Part shown: positions 1 to 38,694 of the stretch, one piece after another
How the letters are laid out: every line of letters starts with the position of its first letter
How positions within the stretch are numbered: the first letter of the stretch is position 1
DNA from: Solobacterium sp.
Lineage (GTDB): Bacteria > Bacillota_I > Bacilli_A > Erysipelotrichales > Erysipelotrichaceae
DNA: 38,694 bases
Assembly (NCBI GenBank): GCA_017536885.1
Contig: JAFWCM010000231.1
Span: 1 to 38,694, forward strand
Reading direction: 5' to 3'
Position numbers and translations under genes: made by a program
Notes under the pieces: generated by a model
Database searches by the model: none
What the model was told of the DNA's origin: nothing
The model's input: only the letters and a program-made list of their open reading frames with translations

Positions 1-277
1 CCTGAACGAGGGTATCCTCACTCGGGTTGACGCGGAGGATGTCGTAGGTAATTCCGTCCAATATCCCTTCTTCATGGGTGATATCTTCGTTATTCCCTTT
101 GGTATAAACAGAGATCGCCGTGCTTACCGGCCGGCGCAGATGGTGAACCCGCTTGGTCTCATCCCATGAGTTCTCCACTTCTTCCGCCAGTGCGGGTTTC
201 AGAAATCCGCTGAACAGCATCACTGCCGCAAGCATCAGGATTCTCGTTTTTTCTGTTTTCCGTCTTCTGTTTTTCAT
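1..277 (-). CDS. Secreted protein of unknown function, N-terminal part (runs off left edge)
   Basis: Only the first 92 codons are present. The product begins with a basic n-region (MKNRRRKTEK), a hydrophobic stretch of about 15 residues and an Ala-Leu-Ala-Glu signal peptidase I-like site near residue 31, so it should be exported. The mature part (ENSWDETKRVHHL and onward) matches no family I recognise. A TATAAT -10 box lies on the minus strand at 293-298. This leaves a leader of only about ten nucleotides with no Shine-Dalgarno sequence, so the message may be near-leaderless or the promoter call may be wrong. The start was chosen because it gives a canonical signal peptide. The gene is separated from the sugar operon upstream of it by a terminator at 374-397. 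Confidence 0.6.
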   Translation of the reverse strand, partial: MKNRRRKTEKTRILMLAAVMLFSGFLKPALAEEVENSWDETKRVHHLRRPVSTAISVYTKGNNEDITHEEGILDGITYDILRVNPSEDTLVQ

Positions 278-365
278 AATTGCGCAAGAAGTATTATACC
301 CGATTTTTCCGTTGTGGGTACCCAATTATATCAATCCGTTTCTGAGAGTTTGCACACATCGCCCA

Positions 366-400
366 TAATAGAAAACACAGCCCCGTCGAGCTGTGTTCCA
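366..400 (-). terminator. Rho-independent terminator of the nucleotide-sugar operon
   Basis: Perfect 8-bp inverted repeat, arms AACACAGC at 374-381 and GCTGTGTT at 390-397 with an 8-nt loop. On the minus strand it is followed by a short T-rich run. It lies just after the stop codon of the GT10 gene and closes the five-gene operon. Confidence 0.75.
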
Positions 401-404
401 TCCC

Positions 405-1403
405 TTATCTGGTTCTTCTGCGGCTGAGCATCGTTCCGCTCTGAATCCGCTTCAGCTGATTGGATGCCCTCTTCAGTATGGTGTGGATGTGCTTTTCATA
501 GAAGGCATGGCGCTGTATGCTTTCGGCCTTTGCCCGGGTGTACATGGAATCCGGACGCCGGAATGCCTTTTTGTAATCCTGTTCGATGATATAGACCAGA
601 AAGTTCTCGAAGGCATCGGGATTGAGGTATTCCTTCACCGGCGGCTCATTGATCATCTTCAGATAGAGTTCCTCATCCGCGTCGATCTTCTTTACCGCTT
701 CGAGCACGGCATCGAAATTCTCATATTCCCCGCAGTTGATGAACGCATCCGGGTTGAAGTCCATTGCCGCAAGAGGATCGCCGTAATAGATCGGGACCGC
801 CCTGCTCGCGAAGGCATCGACGATCTTTTCCGTGATATATCCCGGATAGGAGGCGTTCTCGCAGGCGATCGCGAATTTATACTTTGAAGAGAAAGCGATC
901 TTGTCCTTCACCGCCCCGCCGATATTGTTGCGGTAGCGGCCGCCGCTGGCTACCGGCTGATAGCTCTCCATTGTTTCCAGAAGCTCGGTCCGCTTGTCCT
1001 GGGCAAAGCAGTTGGATACGACAAAGGAACAGAATCCCTCTTTTGCCGCAAGGTCCTCTTTCGTGAATACCGGCCGCTCTCTGAGGGAGAGATATTCCTT
1101 CTCGTAACCGTGAAAGAGATAATACGGAAACCGGAGATAGCGGTCAGCGAACTCGAGGTGATCAAATCCCGCCGCGTAGTCACATTCGTTGAAATCCGGA
1201 GTGATGCATTCGCCGGTATAGAAGATGCGCACGCAGTCATAGTTCAGATGATCGCTTCCGAAGACCGAGTAGATCAGATACTCCGGGTCTTTGTCGGTGA
1301 CTATGACATCGTAGTGTTTTTTCAGAAGAGGAAGATAATCGTTTTTTTCTTTGTCAAAGCCCCGGTGCTGATCGGCAAAGGCAACCCGTATCGTCCGCTT
1401 CAT
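405..1403 (-). CDS. Glycosyltransferase family 10 (fucosyltransferase-like)
   Basis: The 332-residue soluble protein carries the signature of GT10 alpha-fucosyltransferases in its C-terminal half. Residues 177-210 read FAIACENASYPGYITEKI, then an Ala-Phe-Ala-Ser segment and VPIYYGDP, matching the family's donor-binding block (F-x-ENS-x-TEK and VP-x-x-x-G). Known GT10 enzymes use GDP-L-fucose, but no GDP-fucose genes (gmd, fcl) occur in this operon. The preceding genes instead make a dTDP-6-deoxyhexose. I infer that it may transfer D-fucofuranose or a related sugar to a surface glycan. The start ATGA overlaps the mutase stop by 4 nt, so translation is coupled. It is the last gene of the operon. 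Confidence 0.8.
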   Translation of the reverse strand: MKRTIRVAFADQHRGFDKEKNDYLPLLKKHYDVIVTDKDPEYLIYSVFGSDHLNYDCVRIFYTGECITPDFNECDYAAGFDHLEFADRYLRFPYYLFHGYEKEYLSLRERPVFTKEDLAAKEGFCSFVVSNCFAQDKRTELLETMESYQPVASGGRYRNNIGGAVKDKIAFSSKYKFAIACENASYPGYITEKIVDAFASRAVPIYYGDPLAAMDFNPDAFINCGEYENFDAVLEAVKKIDADEELYLKMINEPPVKEYLNPDAFENFLVYIIEQDYKKAFRRPDSMYTRAKAESIQRHAFYEKHIHTILKRASNQLKRIQSGTMLSRRRTR

Positions 1404-2572
1404 GATCTCTCCAGCAGCCCTTCGGCAAGTTCGATCGCCGCATCGGTGATCGCATCCATGTTGTAATACCGGTACTCGGCAAGACGGCCGAGCAGATGTA
1501 CGTTCTTCATCGGTTCAAGAACCTTCACATAAGCTTCATAGCTCTGTTTTGAGGCTTCGGTGAACACGGGATAATAGGGCACATTGCCCTTCTCTCTCCG
1601 TCTGTCGTAGGCATAAGGGTATTCCACCGCAATCGTCGTCTTCTCTTCCGGCGGGTTTTTCTGCATGTTCTTGTATTCGGTGATCCGCGTGAAGGGATGT
1701 TCTTCTTCGGGGGTCGGGTAATTCACCGTGGTCACCGGCTGAAACCTTCCCTCTTCCGTGCGCACTTCGAATTCGAGGCTGCGGTAGGAAAGATCGCCAT
1801 AGCGGTAATTCAGAAGATGATCGGCCAGTCCCGTATAGATCACTTCGCCTTCAAACTCCTCCCCGTCCAGCAGAACTCTGTTCTCTTCGGGAAGCACCGC
1901 AAGATGATCCATGGCTTCGGTGTTTAAGCGCACATCGATCAGAGGATGATCGAGCATCTTTTCAAACATCGCGGTAAATCCGTTTTCGGGCATCTTCTGA
2001 AAGCTGTCCTGAAAATAGCGGTCATCATAGCCGCAGAGCACCGGCACCCGCGCCGTCACGGCGGGATCGATCTCTTCGGCGGTATAGCCCCACTGCTTCA
2101 TCGTGTAGTACTTGAAGACGTGCTCGAAGATATATTCCGCAAGCTCCCGGATTTCCGGGTCACTGTGTTTTCTCAGCTCCAGAATCGGAACCTTCCTGTC
2201 CTTTCCGTACGCTTCAAGAAGCAGGGACTCAAGACGCTGTGCCCTCTCCTTTTCAAACACGGTTTCGATCGAAGTGAAGTTGAATGGAATCGGAACGAGC
2301 TTTCCTTCCACATATCCGAGCACCCTGTGCTGGTAGTCATACCAGTCCGTAAAACGGGAAAGGAATTCCGCTGCTTTTGCGGAACTGGTATGAAAGATAT
2401 GCGGTCCGTATTCATGCCGCATCACCCGGTTTTCATCGAGATAGTCATAGGCGTTGCCGGCGATGTGAGGTCTCTTTTCGAAAATCACGACGCGCTTTCC
2501 GCCCTCGGCGAGAATCCGGGCGCTGACGGCTCCGGCAAACCCCGCGCCGACAATCACAGCATCCGGTTTCAT
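1400..2572 (-). CDS. UDP-galactopyranose mutase-type flavoenzyme, possibly dTDP-fucopyranose mutase
   Basis: The 390-residue FAD protein has the N-terminal dinucleotide-binding motif VGAGFAGAVSARIL, then FEKRPHIAGNAYD, YGPHIFHT and YTMKQWG, all characteristic of the UGM family that interconverts pyranose and furanose nucleotide sugars. C-terminal landmarks FTRITEYK, YYPV and GRLAEYRYYNMD are also present. Length is normal. Classical UGM (Glf) has an Arg in its PVRF/PVRT segment; here the matching segment reads PVLCGYDDRYF with Leu. The neighbours rfbA, an SDR reductase and rfbB recall the E. coli O52 set rmlA, rmlB, fcf1, fcf2, where Fcf2 is a Glf homologue acting on dTDP-D-fucopyranose. The substrate is therefore uncertain: UDP-Gal or dTDP-Fuc. 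It overlaps the rfbB stop by one base (TAATG). Confidence 0.85.
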   Translation of the reverse strand: MKPDAVIVGAGFAGAVSARILAEGGKRVVIFEKRPHIAGNAYDYLDENRVMRHEYGPHIFHTSSAKAAEFLSRFTDWYDYQHRVLGYVEGKLVPIPFNFTSIETVFEKERAQRLESLLLEAYGKDRKVPILELRKHSDPEIRELAEYIFEHVFKYYTMKQWGYTAEEIDPAVTARVPVLCGYDDRYFQDSFQKMPENGFTAMFEKMLDHPLIDVRLNTEAMDHLAVLPEENRVLLDGEEFEGEVIYTGLADHLLNYRYGDLSYRSLEFEVRTEEGRFQPVTTVNYPTPEEEHPFTRITEYKNMQKNPPEEKTTIAVEYPYAYDRRREKGNVPYYPVFTEASKQSYEAYVKVLEPMKNVHLLGRLAEYRYYNMDAITDAAIELAEGLLERS

Positions 2573-3594
2573 TACTGACGGTCCTTATACATCTCAGCGT
2601 AGTAATTCCGGTAATCTCCGTTTACGATATGTTCCCACCAGGGACGGTTGGCAAGATACCACTCAATGGTCTTCTGAATGCCGGTCTCGAAGGTATACTC
2701 CGGTTTCCATCCGAGTTCGGTTTCGATCTTGGTCGGATCCATCGCATAGCGAAGGTCATGACCGGGCCGGTCCTTGACAAAATGGATCAGGGATTCGGGC
2801 TTGCCGAGCAGACGCAGAATCGTCTTTACGACTTCGAGGTTGGATACCTCATTGTGACCGCCGATGTTGTAGACCTCACCCACGCGGCCCCTGCGCATGA
2901 TGAGATCGATCGCCGAGCAGTGATCCGTGACATAGAGCCAGTCGCGGACATTCGCCCCTTCGCCGTACACCGGGATTGACTCATCCGCCAGCGCTCTTGA
3001 GATCACCAGCGGAATCAGCTTCTCGGGGAAGTGATACGGGCCATAGTTGTTGGAACAGCGGCTGATCGTCACCGGCAGGCCATAGGTTCTGTGATAGGCA
3101 TTCACAAGCAGATCGGCAGAGGCCTTGGAGGCGCTGTAGGGGCTGCTGGTGTGAATCGGGGTTTCTTCCGTAAAGAGCAGATCCGGCCTGTCCAGCGGCA
3201 GATCGCCGTAGACTTCGTCCGTGCTCACCTGGTGAAAGCGGCCGACATTGTATTTCCGGCAGGCATCCATCAGCGTCTGCACGCCGAGGATGTTCGTATT
3301 GAGGAAGATGCCCGGATCTTCGATCGAGCGGTCGACATGCGACTCGGCCGCGAAGTTGACCACGACATCGAACTTCTCCTTCGCAAACAGATCATCGATG
3401 AACTCCCGGTCGGTGATGTCGCCTTTGACAAAGCGGAAGTTCGGCCGGTTCATGATCGGCTCCAGGGTCTCCAGGTTTCCCGCATAGGTCAGCGCATCTA
3501 GGACGACCGTCTCATCTTCGGGATGGCGGTTTACCATCATGTGGGCAAAATTGCCGCCGATAAATCCGGCACCGCCGGTAACTAATACTTTCAT
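2572..3594 (-). CDS. rfbB: dTDP-glucose 4,6-dehydratase
   Basis: This 340-residue extended SDR enzyme converts dTDP-glucose to dTDP-4-keto-6-deoxyglucose in the cytoplasm. It shows the N-terminal NAD motif TGGAGFIGGNFAH, the STDEVYGDL segment carrying the catalytic Thr-Asp-Glu triplet, and the YSASKASAD (YxxxK) motif followed by SRCSNNYGPYHFPEKLIP. All are diagnostic for RfbB/RmlB. Length matches the family. It sits between an SDR reductase gene (4-nt overlap) and the mutase gene (1-nt overlap). rfbC and rfbD, needed for dTDP-L-rhamnose, are missing from the window, so its product probably feeds another dTDP-sugar unless those genes lie elsewhere. Confidence 0.95.
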   Translation of the reverse strand: MKVLVTGGAGFIGGNFAHMMVNRHPEDETVVLDALTYAGNLETLEPIMNRPNFRFVKGDITDREFIDDLFAKEKFDVVVNFAAESHVDRSIEDPGIFLNTNILGVQTLMDACRKYNVGRFHQVSTDEVYGDLPLDRPDLLFTEETPIHTSSPYSASKASADLLVNAYHRTYGLPVTISRCSNNYGPYHFPEKLIPLVISRALADESIPVYGEGANVRDWLYVTDHCSAIDLIMRRGRVGEVYNIGGHNEVSNLEVVKTILRLLGKPESLIHFVKDRPGHDLRYAMDPTKIETELGWKPEYTFETGIQKTIEWYLANRPWWEHIVNGDYRNYYAEMYKDRQ

Positions 3595-4478
3595 ATCTCC
3601 TCCAAAATTCGCTCGGTTTCGAGCCTGATTCCTTGGTTCAGCGTCACTTCCGGCTGCCAGCCGGTCAGACGCTTCAGTTTTGATACATCGAGCACGATGG
3701 ATTCCACCACCGGCACTTCACTCTTTCTGAGTTCGATCTTCACGCTCTTTCCGGTTTGCGCTTCGATCATCGAGATGATGTCCTGAAGGCTGGTCCCGGC
3801 GCCGCTGCCGACATTGATGATCTCATTGCATATCTCCCGCTCCAGAAGGCCTTCGATCGCGGCGGCAAGATCGGTGATGTAGAAGTAATCGCGCACCGAG
3901 TGCGCAGACGCCCACATCTCGAACACTTCGCCCGTCAGCGCCTTGCGGATCAGGATCGGAATGACGCCCTGTTTCTTGCCGGGGATCTGATAGCCGCCGT
4001 AGGGATTGGACAGCCGCAGGATCAGATAGTCCATGCCGCAGCTGCGGATGATTTCCTCCGAAAGATATTTGGACCTGGCATACAGACTTGCGGGTTTCAC
4101 CGGGTCCGCTTCGGATATCGGGCGTTCCGTATTTCCGTAGATCGTTCCGCCGCTTGAGAAAAAAACAATCTTCCCGGCGCCGCCCGCTCTGAGTGAGGCC
4201 ATCAGGCTGCGGTACATCGCGCCGATGCGGGCCAGCTCCCCTTCTTCATCTTCCGTTCTGGCGGTATTGGCAACAAGGCCGATCGCATCGATCACGACCG
4301 CATCTCTGAGATTCTTTTCTGCCATGGCAGCCGGATCAAACGCATCGACTTCCGTAAACCGATCCAGAAGCGGCACATAGGGACTGTCAATCCCCCAGAG
4401 TTCCGTTTCATACCGGTCTTTCAGAAGGGAGTACAGATTGGTTCCGAGATATCCTGCCCCGAGTATGATCACACGCAT
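3591..4478 (-). CDS. NAD(P)-dependent epimerase/reductase (extended SDR), candidate dTDP-4-keto-6-deoxyglucose reductase
   Basis: This is a short extended-SDR enzyme of about 295 residues with a nucleotide-binding GAGYLG motif near its start, FFSSGGTIYG around the catalytic Ser/Thr, and ASLYARSKYLSEE carrying YxxxK. Later landmarks RLSNPYGGYQ and VRDYFYITDL are typical of UDP-glucose 4-epimerase-like proteins. Lying between rfbA and rfbB, it could reduce the 4-keto sugar to dTDP-D-fucose, as Fcf1 does in E. coli O52, or epimerise a hexose. Two in-frame ATGs exist, at 4487 and 4478. An AGAAAGG ribosome site sits one base from the first but 10 nt from the second, so 4478 was chosen. The first would give an ATGA overlap with rfbA. 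Confidence 0.8.
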   Translation of the reverse strand: MRVIILGAGYLGTNLYSLLKDRYETELWGIDSPYVPLLDRFTEVDAFDPAAMAEKNLRDAVVIDAIGLVANTARTEDEEGELARIGAMYRSLMASLRAGGAGKIVFFSSGGTIYGNTERPISEADPVKPASLYARSKYLSEEIIRSCGMDYLILRLSNPYGGYQIPGKKQGVIPILIRKALTGEVFEMWASAHSVRDYFYITDLAAAIEGLLEREICNEIINVGSGAGTSLQDIISMIEAQTGKSVKIELRKSEVPVVESIVLDVSKLKRLTGWQPEVTLNQGIRLETERILEEI

Positions 4479-4483
4479 GCGGT

Positions 4484-5395
4484 TCATGCCTTTCTCTTCT
4501 TTTTCAGATTGGTCTTGATATGACCTTTGGCGATATTGCGCAGATGTTCGCCATACCCGCTTTTTCCGTAGCTCTCTGCCGCTTCGAGAAGCTGTCTGTC
4601 ATCGATCCAGCCGTTGTACCAGGCGATCTCTTCCGGAACGGAGATGCGGATACCCTGAACATCCTCCACCATGCGTACATACTCGGATGCCTGCGAGAGC
4701 GATTCGATCGTACCGGTGTCGAGCCAGGCAAATCCCCTCCCGAACACCGTGATGTCAAGTTCCCCGTTGGCGAGATAGACCTTATTGAGATCGGTGATCT
4801 CATATTCGCCTCTTGCGCTCGGTTTAAGTTCCTTTGCGTATTTCACAACCCGGTTGTCATAGAAATAGAGTCCGACCACGGCGTAGTTGGATTTGGGATG
4901 TTCGGGTTTTTCCTCAAGCGAAATCACCTTTCCGTTCTCATCAAATTCGGCAACGCCGAAGCGCTCGGGGTCTTTGACATACTGGCCGAACACCGTCGCA
5001 TGCCCGGTTGTCTCGGTATTCCCTACGGTCTCCCTCAGCATCGTGGAGAACTTGTTTCCGTAAAAGATATTGTCGCCGAGAATCAGGCAGACGTCATCGC
5101 TTCCGATGAACGACTCTCCCAGCACAAACGCCTGGGCAAGGCCGTTGGGCACTTCCTGGACCTGATAGGAAAAGGATACGCCGAACTGGCTTCCGTCGCC
5201 GAGCAGACGTTCAAAATTGGGAAGGTCCTGAGGCGTAGAAATAATCAGTATTTCCCGGATCCCCGCCAGCATCAGTGTGCTCAGCGGATAATAAATCATC
5301 GGTTTGTCATAGACCGGCAGAAGCTGTTTTGAGGTTACCTTGGTCAGAGGGTACAGCCTCGTTCCGCTTCCTCCGGCAAGTATAATGCCTTTCAT
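4484..5395 (-). CDS. rfbA: Glucose-1-phosphate thymidylyltransferase
   Basis: The 303-residue enzyme makes dTDP-glucose from dTTP and glucose-1-phosphate, the entry step to dTDP-deoxysugars. The N-terminus shows the pyrophosphorylase signature [19 protein letters not shown] followed by [20 protein letters not shown]. Further on are [16 protein letters not shown] and [11 protein letters not shown], all typical of RfbA/RmlA. Length is normal apart from a short basic tail ([10 protein letters not shown]). The ribosome site AAGGAGA lies about 10 nt upstream of the start. A TAAAAT box around 5436 may give the operon its own promoter, since 67 nt separate it from the upstream lipoprotein. It is the first gene of the five-gene coupled operon. 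Confidence 0.95.
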
Positions 5396-5462
5396 ACCTG
5401 TCCGTTCTCCTTATCGAAACGCTTATATTTTAACATATGGAAAGAACCCGTCTTTTTCCGTA

Positions 5463-5849
5463 TCAGTTTACGGTAAAGACAAGCACCGATCCGTCCTTTC
5501 CCGAAAGGGTCAGCGTCCCTTCTTCCCGGTTCCAGGCATAGTCACCTTCGGGAAGATGAAGACTCTTCTGATCCCAGGTCACATCGTCTTTCTGTTTCTC
5601 TTCGCCATCGGCGCTGACTGTCAATGTGCCGCTGCCGTCGTCCTCCAGAACAAGCGCAACTTCCTCGCCCAGCGCCCGCAGATACGAAAGGGTTTCTTTT
5701 CCTTCTTCACTGCTCAGTCCCTGGCGTTCCATGCCGGTAAGACGATAGGTTCCGCTCGGTTTGCTTTCTTCCGCTTTCTTTCCGCAGCCAATAAACAGCA
5801 GTGCGGATAAGAGGAAGAGAATCATCCGGCTTCGGATCTTCTGTTTCAT
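5463..5849 (-). CDS. Small predicted lipoprotein
   Basis: A 128-residue product with a lipoprotein signal peptide: basic start MKQKIRSR, hydrophobic core MILFLLSALLFIG and lipobox Cys at LLFIGC. The mature part contains a two-fold beta-rich pattern (GTYRLTGM, VALVLEDDGSGTLTVS, LTLSGKDGSVLVFTV) that looks like a small beta-barrel or lipocalin-like sheet, but I do not recognise a named family. Two consecutive ATGs occur at 5852 and 5849. The GGGAGA ribosome site is 7 nt from the second, so 5849 was preferred. The gene lies between the terminator of the LCP operon and the rfbA operon and may be monocistronic. Confidence 0.65.
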   Translation of the reverse strand: MKQKIRSRMILFLLSALLFIGCGKKAEESKPSGTYRLTGMERQGLSSEEGKETLSYLRALGEEVALVLEDDGSGTLTVSADGEEKQKDDVTWDQKSLHLPEGDYAWNREEGTLTLSGKDGSVLVFTVN

Positions 5850-5884
5850 CATATGTTCTCCCATACCGTTTCAACTTTACCACA

Positions 5885-5937
5885 ACAAAGAGAAAAGCTC
5901 CGCACAGCTTATGACAAAGCGCATGCGAAGCTCTCAT
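5885..5937 (-). terminator. Terminator after the LCP operon
   Basis: Arms AGCTTCGCA and TGCGGAGCT (plus-strand 5924-5932 and 5896-5904, one G-U pair, extended by further G-U pairing), followed on the minus strand by TTTTCTCTTTG. It lies just after the LCP stop codon. Confidence 0.7.
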
Positions 5938-5948
5938 TTTTCCGATGG

Positions 5949-8339
5949 TTACCCTTCGCTTCCTTCCGGGCCTGCCTCACCTTCCGCATCGCCGCCGACT
6001 CCTTCGGGATTGGACTCCTCCGGCTGCGGCTGCGATTCAGGATCGGGTTCGGGCTCGGGTTCCGGTTCGGGTTCCGGTTCGGGAGTCGGGGTCTCCGGCT
6101 CCGGCGTCGGAGTATCGGGAGTAGGACTCGGACCCGGTGTTTCCGCTTCCGGCGTCGGAGTCGCCGGATGCAGTGCCTCCTCTGCCTGTTCCTTCTCCTT
6201 CTGACTTTCGTAGCAGCGGCCGGTCTTATCGGACCAGACCCAGCCATAGGCTGCGCAGGTATTGCCGTCTCTTGCTTCATTCGGAGAGGACGGGGTGTTT
6301 GCGGCTTTTTCCGCCTGTTCCTTCTCTGCTTCTGTCGCATAGCAGCGATTCAGCTGATCCGACCAGATACCGTTGAAGGTGCGGCAGGCACTGGCAGATC
6401 CGATCTCGGCGAAGTTTGTCGTCGCCGAAGGGGTAGGCGTTGGCTGATCACTGGCGTCGCTCTGAGCGACCGTGACGGAAATGCTTGAGATGCCTTCAAT
6501 GCTTGAGCCGGGCGCTGCCGACTGCGAGAGGATCGTTCCGTCTGCCGCACTCGGATCGGAGACATAGGAGACGGAGAGCGGGATGCCGTGGGCCTGGCAG
6601 AAGGACTGAATACTGCCGAGCGACTTGCCGACATAGTTTCCGATTGTGGTCGGAACCGTGCTCGGGATAATCGCCTCGTTGTAGTTTTCGGCCGAGATCA
6701 CCGGTACATAGAAGTCCCAGTTCACCGACCACTGCAGCGAAGGGCTCTGGCTGATCGGGGTGGTCATGTCGATGTTTCGCTGGATTGCCTTGCGCGTATC
6801 GGCGAGGCTTCCCTGCCAGAGGCGGTAGATGTACAGCGACATCTGCAGTCCTTCATCCCAGAGGCCGCTGGAGTATCCGGTAACCCGGCCGCCCTGCAGA
6901 AGCACGACCTTTTCGACATGGTCCTGGTCATAGTAGCGGTTGGCTTTCTTCATCGCGTAGTTCATGAATCCCGTCATCTGGGACAGGGTCATGTTGGTCT
7001 GAATGTTGTCTCCCGCCGCATCCATGACATCGAGCAGCGTGTTGATGTCGCGGGTGCGCATGATCTTTCTGAGAATGGCCGCAATAACTTCCTGCTGGTG
7101 TTCCTGGCGGGCGAAGTCGCCGGTGGAGAAGAGATGACGTTCTCTCGCAAACGCGAGCGCCTGTTCGCCGTTAAGAAGCACATCCTTGCCGGCCGGCACC
7201 CATACGGTATAGGCACCGCGGTCGGAATCGGAATTCTGGCCGACAAACTCAATCGGCGAATCCACGACGATTCCGCCCAGGGCATCGACGACCTGAACAA
7301 CGCCCTTGAAGTTGGTGTCGACATAGTAGTCCACCTTTACTCCGGAGAGGTTCTCGATCGTAGCGATCAGGCAGTCCCTGCTCACCGCGTGAGCGGCGTT
7401 GAGCTTGGAGGAGTTGCCGCCATAGCAGGTGATCGGCACATAGGAATCACGGGCGAAGCTCGACATTGTCACCTTCATCGAAATCGGGTTGACGCTGCAG
7501 AGGATCATCGTATCCGACAATCCGTCGGCGTTTCCGATTAACAGAACCGTGAAGGGATCCTTGGTGAGATCCTTGTCGGAACCGGAGGTGTTTTCCACCG
7601 TGACGGTGCTTTCGAAATCGAGGATGGAGGCGGTGTTTGTGAGAAACTCCTCCATGCCGGATTCATTGCCGAAGAGATTCTTGTAGTTGGTGGGAAGAAT
7701 CGCGCATTCGATTTCCCCGTTGAACAGCGCCAGGATCAAAGAAGAGTAATCCTGATATTCGCTGTAGCTGACGTTGGTCTTTTCGCTTTCGAGCCTTGCC
7801 TTGCCGAGGTTTGCGGTCTGCGTTCCCGTCGCAAAGCCGACCGAACGGCCGTCGAGCTGCGATACATCGCTGTAGCGCTGGGTGCCGGAATCGGAATAGA
7901 CGATCAGGCTCGTGGAGACGCTTTCCTTGGTGGTGGTGCTTGTCATCTTGTCCACATTGCGGTTGACCCTGCCCAGGGCATAGGTGCCGTAGAGACCGAT
8001 GCCGAGCATCGCGGCCATCAGAACCACGCCGGTGATGAACACCGATTTGATGCGGTTGCGGATGCCGAACAGCAGTGCCATATTCATCGCCAGAAGGACG
8101 ATGATGCACAGGATGTTGACCAGTGTGAAGGTCTTTCCCGACAGATTGGCGAAGCGGGTGGAATTGAACAGTGTAACCATCATCGCGATGTTGGTGATCA
8201 CGGCAAGCACCGTAACGACGATGTTCACCTTCGACATATCGCGGTGGAAGCGGTTGGAATTGGATTTCGGTTTCGATTCCGGCCGCGGTCTCTGTTCCGG
8301 TCTTTGTCTTGAATCGGGTCTTGGCTTTTTCACAGTCAT
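5949..8339 (-). CDS. Composite LCP (LytR-CpsA-Psr) family protein with solute-binding-like, PASTA and Cys-repeat regions
   Basis: A 796-residue membrane protein. A basic, Pro-rich cytoplasmic tail (1-36) is followed by three membrane segments (about 38-58, 72-92, 98-120). Next is a region resembling a family 3 solute-binding protein (about 145-250; QLDGRSVGFATGTQTANLG and LFNGEIECAILPTNY). The LCP domain spans about 263-425 (VLLIGNADGLSDTMIL, SFARDSYVPI, VDALGGIVVDSPIEF, ALAFARERH). LCP enzymes transfer undecaprenyl-linked glycopolymers to peptidoglycan outside the cell. After it come a PASTA-like domain (about 561-628), two 29-residue Cys modules (652-680, 695-723) and a Pro-Glu tail (724-796). 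The start follows the preceding gene by 2 nt. It is much longer than ordinary LCP proteins (300-450 residues). Confidence 0.88.
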   Translation of the reverse strand: MTVKKPRPDSRQRPEQRPRPESKPKSNSNRFHRDMSKVNIVVTVLAVITNIAMMVTLFNSTRFANLSGKTFTLVNILCIIVLLAMNMALLFGIRNRIKSVFITGVVLMAAMLGIGLYGTYALGRVNRNVDKMTSTTTKESVSTSLIVYSDSGTQRYSDVSQLDGRSVGFATGTQTANLGKARLESEKTNVSYSEYQDYSSLILALFNGEIECAILPTNYKNLFGNESGMEEFLTNTASILDFESTVTVENTSGSDKDLTKDPFTVLLIGNADGLSDTMILCSVNPISMKVTMSSFARDSYVPITCYGGNSSKLNAAHAVSRDCLIATIENLSGVKVDYYVDTNFKGVVQVVDALGGIVVDSPIEFVGQNSDSDRGAYTVWVPAGKDVLLNGEQALAFARERHLFSTGDFARQEHQQEVIAAILRKIMRTRDINTLLDVMDAAGDNIQTNMTLSQMTGFMNYAMKKANRYYDQDHVEKVVLLQGGRVTGYSSGLWDEGLQMSLYIYRLWQGSLADTRKAIQRNIDMTTPISQSPSLQWSVNWDFYVPVISAENYNEAIIPSTVPTTIGNYVGKSLGSIQSFCQAHGIPLSVSYVSDPSAADGTILSQSAAPGSSIEGISSISVTVAQSDASDQPTPTPSATTNFAEIGSASACRTFNGIWSDQLNRCYATEAEKEQAEKAANTPSSPNEARDGNTCAAYGWVWSDKTGRCYESQKEKEQAEEALHPATPTPEAETPGPSPTPDTPTPEPETPTPEPEPEPEPEPEPDPESQPQPEESNPEGVGGDAEGEAGPEGSEG
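6030..6140 (-). repeat. Hexanucleotide-type repeat coding the Pro-Glu tail
   Basis: The plus strand reads repeated GGTTCC/GGTTCG/GGCTCG units that encode alternating Glu-Pro on the minus strand. Unit gain or loss by slippage would change tail length in steps of two residues without breaking the frame. Confidence 0.6.
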
Positions 8340-8341
8340 GA

Positions 8342-9181
8342 TCAGCCCTCCCCGCCCGAAGCAGGCGCTTCCGCATCTGTGCCGGTGCCGTTCTCAGCTT
8401 CCCAGGCTTCGACGCTTTCCATATCGTAGAATTCGACGATCTCAAAGCGTCCGTCGTGATCGACGACCTGGAACCGCATCCGGTGCGGGAAGTCGTTGAG
8501 ATCGACGGTCGCATTGTCGCCATAGGTCCAGGAGACCTGTACCTGATAGCACGGATAGGTGACGGGCGGATCGACGCTCATCACGGTGAAATCATCGGTG
8601 CGGAAAGTCGGCACTTCGGTGGTGATGGAGGCGACTTCCGGCAGATGTTCACGGCCGTATTGCGAGATGTAGAGATCCATGTTGGAGTAGTTGTACCAGC
8701 GGTTCCACTCTTCAAACTTCGCGTACTTCTCCGCGTAGATATACTGGAGTCCGCCGACTTCATAGTTTCCGTCCTTGTTCGTCCAGGTAAAATAATCCGT
8801 CACGAAATTGTAAACCACGGCTTCCGCCTTCTCTTCGGGAGTTCCCGCACTCACCGAGTCGGAGAGTTTCTGGAAATACTCCTTGGAGATTTCTGTCGGG
8901 TTGTTTCCGATTTCATACAGATTGTTCTTCAGTGATTTTCCGGTACTGGTTGTCGTCATGGAATCTTCACTTCCCTGATTGTCTACCGTACCGGCTTTGG
9001 CGGCGTTTACCGTATTGATGCCGAGGGCAACCACCATGACTGCCGAAATGCCGACAAGCACGGCGGAAAGGATCGTATTGATCTTCCGGGATTTCTGCCT
9101 GGCGGGATCCGGTTTTCTTTTCCTTTTGACACTCTTTCCGGAAGAGGAAGGCTGACGGTTCTCATTGATATTCTGGGACAT
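8342..9181 (-). CDS. One-pass membrane protein of unknown function in the LCP operon
   Basis: 279 residues: a basic, Ser/Lys-rich cytoplasmic tail (1-33), one membrane segment (about 35-58, NTILSAVLVGISAVMVVALG) and an extracytoplasmic domain. The outer domain has an alpha-plus-beta pattern rich in Trp and Tyr (VVYNFVTDYFTW, WNRWYNYSNMDLY, YQVQVSWTYGDN, FEIVEFYDMESVEAWE), compatible with an NTF2-like fold. I do not recognise a named family, so function is unassigned. It lies between a GtrB-like glycosyltransferase and the LCP protein, with 2 nt to the latter. A role in the same envelope polymer pathway is likely but inferred from context. The start has an AAGGAGG ribosome site. The layout resembles that of the product of 12638-13840. 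Confidence 0.75.
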   Translation of the reverse strand: MSQNINENRQPSSSGKSVKRKRKPDPARQKSRKINTILSAVLVGISAVMVVALGINTVNAAKAGTVDNQGSEDSMTTTSTGKSLKNNLYEIGNNPTEISKEYFQKLSDSVSAGTPEEKAEAVVYNFVTDYFTWTNKDGNYEVGGLQYIYAEKYAKFEEWNRWYNYSNMDLYISQYGREHLPEVASITTEVPTFRTDDFTVMSVDPPVTYPCYQVQVSWTYGDNATVDLNDFPHRMRFQVVDHDGRFEIVEFYDMESVEAWEAENGTGTDAEAPASGGEG

Positions 9182-9219
9182 GCAGAACCTCCTTTTCTTT
9201 ATTGATGATGGAATTGTCT

Positions 9220-10146
9220 TTATTCATAAAACTTTCTGATGATGTAATTCGGACGGCCTCTGACTTCGTCGTAGGTCTTGGCGAGATACTCGCCGAGGAT
9301 TCCGGTGGACAGAAGGATGATTCCGCCCATGAACAGAACCACGGCGATGATCAGCACGGTGCTGCTCAGCGCTTTTCCAAGAAGGGAAAGCACCAGCAGG
9401 ACCAGAAGGAACACAAGCATGATCACGGTGAGGAATCCCCCCACCCAGCTGATGATCCACAGCGGCATATCGGTGTATTCGATAATGCCGTCCAATGCAT
9501 AGCGAAGCAGCTTGACGAACGACCATTTGGTTTCTCCGGCCACGCGCTTGATATTTTCGTATTCGAGATATTCGCACTTAAAGCCGACCCACACAAACAG
9601 CCCCTTGGAAAAACGCCCGTACTCTTTCAGAGAAAGGATGGCATCGACCACCTGACGCTTCATGAGCCGGAAGTCACGGGCACCGTCCACGATCTCCACT
9701 TCGGTGAAGCGGTTGATCAGCTTATAAAACTTCCTGGCAAACCAGGAGCGGATCTTCGGTTCTCCCTTGCGGCTGACCCGGCGGGTTCCCACCACATCGT
9801 TGCCGTTTTTCTCCATGACTTCAAACATCTTCGGAATATATTCGGGCGGATCCTGAAGATCGGCATCCATGACCGTGACATAGTCCCCCTTCGCCGCTCT
9901 GAGTCCCGCAAGCAGCGCCCCTTCCTTGCCGAAGTTGCGCGAAAAATCGATGACTCTGACAACGCCGGGATGCGCCTTGTAGAGGGCCAGCATCTTTTCC
10001 AGAGTGGAATCCTTCGAGCCGTCATTCACAAAAATAACTTCATATTCCAGGTCCATCTGATCTACGACTTTCGTTAAGGACGCGTAGAACAGATCGACCG
10101 TTTCTTCTTCGTTGTAGCACGGAACTACAATAGATAAAAGCGACAT
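9220..10146 (-). CDS. Family 2 glycosyltransferase, GtrB/CsbB/DPM1-like
   Basis: A membrane glycosyltransferase of about 308 residues. The N-terminal GT-A domain shows SIVVPCYNEEETVDLFY, FVNDGSKDST, DADLQDPPEYIP (DxD) and WVGFKCEYLEY. Two membrane segments close the protein (about 230-255 and 265-290), then EYLAKTYDEVRGRPNYII. This is the GtrB/CsbB architecture, which links a hexose or HexNAc to undecaprenyl phosphate inside the cell for later transfer outside. The start at 10146 is fixed by GGAGG six nucleotides upstream; an earlier ATG at 10167 overlaps the promoter. It is the first gene of a three-gene operon with the LCP protein. The donor sugar cannot be told from sequence. Confidence 0.88.
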   Translation of the reverse strand: MSLLSIVVPCYNEEETVDLFYASLTKVVDQMDLEYEVIFVNDGSKDSTLEKMLALYKAHPGVVRVIDFSRNFGKEGALLAGLRAAKGDYVTVMDADLQDPPEYIPKMFEVMEKNGNDVVGTRRVSRKGEPKIRSWFARKFYKLINRFTEVEIVDGARDFRLMKRQVVDAILSLKEYGRFSKGLFVWVGFKCEYLEYENIKRVAGETKWSFVKLLRYALDGIIEYTDMPLWIISWVGGFLTVIMLVFLLVLLVLSLLGKALSSTVLIIAVVLFMGGIILLSTGILGEYLAKTYDEVRGRPNYIIRKFYE

Positions 10147-10169
10147 TGATTTCCTCCGAAAACGCATTC

Positions 10170-10198
10170 ATTATAAACCATAAAAGACACCTTTACAA
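10170..10198 (-). promoter_or_regulatory. Sigma-A type promoter of the GT2-LCP operon
   Basis: Minus-strand -35 TTGTAA (10193-10198), 17-nt spacer, -10 TATAAT (10170-10175), about 25 nt before the start codon. Confidence 0.7.
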
Positions 10199-10225
10199 AA
10201 TAAGCGAAGAATGCCGGGAAAGCAC

Positions 10226-10258
10226 AGAAAAAGCACCCGGAGGAAATACTCCGGATGC
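10226..10258 (-). terminator. Terminator after trxA
   Basis: Arms GCATCCGGAG and CTCCGGGTGC (plus-strand 10249-10258 and 10233-10242, one G-U pair), 6-nt loop, followed by TTTTTCT on the minus strand. Confidence 0.88.
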
Positions 10259-10272
10259 CTGGAAATCCCGAC

Positions 10273-10587
10273 TTACTTCGCGGCTGCGAACAGCTCTTCG
10301 ATTCTCGGCTCGGGCATGAATCCGAGACCCTGATTGACCTTCTCGCCGTTCCTGAAGACAATCAGCGTCGGAATCGAAGCGATTCCGTAACGGGATGCCA
10401 GCTCGCTCAGCGCATCCACGTCAGCCTTGACGAATTTGATCTCCGGATGTTTCTCAGACACCTTTTCGACGACCGGGGAAAGCATCTTGCAGGGACCGCA
10501 CCATGTCGCGAAGAAATCCGCGAGAACTACTTCATTTTCCTGAAGAGTCTTATCAAACTCTTCAACGCTCTTCATTACTTCAACCAT
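10273..10587 (-). CDS. trxA: Thioredoxin
   Basis: A 104-residue thioredoxin that reduces protein disulfides in the cytoplasm. The redox motif is FFATWCGPCKMLSP, and the cis-proline segment IASIPTLIVFRNGEK is intact. Length is normal. An in-frame GTG nine bases further upstream lies inside the AAGGTG ribosome site, so the ATG at 10587 is the better start. The gene is flanked by its own promoter (10612-10640) and a strong terminator, so it is probably monocistronic. Confidence 0.95.
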   Translation of the reverse strand: MVEVMKSVEEFDKTLQENEVVLADFFATWCGPCKMLSPVVEKVSEKHPEIKFVKADVDALSELASRYGIASIPTLIVFRNGEKVNQGLGFMPEPRIEELFAAAK

Positions 10588-10611
10588 GTTAATCACCTTC
10601 CTTACACCGAA

Positions 10612-10640
10612 ATTATTTCATAATCTTTCCGTCATCTCAA
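10612..10640 (-). promoter_or_regulatory. Probable trxA promoter
   Basis: Minus-strand -35 TTGAGA (10635-10640), 17-nt spacer, -10 AATAAT (10612-10617), 25 nt upstream of the trxA start. Confidence 0.5.
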
Positions 10641-10700
10641 CGAAACTGACCGAAAAGAATGCGGAAACCGGAATATTGCTGAACGATCCTTTGTCACGGG

Positions 10701-11513
10701 TCATTTCACCCGGAGGTCATATCCCGCTCTGAAGGTCTTTCCGGCCTCGAGGATCTGCGTTCCTTCTCTTTTTTCGAAGGGAACTTCGACCTTTTCGAAA
10801 TCGGTGTGGGAATACCAGGGCTCCATGCATACAAACGGGGCTCTCGGGCTCCAGAACGCGCACCACGGGTAATCCGGCGCCGTCATGATCACCGCGGTTT
10901 TGCCGTTGGTCAGCGTGTAGACGGAGCTTTTCGGATCGGTGAGGATGACCGTTGCGGCAAGCTTCTCTCTGTCAAGCTTCAGCTCTTTTGTTTCCCTGCC
11001 GTCGATCATCTCGGGCTGATCGAAGAGAATGCGGTAGTCGTCAAAGGACTCCCCTTCCTTCATCGGCACATTGAAGGCGGGATGATAGCCGAAGTTAAAC
11101 GGCATGGGAACCTCTCCCGTATTGGTGAGCTCATTTCTGACCCGCAGGGTATCACCCGCAATCTCATAGATGTTGTGCAGGCAGAAGTGAAACGGATACT
11201 GTTTCAGGGTCTCTTCGCTGTCCTTCAGTTCCATGACAATTCTGTCTTCGCTGTGTTCGATGCAGGTGAATTCGCTGTTTCTTGCAAAGCCGTGGTTGCC
11301 GGTGACATAGTCTTTGCCGTTGATGTGGAGGATTTTGTCCCAGGTGCTTCCGACCATCGGAAACAGGGTCGGGTTTCTTCCCGCCCAGAATGCGGGATCT
11401 CCCTGCCACATGTATTCAATGCCGTTGTCAAAGCGCTTCAGACTGTGAATCTCGGATGCGTGCTCATCGACGGAAACAAAAATCGTTTCGTTTTTCATTG
11501 TGAATTCTGCCAT
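10701..11513 (-). CDS. Aldose 1-epimerase-like protein (LacX/GalM fold)
   Basis: A 270-residue protein of the galactose mutarotase-like superfamily, which interconverts alpha and beta anomers of sugars or binds sugar-6-phosphates. Landmarks are RNPTLFPMVGSTWD, GNHGFARNSEF (conserved His), NFGYHPAFNVP (second His) and CMEPWYSHTDF with the likely catalytic Glu. The LNGK-type core and length fit the LacX subgroup rather than classical GalM (about 340). The start has an AGGGA ribosome site about 6 nt upstream. It is transcribed away from the NAGPA gene, sharing a short intergenic region with a palindrome at 11559-11572. The specific substrate is unknown. Confidence 0.85.
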   Translation of the reverse strand: MAEFTMKNETIFVSVDEHASEIHSLKRFDNGIEYMWQGDPAFWAGRNPTLFPMVGSTWDKILHINGKDYVTGNHGFARNSEFTCIEHSEDRIVMELKDSEETLKQYPFHFCLHNIYEIAGDTLRVRNELTNTGEVPMPFNFGYHPAFNVPMKEGESFDDYRILFDQPEMIDGRETKELKLDREKLAATVILTDPKSSVYTLTNGKTAVIMTAPDYPWCAFWSPRAPFVCMEPWYSHTDFEKVEVPFEKREGTQILEAGKTFRAGYDLRVK

Positions 11514-11558
11514 AGTTATCCCTGCCTTTTCATTTTCTTTTCTTTATAATACTATCCG

Positions 11559-11584
11559 AATGCCGGGGCATTGTCATGATATAA
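11559..11584. promoter_or_regulatory. Palindrome and -10 box in a divergent promoter region
   Basis: Perfect palindrome AATGCC-GG-GGCATT at 11559-11572 lies 7 nt before a plus-strand TATAAT (11579-11584) and covers most of the -35 position for the NAGPA gene. A second short inverted repeat GTCAT/ATGAC (11573-11588) flanks the -10 box. Possible operator. Confidence 0.4.
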
Positions 11585-11612
11585 TGACGCCGGTATTGCC
11601 TGAGATTTTTTT

Positions 11613-12653
11613 ATGACGGATGAAAAAAGAAAAAAGAAGAACGGCAGACGGAAGAAAAAACGTCTGAAGGCCGGGATCCGGCGAACGTTCCGACAGACCT
11701 TACTGCTTCTGATGACCATGATTCTGACCATCGGACTGTTTTCGTATATCGCGCTTCTGATCGTCCTGAAAGGACCGAGCCCCACCTTCTCGAACATGGT
11801 GGTCTCCACGATGTGGGAAACCCGGCGCGGCAAGGCGATTGTAAACGCGATGTTCACCGAAGATGAAATCGAGGCAATCCTTTCCAAGAACGCCGTGGAC
11901 AACACCTCCACCGTCGCCAGTCACACCGAGGATGACTACGGGGAATTCTCGATTCCCGCCTCGGAAAAAGACCGTGTCGATATCGTGGACGTCTCCGGCG
12001 GCACCTTCAAGGGCAAGCTCATGATCGTCCGCGATCCCTCCCGCGTCAAGCTCGGTGTCAACTCTCTGATGCCCGGCGGCAACACCGGCTATTCCGTGCA
12101 GGATTATGTGGATGAGCTCGGCGGCCTCGGCGGAATCAACGGCGGCGGCTTTGACGATCCCAACGGCAAGGGCGACGGTTCCATTCCTCAGGGCATCGTC
12201 ATCCACGATTCGAAGATCGTCTTCGGAAGTCCTTCCGACTACGAATGCCTGATCGGCTTCAACACCGCCCACCATCTGATCGTCGGAAATATGACCGGCC
12301 AGGATGCGCTCGACTGGGGCATCACCGATGCGGTGACCTTCGGTCCGGTGCTCGTCTACGACGGCCATGCCTGTGCGATTACCGGCACCGGCGGCGGTCT
12401 GAACCCGCGCACGATCATCGGCCAGAGAAGCGACGGCGCCGTGCTGCTTCTCGTCATCGACGGCCGTCAGACCTCTTCCCTTGGGGCATCCTATGAAGAC
12501 TGCATCGACATCATGCTCGAAAACAATGCGGTCGTCGCGGCGAATCTTGACGGAGGATCTTCCTCGGTCATGTACTATAACGGAAAAATCATCAACAATG
12601 TTGTTTCAATGAACGGAGAGCGTCTGGTACCAACCGCATGGGTCGTCAAATAG
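11613..12653 (+). CDS. NAGPA-type phosphodiester glycosidase family protein, membrane anchored
   Basis: 346 residues: a very basic cytoplasmic tail (1-27), one membrane segment (about 28-52) and an extracytoplasmic domain. The C-terminal half has the phosphodiester glycosidase (NAGPA, DUF2233) signature: GGINGGGFDDP, SIPQGIVIHDSKIV, DAVTFGPVLVYDG, NPRTIIGQRSDGAVLLLVIDG and NLDGGSSSVMYYNGKIIN. Family members cleave sugar-phosphodiester bonds or act in exopolysaccharide metabolism outside the cell, so a role in surface glycopolymer modification is likely. The ribosome site is weak (TGAGA, about 8 nt upstream). The 3' end overlaps the next gene by 16 nt, indicating coupled expression. Confidence 0.9.
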   Translation: MTDEKRKKKNGRRKKKRLKAGIRRTFRQTLLLLMTMILTIGLFSYIALLIVLKGPSPTFSNMVVSTMWETRRGKAIVNAMFTEDEIEAILSKNAVDNTSTVASHTEDDYGEFSIPASEKDRVDIVDVSGGTFKGKLMIVRDPSRVKLGVNSLMPGGNTGYSVQDYVDELGGLGGINGGGFDDPNGKGDGSIPQGIVIHDSKIVFGSPSDYECLIGFNTAHHLIVGNMTGQDALDWGITDAVTFGPVLVYDGHACAITGTGGGLNPRTIIGQRSDGAVLLLVIDGRQTSSLGASYEDCIDIMLENNAVVAANLDGGSSSVMYYNGKIINNVVSMNGERLVPTAWVVK

Positions 12654-13840
12654 AAGGCAAAAACAAAGTAGAAGTCAGAAACAAAAAAGCATACAGCGAG
12701 CAGCTGCGCAGCGGAGCGCGGTTCTATTCGAATCTGCTGCGGGTTTTCATATCGCTTATCGTGGTCTGCACGATTGCGGTGGTCTACCTCTACTTCTGGC
12801 TGTACAACTATGAGAAACATTCGATCAACGGGGCTCTGACCCAATACGTCAAGGATGTCACGGACCGCAAGTGGGACAAGGTCTACCGGGATGATCAGAG
12901 GTATTTCACCGAACTCAACACCAAGGAAGCGGTGACCGACTTCCTCTTCTACGTCTACGGCGACAAGAAGCCCGGCGGAATGACCTTCTCCTGGGCGGAT
13001 GAGGATGACACCTATCAGTACTATGACTGTTACTACCGCCAGTCCTACATCTCCACCCTGCAGATCGTACGGCCGGAAAACAGCCGGGTCTGGAAGGTCA
13101 GAACCCTGATCGGTTCGAACAACTACCAGGTGGAAACCCTCAACAACAGCGCCTTCCGGATCAACTCGATTCCGATCACCCCCGACTTCAAGCACGACTC
13201 GGATGTGGTGCCCGGGCCCTATGAGGGCTATGAGCTCGATGAGCAGCTGCCGAAAGTGACAAGGTATTATATCGGAAACATCGTCGGTGTTCCGGCGATC
13301 GAACCGGAAGACAGCAGGAATATCGTGGTCCGCGATTACACGGCCAACCGCTATCTGATCGGACCCAGGCCCGATCCCAGCCAGTACAGCGAATTCGCCG
13401 GCATGATCAACGATACCGCGATGGCCTACTGCCAATACATCACGGAAGACGGAACCCTGTATGAACTCAAGCAGCACCTGCTTCCCGGAACCGTGTTCTA
13501 CGATGCGATCTCCTCTTTCGACAACCAGTGGTTCACCACCCATGAGTCGATCGATTATCAGAACATGCAGATACACGATGTGATGGCACTGGGAGACGAT
13601 GCCTTCATGGGATCGATCAGCTTCGACTATGTGGTCACTGCGACCAACGTCCAGCAGACCTACTCCAACTTCTATCAGATGTTCTTCATCAAGGACAGAA
13701 ACGGCGACTGGAAATGCATCAACATCTACACCGTCAGCCTCGATGAAAACAACCCGTCCCTCCCCAATGTCAACGTCGAAACGGAGACGGAGGAAGAGGA
13801 GGCTCCCTCTGAGGCAAACGAAGACGGAACCCTCGGATAA
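12638..13840 (+). CDS. One-pass membrane protein of unknown function, coupled to the NAGPA gene
   Basis: 400 residues: a basic tail (1-32), one membrane segment (about 34-58, LLRVFISLIVVCTIAVVYLYFW) and a large extracytoplasmic part rich in Tyr, Asp and Trp. Segments such as ALTQYVKDVTDRKWDKVY and TNVQQTYSNFYQMFFIKD followed by WKCINIYTVS look like NTF2-like folds, one near each end, but I recognise no named family. It ends in an acidic Glu-rich tail. The start lies inside the 3' end of the glycosidase gene (16-nt overlap) without a good ribosome site, so translation is probably coupled. It shares its layout with the product of 8342-9181 and probably works in the same envelope system (inference). 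Confidence 0.75.
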   Translation: MGRQIEGKNKVEVRNKKAYSEQLRSGARFYSNLLRVFISLIVVCTIAVVYLYFWLYNYEKHSINGALTQYVKDVTDRKWDKVYRDDQRYFTELNTKEAVTDFLFYVYGDKKPGGMTFSWADEDDTYQYYDCYYRQSYISTLQIVRPENSRVWKVRTLIGSNNYQVETLNNSAFRINSIPITPDFKHDSDVVPGPYEGYELDEQLPKVTRYYIGNIVGVPAIEPEDSRNIVVRDYTANRYLIGPRPDPSQYSEFAGMINDTAMAYCQYITEDGTLYELKQHLLPGTVFYDAISSFDNQWFTTHESIDYQNMQIHDVMALGDDAFMGSISFDYVVTATNVQQTYSNFYQMFFIKDRNGDWKCINIYTVSLDENNPSLPNVNVETETEEEEAPSEANEDGTLG

Positions 13841-13852
13841 AAGACAGAACAG

Positions 13853-13910
13853 AAAAAAGACCCTTCAGGAAACAGAACAGTCACAGTTCTTTCCCTGCCG
13901 GGTCTTTTTT
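13853..13910 (+). terminator. Terminator after the NAGPA gene pair (possibly bidirectional)
   Basis: Perfect 11-bp arms AAAAAAGACCC (13853-13863) and GGGTCTTTTTT (13900-13910). The A and T runs on both sides mean it could stop transcription from either strand. The converging minus-strand remnant ends just beyond it. Confidence 0.8.
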
Positions 13911-13926
13911 CCCGGGAGAATTGCGC

Positions 13927-14510
13927 TCAGCGAAGCTCGCAGAAATTGAACTGAAAGCGGTCCTGATCCCGCAGTGTACAGGCAGTGATGGTGCACCGCA
14001 GTACTGCAGGGCAGCATCGCTTTCCATTGCCGCCGAGCGAAGATAATATCCGGGTTCTTTTCGGATCAGCTGCCATACCGACCGGTTCCCTTCGCCGATC
14101 TGGCAGGTAAGAACGGGATTGTTTTTCGGATCCAGGGTCAGATATCTTCCCCCCTCTTCCCTCAGCGTTACGGTGCCCTCTCCCGCATCCTGAACCGTGA
14201 AGATCAGCGTATTGGCGGGAAGCGGTCCGGTCAGATCATTGCCGGAGGCGGGACAGTCTTCCGGTTTCAGCGCATTGACAGTTTTGGGATCTTCGGCCAC
14301 AGCGCAGCCCTGGGCTTCGTGATAGAGAACATAGCGATGTCCATCCTGCGGACTGTCTGACAACACGGCGGCGGAATTTTCCGGCGGTGTCTCTGAAGCA
14401 GGGTTTCTGGAACAGACAAGAGACCAGTGAAAATTCACGACGTCCGGCGTGATCGAACCAAAGCGTTCTGAGGTATCTCTCCTGGCCATAATCCTCACTT
14501 GCTTCGTCAA
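13927..14510 (-). pseudogene. Frameshifted remnant of a secreted beta-rich (ricin/5'-nucleotidase C-terminal-like) domain
   Basis: The minus strand encodes about 150 residues resembling the C-terminal domain attached to secreted metallophosphatases and similar enzymes: HRYVLYHEAQGCAVAE, GGRYLTLDPKNNP and PGYYLRSAAMESDAALQYC. After the ALQYC segment the frame breaks. Continuing in the +2 frame gives ITACTLRDQDRFQFNFCELR and a TGA at 13927-13929, which looks like the natural C-terminal strand. No catalytic domain, signal peptide or convincing start lies upstream; the open frame simply begins after the cupin stop codon. I read this as a decayed gene fragment with one indel near 13985-14000. An alternative is a genuine short protein with an unusual C-terminus. 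Confidence 0.5.
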
Positions 14511-15173
14511 TTATTCCAGCGTCAACAACAAGGCCATCCGGAAACGCTTAATGGCCCTGACAGAATGAACTCCCGCTTTGGCAAAGCGGAAATTCTCTCC
14601 GGCTTTGATGGGATGATCCTTTCCCTCATAACCGATCACGCCTTCGCCGTCCAGCACAAAGATCAGTGCCTCGCCGGGTGCGGCATGCTCGGAAAGGCTG
14701 GTTCCTTCATCGAAGGCCATCACGACGAACTTCATTTTGTCGTTATGCACGACGTCCATATTGACAATCTTTCCCTCCACATAGGGGACGAGCTCCGCCA
14801 GTTTGAAAACTTCACCTGTTTTGATTGAATCGTTCATTGTATCATTCCTCCTGATCGAAATTTCTGTATAGACAGCACCTTCCGCTGTCTTCATACCTAT
14901 TGGTATATCTGTCGGTGTAAGAACTGCATCCCCTTCGACAAGCCGCCTCTGATAATCATCTGTACCATACACATCCAGACTGCCGTCGGCCGCAATGATA
15001 AGTCTGTTGTACGGATAGATTTCCGCGCTGATGTCCGTGTCTTTTGCCAGAGAGAAATATACGATGTGATTCCCACCGCTATGGACTTCCCTGGAAATCG
15101 TGCACCCGGTAATAGGCTGATTATCCTTAGCTATGGTAAAAACCTCTCCGGCCTTTTCTTTCATGGCAGTCAC
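14511..15173 (-). CDS. Double cupin domain protein
   Basis: 220 residues with two cupin beta-barrels. The first spans about 20-110 (NHIVYFSLAKDTDIS, NRLIIAADGSLDVYG, GDAVLTPTDIPIG). The second spans about 118-218 (MKFVVMAFDEGTSLSEHAAPGEAL, VLDGEGVIGYEGKDHPIKAG, RFAKAGVHSVRA). The second barrel keeps a His-x10-Glu-type metal-ligand pattern; the first appears to lack the metal histidines. The substrate is unknown. The start is either GTG at 15173, overlapping the upstream stop as GTGA, or ATG at 15164. It is the third gene of an operon with a ferredoxin and a DUF2249 protein, facing a Crp/Fnr regulator, which suggests a role in redox or nitrosative stress (inference). Confidence 0.8.
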   Translation of the reverse strand: MTAMKEKAGEVFTIAKDNQPITGCTISREVHSGGNHIVYFSLAKDTDISAEIYPYNRLIIAADGSLDVYGTDDYQRRLVEGDAVLTPTDIPIGMKTAEGAVYTEISIRRNDTMNDSIKTGEVFKLAELVPYVEGKIVNMDVVHNDKMKFVVMAFDEGTSLSEHAAPGEALIFVLDGEGVIGYEGKDHPIKAGENFRFAKAGVHSVRAIKRFRMALLLTLE

Positions 15174-15853
15174 ACTTTCACGTCCGGATTTTTTTCGCCG
15201 TATTTCTCCTTGAGCATCTCGCAGATCTCATCGCGCTTCCTGCCCTGCTTTTCCATATTCTTGATGGTCTTGTAGGCCGCAAAGAGCGCGGATGGGCCGA
15301 TCTCGGAGCTGAAGCAGCCGATGCCCTGATTCCATGCCAGCAGCTCGAACACATCGTCCAGTGCTGCGCTGTCCAGACCGTAAATATAGGCTTTTACCAG
15401 CTCCCTCGTTGCCTGACGCATACGACCCGCACCAACGGCATTGGCAAGCGAGAGCAGAAGGCGCATCTCATACGGGAGATACCGGTTTTCATCGTTCCAT
15501 GTCAGATCCCAGAAGTTCACGGCGATGTTTCCGAGTTTTTCATCAATCAGCGGCATGTTGGTCAGCGCCGCCGGACGCATCGGTATGTCCTTTTCTTCCC
15601 GTTTTTCTTCTGCGCGGTAGAAATATGCATGGAATTCCGCCTCACCCTTCTGCTCGGTGTAGTGCTCGAAGCCGAGGCCTTCCATCACCTCATAGAGGGG
15701 GATGGGATCGAAGGACTGGACAATCTCCAGTCCGTTTCCAGCAGGAAGCTGCAGCGCCTGACGCCTGATCCCCTGAAAGAAGTTCCCCTGAATTCCTCTG
15801 ACATCAATCTGCTTGAAAGCAGCCGTTTTATCTTTCCATTCCTTCCAGTTCAT
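15170..15853 (-). CDS. DUF2249 protein with a C-terminal carboxymuconolactone decarboxylase-like region
   Basis: 227 residues. The N-terminal part (about 8-75; FKQIDVRGIQGNFFQGI, LEIVQSFDPIPLYEVMEGLGF) fits DUF2249, a TusA-like fold often found with iron-sulfur and nitric-oxide response proteins. The C-terminal part (about 115-210; RYLPYEMRLLLSLANAVG, LVKAYIYGLDSAALDDVFELLAW) resembles the AhpD/CMD fold, but the CxxC redox pair is absent (GRMRQAT at that place). The start at 15853 has GGAG 8 nt upstream and lies 13 nt after the ferredoxin stop; longer open reading upstream overlaps the ferredoxin gene. Function is not assigned. Confidence 0.75.
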   Translation of the reverse strand: MNWKEWKDKTAAFKQIDVRGIQGNFFQGIRRQALQLPAGNGLEIVQSFDPIPLYEVMEGLGFEHYTEQKGEAEFHAYFYRAEEKREEKDIPMRPAALTNMPLIDEKLGNIAVNFWDLTWNDENRYLPYEMRLLLSLANAVGAGRMRQATRELVKAYIYGLDSAALDDVFELLAWNQGIGCFSSEIGPSALFAAYKTIKNMEKQGRKRDEICEMLKEKYGEKNPDVKV

Positions 15854-15866
15854 TGTGATATCTCCA

Positions 15867-16580
15867 TTATTCCAGAATCCTGCCATCCCTTGAGATCGTA
15901 ACGACCTGCCACGGGATGAACCTGCCGCTCGCCTGAAGTGCCGTCTCTGCCGCTCTCTGCAGTCCTCCGCAGCAAGGCACCTCCATCCGCACGATGGCCA
16001 CGCTTTTGATATCGTTGTCACGGATGATCGCCGTCAGCTTCTCGGTGTAATCCACCGCATCCAGCTTAGGACAGCCGATGATCGTGATCCTGCCTTTCAT
16101 GAAATCCTCATGCATGTTGGCATATGCATAGGCGGTGCAGTCTGCCGCGATCAGCAGTTTTGCTCCGTCGAAGAAAGGAGCCTGCGTCGGAACCAATTTG
16201 ATCTGACATGGCCACTGGCCGAGTCGGGAAACCGGCTTGCTCGTCTGTGCAGGAGCACCATCTGTATTCTGCTCAAACTGCATCATTCGGGAACCGGGAC
16301 AACCGCCCTCATTGTGTGCATGCTTCATCTCATCCATCTTCTTTTTCTCCTTTGCTTCCTGTACCGCTTTCTCATCATATTCGGGAGCCTCGCGCTCCTC
16401 AAAGGTAATAGCTCCCATCGGGCAGCCCGGCAGGCAGTCGCCAAATCCATCACAGAAGTTCTCGCGTACCAGCCTGGCCTTACCGTCTATGATATCGATT
16501 GCCCCTTCATGGCATGCGCTGGCACAGAGTCCGCAGCCGCTGCACTTTTCTTCATCGATGTGAATAATCTTTCTGATCAT
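15867..16580 (-). CDS. 4Fe-4S ferredoxin-type protein (Crp/Fnr- and Hcp-associated family)
   Basis: 237 residues with two iron-sulfur motifs at the N-terminus: CSGCGLCASACHEGAI (about 13-28) and the atypical CDGFGDCLPGCPMGAI (about 43-58). Further conserved Cys segments follow: GGCPGSRMM, WPCQIKLVP, AADCTAYAY, IIGCPKLDA and VPCCGGL. This layout is known from ferredoxin-like proteins encoded beside hybrid cluster protein (Hcp) genes in anaerobes. It likely handles electrons or binds a ligand in the cytoplasm; the reaction is unknown. It has a strong GGAGGG ribosome site and a Fnr-like operator upstream. It is the first gene of the ferredoxin-DUF2249-cupin operon. Confidence 0.88.
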   Translation of the reverse strand: MIRKIIHIDEEKCSGCGLCASACHEGAIDIIDGKARLVRENFCDGFGDCLPGCPMGAITFEEREAPEYDEKAVQEAKEKKKMDEMKHAHNEGGCPGSRMMQFEQNTDGAPAQTSKPVSRLGQWPCQIKLVPTQAPFFDGAKLLIAADCTAYAYANMHEDFMKGRITIIGCPKLDAVDYTEKLTAIIRDNDIKSVAIVRMEVPCCGGLQRAAETALQASGRFIPWQVVTISRDGRILE

Positions 16581-16610
16581 TGCGTTTCCCTCCTCACTTG
16601 TTCTGGTGTC

Positions 16611-16674
16611 ATTTTAAACTGGCCTTTTCAAAAATTCTGTATCTCTGGATACACATATGAAATGTTTTTATAAT
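16611..16674. promoter_or_regulatory. Divergent promoter with Fnr/Crp-type operator
   Basis: A perfect palindrome TGTATC-TCTG-GATACA lies at 16638-16653, with the same 4-nt spacing as FNR sites. Plus strand: -10 TATAAT at 16669-16674 for the regulator gene, and its -35 position (TGGATA, 16646-16651, 17-nt spacer) lies inside the palindrome. Minus strand: -10 TAAAAT at 16611-16616. Its start point would be near 16604, putting the palindrome centre about 41.5 bp upstream, the classic class II activation position. Confidence 0.65.
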
Positions 16675-16706
16675 AGAGGCATCAGCAGATCGAAAGGAGA
16701 ATTGCT

Positions 16707-17381
16707 ATGGACTATTCCGTGCTTGAGAAAAGCATTCTGTTTTCCGGAGTGCCTGCTGCGGAGCTGAGAGCCGCATTGGAAGAGACGCCTCACCACATAC
16801 AGTGCTGCGATAAGGGAGAGGTCCTGTTTCATCTGATGGAGCCTGCCACCCGGATTGGTATCCTGCTGGAGGGACGTGTCGAAGTACAGAAGTCCTTCCC
16901 GAACGGAAGTCAGGTCAATGTATCCATCCGTGTGCCGGGTGAAATGATCGGGCCTGCCGCAGTGTTTTCAAAGAGTCAGAGGTATCCCTGCGACATTGTT
17001 TCACTGGAACCGGTCACTGTGATGATGCTCCGCAAAGATGACCTTCTGAGGCTCATGCAGAAAAACGTGCGGATACTGGAAAATTTCACCACAGAGATAG
17101 CTTCTGCGGCCTATATGCTGCAGCAGCGTCTGGAGCTCTATTCATATAGCGGAATCGCACAAAAGGCCGCATTCTGGCTGCTGATGCAGTCAAGGCAGAC
17201 AGGTAAAAGCAAAATACACATTCCCGGATCTGTTTCCAGATGGGCAATGCTGCTGAATGTCTCCCGCCCCTCGCTTCACAGGGAATTAAAGCGGTTGGAT
17301 GATCAGTCAATTATTTCCTATAAGCCGCCGATCATTGACATTCTGAACCAGGATGAATTGCAGGATGTACTCAGCCGTTAG
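16707..17381 (+). CDS. Crp/Fnr family transcriptional regulator
   Basis: 224 residues. An N-terminal cyclic-nucleotide-binding-type barrel (about 20-115; GEVLFHLMEPATRIGILLEG, VSIRVPGEMIGPAAVF) is followed by a long dimer helix and a C-terminal winged helix (about 150-215). The latter's recognition region reads WAMLLNVSRPSLHRELKRL. Two adjacent Cys (HHIQCC, residues 33-34) and one near 93 are present, but no FNR-type four-Cys cluster. It could therefore sense through heme or another ligand, as HcpR-type regulators do (inference). It has an AAAGGAG ribosome site. It is divergent from the ferredoxin operon, with a matching palindrome in the shared promoter, so that operon and its own gene are the probable targets. 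Confidence 0.9.
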   Translation: MDYSVLEKSILFSGVPAAELRAALEETPHHIQCCDKGEVLFHLMEPATRIGILLEGRVEVQKSFPNGSQVNVSIRVPGEMIGPAAVFSKSQRYPCDIVSLEPVTVMMLRKDDLLRLMQKNVRILENFTTEIASAAYMLQQRLELYSYSGIAQKAAFWLLMQSRQTGKSKIHIPGSVSRWAMLLNVSRPSLHRELKRLDDQSIISYKPPIIDILNQDELQDVLSR

Positions 17382-17691
17382 AAAAAAGCGCCTCTGAACG
17401 ATTTGCCCGGAAGTACTTTCTGCAGAAGACATATAAAAAACAGCTGAGAATCATCCCGGCCGGCAAAAGCATTTGAATCAGTCAAAGGATCCGGCATTTC
17501 AGCAGTCCTGTTTTCATCAGATGGCTGTCTCCCTGATTTCAGTGTATGACAGAACGGGGATTTCTGCATGCAGGTATTCAGGGCTCTTTGAAAAGGAAAA
17601 TCCTGACCGCACATGATGCGTCATGCATTCATGTCCTGCCAGGATTTCTTCACCTCATTGATGTCTGTAAAACGCGGGTTGTCTGCCCCGG
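17382..17691. other. Intergenic region, no convincing gene
   Basis: About 310 nt without a supported gene. A short minus-strand open frame has no ribosome site or recognisable product. The only structure seen is an 8-bp inverted repeat (AAATCCTG/CAGGATTT, 17598-17605 and 17640-17647). On the minus strand it is followed by TTTTCCTTTTC and may terminate the lipoprotein operon, although its loop is long. Confidence 0.5.
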
Positions 17692-18270
17692 TTAATCGGC
17701 GCCGTATCCCCAGAAGGTTCCGTCATTGCGGAGGATGACTTCGCAGGCATCTTCCCCTTCCAGTTCGATGCAGAGGTCTTTCCCCTCTTCGCCTTCATAG
17801 ACCCGTTTGTACTGTTCGAGCACAGAGCCGATCACGACGGTGCACGGCTGGCTTCTGTCCATCGCATCCGGAGAATCGCAGAAGGACGGGGTCGGTTCCG
17901 GGGTCGGCTGATCGGGCGGCGGGGTTTCGAGGGTGCCGCTTTCCAGCACGTGAATCGTGATGATGACCTCCGATTCGTTGTTGGAGAGATCCGTGCAGAT
18001 GATGCTCGGATAATAGTCGCCGGGGGTGCTGTAGTCCACATATCCCCGAAGCCTTGTCGGAAGCAGGCCGTCCACATCGTCATAGCCGCCGATGTTGGAG
18101 AAGTCGATCGGCTTGTTTACCTCCGTGTAAAACTCATACTGACGCATGTTGATATACGGTGCCATCGTATCCGGCGTTCCCTGCGGAAGCAGCGACGGCC
18201 CGTTCCCCTCCCCGCAGGCACCGAAAACCAGGAAGAGCACACAGGAGAAGATCATGAGAAGTTTACGCAT
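17692..18270 (-). CDS. Ig-fold (DUF5011-like) lipoprotein
   Basis: 192 residues with a lipoprotein signal (MRKLLMIFSCVLFLVFGAC, lipobox FGAC at about residue 19). The mature part has one bacterial Ig-like domain (about 35-115; TMAPYINM, IGGYDDVDGLLPTRL, STPGDYYPSIICTDLSNNES), which matches the DUF5011/HYR-like pattern of a beta-sandwich with an Asp-rich turn. A Pro-Thr linker follows, then a Cys-containing C-terminal segment (CDSPDAMDRSQPC) unlike anything I recognise. The start at 18270 is set by GGAGG 7 nt upstream and overlaps the flippase gene by 8 nt. It is the last gene of the YfhO operon, perhaps a surface adhesin-like or wall-binding component. Confidence 0.78.
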   Translation of the reverse strand: MRKLLMIFSCVLFLVFGACGEGNGPSLLPQGTPDTMAPYINMRQYEFYTEVNKPIDFSNIGGYDDVDGLLPTRLRGYVDYSTPGDYYPSIICTDLSNNESEVIITIHVLESGTLETPPPDQPTPEPTPSFCDSPDAMDRSQPCTVVIGSVLEQYKRVYEGEEGKDLCIELEGEDACEVILRNDGTFWGYGAD

Positions 18271-19798
18271 TCCTGTTCCTCCTTCGCCGGATGATTTCTG
18301 CCAGCCGGACATAGAGATGGCGGAAGCTGCGGTAAGCGGCCCAGTAGATCGCTGTGGTCACCACCGTGATGATGGCCGCAAGAATCAGAATCGAGAGAAT
18401 CAGCGCAAAGCGTCCGCTCATCGCATAGGATGCCAGAAACTGATTCCAGAAGAGATATCCGGCGGTGCCGATGCCAAGCGCCAGCAGCAGACGGCTGGCG
18501 ACCATGATGTAGTAGTCTCTTGCCGGAAGATGGAAGACATTGCGGTAGACCAGCACCGGGTTATAGGAGAAATCCACCGCCCAGTAGGCGATCGTCGTCG
18601 CCAGCACCACGCCAAGCAGTCCGAGCTTCTGAACCAGGATCACGGAGAGAACGATTTTGACGACGGCCAGAAGCCAGGCATTGTTTTTCGCGTTGACATA
18701 GAGGCCGTTGGCATCTCTTGCGATGATCACCGGCTGGCGCATCGTCATGTAGAAGATGTTGAGGCCGAAGAAGAAGCACACCGACATGCTTGCAGTGTAG
18801 AGCGGATCGTTCATCCAGACCGGCACAAACTGCGGCATGACCACGACAATCGTACAGGCGACGATCGTCGAGACGTAGGTTGCGAAGTTGAAGAACTCCG
18901 TGAACACCGGATAGCTGTCGGCCGTGCGGTCATTGAAGAGATTGCCGAAGGAGTTCATCGGCGACTGCACCATGGTCTGGGTGATCTTGCCGATATTGTC
19001 GGTCAGGTAGCTGTAGGTTCCGTAGACGGATGACATGACATAGCCCATGAAGCCGCTGATCACGATGTTGTCGGTCTGGGTTGTCGCAAGCTCCGACAGG
19101 CGCTGAATCATCGCATAGCCGGCCTTCTTCTGAAAGGAGTGATCCTCTTTGTTCTGCGGTTCCTCCTTGAGCCAGGGATATTCCCTTAAGGCGATGAACC
19201 GTGAGAGCGTATTGGCGCAGAGGATATTGAGCGCTTCGATCACAAGGATCACGACAAACGGCATCTTCAGAAGAATCGCGATGACCATAAACACCATGCG
19301 CATAATCGAGATCAGCTGAATCCAGAAGTTGATCCGGTATTCCTTCTGATCCGCCATGATCACAAAATTGGGACCGAACAGGAAGTAGGAAATGCCGTAG
19401 GGCATCGCCAGAAGAAGGAACGTTCCCACCGTTTCCCAATAGGAGAAAGGACTGACGGCAAGGCTCGGAAAGATCAGCGCCGTAATCAGCGAAAGGATCA
19501 GGCACACCGTCCCGGTCAGGCGGAAGATCTTCACCGCCCCGTGATAGATGTTTTTGACCTCTTCCCTGTCGTTTTCGGCCAGGGGCTTGTAGAGAAGCTG
19601 GCGGAATGCCAGGGAATAGGCAAGTTCGCAGATATTCAGGAAGGTGATCACCTGGGCGATCGTCAGCTGCAGACCATTGACCGCGCTTCCGTACAGCGAC
19701 ACGAAAAGACGGACTTTGACAAACCCGATTAAGGGCAGAACCAGAGCCGCGATCGTGCTAACCAGAAAGTTGTAAAAACTGTGTTTCGTACGTGACAT
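18263..19798 (-). CDS. Polysaccharide flippase (Wzx/MATE-like membrane protein)
   Basis: 511 residues with about 12-14 hydrophobic segments spread over the whole length and no large soluble domain. The N-terminal SFYNFLVSTIAALVLPLIGF, then LYGSAVNGLQLTIAQV and the central pairs of helices match the polysaccharide biosynthesis (Wzx, PST) branch of the MOP exporter superfamily. Such proteins move lipid-linked glycans across the membrane. It lies between a GT2 gene (7-nt gap) and an Ig-fold lipoprotein (8-nt overlap), and downstream of YfhO, so it probably flips the glycan intermediate used by that operon. The start has AGG close upstream, suggesting reliance on coupling. Confidence 0.88.
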   Translation of the reverse strand: MSRTKHSFYNFLVSTIAALVLPLIGFVKVRLFVSLYGSAVNGLQLTIAQVITFLNICELAYSLAFRQLLYKPLAENDREEVKNIYHGAVKIFRLTGTVCLILSLITALIFPSLAVSPFSYWETVGTFLLLAMPYGISYFLFGPNFVIMADQKEYRINFWIQLISIMRMVFMVIAILLKMPFVVILVIEALNILCANTLSRFIALREYPWLKEEPQNKEDHSFQKKAGYAMIQRLSELATTQTDNIVISGFMGYVMSSVYGTYSYLTDNIGKITQTMVQSPMNSFGNLFNDRTADSYPVFTEFFNFATYVSTIVACTIVVVMPQFVPVWMNDPLYTASMSVCFFFGLNIFYMTMRQPVIIARDANGLYVNAKNNAWLLAVVKIVLSVILVQKLGLLGVVLATTIAYWAVDFSYNPVLVYRNVFHLPARDYYIMVASRLLLALGIGTAGYLFWNQFLASYAMSGRFALILSILILAAIITVVTTAIYWAAYRSFRHLYVRLAEIIRRRRNRNA

Positions 19799-19805
19799 AA
19801 CCTGT

Positions 19806-20756
19806 TTACTTTCGAATCAGAGGATGGAAGAGCCATGCGGTCTTCGGGCTGTAGTACTGCAGAAACAGCCGGTTCTTGAGATTGAGATTCGCAATGTACC
19901 GGTTGTTCTTCCAGCCGGGAAAATTCCGTTTCATGACTTCCTCGCTTTTTGCATAGTATTCTTCCGTCCGGTCGGAGCGGATGAAGCGGAACATCCCGTA
20001 GAGGCGAAGATGCTCGATATGCAGGTATTCCAGTTCCTCATGGTATTGGGTGCTCAGCCCGTTTTCTTTGAACCGGCGGCGGACAAGATCGAGGATCTCA
20101 AAGATATTCCCGAGCCGCTCGTCGTTTTTCGAAGCCATGATCGAGCCTTCCCTCTGCCGGTAGTGAATCGGGCAGCCTGTAAGATAAGCGATGTCATTGG
20201 CTCTTGCAAAAACGAGGGTCGTCACCGGCAGATCTTCATACCATAGGCCTTCGGGATACCGCAGCCCGAGGCTCATGAACCAGTCCCGTTTATATAATTT
20301 GTTCCAGGCGAATAACGGCGAAAGCAATGCCTTTTTCTGAATGCTCGAAGCATCCCAGTCGGACAATCCCTTCATCAGGAAGTTCTTCGACTCCTCCGCA
20401 AACCGGTATTCGATGTCGGTGACCAGTACGTCCGCCGTTCCGATCGCTTCGCTCATGCGGGCATAGAGATCGGGTTCCACCCAGTCATCGCTGTCGAGAA
20501 AGGCGATGTATTCACCCCGGGCAAGCGGAATGCCGTAGTTTCTCGCATCGGAAAGGCCGCCGTTTGGCTTGCGGTAATAGCGGAACCTTGTATCCTGCTG
20601 GGCATAACGCCGGGCAATCCCGGAAGTGTGATCGGTCGAGCCGTCATCAATCAAAAGAATCTCCATGTCGGAAAGCGTCTGTGCTTTCAGGGAATCAAGA
20701 CACGCTTCAAGATACTGTTCCACATTGTACATGGGGACAATCAGGCTGATCCGCAT
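19806..20756 (-). CDS. Family 2 glycosyltransferase (soluble)
   Basis: 316 residues. The N-terminal GT-A domain has MRISLIVPMYNVEQYLEAC, ILLIDDGSTDHTSG, NGGLSDARNYGI and YIAFLDSDDWVEP (DxD-type motif). There are no membrane helices, unlike the GtrB-like protein at 9220. The C-terminal part (LGLRYPEGLWYEDLPVTTLVF, YRQREGSIM) is typical of capsule and teichoic glycan transferases. The start at 20756 is fixed by AAGGAG about 11 nt upstream; an upstream extension in the same frame has low coding character and lacks such a site. It lies 31 nt after yfhO and 7 nt before the flippase gene. Sugar donor and acceptor are unknown. Confidence 0.88.
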   Translation of the reverse strand: MRISLIVPMYNVEQYLEACLDSLKAQTLSDMEILLIDDGSTDHTSGIARRYAQQDTRFRYYRKPNGGLSDARNYGIPLARGEYIAFLDSDDWVEPDLYARMSEAIGTADVLVTDIEYRFAEESKNFLMKGLSDWDASSIQKKALLSPLFAWNKLYKRDWFMSLGLRYPEGLWYEDLPVTTLVFARANDIAYLTGCPIHYRQREGSIMASKNDERLGNIFEILDLVRRRFKENGLSTQYHEELEYLHIEHLRLYGMFRFIRSDRTEEYYAKSEEVMKRNFPGWKNNRYIANLNLKNRLFLQYYSPKTAWLFHPLIRK

Positions 20757-20787
20757 AACAAAAATACTCCTTCCGGGACGAACATCA

Positions 20788-23403
20788 TTATACCATCGAT
20801 CCACCCAGACCCTGCGACTTTCTCCCCCGCATCCCAGCGCGTACAGCGAGCAGTGCATAGAGAAGAAGCGATGCGGCCGAGATCCATTTTCCGATCGCCC
20901 AGCCCTCTGGCGTGTAGACAAACAGAAGCTCATGACTTCCTTCCGGAAGATCAAAACCGATGAAGGAAGTGTTCACCCGCTCATACGGAATCTCGACGCC
21001 GTCCGCATAGACCCGCCAGCCCCGGTTCCAGGGAATCGAAGCCGCAACGACTTTGGTGCCGCCGGTGATCGTGATCTTTCCCTTCACCCTGCCGCCAGAG
21101 ATCGAAACATCTTCGATCCGGTCCAGGGAATTCAGCTCATCGATTACATCATCGAGATCCCGGTCGCTGAGCCAGTAGAGGCGCATCGGAATCTCCTCGG
21201 CCTCAAAGTTGCGGTTGCGCGCGTAGACCCCGATCCCGTCGCACGCCTCTTCGATCCGCAGGGCATAGAAGCCGTATTCCTCAAACTCCCCATAGCGCAG
21301 CACTTCGCCATTGCGGTACAGTTCATAGCTGCCTTTGGCATCGGGTTCAATCATCGAGGAATCAAGAAACAGCGTTCCCGGTTCACTGAAGGCGTGATCA
21401 AGAACGGCGTTGTTCACTTCCCCCAGCGATACAAAGCGCTCATCGCTTTCCCCCGCCTCATCGCTGCGGTCGCTTAGAATCGAAACGGCCAGAAGATAAT
21501 CCTGCAGAGAGCGGTCGATCGCATCCGCTTTTTTCTGACTCACCAGACGGTCAGAGGCAAATCCCAGCCCGGTATTGAGACGGCTGCGGTACACATCGAC
21601 GATCTCCCCGTTGGCGGAGGTTTCCTCCATGATCTTTTCATAGCCCGCAGGCACAAAGGAAGGCTCATTGCGGTAAGAGAGAAGATATCTGTTTCCCAGG
21701 ACCCCGTAGGAAAGAAACTTCGAGGGAAGATAGGGAATAAACCAGTTCTCGGTGATCCTTGCATGGTAGTATTCCTCACTCGGATTGTTGTAAATACTGA
21801 AGTAGAAGGAACTGGAATCATAGTCCTTGGCCATCGGCAGAAGGTAGTTTTCCGCTGTCGATTCATTGCTGGAAATCCGGTAAAACCCGTTGTCTTCTGA
21901 TTTGATCTTATCGATGATCGCAGTGTCATAAAGGCCCCGCTCATAGAAGAGAGCCCTCTCCCCTTTTCCGATCGTCACCGTTTTGCCGTTGATCATCCTC
22001 GCATACATGCTTGTCACACCTTCCGCCAGAAGCACCAGCACAAGCAATGCTTTGCCGTGTCTGTCAAACGCCGAGAAATACCCCCAGGAAAAAAGAATCA
22101 GAAGCGGCACGAGAAGCGCGATTGAAAGCAGGTTGGTCGGAGTGGTCAGATGCAGCAAGACACTGACAAGAGAAAAGAATACCAGAAGCAGCGACACCCC
22201 GGTTGCGGAAAACTTCAGCAGCTTTGCATCAAACGCCCTGCGGTTTGTGATCAGACAGGCAAGAAGCACCACATGGAAGACGATCAGATAAAAGCACCAG
22301 CGGCTGTTGGTGTTTCCGTTGAAGAGCACATAGGCATCCGGCACAAAGGCACAGACGGCAAGAAACCCCATCATGACAAGAAGCGGTTTCTTTCCTTCAA
22401 AGTGCACCTTTGTGACCTGGGGAAACAGCAGCGGAAAGAGAATGAAGCTGTAGGAGAACATGGCATAGGCATGAATCCCCTTCTCACTTACAAACGGCGA
22501 GGAGAAGATGTTGTAGTCATAGTCATTGATCACCGGTGAAAACAGCGAGGTGAAAAGACGGTAGATCTCTTCGGGATGAAGGAAGAGATTGCCGGGATCG
22601 GAGAGATAGGTCATGACGCCGGTATTGACGCGGGAACTCGCCAGAAGCAGGCTGACATCGCTGAGAAATACGAGCCCCGCCATGCCAAGGCCGAGAAGAT
22701 ACAGCAGAAACGGCCGGATCAATGCCTTTACAACTTCATTGAACTTCAGTCCCCGCATGAACAGCCGGGTGACCATGTAGAAGAGAATCAGCCACGATGC
22801 CATGAACAGGGTAAAAAAATCCAGGATGGTGAGAAGTGCGATGACCACCGGAAAAAGCATGAGCTTGCGCTTGTGAAGCACCTCTTCCATGATGTACAGA
22901 AGCAGGCAGAGATACATCCAGGCATCGACATAGCTGTAATAGTGCTGCCAGAAGATGACCCAGCCGGAAAAGGTCATGATCATCGTACCGGCAAGACGCG
23001 CCGGTTCATCCTCCGTAAGATCGCTGAGCCAGAGATAGGAAAACAATGCGGCGGCCGCCATCGAAAGCATCGTAACTACCGGCAGAGCGGGAATGATCCA
23101 CTCCGCCTTCGGCAGCAACAGAAGCAGCCAGAACGAGGGCGAGCCGAGATAGGAAAGAAAGTGGATCGCATTGCTGGCGCCGAAGCTCATCGAAAAATCC
23201 CAGGTTCCGAAGTTCAGGCTTCGGATATCCCGCCACAGGGAAATCGTCAGCGGGATCACCTGCCGCGTCTCATCGCCCCAGTAATAGTAAGAAAGCCCCG
23301 GGGTCACGATGACAGGAAGAAAGCACAGCAATAGCCCCAGCCAGGCGATTGATGCTGTTTTCCATCCCTTCAGGTTTTCGAGAAAAAGTGAGATCCGTTT
23401 CAT
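20788..23403 (-). CDS. YfhO family membrane glycosyltransferase
   Basis: 871 residues. The N-terminal two thirds contain about a dozen membrane helices with the YfhO hallmarks SYYYWGDETRQVIPLTISLW, SFGASNAIHFLSYLGSPSFW and WLILFYMVTRLFMR. A soluble extracellular region follows (about 480-830), ending in FIGFDLPEGSHELLFVYTPEGW, then a final helix and a basic tail. YfhO proteins are GT-C type enzymes that move a sugar from undecaprenyl phosphate to teichoic or lipoteichoic acid outside the cell, with a CsbB/GtrB partner. A CsbB-like gene lies at 9220. It is the first gene of the operon YfhO-GT2-flippase-lipoprotein. The ribosome site is poor (CTGGAAAAA); a TATACT box near 23413-23418 could be its promoter. 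Confidence 0.9.
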   Translation of the reverse strand: MKRISLFLENLKGWKTASIAWLGLLLCFLPVIVTPGLSYYYWGDETRQVIPLTISLWRDIRSLNFGTWDFSMSFGASNAIHFLSYLGSPSFWLLLLLPKAEWIIPALPVVTMLSMAAAALFSYLWLSDLTEDEPARLAGTMIMTFSGWVIFWQHYYSYVDAWMYLCLLLYIMEEVLHKRKLMLFPVVIALLTILDFFTLFMASWLILFYMVTRLFMRGLKFNEVVKALIRPFLLYLLGLGMAGLVFLSDVSLLLASSRVNTGVMTYLSDPGNLFLHPEEIYRLFTSLFSPVINDYDYNIFSSPFVSEKGIHAYAMFSYSFILFPLLFPQVTKVHFEGKKPLLVMMGFLAVCAFVPDAYVLFNGNTNSRWCFYLIVFHVVLLACLITNRRAFDAKLLKFSATGVSLLLVFFSLVSVLLHLTTPTNLLSIALLVPLLILFSWGYFSAFDRHGKALLVLVLLAEGVTSMYARMINGKTVTIGKGERALFYERGLYDTAIIDKIKSEDNGFYRISSNESTAENYLLPMAKDYDSSSFYFSIYNNPSEEYYHARITENWFIPYLPSKFLSYGVLGNRYLLSYRNEPSFVPAGYEKIMEETSANGEIVDVYRSRLNTGLGFASDRLVSQKKADAIDRSLQDYLLAVSILSDRSDEAGESDERFVSLGEVNNAVLDHAFSEPGTLFLDSSMIEPDAKGSYELYRNGEVLRYGEFEEYGFYALRIEEACDGIGVYARNRNFEAEEIPMRLYWLSDRDLDDVIDELNSLDRIEDVSISGGRVKGKITITGGTKVVAASIPWNRGWRVYADGVEIPYERVNTSFIGFDLPEGSHELLFVYTPEGWAIGKWISAASLLLYALLAVRAGMRGRKSQGLGGSMV

Positions 23404-23426
23404 TTTTTCCAGTATATCGCACCGGG

Positions 23427-23455
23427 AAAGAAAAAGAACCGCACAAAGGCAGTTC
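23427..23455 (-). terminator. Terminator after the DUF1015 gene
   Basis: Arms GAACTGC and GCGGTTC (plus-strand 23449-23455 and 23436-23442, one G-U pair), loop of 6, then TTTTTCTTTC on the minus strand. The hairpin starts right after the stop codon. Confidence 0.75.
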
Positions 23456-24667
23456 TCAGAGTTCGTGGACCAGAAGTCCGCTCAGAAGCTTCGGCTCAAA
23501 CCAGGTCGATTTCGGCGGCATGATCCGCTCGTCATCCGCCACCGCCATCAGATCTCTGATATCGGTCGGATACAGCAGGAAGCCGACGCTGTCGGCTCTT
23601 GCACAGAGCTGTTCGACTTCGGCATATGCTCTGGCGCCGCCGATGAACCGGATTCTCGAATCGGTGCGGGGATCCTTAATGCCGAGGATCGGCTCGAGCA
23701 GGCTGTTCTGCAGAATCGAAACATCGAGGCGGCTGATGGAGTCATCGGGATCATAGATGTCCTTATGCGGGACGAGACGGTACCAGGTGCTGTTGATTGT
23801 CATGATGATCTCATGGGGACGCTCTGGGGCAACCGCATGGAAATTGTCGAGCATTTCCACATCGAAGTTCTTTTTGACTTCAGCGAGGAACTCCCCTTCG
23901 CTTTTGCCGTTGAGATCCTTCACATAGCGGTGATAGCCAAGCAATGAAAGATCGCCGGCGGGGAATGCGACCGCCATGAAGCGGTTGGCTTCCGTGGTTT
24001 TCAGAAGCTCCGAAGCTCTTGCGCTCGATGCGGCGCGGTGATGGCCGTCGGCGATATAGAGAAGCTTCAGACTGGCAAAGGCTTCCATGATGTTCTTGAC
24101 GGCAAGAGGATCGCTGACCTTCCACAGAGTGTGGATCACACCGAACTTCTCAAAGCGGTACAGCGGCTCTTTCGCGGTTTCATCTTTGATGATCTCTGCG
24201 ATGTCTTCCCGGTCGGGGAAGGTCAGAAACACCGGTCCGGTCTGTGCCCTTACGGTTACGATGTGATTGGTGCGGTCATCCTCTTTTTTCTTTACGGTGA
24301 GCTCATGCTTTCGCACGATTCCCCGGCGGTAGTCACTGACGGATGCGCATCCGACAATGCCGGTCTGGGTATGATCGCCGGCTTCTTCCCGGTAGATGTA
24401 AAACGCGGGATCGCCGTCTTTCTGAAGCAGGCCTTCCTCCTTCATCCTGGCAAGAGAAGCGGCCGCAAGATCATAGACCTCCTGGCTGTAGGGATCACAG
24501 TCTTCCGCAAGATCCCCTTCCGAGCGGATCACGTGCACGAAACTTCTGGGTTCTTTGCACAGTCTTCTGACATCCTCGTCACTGAGCACATCATAGGGAA
24601 GAGAAGCGATGTCTTTTACGTCCTCACCGGCGGGACGAAGCGCATGAAACGGTTCAAAAATTGCCAT
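23456..24667 (-). CDS. DUF1015 family protein
   Basis: 403 residues. The N-terminus MAIFEPFHALRPAGEDVKDI, ASLPYDVLSDEDVR, the PRSFVHVIRSE segment, YIYRE and the central IADGHHRAASSAR identify DUF1015. This family is related by fold and by the DGHHR motif to the ParB/sulfiredoxin group that includes free-serine kinases (SbnI, SerK). A small-molecule kinase or hydrolase role is possible but not shown. An in-frame extension to 24931 overlaps oppF and is not coding; the start at 24667 has a strong AGGAGG site 7 nt upstream. A terminator hairpin lies immediately before that ribosome site, so the gene is cut off from the opp operon unless there is read-through. Confidence 0.88.
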   Translation of the reverse strand: MAIFEPFHALRPAGEDVKDIASLPYDVLSDEDVRRLCKEPRSFVHVIRSEGDLAEDCDPYSQEVYDLAAASLARMKEEGLLQKDGDPAFYIYREEAGDHTQTGIVGCASVSDYRRGIVRKHELTVKKKEDDRTNHIVTVRAQTGPVFLTFPDREDIAEIIKDETAKEPLYRFEKFGVIHTLWKVSDPLAVKNIMEAFASLKLLYIADGHHRAASSARASELLKTTEANRFMAVAFPAGDLSLLGYHRYVKDLNGKSEGEFLAEVKKNFDVEMLDNFHAVAPERPHEIIMTINSTWYRLVPHKDIYDPDDSISRLDVSILQNSLLEPILGIKDPRTDSRIRFIGGARAYAEVEQLCARADSVGFLLYPTDIRDLMAVADDERIMPPKSTWFEPKLLSGLLVHEL

Positions 24668-24680
24668 GATTTTCCTCCTG

Positions 24681-24701
24681 AAAAGGGGACAGAAGTCCCC
24701 T
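24681..24701 (-). terminator. Terminator at the end of the opp operon, abutting the next ribosome site
   Basis: Perfect arms AGGGGAC/GTCCCCT (24684-24690, 24695-24701), 4-nt loop, then TTTTC on the minus strand. The T run is followed directly by the AGGAGG site of the DUF1015 gene, so it may work as an attenuator. Confidence 0.75.
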
Positions 24702-24707
24702 GGTTCG

Positions 24708-25655
24708 TTAATAGCTGTGTTCCTTTGACCACACCTTGAATTCCCCATCTGTCGCCAGCACCGCATGGGTATCGGTGAGCTGATGAAGATGACCCTGGGT
24801 GTAGTCCACCCCTTCTTTTTCCTTGTTGTATTCCAGGGCAATGCGCTTTTTCTCCACCCGGGGATTCGGGCGGGGAATGGCGCTGAGCAGAGATCTTGTA
24901 TACGGGTGCACCGGATTTTCGAAGATCTCATCGGTGGTTCCGGTCTCCACGATATGACCTAAATGCATAACGCCGATCCGGTCGGAGATGTATTTGACCA
25001 TCGAGAGATCGTGGGCGATGAAGAGATAGGTTGTTCCGAGTTCATCCTGGAGATCCTTCATGAGATTGACCACCTGCGCCTGAATCGAAACATCGAGGGC
25101 GGAGATCGCCTCATCCGCAATGACCAGGCGCGGATTCATGACCAGCGCCCGGGCGATGCCGATGCGCTGTCTCTGGCCGCCGGAGAACTGATGCGGATAG
25201 CGGGTTGCGTGCTCGGGAGAAAGGCCGACTTTTTCGATGATCGCATTGACCTTCTGATCGAGATCCGCCTGGTCCGTATAAAGGCGATGGATCTCAAGAC
25301 CCTGGGCGATGATCTCCTTGACCTTCTTGCGGGGGTTGAGGCAGGCCATCGGATCCTGGAAGATCATCTGCATGTTGGTCCGCAGGTATTTCTCATCCTC
25401 CTTCGCCATCTTTCCGCTGATGTCATGGCCGTCAAAGATGATCTTTCCGGCGGTCGGATCATAGAGGCGGATGATCGCCCGGCCGGTCGTCGATTTGCCC
25501 GAACCGGACTCGCCGACAAGACCATAGGTCTCGCCTGCCCAGATATCGAAGCTGATCCCGTCCACCGCCTTGGTGACATAGCGGGAGCTGGTGCGGAAGT
25601 GCTGCTTAAGGCCTTCGACATGAAGCAGAGGTTCTTTTGTCTTATCGATGTTCAT
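24708..25655 (-). CDS. oppF: Oligopeptide ABC transporter ATP-binding protein OppF
   Basis: 315 residues, one of the two ATPase subunits driving peptide import. Walker A is GESGSGKSTTG, the ABC signature SGGQRQRIGIARAL and Walker B RLVIADEAISALD. The Q loop reads MIFQDPMACLNPRKKVKEI, typical of OppF/DppF. The C-terminal RSLLSAIPRPNPRVEKKR belongs to the oligopeptide/dipeptide ATPase C-terminal domain. Note Ala in place of the usual Pro in the Walker B DEP/DEA position, a common variation. Start ATGA overlaps oppD by 4 nt. It is the last gene of the operon. Confidence 0.93.
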   Translation of the reverse strand: MNIDKTKEPLLHVEGLKQHFRTSSRYVTKAVDGISFDIWAGETYGLVGESGSGKSTTGRAIIRLYDPTAGKIIFDGHDISGKMAKEDEKYLRTNMQMIFQDPMACLNPRKKVKEIIAQGLEIHRLYTDQADLDQKVNAIIEKVGLSPEHATRYPHQFSGGQRQRIGIARALVMNPRLVIADEAISALDVSIQAQVVNLMKDLQDELGTTYLFIAHDLSMVKYISDRIGVMHLGHIVETGTTDEIFENPVHPYTRSLLSAIPRPNPRVEKKRIALEYNKEKEGVDYTQGHLHQLTDTHAVLATDGEFKVWSKEHSY

Positions 25656-26743
25656 TCAAGAATCCCCTCCTTCCTCATCTTCTCCATTCTGTCTTTCAGC
25701 TGATCCGGCATCTCCACTTTCGGGGCTCTGGGATCACAGAGCCAGGAAGCGACCCGGTGCTTTCCGCCGACATCGAACATCGGCGGCTCCGCCATGTAGT
25801 CGATCTTCATCGCAAACGGATTGCGCGGGGCAAAGGCATCGCCGGTGATCTTCTCGAGCAGGTTGGGCGGCGTGCCGGGAATCGCGAAGAGTCTTGTCGA
25901 ATCGGTATCGGTATCCGGCATCGAAGCGAGCAGTCCCCAGGTATAGGGGTGACGGGGATCGTAGAAGATCTCGTCAATGTCGCCCTTTTCGATAATCCGG
26001 CCGGCATACATGACATCGACATAGTCCGCAACCTTGGCCACAACGCCAAGATCGTGGGTGATGTAAATTACGGCGAAGTGAGACTCCGCCTGAATCTCCT
26101 TGATGAGCTCGAGGATCTTCGCCTGAATCGTGACATCGAGCGCGGTCGTCGGCTCATCGCAGATCAGAATATCCGGTTCACACGCCAGCGCGATTGCGAT
26201 GACGACTCTCTGGCGCATGCCGCCGGAGAGCTGGTGGGGATATTCGTTGAAGCGCTTTTCGGGATTTTCGATTCCGACCCTGGCAAGAAGGTCGATCGCC
26301 CGCTTCTTCGCTTCGCTGCGGGAAAGATTCAGGTGCAGGATCATTCCCTCCATGATCTGCTTTCCGACCGTCATCGTCGGATCAAGGCTCGTCATCGGGT
26401 CCTGGAACACCATTGCGATATGCTTGCCGCAGAAGCGGTAGCGGATTTCCTTCTGGGAGAGCTTGGTCATGTCGACCGTTTCCTTCTCCCCTTTTTCATT
26501 GATGAATGTGTAGTTGATACTGCCGCTGTCGATGTGGCCGTTGTTGGCAAGAATGCCCATGATCGTTTTGACGGTCACGGATTTGCCGGAACCCGACTCG
26601 CCGACAACAGCGATGGTTTCGCCGCGGAAGAGGTCCATTCTCACGCCGCGGATCGCGTGCACGGTTCCGCTTGCGGTATCGAAACTGATATTCAGATCAC
26701 GGATGGACAGGACGCGGTCATCAAGACTTCTGTTGGCAGACAT
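25652..26743 (-). CDS. oppD: Oligopeptide ABC transporter ATP-binding protein OppD
   Basis: 363 residues, the partner ATPase of OppF. Walker A is GESGSGKSVTVK, the signature LSGGMRQRVVIAIAL and Walker B DILICDEPTTALD. The Q loop MVFQDPMTSLDPTMTVGKQI and the C-terminal HPYTWGLLASMPDT plus a Cys-bearing tail (WLCDPRAPKVE) are typical of OppD/DppD. A short insertion in the Q-loop region (INYTFINEKGEKETVDMTKL) is as seen in many Opp D subunits. The start lies 13 nt after oppC with an AGGAGG ribosome site. Confidence 0.93.
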   Translation of the reverse strand: MSANRSLDDRVLSIRDLNISFDTASGTVHAIRGVRMDLFRGETIAVVGESGSGKSVTVKTIMGILANNGHIDSGSINYTFINEKGEKETVDMTKLSQKEIRYRFCGKHIAMVFQDPMTSLDPTMTVGKQIMEGMILHLNLSRSEAKKRAIDLLARVGIENPEKRFNEYPHQLSGGMRQRVVIAIALACEPDILICDEPTTALDVTIQAKILELIKEIQAESHFAVIYITHDLGVVAKVADYVDVMYAGRIIEKGDIDEIFYDPRHPYTWGLLASMPDTDTDSTRLFAIPGTPPNLLEKITGDAFAPRNPFAMKIDYMAEPPMFDVGGKHRVASWLCDPRAPKVEMPDQLKDRMEKMRKEGILE

Positions 26744-26756
26744 AGGTCCTCCTCCT

Positions 26757-27776
26757 TTACATCTGTTTCATGTTCGGGTCAAACGCATCGCGCAGACCGT
26801 CCGCAAACAGGTTGAAGCTCAGCATCAGAAGCGCCAGCACCACTACCGGGAAAGCGATCTGATACGGGTGAATCGTCAGGGATTTGTATCCGTCGGAGAT
26901 CAGCGAGCCAAGGCTTGCCTGCGGCGGCTGGATACCAAGACCGACGAACGAGAGGAATGCTTCGGTGAAGATCGCATTCGGGATCGAGAACATCGCCATG
27001 ATCACCAGCTGGCCGAAGATGTTCGGCATGATGTCCTTGAAGATGATCGAGAAGTTGCTTGCGCCGAGCGTCTTGGAAGCCAGGATATACTCGCTCTCCT
27101 TGAGCTTGAGCACCTCGGCTCTTGCGATTCTCGACATGCCGATCCATCCCGTGATCATGAGTGCGAAGATGATCGAGATGATGCCAGAGGGCAATACCAT
27201 GCCAAGCAATGTAACCACGACCAGAGTCGGGATGCCGTTGAGGATCTCGGCGATTCTCTGCATGATGAGGTCGACCTTGCCGCCGAAGTATCCGGAGATA
27301 AGACCGTAGGACATACCGACGACGATGTCGATGACCACCGCGACCAGCGCGACAATCAGAGAAATGCGGGTGCCCTGCCAGACGCGGGTGAACATGTCAC
27401 GGCCGTTGTAATCGGTGCCGAACCAGTAGTTGACATCTACCTTTTTTGAAGCATAGACATCGATGCCGCGCTCCACGCCGCCGAAGATGCCGGGGATTTT
27501 GGGAGGCAGGTTCTTGTGTTCGATGATGATGGTGTCATAGCTGCGGCCGGAGATCATCGGGCCGATGATTGCGAGCAATACAATCACCACGATGATCACA
27601 AAACCGATCAGTGCACCTCTGTTTTTGGAGAAATGTCCCCAGACATCCCGCCAGTAGGACGTTGCGATATAGGTTTTGTCTATCAGCTTCTCGCCTTCCT
27701 GTACGAAGACAAAATCCTCGGGATTATATTCGTCGTAAAGTTTTGGATCGTGTTTCTCAAGAACTACGTCACTCAT
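26757..27776 (-). CDS. oppC: Oligopeptide ABC transporter permease OppC
   Basis: 339 residues. An N-terminal cytoplasmic stretch (1-50), a first membrane helix (FVIIVVIVLLAIIGPMISG), an extracellular segment with FGTDYNGRDMFTRVWQGTR, and five more helices are characteristic of the OppC/DppC group of BPD-type permeases. The EAA loop AEVLKLKESEYILASKTLGAS contacts the ATPases, and the C-terminal LMLSFNLFADGLRDAFDP is typical. The start at 27776 was chosen because the MSDVVLEKH reading begins 2 nt after the oppB stop with a GAAAGGAAG ribosome site; an in-frame extension overlaps oppB. Confidence 0.92.
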   Translation of the reverse strand: MSDVVLEKHDPKLYDEYNPEDFVFVQEGEKLIDKTYIATSYWRDVWGHFSKNRGALIGFVIIVVIVLLAIIGPMISGRSYDTIIIEHKNLPPKIPGIFGGVERGIDVYASKKVDVNYWFGTDYNGRDMFTRVWQGTRISLIVALVAVVIDIVVGMSYGLISGYFGGKVDLIMQRIAEILNGIPTLVVVTLLGMVLPSGIISIIFALMITGWIGMSRIARAEVLKLKESEYILASKTLGASNFSIIFKDIMPNIFGQLVIMAMFSIPNAIFTEAFLSFVGLGIQPPQASLGSLISDGYKSLTIHPYQIAFPVVVLALLMLSFNLFADGLRDAFDPNMKQM

Positions 27777-27778
27777 GA

Positions 27779-28714
27779 TCAGGCACTTCCTTTCGCTACA
27801 CGGATACGCGGATCGATGATACCGTACAGGATATCGACGATCAGCATCATGGCAATGTACATCGCGGAATAGACGAATGCACATGCGATAACGACGTTGT
27901 AGTCATTGTTGGTGATGGCCTGCACCATCAGCATTCCTATTCCGGGAATGCCGAAGACCTTTTCGACAACCATCGATCCGGTCAGAAGGTTGACCAATAT
28001 CGGTCCCATGATCGTGATGATCGGGATCAGGGTATTGCGCAGGGCATGCTTGAAGATCAGACTGCTCTGCCGGACTCCCTTGGCTTCCACCAGAAGGATG
28101 TATTCCGAATTGAGCACGTCGATCATTTCCGAACGGGTAAAGCGGGAGACGTTGGCAGTGGGAAACATCGCCAGCGCGATGGTCGGCAGAATCAGTGACG
28201 CCGCCACATTCCTGGAGTTGTAGAGAATCGGTGTCAGCTTGAGGACAAATCCGATCCAGTACGCAAGCAGAAGTGCGAATACGTAAGACGGCACCGAGAC
28301 GCCGATGATCGAGATAAACGAGCACAGGGTATCAATCCAGGTATTGTGATTGAGCGCCGCCGCAATGCCCAGGAGCAGTCCGAGAACCGATCCCAGCAGC
28401 ATCGCCATCGCACCGATGCGGATCGAAAGCAGAAGCGGTCCCCTGACCAGTTCCGATACCGCCTTGTTTTTATTCAGAACGTAGGAAACCCCGAGATCTC
28501 CTCTCAGCATCGCGGACAGATATTTGAAGAAGCGCACAAAGAACGGCTGATCGAGACCGTATTTGGCATAGAGCAGAGCTCTCTGGGTTTCGGTCAGTTT
28601 TTCATCGTTGAACGGGCTTCCCGGCATTTTGTCCAGCATCAGAAACAGAACGAATACGATGACCACCAGTGTCGCAAGGCTGATCAGCACTCGTTTTGTA
28701 ATATATTTCGACAT
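27779..28714 (-). CDS. oppB: Oligopeptide ABC transporter permease OppB
   Basis: 311 residues with about six membrane helices. MSKYITKRVLISLATLVVI at the start, then PGSPF, LTETQRALLYAKYGLDQPFF, DLGVSYVLNK and the EAA-type loop RSEMIDVLNSEYILLVEAKG followed by HALRNTLIPIITIMGP are typical of OppB/DppB. The start at 28714 has AAAGGGGG 6 nt upstream; an in-frame extension reaches into the intergenic hairpin and is not coding. It is separated from oppA by a perfect 12-bp inverted repeat. Confidence 0.92.
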   Translation of the reverse strand: MSKYITKRVLISLATLVVIVFVLFLMLDKMPGSPFNDEKLTETQRALLYAKYGLDQPFFVRFFKYLSAMLRGDLGVSYVLNKNKAVSELVRGPLLLSIRIGAMAMLLGSVLGLLLGIAAALNHNTWIDTLCSFISIIGVSVPSYVFALLLAYWIGFVLKLTPILYNSRNVAASLILPTIALAMFPTANVSRFTRSEMIDVLNSEYILLVEAKGVRQSSLIFKHALRNTLIPIITIMGPILVNLLTGSMVVEKVFGIPGIGMLMVQAITNNDYNVVIACAFVYSAMYIAMMLIVDILYGIIDPRIRVAKGSA

Positions 28715-28740
28715 AAGTTCCCCCTTTCTGACAAATTGGA

Positions 28741-28778
28741 ATGACAGACAGTCCCCCAAAGCGAGAACTGTCTGTCAT
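28741..28778 (-). promoter_or_regulatory. Perfect hairpin between oppA and oppB
   Basis: 12-bp arms ATGACAGACAGT (28741-28752) and ACTGTCTGTCAT (28767-28778) with a 14-nt loop and no T run on the minus strand. It is more likely a 3'-end stabiliser or processing site that raises oppA over oppBCDF than a full terminator. Confidence 0.7.
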
Positions 28779-28808
28779 AAGCGAATCAATTCTGATGTCG
28801 AAGCACGA

Positions 28809-30509
28809 TTACTTCTTGTAGATGTGTCTGTAATCATCCACGGAAGCACTGTGGAAGTTGATGTTGGACACATCCGGGTTGATCATCATCGCTCCGCCGG
28901 TCTGGTAGATCGGAATAATAGCGAAGTCTTCCGCAACCATGAGACGCTCAGCCTCTACGAAGTCAGCCCATCTCTTGGCGGAATCCGTAGCGTCTTCTCC
29001 GGTGGTTCCTTTGAGAACGAGCTCATCGTACTTCGCGGAGTTGTAGCGGCCCTGGTTGTTGGCAACGTTGGTGGAGAGGAAGAGATCCATGTAGGTCTGA
29101 GGATCGGCATAGTCAGGACCCCAGCGGGTGATGCCGAGCTCATACTTCTGTTCCTTCATGAGCGCAAGACGCTCTTTCTTCGGCTTGGAGTTGAGGTTGA
29201 TCTCAAGACCCGGGCAGTATTCCTTGAGCTTGGCCTGTACGAATTCAGCGACTGCCTTGGAAGCTTCGCTGTCTTCGAACATGAGTTCGAGGGTGACATC
29301 GCCGCCGAGTTCTTCCTTTGCCTTGGCATAGAATTCCGCAGCCTTGGCGGGATCAAACTCAGTGATCTTGCCGGCGCTTGCACGGAAGTCCTTGCCGTCC
29401 GGTCCGGTTGCGAGCTCTACCGGGATTTCGCCTTCGGCGCCGATGGAACCATCCATCAGGACATCCTTGGCAATGGTATCGCGGTCGATCGCATAGTGGA
29501 TCGCCTTGCGGAGGTTGAGGTTCTGCAGTGCCGGTACTGTCATATTGACAGGGATGTACCACATGTATCCGGTGAGACGGTTGGTGAAGCCGGGTTCGCT
29601 CTTGTACTGGTCAACCTGCTCACCCTGCAGTTTGACAACGTCAATGTTGCCGGACTGGTATTCGAGCAACGCGGACTGAGTATCCTGCTGGAACCGGAAG
29701 ATAACCGTGTCAACCGCATCCGGATCATAGTTGAAGTAATCCGCACGCTTGGTGAACGTGTAGGCATTGCCCTGTTCCCAGCCGGTCATGTTGTAAGGAC
29801 CGCAGTAGATCATGTTCTCCGGAGACAGTGCGAACTGATCGCCCTGGGATTCGAAGAATTCCTTGTTGAGCGGGAAGAAGCTCGGGAAGGACATGAGACC
29901 GAGCAGGAAGTCGCACGGAAGTGTCAGAGTGACTTCGAGGGTCTTGTCATCGACTGCCTTGACGCCGAGTTCTTCGAGCGGTTTTTCACCGGCGTTGACT
30001 TCGGCGGCATTGACCACGTGAATGGTGTCGAGAATGAACGCATACTCGGAAGCGGTCTCGGGAGCGTCGAGTCTCTGCCAGCCGTAGACAAAGTCATTGG
30101 CTGTGACCGGAGTTCCGTTGGACCAGGTCGCATCAGCGAGATGGAATGTGTAGGTAAGACCATCTTCACTGACATCCCAGCTCTTGGCGAGTTCCGGAAG
30201 CGGTGTGCCGGCCTCATCGAGAGAGGTCAGTCCGGAATAGCACATCGACTGCATGATGAAGGAGTTTCCGTCGGTTGCGATGTGGTGGTCCATCGTGTTG
30301 AGGTCCGCATCGAAGGCAACGATCACTTCCTTGCCATTGGCACCGGATGTGGCTTCGGGCTGGGCAGCAGGCGTTTCGGCTGCGGCAGGTGCTGCGGTGC
30401 CGGACGTGTCAGCGGTCGCGGCGGGAGTACCTGCGGATGTGTCTGTCCCGCATCCCGCGAGCATCACAGCTGCGAGTGCCAGGCAGATCGGCTTTTTGAA
30501 ATCAAGCAT
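28809..30509 (-). CDS. oppA: Oligopeptide-binding lipoprotein OppA
   Basis: 566-residue family 5 solute-binding protein that captures peptides outside the cell for OppBCDF. The lipoprotein signal is MLDFKKPICLALAAVMLAGC, with the lipid Cys at residue 20, followed by a Thr/Ala/Pro-rich linker of about 40 residues. Family landmarks: FDADLNTMDHHIATDGNSF, AKSWDVSEDGLTYTFHLADA, TANDFVYGWQRL, RKAIHYAIDRDTIAKDVL and YELGITRWGPDYADPQTYMD. The start has AAAGGGGGAA 7 nt upstream and a promoter at 30543-30571. It is the first gene of the oppABCDF operon, preceded by a repeat-rich region that probably controls it. Confidence 0.94.
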   Translation of the reverse strand: MLDFKKPICLALAAVMLAGCGTDTSAGTPAATADTSGTAAPAAAETPAAQPEATSGANGKEVIVAFDADLNTMDHHIATDGNSFIMQSMCYSGLTSLDEAGTPLPELAKSWDVSEDGLTYTFHLADATWSNGTPVTANDFVYGWQRLDAPETASEYAFILDTIHVVNAAEVNAGEKPLEELGVKAVDDKTLEVTLTLPCDFLLGLMSFPSFFPLNKEFFESQGDQFALSPENMIYCGPYNMTGWEQGNAYTFTKRADYFNYDPDAVDTVIFRFQQDTQSALLEYQSGNIDVVKLQGEQVDQYKSEPGFTNRLTGYMWYIPVNMTVPALQNLNLRKAIHYAIDRDTIAKDVLMDGSIGAEGEIPVELATGPDGKDFRASAGKITEFDPAKAAEFYAKAKEELGGDVTLELMFEDSEASKAVAEFVQAKLKEYCPGLEINLNSKPKKERLALMKEQKYELGITRWGPDYADPQTYMDLFLSTNVANNQGRYNSAKYDELVLKGTTGEDATDSAKRWADFVEAERLMVAEDFAIIPIYQTGGAMMINPDVSNINFHSASVDDYRHIYKK

Positions 30510-30542
30510 GTATATTTCCCCCTTTCTGAAAATACAAAATAG

Positions 30543-30571
30543 ATTTTACCGAATATATATAACGTTTACAA
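30543..30571 (-). promoter_or_regulatory. oppA operon promoter
   Basis: Minus-strand -35 TTGTAA (30566-30571), 17-nt spacer, -10 TAAAAT (30543-30548), 34 nt before the oppA start. Confidence 0.7.
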
Positions 30572-30583
30572 GCAATACTCGTC

Positions 30584-30636
30584 ATTTTCGCTGAAAATAT
30601 TTCATTAATCTGAAAGTTATTTTCATTAATCTGAAC
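30584..30636 (-). promoter_or_regulatory. Operator-like repeat array upstream of oppA
   Basis: Two copies of the 15-mer TTTCATTAATCTGAA (30600-30614 and 30621-30635) repeat with a 21-bp period, two helical turns. Next to them is the palindrome ATTTTC-GCT-GAAAAT (30584-30598). All three share TTTC...GAAA-type ends and lie about 47-100 bp upstream of the expected start of transcription. Confidence 0.6.
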
Positions 30637-30682
30637 AGCGATCCGGCTGGCCCGGATCATAAAAAAAGAAGAAATAAGGACA

Positions 30683-30714
30683 GAAAAAAGGAAGGCCGGG
30701 GATTCCGGTCTTCC
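30683..30714 (-). terminator. Terminator after the pyrophosphatase operon
   Basis: Arms GGAAGACCGG and CCGGCCTTCC (plus-strand 30705-30714 and 30690-30699, one A-C mismatch), 5-nt loop, then TTTTTTC on the minus strand. Confidence 0.8.
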
Positions 30715-30726
30715 GAAGGTCTTTGT

Positions 30727-32361
30727 TCAGAGATTCTTGATGATTTCCGAGAGCTTCGGCATCATCTGCTGTTTTCTCGAAATGATCGACGGGTCGAAGC
30801 CGCTGTGATCATCAAACTTGGTCTGGATCATATCGGCGATCACATAGGACAGCGGTCCGTAGAAGACAAACAGCGAGCCCTTGCCCATGACATCGGTAAA
30901 CAGCATGACCAGAAGATCGAGCTTGAGCCGCTTCTGTTCCTTCTCGAGGGTTTCCTTGAACTGCGGCAGGATCTGCTGCACCTCTTCCATGCGGCTGTAG
31001 TTGGTCTGGCCGATCGCAAACTTGTAGCCCTCGACCTCGTAGCTCTTGAGGTCGCGGTTCAGGATGGATTCCATCGAAGAATCCTTCAGGGAGACCGAAG
31101 CACCCAGCATTTCTCTTGCATAGGCATCGATATCCTCAATTCCTGCCCTCTTGGCAAGCCAGGAAGCGGCGACGCGGTCCATTTCCGTCGTGGTGGCACT
31201 GCGGAAGTTGAGGGTGTCGCTGAGAATCGCGGACAGCAGCAGTCCCGACATATCCGCATCCGGCAGCATCCCGTTTTCCTGATACAGCGTGGAGATGATC
31301 GTGCAGGTGCATCCGCACTTCACGTTCCGGTACATGATCGGCCGGTTGGTCTGAATCCCGCCGATGTGATGGTGGTCGACGATCGATACGACCTCCGCCT
31401 TTTCGATATGCCCGACGCTCTGGTTCACCGCCGAGTGGTCGACTAATGCGAACTTGCGGCGGGGATAGCTCAGGGTGTGATAGCGGGAGATCGATCCGAC
31501 GATGTTGTCATCGTCATCGAGCACGGGATAGGAGCGAACTCTGCTCTTGGTCATCTTCTGGGTGACGTCTTCCATGTATTCGCTGCTGCGGAAGAACATC
31601 AGATCCTTCGACATGATGTGCTCTACCGTATAGGACTCCAGGATGACCCTTGCGGTATGCATGGTGTCCTCATCGCATTCGATCAGGGCACAGCCTTTCT
31701 TCCGGGCAAGGGCTGCGACTTCATCGCTCGCCTTCTCTCCGCAGGTCAGAACCAGGCCTGCGACATTCATTCCGATCAGCTGTTTCTGCTTTTCGACACC
31801 GGTCGAAAGCAGGACGATCGAATCGGTGAGATCGAACTTCGCGTTGGTCACATCTTCCATCGTCGCGATCCGCACCCGGCCGTTGAAATGGAAGTTCTCC
31901 GGGCGCACGAGAATCTTTCCGCCGATCGTCTTGGCAATGTTGGAAAGGCTTGCGGTTGCCATCAGGGCGTTGAGGTCCCCGTCCTTCTCCAGGCGCACAT
32001 GAGAGAGATTGGAGGTCGTGCAGATGCCGCAGAGTTTGTTGTCTTCATCCACCACAAACAGGGAGCGGCTCTGCATTCGAAGCATTTCGTGCCATGCATG
32101 ATGGACGGTTTCGGTGCGCGGAATGATCATCGGTTTGTCGATGTCGATATCCGCGATGGTCGTGCGGGCATCCGTCAGAAGCAGCGGGTTTTCCTGATGA
32201 AACCGCTTGAGAATGAACTTGGTCTCCTCATTCAGCGGTCCCTGCCGGCAGGCAACGGCCTCCTGGCCGCAGCGCCGCAGAAGATCGGCATAGGTAATCG
32301 CCGCGCAGATACTGTCGGAATCGGGGTGCCGGTGTCCGGTCACATAAACTGTCTCGTTCAT
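30727..32361 (-). CDS. CBS/DRTGG-domain manganese-dependent (family II) inorganic pyrophosphatase
   Basis: 544 residues. The N-terminal DHH motifs are TGHRHPDSDSICAAI and, after a large insertion, ALVDHSAVNQSVGHIEKAE with SIVDHHHIGG. A DHHA2 region (about 395-540; NYSRMEEVQQILPQF, LLVMLFTDVMGKGS) follows. The insertion (about 70-305) carries a CBS pair split by a DRTGG domain (SIVLLSTGVEKQKQLIGMNV). Such enzymes hydrolyse pyrophosphate to phosphate in the cytoplasm and are controlled by adenine nucleotides, the DRTGG types also by diadenosine polyphosphates. The length matches this subfamily (plain family II is about 310). It has a GAGGAG ribosome site and is the last gene of the patatin-dut-map operon. 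Confidence 0.93.
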   Translation of the reverse strand: MNETVYVTGHRHPDSDSICAAITYADLLRRCGQEAVACRQGPLNEETKFILKRFHQENPLLLTDARTTIADIDIDKPMIIPRTETVHHAWHEMLRMQSRSLFVVDEDNKLCGICTTSNLSHVRLEKDGDLNALMATASLSNIAKTIGGKILVRPENFHFNGRVRIATMEDVTNAKFDLTDSIVLLSTGVEKQKQLIGMNVAGLVLTCGEKASDEVAALARKKGCALIECDEDTMHTARVILESYTVEHIMSKDLMFFRSSEYMEDVTQKMTKSRVRSYPVLDDDDNIVGSISRYHTLSYPRRKFALVDHSAVNQSVGHIEKAEVVSIVDHHHIGGIQTNRPIMYRNVKCGCTCTIISTLYQENGMLPDADMSGLLLSAILSDTLNFRSATTTEMDRVAASWLAKRAGIEDIDAYAREMLGASVSLKDSSMESILNRDLKSYEVEGYKFAIGQTNYSRMEEVQQILPQFKETLEKEQKRLKLDLLVMLFTDVMGKGSLFVFYGPLSYVIADMIQTKFDDHSGFDPSIISRKQQMMPKLSEIIKNL

Positions 32362-32375
32362 AGTATCTCCTCGAA

Positions 32376-32801
32376 TTATTGAATGCTGGAAAAAACATCC
32401 CAGTGCAATTCCCGTTCTTTCGGCTCAGCGGGTTTGATCAGGCAGGCGAGCACGCACTCATATCCCTCTTTCACCCCGAAGGCCGTGCGCATCGCTTCCG
32501 AAGACGGCGCCTTGAGAAACATCGTCAGCCGTGCATGCATGCATAAATCCCTGCCGAGGTTCAATGCGCTTTCCTTCATCCGCGCAAGGGCACCGCAGGC
32601 ATCGACAAGAGACGGCCAGTCATCGCGGCGGGCAAAGACAAACACCGCCGCCTCCGCTTCCTCTTCCGCTTCCAGCAAAGAGAGCAGTTCCTTTAACATC
32701 TCTTCATTTTCCATGAAGACGAAAAACCATCCCGGTGGATCGGAAAATGTCGGGGCATCGATGGCGCTTCCTTCCAGCTGTGCTTTCAGAGTCTGGTCCA
32801 T
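32376..32801 (-). CDS. Short nitroreductase-like protein, possibly truncated
   Basis: 141 residues. The order of motifs resembles the C-terminal two thirds of nitroreductases: PPGWFFVFMENEEMLKEL (family: PW-x-FVVV-x-D), AAVFVFARRDD, LVDACGALARMKESALNLG (family: D-x-A-x-A-x-NLxLxA-x-x-LGL) and FGVKEGYECVLACLIKPAE (family: LGLPEG-x-E-x-V-x-x-x-x-GYP). The N-terminal RRSxRxF segment that binds FMN phosphate is missing, so it may be a reduced relative or a non-catalytic protein. The similarity is by eye only. It lies 9 nt after map and 14 nt before the pyrophosphatase gene, with AGGAGG upstream of the start, so it is clearly translated as part of the operon. Confidence 0.6.
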   Translation of the reverse strand: MDQTLKAQLEGSAIDAPTFSDPPGWFFVFMENEEMLKELLSLLEAEEEAEAAVFVFARRDDWPSLVDACGALARMKESALNLGRDLCMHARLTMFLKAPSSEAMRTAFGVKEGYECVLACLIKPAEPKERELHWDVFSSIQ

Positions 32802-32810
32802 ACATCCTCC

Positions 32811-33668
32811 TTAATAGGAAAGGATTTCGTTTCCGGTTTCGGTGATCAGGATCGTGTGTTCCCACTGGGCACTGTCACTTCCGTCTCTGGTATAGATGGT
32901 CCATCCGTTGTAGGGATCGATCACGACCGCCGCCCTTCCGGCGTTGATCATCGGTTCGATCGTGATCACCATCCCCGGCACCAGCACCATGCCGGTACCG
33001 GCCTTGGCTTCGTGAGCGACAAAGGGATCCTCATGGAAGTCGACCCCTACGCCATGGCCGCCGAGTTCCCGCACCACGGAATAGCCGCGGCTGTGGGCGT
33101 ATTTGGCAATGGCGGCGCCGATGTCTCCGACCGTTGCCCATGGCTTAGCTGCGGCAAGGCCGATCTCCAGGCACTTCTTCGTCTCTTCGACAAGCTTCTT
33201 CCGTTTCGGGCTGACATTGCCGATTTCAAACATGCGCGAGGCATCGCCGTAGTAGCCGTGAAAGATCGTCGTAGCATCGACGTTGATGATATCCCCGTCC
33301 TGCAGTTTGCGGTGTCTTGCCGGAATGCCGTGGCAGACCTCGTTGTTTAAGGAGGTGCAGACCGACTTGGGGAATCCATCATATTTGTAGGGAGCGCAGA
33401 TCGCTTCCTTCTTCGCGGTGAATTCCCGGACGATGTCATCGATCTGTTGGGTTGACATGCCCGCATGGATCGTGCGCGTCACTTCATCCAGTACCTCGGT
33501 ATTGATGCGCCCGGCTTCGCGGATGCCGGCGATCTGGCTCGGCCGCTTGATCAATGTCAGATCCGGAACCAGTTTCCCCTTCTTTCGCATCTCGTCCATC
33601 TTTTCGAGAATCTCATCGGAAACGGGTTCCGTATCAAAATAGCTGTATTTCAGTTCCTCTTCTGTCAT
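32811..33668 (-). CDS. map: Methionine aminopeptidase type I, with N-terminal extension
   Basis: 285 residues; removes the initiator Met from new proteins. The metal and catalytic residues are all visible: His in NEVCHGIPARHR, Asp in NVDATTIFHGYYGDAS (two), His in GHGVGVDFHEDP, Glu in ITIEPMINAG and Glu in WEHTILITETG. Compared with the usual 250 residues, about 37 extra residues precede the catalytic domain (YFDTEPVSDEILEKMDEMRKK), with an acidic, helical look. The start overlaps the dut stop by 4 nt and has CAGGAAA upstream. It is third in the operon. Confidence 0.95.
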   Translation of the reverse strand: MTEEELKYSYFDTEPVSDEILEKMDEMRKKGKLVPDLTLIKRPSQIAGIREAGRINTEVLDEVTRTIHAGMSTQQIDDIVREFTAKKEAICAPYKYDGFPKSVCTSLNNEVCHGIPARHRKLQDGDIINVDATTIFHGYYGDASRMFEIGNVSPKRKKLVEETKKCLEIGLAAAKPWATVGDIGAAIAKYAHSRGYSVVRELGGHGVGVDFHEDPFVAHEAKAGTGMVLVPGMVITIEPMINAGRAAVVIDPYNGWTIYTRDGSDSAQWEHTILITETGNEILSY

Positions 33669-34192
33669 AGTTTTCCTGCTTTCTTTGTTGTGCTTCCCAG
33701 TCCCCCGGTGCGCAGGGTGCTGGCATGATCATCTTCGGTGATGCCGAAGGGAAGGAAAATCCCCTGCACCATGCCTTCGCCTTTATGGATGAGGACTGTT
33801 TTGTTTTCTCTGCTGTCGTTGGTCAGCTTGCAGAAAATATGGCCTTCGTTTTCCGCATGATAATAATCGCTGTCGATCACTCCGACCGTATTGTTCAATT
33901 GAAGCCGGTACTTAAAGCCAAGTCCGCTGCGCGGAAACAGCAGAAGCACATAATCCTCTTCCATTCTAACACGCACGCCGGTCGGAATCAGCACTTCGCA
34001 CCCGGGCAGAATCTCGATGTCATAGGGAGCGAAAAAATCATAACCGGCACTGCCCGTAGTTGCCCGCACGGGCAGCTTCAGGTCATCATAGATCTTCCGG
34101 ATCTCTTCCTCCGTCATCGTTTCATACAGGGAGCGGAGATCTTTTTCAAACTGCGCAAACCCCGTCTTTTCAAATGCGGCAATTCTTCTCAT
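33665..34192 (-). CDS. dut: dUTP diphosphatase (dUTPase)
   Basis: 175 residues; hydrolyses dUTP to dUMP and PPi, keeping uracil out of DNA. Trimeric dUTPase motifs are seen in order: RATTGSAGYDFFA (I), PRSGLGFKY (II), LNNTVGVIDSDYY (III, catalytic Asp), GEGMVQGIFLPFG (IV) and RTGGLGSTTKK (V, glycine-rich C-terminal arm with Leu in place of the usual Phe). An N-terminal helical segment of about 38 residues (FEKDLRSLYETMTEEEIRKI) precedes motif I, and motif III is followed by a few extra residues. The gene begins 7 nt after the patatin stop. Confidence 0.92.
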   Translation of the reverse strand: MRRIAAFEKTGFAQFEKDLRSLYETMTEEEIRKIYDDLKLPVRATTGSAGYDFFAPYDIEILPGCEVLIPTGVRVRMEEDYVLLLFPRSGLGFKYRLQLNNTVGVIDSDYYHAENEGHIFCKLTNDSRENKTVLIHKGEGMVQGIFLPFGITEDDHASTLRTGGLGSTTKKAGKL

Positions 34193-34199
34193 GGTCTCT

Positions 34200-35492
34200 T
34201 CATCCTTCCCCGTTGAGTTCTCTCATCATCTCGGCGATAAACATCGCCGCCGCTTTTTCAAACGGATATACCGTAAGCCATACATTCTCCTTTAAGAAGA
34301 TGTGGCTGGGATAGAACAGGGCGTGAAGCAGCTTCGAGATGACGCCCTTGGAATCAAGGCCCGAGGTATAGGCGAGAATCTTCTCCGCCGTCATCGAAGA
34401 CGGAGAGTATTCATAATTCTCTTCCATGCACGGAGCGAATTCCGCAAGAATCCGGTTGCGGGCTTCGCGGTAGTTCCACACCCGCTCGAGATCACATCCG
34501 CACATCGACATCAGATAGTCCATGAAGCCATAGAACATCCGCTTGTCATCCACCACCTTCTGGTGCTGCATAGATGCGATGCGGTCGGTGATCACCTGGC
34601 TGGAGCGCAGCCGGGCGGCGAGTTCCACCGAATTCTGTATCTTTGTCTCAAGGATCAGGATCTCATGCATGAAGTGCGGAAACCATGCCGGCAGAAGATT
34701 CTTGCCGAAGGTGTAGCGCACGCCGTCAAACATCCCGAACGCCTTCATCGTGTCATAGTAGCCCAGGGTTTCCAGGCGATTGATGATCTTCCGGTCAAAG
34801 GACAGGAAGGAACCGGTGGTCACCTGCGGGAAGATATAGGTAATGCCGGTGCGGTTGAAGAAATTCGGATGGTTGGGATTGCCGGCAAGATCGATCGCGA
34901 TGATCTCTTCCGCGCCCATCTGCAGGGCTTCGTCAATCGGCAGGTTGTCATAATATCCTCCGTCGATGAACTCCCCGTCTTCAAACCGGTGCACGGGGAA
35001 TGCAGGATAGGCGCTGGCAGTGGCGATCAGCCAGTCGAGCCCGTGATCCTTCATCATCGCCTTGGTGACATAGACCGGCTCCCGGGAGACATGCCGGCAC
35101 ACCACAAGACCGAACTCCGTATCTGAGGCAAAGAATTTTTCCGGATTGTAAATCCTGGCGATGTATTCCTTCATCGGGGCGATATCCACGCCCCGGTCCT
35201 GAAGAAAATCACGGAAAAACGGCAGGATGCTGTTGCGCTCGGCAATCATGTCGGAAAGATCCATATCGATTTTAAAGGAGCCGTTGACAATCTGATCCTG
35301 GGTCAGGTTGGCCCAGATTTCATCCATCAGCTTGTAATCCTTCTGCACGCAGAGGACGCCGTTGAGGGCGCCGATGCTGGTGCCGGTGACGATATCCCAG
35401 TCATCCTTTCCGAGTCTTCGAAGGGCATGGATCGCGCCGTTCTGATAGCTTCCGCGGGTGCCGCCGCCTCCTAATACAAGTGCTTTTTTCAT
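34200..35492 (-). CDS. Patatin-like phospholipase
   Basis: 430 residues. The N-terminal catalytic domain has the oxyanion loop LGGGGTRGSYQNG (7-19), the nucleophile elbow GTSIG (Ser39) and the catalytic Asp in FIDGGYYDNLP, as in bacterial patatin/RssA-like lipid acyl hydrolases. A C-terminal extension of about 200 residues (ILILETKIQNSVELAARL, YLMSMCGCDLERVWNYREA, SHIFLKENVWLTVYPFEKA) matches patatin proteins of related Gram-positives. It probably acts on membrane lipids; substrate unknown. It is first in a five-gene operon and divergent from ddl. A minus-strand -10 TAAAAT (35512-35517) with a -35 CTGAAA (35535-35540, 17-nt spacer) precedes it. Confidence 0.9.
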   Translation of the reverse strand: MKKALVLGGGGTRGSYQNGAIHALRRLGKDDWDIVTGTSIGALNGVLCVQKDYKLMDEIWANLTQDQIVNGSFKIDMDLSDMIAERNSILPFFRDFLQDRGVDIAPMKEYIARIYNPEKFFASDTEFGLVVCRHVSREPVYVTKAMMKDHGLDWLIATASAYPAFPVHRFEDGEFIDGGYYDNLPIDEALQMGAEEIIAIDLAGNPNHPNFFNRTGITYIFPQVTTGSFLSFDRKIINRLETLGYYDTMKAFGMFDGVRYTFGKNLLPAWFPHFMHEILILETKIQNSVELAARLRSSQVITDRIASMQHQKVVDDKRMFYGFMDYLMSMCGCDLERVWNYREARNRILAEFAPCMEENYEYSPSSMTAEKILAYTSGLDSKGVISKLLHALFYPSHIFLKENVWLTVYPFEKAAAMFIAEMMRELNGEG

Positions 35493-35511
35493 TTCGTTCC
35501 TCTCATTGCCT

Positions 35512-35577
35512 ATTTTACATCAGCCGCGAATGTTTTTCAGGAAACCCCTCCTGAAACAGGCGACAACGCGATATAAT
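35512..35577. promoter_or_regulatory. Divergent patatin/ddl promoters with shared palindrome
   Basis: Palindrome TTTCAGGA-AACCCC-TCCTGAAA at 35535-35556 covers the -35 positions of both directions. Minus: CTGAAA 35535-35540, 17 nt, TAAAAT 35512-35517. Plus: 35549-35554, 17 nt, TATAAT 35572-35577. The -35 matches are weak, as expected for regulated promoters. Confidence 0.5.
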
Positions 35578-35600
35578 GATTCAGATTGGAGGCATTAGAT

Positions 35601-36818
35601 ATGAAGTACAATATTGCGGTGCTCTTCGGCGGCGAATCCGTGGAACATGAGGTATCAATCATTTCCGCACATCAGGCGATGGCAGCACTGGACAGTGAAA
35701 AATACAATGTGATTCCCGTATACATCTCAAAGGACAGAAAGCTCTTCTGCAGCGAACAGCTGTTCGACATGAACATATACCGAAATCTGAACGAACTCAA
35801 AAACCGGGTTCCCCAGGTATACTTCGTCGCCGATCAGAACAAGGTGATTCTGCGGCCGGTGAAGTCCGGTTTCTTCGGTCCGAAGGACCTCGCGACGATC
35901 GATGTCGCGATCCCCGTCATGCACGGAACCAACGGCGAAGACGGAACCATTCAGGGATTCCTGGAAATGTACAAGCTCCCCTACGCGGGCTGCGATCTCA
36001 TCGCGGCGGCAGTCGGCCAGGACAAGGTAATTCAGAAGCACACCCTGGAAAACAGCGGCCTCCCCGTCACCAACTGGTTCTGGTTCTACGGCAGGGAGAT
36101 CGATACCAAAAAGGATGAGATCCTGAATCAGGCACAGAGAATCGGCTATCCCCTGATTCTCAAACCCGCCTGCACCGGGTCTTCCGTCGGCATCAACATC
36201 GCCCACAACGAAGAGGAATATCTCTGGGCCTTTGAAGAAGCAGCCCGCTATGACAGCAAGGTCATCACCGAGAAAGTGGTCCGGCCGATGCGCGAGATCA
36301 ACTGTTCGGTTCTCGGAGAGCCCACCGATGCGGTGACATCGGTGCTCGAAGAAGTGTTCCATGGCGAGGATTCCGAGATTCTCGATTTCCACGACAAATA
36401 CGAACAGGGAAATTCCAAAGGTGCCAAAGCCCAAACCGGAGCCGTCAAGAGTTCCGCCGGCATGGTCAGCACCAGCCGAAAGGTCAACCCCGAACTTCCC
36501 GAAGGCGTTGCGGAAGAGATCAGGCATCTTGCCCTGGAAACCTTCCGGACGCTTGGAGCCAGCGGCGTTTGCCGCATCGACTTCCTGATGGATGCGGAAA
36601 GCAATCAGGTGTTCGTCAACGAGATCAACACGATCCCCGGCAGCCTTGCCTACTATCTCTGGAGCGATGCGGGAATCCCCTTCCCGCAGCTGATGGATAA
36701 GCTGGTGGAGCTGGCCCTGGAGCGGGACAGAAGACGGCAGAACATGATCTTCTCCTACGATACGGATCTTCTCAAAAACTACAGCGAGCCAAGCGGCGCC
36801 AAAGGGGCAAAACGATAA
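35601..36818 (+). CDS. ddl: D-alanine--D-alanine ligase family protein
   Basis: 405 residues, an ATP-grasp enzyme that joins two D-alanines for peptidoglycan precursors. Landmarks: VLFGGESVEHEVSIISAHQ at the start, VMHGTNGEDGTIQGFLEM, YPLILKPACTGSSVGINIA and the metal-binding VNEINTIPGSLAYYLW. The region usually forming the omega loop is long here (DFHDKYEQGNSKGAKAQTG and about 20 more residues), and the C-terminus is extended (MIFSYDTDLLKNY). This is a form I associate with Ddl-like proteins of Erysipelotrichia and Clostridia. Exact specificity (D-Ala, D-Lac, D-Ser) was not deduced. The start at 35601 has GGAGG 8 nt upstream; an in-frame TTG at 35586 is unlikely. Confidence 0.92.
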   Translation: MKYNIAVLFGGESVEHEVSIISAHQAMAALDSEKYNVIPVYISKDRKLFCSEQLFDMNIYRNLNELKNRVPQVYFVADQNKVILRPVKSGFFGPKDLATIDVAIPVMHGTNGEDGTIQGFLEMYKLPYAGCDLIAAAVGQDKVIQKHTLENSGLPVTNWFWFYGREIDTKKDEILNQAQRIGYPLILKPACTGSSVGINIAHNEEEYLWAFEEAARYDSKVITEKVVRPMREINCSVLGEPTDAVTSVLEEVFHGEDSEILDFHDKYEQGNSKGAKAQTGAVKSSAGMVSTSRKVNPELPEGVAEEIRHLALETFRTLGASGVCRIDFLMDAESNQVFVNEINTIPGSLAYYLWSDAGIPFPQLMDKLVELALERDRRRQNMIFSYDTDLLKNYSEPSGAKGAKR

Positions 36819-36824
36819 TCCCCG

Positions 36825-36852
36825 GCATTCCCTGACATGGGAATGCTTTTTC
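36825..36852 (+). terminator. Terminator after ddl
   Basis: Perfect arms GCATTCCC/GGGAATGC (36825-36832, 36839-36846), 6-nt loop, then TTTTTC. Confidence 0.9.
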
Positions 36853-37094
36853 TTTTCAGAGTTCCATGGTTCATCCCGCCGCTTCCCTTCTGAACCGTTC
36901 GGAATCGGTCCGGCAGAAGTATCATTCCATCTCACAGCGATCTCTGATCGGAAGTCATGGAAACCGCTCTGCCGCAAAGACCTCAGAAAAAGCAGCGCTG
37001 TCATTCGATAATTTGTTTCAAAACATCCTTGACTGACAATCTTCCTGCCCGTATCAACATCCGCAAAGCAGTCTGTCTCTGCGGGAAGTGCTTC

Positions 37095-37103
37095 TGCTAT
37101 AAT
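37095..37103 (+). promoter_or_regulatory. Extended -10 promoter of deoD
   Basis: TGC-TATAAT (TGn extended -10) at 37095-37103 with no clear -35, about 32 nt before the deoD start. The preceding 240 nt (36853-37094) show no gene or strong structure. Confidence 0.6.
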
Positions 37104-37134
37104 GATGAAAAGAACACAGAAAGGAATCATTAAA

Positions 37135-37845
37135 ATGCCAACACCTCATAACAGTGCCCCAGAAGGCGCATTTGCGAAAACCGTACTGATGCCCGGAGAT
37201 CCGCTGCGGGCGAAATTCATTGCGGAAACATTCCTTGATAACGCGCAGCTTGTCACCTCGATACGCAACATTTACGGCTATACCGGAACCTACAAGGGAA
37301 AGCGCGTATCCGTCATGGCTTCCGGCATGGGCATGCCCAGCATGGGCATCTACTCCTATGAGCTTTTCAAGTTCTATGATGTAGAGAATATCATCCGGAT
37401 CGGAACCACCGGGGGATACATCCCTGAGCTGAGACTCTTCGACACCGTGCTCGCAACCGCAGCCTATTCGCCGTCTACCTATGCCAGGATGATGAGCGGT
37501 GAATTAAGGGATATCCTGTATCCTTCCCCGGAGCTCAATGACATCATCCGCGAAACAGCGAAAGAACTTGCCATCCCCATCCGGGAAGGCGTCATTCACA
37601 GCAGTGATGTCTTCTATGGCGAGGCGGACGCCGACATGGATTACCTCATCAATGAGAGGAAGTGCATCTGTGCGGAAATGGAAGCCTTCGCGCTGTTCAA
37701 CAACGCAAAGGTTCTCGGAAAACGGGGCGCATGCCTGCTGTCCGTCTCCGACAGTTTTGTATACAAAGAGGTTACCACCCCCGAAGAGCGTCAGACCGCA
37801 TTCACCAACATGATGAAGATTGCGCTTGAAGCGGCACCGGAGTAA
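37135..37845 (+). CDS. deoD: Purine-nucleoside phosphorylase, DeoD type
   Basis: 236 residues; cleaves purine (deoxy)nucleosides with phosphate in purine salvage. The hexameric DeoD-type motifs are NSAPEGAFAKTVLMPGDPLRA, IYGYTGTYKGKRVSVMASGMG, IRIGTTGGY, SDVFYGEADADM, CAEMEAFALF and LLSVSDSF. Length is as expected (about 235). The start at 37135 has AAAGGA about 9 nt upstream; an ATG at 37102 overlaps the -10 box and cannot be the start. It has its own extended -10 promoter and a strong terminator, so it is monocistronic. Confidence 0.95.
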   Translation: MPTPHNSAPEGAFAKTVLMPGDPLRAKFIAETFLDNAQLVTSIRNIYGYTGTYKGKRVSVMASGMGMPSMGIYSYELFKFYDVENIIRIGTTGGYIPELRLFDTVLATAAYSPSTYARMMSGELRDILYPSPELNDIIRETAKELAIPIREGVIHSSDVFYGEADADMDYLINERKCICAEMEAFALFNNAKVLGKRGACLLSVSDSFVYKEVTTPEERQTAFTNMMKIALEAAPE

Positions 37846-37908
37846 TCCCGGAACATCTGAAAGTAAAGGAAGCGGCTGTACGACGCTCAGCAGAATTTTC
37901 AATTCAGC

Positions 37909-37949
37909 GGATCGATTCTCATCCCTGTGAGGATCGATCCTTTTTATTT
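37909..37949 (+). terminator. Terminator after deoD
   Basis: Arms GGATCGAT (37909-37916) and ATCGATCC (37933-37940), with an inner CTCA/TGAG pairing, followed by TTTTTATTTG. The 105 nt from here to 38054 hold no gene. Confidence 0.88.
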
Positions 37950-38227
37950 GTCATTGATCATAGACACGAATCTGACCGCAGCGAAAAACGCTTCTTCGCA
38001 CGCCGGAAACAGATGCCGGCCAGGCCTTCAGTGATCCTCGCGGACCGGAAGACCTCATTGAGCCGATCGAAGCTTCTGCCGGACAATCATCAAGGAGTAA
38101 CCGAGAAGATTTTCCCCATTCCACTTATCCTGCGCAGGCGGCGGTGATCTGGCACCATGTCATCGGTGTTTCGGCACCAGCCCTATGAACGTTCATATTA
38201 CTTTCATCGGAAGAGTTATTCCAGGGA

Positions 38228-38343
38228 CTATTGCCGACAGGAACCCGCCCCCCTGACCCCCGAAAAGCAAAGGCGTTGCAAAAAATAATGCCCTTTGGCA
38301 ACACCTTTGACCAGTGTACAGGGGGTACGCCTGTCAGCAATAG
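38228..38343. repeat. Long imperfect internal hairpin of the insertion
   Basis: Arm pairs: CTATTGCCGACAGG (38228-38241) with CCTGTCAGCAATAG (38330-38343), CCCCCTG near 38248-38254 with CAGGGGG (38319-38325), and CAAAGGCGTTGC (38268-38279) with GCAACACCTTTG (38298-38309). The 18-nt loop is A/T-rich. Confidence 0.75.
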
Positions 38344-38390
38344 CTTTCCCGGCATAAGCTCTTCCTCGTGCTTGTACGTTTTTTGTTCCT

Positions 38391-38444
38391 GGTGCCGATT
38401 TCAGCGATGGGCAGGTGCCGAAAATTCCGCTACGCCGGTGCCGA
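38391..38444 (+). repeat. Three GGTGCCGA boxes with an exact 23-bp period
   Basis: GGTGCCGA starts at 38391, 38414 and 38437. Inverted counterparts containing GGCACC lie near the other end of the element, at 38151 and 38173 (22-bp step). Sequences between the boxes differ, so this looks like an array of protein-binding sites, not a simple tandem repeat. Confidence 0.75.
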
Positions 38445-38694
38445 GAGACCACCGAATTCGTCCTGGTTAAAACGATCGGGATCACTCATGGACATCCCGA
38501 TCCCCCAGATCCTGTCTTTTACCGCACATTCCGCAAGGAGTGATTCCCCGGTAGCTGACTGCTCCCACCGGCAAGCCAGTGGGGTTCTGACTGAATATGG
38601 ATTGTCCTTCAAGCGTACATCTGAACCCTCATCTTTACAGATTCGGATTCAGACTTTGGCTTGAGGCTTTCCCACAGAGCAGCGTTCTTTACAG

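Follow-up and report, generated by a model that had tools for sequence, protein, structure and literature searches.

A CpsA/Cps2A-type LCP protein with a PASTA and cysteine-module tail at a putative glycopolymer locus of a rumen Erysipelotrichaceae bacterium

The gene described here bears on what the accessory domain does in CpsA-type enzymes. It lies in a 38,694-nucleotide stretch of DNA (the window) from a rumen bacterium, a Solobacterium-like member of the Erysipelotrichaceae; among named genomes, those of Solobacterium sp. from roe deer and reindeer match it best. An initial annotation had described the gene product as an LCP ligase fused to a solute-binding-like sensor. Sequence comparisons and structure models make it likely that the gene encodes an LCP phosphotransferase of CpsA/Cps2A type (cluster F3), which would carry a glycopolymer from its Und-PP carrier to peptidoglycan, with putative roles for its extra parts as set out below.

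A Cps2A-like LCP protein

The reading frame is real, and its strand, which the initial annotation left out, is minus, with an ATG at 8339 and a stop at 5949 (Table 1). On the plus strand, 5949-8339 is interrupted by stops. The start codon assigned is the first ATG past the stop of the upstream gene, and 18 further codons upstream are also open. Among 50 candidate stretches, none was a viral relative. An AlphaFold2 model of the protein, built from 49 sequences (mean pLDDT 81.6), contains the three N-terminal membrane helices that had been proposed, a trait of cluster F3 (PMC2632651). The best NCBIfam model is LCP_trans_Cps2A (residues 34-522, 160.7 bits). Since this score lies below the curated cut-off of 650 for the CpsA equivalog NF051849, the protein is of the same type as streptococcal CpsA rather than the equivalog itself.

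Table 1. Features of the LCP protein and its locus (window coordinates unless a locus is named).
Feature	Coordinates	Strand	Remark
LCP protein, CpsA/Cps2A (cluster F3) type, 796 aa, with PASTA and Cys-module tail	5949..8339	minus	
Three predicted transmembrane helices, residues 36-60, 68-95, 98-132	7944..8234	minus	AlphaFold2 model
Accessory domain, residues 136-249, lobe 2 of type II solute-binding fold	7593..7934	minus	corresponds to Cps2A 110-215
LCP phosphotransferase domain, residues 263-524	6768..7553	minus	
PASTA domain, residues 565-625	6465..6647	minus	
Cys module 1, residues 649-681	6297..6395	minus	C652 and C666
Cys module 2, residues 692-722	6174..6266	minus	C695 and C709
Disordered Pro/Glu-rich tail, residues 725-796	5952..6167	minus	
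Unnamed partner, 279 aa	8342..9181	minus	apparently a single membrane helix followed by an extracytoplasmic domain
GtrB/CsbB/PgfS-like polyprenyl-phosphate glycosyltransferase	9220..10167	minus	next but one gene, position conserved
rmlA, glucose-1-phosphate thymidylyltransferase	4484..5395	minus	
Sugar-nucleotide 4,6-dehydratase family protein	2572..3594	minus	rmlB-like place in locus
glf, UDP-galactopyranose mutase	1400..2572	minus	
Partner-GT4 fusions, sister family	L115:3876-5648, L116:4998-6737, L117:3849-5555, L118:4983-6683		

The LCP domain proposed earlier scores far above the Pfam cut-off (PF03816, residues 275-426, E 1.6e-37, 129.4 bits versus 24.6). In a phmmer search of PDB sequences, Cps2A aligned over residues 131-520, and it superposes on the model over residues 140-527 (Z 32.6, 356 residues, 28% identity). 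Residues R297, D276, R399, D408, R411 and Q415, as read from the alignments, correspond to Cps2A R267, D246, R362, D371, R374 and Q378, active-site residues whose roles have been described (PMC7831098). Across 49 relatives, these six catalytic positions vary little or not at all. The LCP-type ligase suggested at the outset is supported, and it would attach a glycopolymer.

The metal site differs from that of Cps2A. The position of D234, the first Mg-binding Asp of Cps2A, is A271 here, with D272 adjacent, and the loop ahead of D276 is about seven residues shorter. The shortened loop, GNADGLSD (residues 269-276, window 7514-7537, minus strand), is clade-specific. Asp occupies position 271 in 42/49 wider relatives, and all of the 16 nearest relatives have D272. 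The alanine and the shortened loop count against an enzymatic reading. They would fit a regulatory, non-catalytic LCP, a poor enzyme with an altered Mg site that senses peptidoglycan through its PASTA domain and controls the amount of polymer. Retention of the six other catalytic positions and the invariance of D272 within the clade argue against this alternative, to which we give only a very slight chance. We read A271/D272 as a shifted Mg ligand, which need not imply a dead enzyme.

A single solute-binding lobe ahead of the LCP domain

Between helix 3 and the LCP domain, the AlphaFold2 model contains an alpha/beta domain of ~114 residues. Taken singly, its sequence has zero Pfam matches and matches solute-binding proteins weakly (E 0.0025-0.004), and an alignment was needed to reveal the relation. 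A profile of 58 sequences matched Cps2A (E 2.9e-29), the substrate-binding domains of GlnPQ (E 6.6e-11) and AncQR (E 1.5e-9), the amino-acid binding proteins matching best in the stretch equivalent to lobe 2. A separate model of the domain (pLDDT 86.8, pTM 0.77) superposes on Cps2A 110-215 with a Z of 13.8; it also fits lobe 2 of PtxB, GlnPQ SBD1 (114-209) and the glutamate/aspartate-binding protein DEBP (Z about 12-14), and the Foldseek result is concordant. Absence of a solute-binding fold had been named in advance as grounds for dropping the initial annotation; the fold is present, and the solute-binding-like region, weak as a single sequence, is strong as a profile.

The domain is nonetheless the standard accessory domain of CpsA/Cps2A-type enzymes, and a special fusion to a ligand sensor is not supported. 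A Cps2A-kind extracellular domain ahead of the LCP domain marks cluster F3, and the profile match and superposition on Cps2A place the protein there. Such an enzyme is already known: in 2008 Hubscher et al. described cluster F3 as CpsA-like proteins with three helices and a region that overlaps the periplasmic-binding-protein-like II superfamily (PMC2632651). Across the 58 members, Pfam's solute-binding families NMT1 and Phosphonate-bd match 33/58 and 31/58, and its DNA_PPF model matches 4/58. That the domain is one solute-binding lobe, with a homologue in Cps2A, makes the older DNA-processivity-factor label less likely.

Does the domain bind a ligand? The initial annotation took it for a family 3 solute-binding-like sensor of a small molecule; on this reading, the ligand would gate LCP activity. 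The fold is indeed that of solute-binding proteins, near amino-acid and phosphonate binders, and single-domain solute-binding proteins near chemoreceptor genes are known (PMC10805632). Foldseek matches also include MltF, a wall lytic enzyme with a solute-binding-like domain; we discounted MltF and the other two-lobed matches as signs of sensing, as they match the lobe only. Type II solute-binding proteins have two lobes and a ligand cleft, whereas here there is one lobe. The family 3 assignment thus survives as the fold of lobe 2 and fails for the two-lobed cleft. The main ligand contacts of amino-acid binders sit in lobe 1, the one that is missing.

Conservation points the same way. Across 49 relatives, the loop that contacts ligand in solute-binding proteins, here residues 171-176, belongs to the least conserved segments (0.9-1.8 bits, mostly about 1, versus a domain mean of 1.63 bits and about 4 for catalytic residues), and no conserved ligand-binding residues are seen across this set. 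Among the nearest 28 relatives the loop reaches about 1.1-3.5 bits, with T173 at 3.5, and C212, P216 and Y219 are highly conserved; close relatives show fair conservation at G172 and T173, in the loop that follows strand 2, and at P216, N218 and Y219, at the end of strand 4. These patterns would be consistent with a possible clade-specific surface but do not support a general ligand site. A flytrap sensor is improbable, given that lobe 1 is missing and that the family as a whole does not conserve the ligand loop. The protein also has no attached signalling domain. Overall, we regard ligand sensing as quite unlikely.

A recurrent, fast-changing C-terminal tail

The less usual part of the protein is its C-terminal half, not the solute-binding-like region. 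The PASTA domain that had been suggested there is confirmed by Pfam (PF03793, 28.5 bits versus a cut-off of 23.2), and PASTA-like strands and a helix are modelled at residues 574-625. Two Cys repeats follow, as claimed, and they resemble each other far beyond chance, with 0/2000 shuffles reaching their similarity score. Both are helix-hairpin-helix units in the AlphaFold2 model, and Pfam assigned neither to any family with significance. The Pro-Glu tail was likewise correctly described and is disordered in the model.

The architecture recurs in related genomes, where a search had been proposed. PASTA is present in 28/133 fetched LCP ORFs, with one to three copies each, a count that omits one marginal partial match in L031. 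An LCP-PASTA profile had strong matches in 74/247 sampled genomes of the class, and by our count of the matches listed it extends through the PASTA columns in 36/247, from three families. Over a sample of the phylum, strong matches were found in 39/245 genomes, every one in the same class. LCPs of the sister family mostly stop ahead of the PASTA columns, so PASTA is dispensable for LCP function there. A literature search, from which many journals were missing, found no paper joining LCP and PASTA.

Beyond PASTA, the tails appear to turn over fast between species, even close ones. Tails are sharply different even within the genus: those of the window protein, L004, L006 and L007 carry PASTA and two Cys/Trp modules, and those of other species hold strings of CxxNGGTWDGxxC units, EGF-like repeats, CWDGS repeats, SGSEG or threonine-rich runs, or Pro/Glu alone. 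The Cys module is found at E 0.001 in just 5/60 genomes of the genus. Within the window's own genome, it is also present in a GDSL-type hydrolase whose tail is Pro-rich (L137:1297-2721, minus strand) and four times in a fragment (L136:3-884, plus strand) beside a small GtrA-like membrane protein.

Two further features of the tails were seen. In L010, L011, L014, L015 and L040, EGF-like segments stand with many short two-Cys repeats, L040 having up to 28 Cys. The C-termini of the window protein and of several relatives are in many cases Gly/Glu-rich, ending in ...EG or ...GGE.

Locus, partner and proposed function

The initial annotation also took a GtrB-like gene to suggest that the polymer is glycosylated in the same pathway. 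A glycopolymer locus is supported, with genes for a GtrB-like protein and YfhO in the window. CsbB/GtrB-like enzymes together with YfhO constitute a known system for Und-P-sugar decoration (PMC7389260). The GtrB-like gene is present near the LCP gene, but it is not adjacent, as had been stated; the gene at 8342-9181 lies in between. The order gtrB, partner, LCP, rmlA, epimerase, dehydratase, glf is kept in L035, L037 (Anaerorhabdus furcosa) and L038 (Holdemania). The wider window also encodes a second GT2, an aldose epimerase and an NAGPA-type phosphodiester glycosidase (11613-12653, plus strand), the last of these near the ligase locus. NAGPA-type enzymes act on sugar-1-phosphodiesters, which we infer to be the kind of bond that an LCP would form.

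The intervening gene encodes the most constant neighbour of the LCP protein, which is retained also in loci whose gtrB lies elsewhere than next to it. This partner gene adjoins an LCP gene in many fetched loci and occurs twice in tandem in L133. Its family is present in 74/296 genomes of the class and in 35 of the 36 whose LCP match extends through the PASTA columns. The partner gene ends 2 nt ahead of the LCP start codon, which is preceded by a GGGGAGGG stretch, and this makes translational coupling of the two genes probable. The partner family gave no convincing match among PDB sequences or in Pfam; our impression is of a possible NTF2-like fold. In sister family f2, the partner is fused behind a GT4 TagO/WecA-type front (PF00953, E 1e-40 to 1e-44 in the four proteins tested), as the C-terminal part of proteins about 570-600 aa long. 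In the genome of the window, PF00953 is encoded by two separate genes.

In the mechanism that we propose, the LCP domain would move a glycopolymer from its undecaprenyl-pyrophosphate carrier onto peptidoglycan. The rmlA, epimerase, dehydratase and glf genes, together with the GtrB-like gene and YfhO, point to a polymer of rhamnose/galactofuranose type, which may be decorated by the Und-P-sugar system. The accessory domain would serve as a spacer or docking surface, not as a Venus-flytrap sensor. PASTA may capture lipid II or nascent, uncrosslinked peptidoglycan and so deliver the acceptor to the active site of the LCP domain. Such acceptor capture is plausible: PASTA of PknB binds muropeptides and lipid II (PMC3145798, PMC6428115), and the acceptor of S. 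aureus LCP enzymes is uncrosslinked peptidoglycan (PMC7831098). A single PASTA, however, need not bind peptidoglycan. The disulfide-type Cys modules and the Pro/Glu tail would extend into the wall and diverge fast, and the apparently coupled partner may tie the ligase to its Und-PP-linked donor or the machinery that makes it.

A compatible alternative, which we put at somewhat below an even chance, differs in the purpose of the extra parts. Here, the accessory domain would dock other proteins, such as the partner or the polymerase, and the tail would be a variable region exposed at the surface, where phage, host or protozoa select on it. The constancy of the partner, the swapping of tail modules even between close species and the recurrence of the Cys module in other exported proteins of the genome all speak for it; tail turnover could equally be neutral. 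A broader and more speculative extension of the phosphotransferase mechanism concerns anaerobic gut Bacilli, in which the ligase would hold its acceptor through PASTA, a complex with the partner would tie LCP to the TagO/WecA-type first enzyme, coupling initiation and ligation, and the tail would be an exchangeable surface cassette. We consider this rather doubtful as a whole.

What is less usual here is a recurrent, fast-changing tail with PASTA and an unnamed partner that is probably coupled. As an LCP enzyme that carries PASTA itself, the protein offers a direct test case for the choice of peptidoglycan acceptor by such enzymes. The partner, separate beside LCP in some families and fused to a TagO/WecA-type enzyme in another, is a concrete candidate for a component that is still missing from the picture of how wall polymers are attached.

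Among known systems, TagT/U/V, LytR and LcpA have the LCP domain in common with this protein (Z 22-26), and their structures cover only that part (from about residue 250 in most matches), not the accessory domain. Lobe 2 of type II solute-binding proteins (GlnPQ SBD1, PtxB, DEBP) has the same fold over about 100 residues at an rmsd of about 2, but the accessory domain is only half of their fold and its ligand residues are unconserved. In PknB/PrkC kinases, PASTA sits on the kinase, whereas here one copy sits on an LCP ligase, with up to three in LCP relatives. The closest counterparts are Cps2A/CpsA/Wzg of cluster F3 (S. pneumoniae Cps2A, PDB 2xxp, 3tfl), which have the same three helices, accessory domain and LCP domain, encoded in both cases in a polysaccharide locus. 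The scanned ORFs of the window include no noted CpsBCD phosphoregulatory genes, a difference from the Cps2A system. Relative to Cps2A itself, the window protein has the altered metal site described above and adds PASTA, the Cys modules and the Pro/Glu tail.

Follow-up and report, generated by a model that had tools for sequence, protein, structure and literature searches.

A probable operator with class II spacing between a predicted HcpR-like regulator gene and a ferredoxin-like operon in Solobacterium sp.

Genes and promoter elements at the locus

The window, by which we mean the whole 38,694-nucleotide stretch of Solobacterium sp. DNA analysed here, contains a regulator gene of the Crp/Fnr superfamily and, divergent from it, a predicted operon of three genes (Table 1). 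The intergenic region, bounded by the start of the minus-strand ferredoxin-like gene at 16580 and the start of the plus-strand regulator gene at 16707, carries a palindrome. The initial annotation described it as a perfect TGTATC-TCTG-GATACA sequence with FNR-type 4-nt spacing whose half-site differs from TTGAT and TGTGA. The palindrome is present as described and conserved in orthologous loci, and the half-site is borne out by the window and the orthologue sites alike. The interval singled out in that annotation, 16611-16674, runs exactly from one -10 box through the other.

Table 1. Features of the regulator and operon region, with positions in the window
Feature	Position	Strand	Remark
Cupin protein, operon gene 3	14511-15173	minus	Pfam PF07883
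DUF2249 protein, operon gene 2	15170-15853	minus	Pfam PF10006
Ferredoxin-like protein, FrdX-like, operon gene 1	15867-16580	minus	4Fe-4S Pfam domains, two-cluster
Predicted operon transcription start	about 16604	minus	inferred from -10 box; conserved GTTCTG around it
-10 box TAAAAT, divergent operon promoter	16611-16616	minus	first base 29.5 bp from operator centre
Probable operator TGTATCTCTGGATACA (TGTATC-TCTG-GATACA)	16638-16653, centre 16645.5	intergenic	exact in 69/75 orthologue loci
-35-like TGGATA, regulator promoter	16646-16651	plus	inside operator, 17 bp from its -10
-10 box TATAAT, regulator promoter	16669-16674	plus	23.5 bp from operator centre
Crp/Fnr-superfamily regulator, HcpR2-like, 224 aa	16707-17381	plus	Pfam cNMP_binding (PF00027) and HTH_Crp_2 (PF13545)
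Recognition helix core codons R187-P-S-L-H191-R192	17265-17282	plus	helix state tracks half-site

We examined the gene partners of the regulator in 75 orthologue loci by tblastn, using proteins from the window and its relatives. Ferredoxin lies near the regulator in 55 loci, DUF2249 in 28 and cupin in 19, followed by an FprA flavodiiron protein in 12, DUF438/hemerythrin in 7 and Hcp in 5. Seven of the 75 loci gave none of these six in the same search. The predicted partners are of one functional kind.

The block containing the regulator and operon (window 13841-17690) looks like an island that was gained by transfer, or lost in relatives. Close homologues of the genes flanking it on either side occur in the genus. 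We fetched four relatives (L266-L269); each has homologues of the flanking genes and lacks homologues of the operon and regulator. A search of 36 genus genomes, own genome included, returned a close regulator match in three. The two orthologues from other genomes of the genus, G015 (71 percent identity) and G023 (44 percent), both have the exact palindrome upstream of the regulator. Most orthologues come from records titled Lachnospiraceae, Clostridiales, Clostridia or Ruminococcaceae.

Conservation of the palindrome and promoter spacing

The 75 orthologue loci were fetched from titled genome records with two sensor/dimer-region peptide patterns, not by operator or helix, and they include relatives of one another. 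An exact TGTATC-N4-GATACA lies within 400 bp upstream of the regulator start in 69 of them, and L104 has the site with one mismatch. The site was missed in the other five: in L097 the upstream DNA is just 36 bp long, and L105, L107, L108 and L109 are themselves partial matches to the regulator search. The recurrence of the exact site upstream of the regulator upholds the earlier assignment of the operator to a Crp/Fnr-type regulator. At the level of whole genomes, 36 of 37 with the regulator carry the exact site, and they hold 54 sites in total against 5 for the reversed pattern. The palindrome is very probably a real, conserved operator. Genome G060 has three full-length copies of the regulator (L035, L062 and L140), each with an exact operator.

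We reduced 71 promoter regions (the window, the 69 exact loci and L104) to 56 distinct ones by removing 15 rows that were at least 80 percent alike or cut short, so that the remainder are pairwise less than 80 percent identical. In an ungapped alignment of these 56 promoters, all 12 half-site positions are invariant save one base in one row. The 4-nt spacer (window 16644-16647) also appears constrained, with T or C as its first base and A or G as its last in 56 of 56 rows.

The alignment places an operon -10 box, TATA(A/C)T on the minus strand, at one position. Scored at a threshold of 5/6 matches, it starts 29.5 bp from the operator centre in 46 of the 56 promoters, 28.5 bp in one and 30.5 bp in two. 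One of our counts broke ties towards 29.5; the figure of 46 was obtained without such tie-breaking. Across 200 shuffles, at most 5 matches to a -10 box fell at any position. Since the first base of the window's -10 box is 29.5 bp from the centre, transcription is predicted to start at about 16604, with the operator at -41.5. The best operon-side -35 reaches 2/6 matches in 32 and 3/6 in 14 of the 49 promoters scored, and the predicted operon promoters are without a usable -35 element. A site near -41.5 and the lack of a good -35 characterise class II CRP/FNR-dependent promoters, and both are found here in the sequence geometry relative to the predicted start. The class II placement originally put forward for the ferredoxin operon thus holds across distinct promoters, and class II activation of the operon is well supported as a prediction. 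To the left of the centre, at a distance of 45.5-40.5 bp (about 16600-16605 in the window), the plus-strand sequence GTTCTG is conserved. It covers the predicted operon start and the bases just after it, outside any promoter element named here.

The regulator side is arranged more loosely. Its -10 box starts 28.5 bp from the centre in 23 of the 56 promoters, 27.5 bp in 15, 26.5 bp in 4 and 25.5 bp in 6, and the distance of 23.5 bp is seen in the window alone. The best -35 on this side has 4/6 matches in 17 and 3/6 in 26 of 51 scored promoters, and the commonest, TACACA, lies in and beside the right arm of the operator. The proposed overlap of the operator with the -35 of the regulator gene is seen in the window, where TGGATA falls within the palindrome. 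In L048, L079, L083 and L089 a distance of 185 to 341 bp separates the operator from the regulator start and the -10, where scored, is near the operator, which points to a long regulator leader in these loci. The leaders of L037 and L038 have a hairpin-like insert (GACATCCTC...GAGGATG) between the -10 and the start.

We also searched for further sites. The window's own 3.41 Mb genome contains a single exact copy of the palindrome and five further sites with one mismatch, compared with three matches for a reversed control pattern. None of the five has a 5/6-match -10 at 29.5 bp. With up to two mismatches there are 92 sites versus 103 for the control, hence no excess of near-matches in this genome; the genome-wide search for TGTATC-N4-GATACA suggested in the initial annotation turned up no wider regulon there. 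We also inspected 18 stretches around sites in regulator-bearing genomes. L140, L154, L156 and L157 each hold a regulator and its operator. L152 has an exact site upstream of an Hcp gene unlinked to the regulator, with a -10 at 29.5 bp, and L141 has a site between two genes with no -10 of 5/6. Most other inspected sites lie within reading frames. As the inspected sites are mostly regulator-linked or within reading frames, the regulon appears to be small and local.

Regulator family and recognition helices

E. coli FNR recognizes a TTGAT half-site, carries a [4Fe-4S] cysteine cluster, binds palindromes with 4-nt spacing and acts from class II positions at -41.5. The locus in the window is like FNR in spacing and in the class II placement, and unlike it in half-site and cysteine cluster. 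The only cysteines of the regulator are C33, C34 and C95, and across 73 clade members these are present in 41, 3 and 72 proteins, respectively. We dropped the FNR reading on the basis of these cysteines and the half-site. A CRP reading was also dropped; the regulator has P188 at the position of CRP E181, and its site has N4 spacing rather than TGTGA half-sites with 6-nt spacing.

An AlphaFold2 model of the regulator built from 28 sequences has a mean pLDDT of 92.5, and its top Foldseek match is HcpR from P. gingivalis (9day_A; TM 0.83, 22 percent identity). The HcpR2 branch comprises nitrosative-stress regulators; Rodionov et al. 2005 (PMC1274295) describe it with the motif GTAACnnnnGTTAC (GTAAC-N4-GTTAC) and Pro at position 181. 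The window clade resembles this branch in belonging to the CRP/FNR superfamily, keeping R180, having Pro at 181 in most members, using an N4-spaced palindrome and lacking the FNR cysteines. The likeness extends to the targets, which are hcp, ferredoxin (frdX) and hemerythrin-like genes, and to the position of the regulator beside its target. Control of hcp or an frdX-like ferredoxin is indicated at our locus by gene position and the operator, with the frdX-like gene divergent in the window. C. difficile HcpR, according to PMC12915319, activates hcp and the ferredoxin-like frdX in response to NO, and thus shares the frdX-type target. The same clade differs from the HcpR2 branch, as described in PMC1274295, in its half-site (GTATC, not GTAAC) and in the core of its recognition helix (xSLH/Y, not PSLS). 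The site in the window, GTATCnnnnGATAC, accordingly does not match GTAACnnnnGTTAC. Hcp, which we searched for in the window's own genome, was not found there, a further difference from the HcpR2 branch. With relatives, partners and best fold match all pointing the same way, the regulator clade appears to sit beside the HcpR2 branch rather than to represent Fnr.

We asked how helix states and half-sites are distributed among relatives found by two class-wide searches. Loci with a PSLS core (n = 57) comprise 42 with GTAAC, 3 with a mixed site and 12 with none; GTATC does not occur among them. Conversely, 73 of 76 loci with xSLH or PSLY cores have GTATC, 3 have no site, and GTAAC is absent. The GTAAC-type loci (n = 47) have the same ferredoxin beside the regulator in 8 cases and Hcp in 5, and for 18 TGTAAC sites a -10 at 29.5 bp was counted 14 times. 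A quick helix-masked tree of 89 of the 155 rows (motif-bearing, thinned at 78 percent identity), drawn from the window clade and GTAAC-motif relatives alone without other CRP/FNR families as an outgroup, needs two motif changes, one for the large clade with the window and one for L250/L258. H191 (CRP position 184) was rejected as sole determinant of GTATC, because relatives bearing Ser there (L230, L232, L233, L250 and L258) also have GTATC when 181, 182 or 183 differ.

A simple helix rule derived from these PSLS and xSLH/Y counts and their relatives was tried on 60 unseen loci. PSLS/PALS loci, for which GTAAC was predicted (n = 21), have 8 exact GTAAC sites, 4 mixed sites, 9 without either and no GTATC. 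PSMS loci, for which GTATC was predicted (n = 19), have 4 GTATC sites, 1 mixed site and 14 with neither, 3 of these carrying GTAGC. The rule failed for TSLS, where GTATC was predicted and found in 0 of 12 loci; all 12 have GTTAC. Given the failure for TSLS and the partial failure for PSMS, the five-state table below is fitted rather than predicted, and the Gln/Ser difference at 179 was added after the simple rule had failed.

The full set contains 230 loci, 218 of them with a readable helix (L006 and L052, L007 and L103, and L099 and L154 are the same loci counted twice). An exact GTxyC palindrome lies within 400 bp in 160 of the 218 and is lacking in 58; any such palindrome was found in 1 of 218 shuffled upstream regions. 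There are five recurring half-sites (GTAAC, GTATC, GTAGC, GTTAC and GTTGC). Each is restricted to particular helix states that no other half-site shares; PSMS is the exception, its loci comprising 6 with GTATC, 3 with GTAGC and 13 with neither. In the fitted table, PSLS-like helices go with xy = AA; xSLH/Y, TTLS, PTLS and Ser179-TSLS with AT; PSMS with AT or AG; TSMC with AG; Gln179-TSLS with TA; and SALS with TG. Outliers are GTTCC, which accompanies GTAAC in 3 PSLS loci, and GTCCC, seen in 1 xSLH locus.

In searchable open-access text we did not find the string GTATC-N4-GATAC, and there GTAACnnnnGTTAC occurs only in PMC1274295. GTATC may be a new specificity variant of HcpR-like regulators, possibly with an earlier notice in closed journals, RegPrecise logos or figures (the C. 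difficile and C. thermocellum motifs are given in a figure).

Predicted regulation and alternative readings

We propose, with a probability of roughly 0.8, that the HcpR2-like regulator binds the palindrome and activates the operon from -41.5 upon a signal, and that in the window it most likely limits its own synthesis. Nitric oxide, or another nitrosative or redox signal related to it, would most likely switch on the sensor domain, and the regulator dimer would then bind TGTATC-N4-GATACA. The bound dimer would activate the frdX-like/DUF2249/cupin operon from the class II position, in place of the missing -35, while covering the -35 of the regulator gene in the window. Sequence comparison shows the operator, its link to the regulator, the class II spacing, the operon side without a -35 and the gene partners; we infer binding itself, the activating role, the kind of signal and whether autoregulation is positive or negative. 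Points against this proposal are the own genome, which is without Hcp and without an excess of near-matches, the lysine K62, and the near-class-II spacing on the regulator side in most orthologues.

The autorepression proposed in the initial annotation fared unevenly. It fits the window, with a -35 inside the operator, and is plausible there; as a simple rule for the clade it has most orthologues speaking against it, in which the regulator -10 at 25.5-28.5 bp is near the class II distance and leaves room for positive autoregulation. The bound regulator could thus activate both promoters from a single operator that lies at a class II position for either of them. The commonest regulator-side distances (+28.5 in 23 promoters and +27.5 in 15, at 5/6 or better) would put the operator near -40.5 or -39.5, as this account would have it. 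We nevertheless consider it unlikely, since the regulator side is spread from 25.5 to 28.5 bp where the operon side is rigid at 29.5, and its -35 candidates match better than those of the operon. In the window the regulator side, with a distance of 23.5 bp and a 4/6 -35 at 17 bp, is not of class II form. Rigid operon spacing without a -35, together with a looser regulator side whose -35 lies under the operator, fits activation of the operon and, by inference, repression of the regulator.

Overlap of the operator with the -35 region of both promoters would also suit a pure repressor that controls both genes and is released by a signal. We regard this as improbable. A repressor needs no rigidity of the kind seen on the operon side, where the lack of a usable -35 and the exact distance in 46 of 56 promoters are as expected for activation, and C. 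difficile HcpR is described as an activator in PMC12915319. The palindrome might finally be a chance match, the site of another regulator or a transcription terminator. At least one exact copy occurs by chance in each of 11 of 37 other genus genomes (33 of the 37 were searched for the regulator and gave no close orthologue), so an exact copy alone is unremarkable genome-wide. What goes beyond chance is the conservation of site and spacing beside the regulator (exact in 69/75 loci; operon -10 at 29.5 bp in 46/56), in promoter regions that are not near-identical copies and with a half-site that changes together with the recognition helix. An accidental origin or an unrelated role is, on these predicted features, almost certainly wrong.

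For the inducing signal, NO or other redox stress is our best guess from the partners. In P. gingivalis HcpR, Met68 has been put forward as a putative heme ligand (PMC12750200). The aligned residue is K62 in the window and K in 72 of 73 clade members, so NO sensing via that ligand is unsupported for the clade. In GTAAC relatives this position is mostly T, K, H, A or S. M44 is kept in 70 and C95 in 72 of the 73 clade members, and M44, K62 and C95 are not kept in GTAAC relatives. This pattern hints at a changed signal.

A broader proposal, which we advance tentatively and would put at slightly under even odds, is that HcpR-type regulators form a series in which GTxyC-N4-G(y'x')AC is constant and xy is interchangeable, with five values set by CRP positions 179 and 181-184. 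In the window clade the address and the sensor pocket (M44, K62 and C95) would both have changed; the clade may read a signal other than heme-NO, and would have kept HcpR-type targets. At the locus itself, the analysis provides an operator, a promoter geometry and a regulon that can be tested for an uncharacterised redox or nitrosative-stress regulator of many rumen and gut Firmicutes MAGs. The natural helix/half-site pairs allow DNA-recognition rules of the CRP/FNR superfamily to be tested by swapping a few residues. They also bear on the 2005 proposal (PMC1274295) that residue 181 is a main specificity position. According to that paper, C. difficile HcpR has Ser there and a motif that differs from GTAAC, and P. 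gingivalis HcpR has Gln. Within the window clade, the half-site is the same whether residue 181 is Pro, Ser or Thr.
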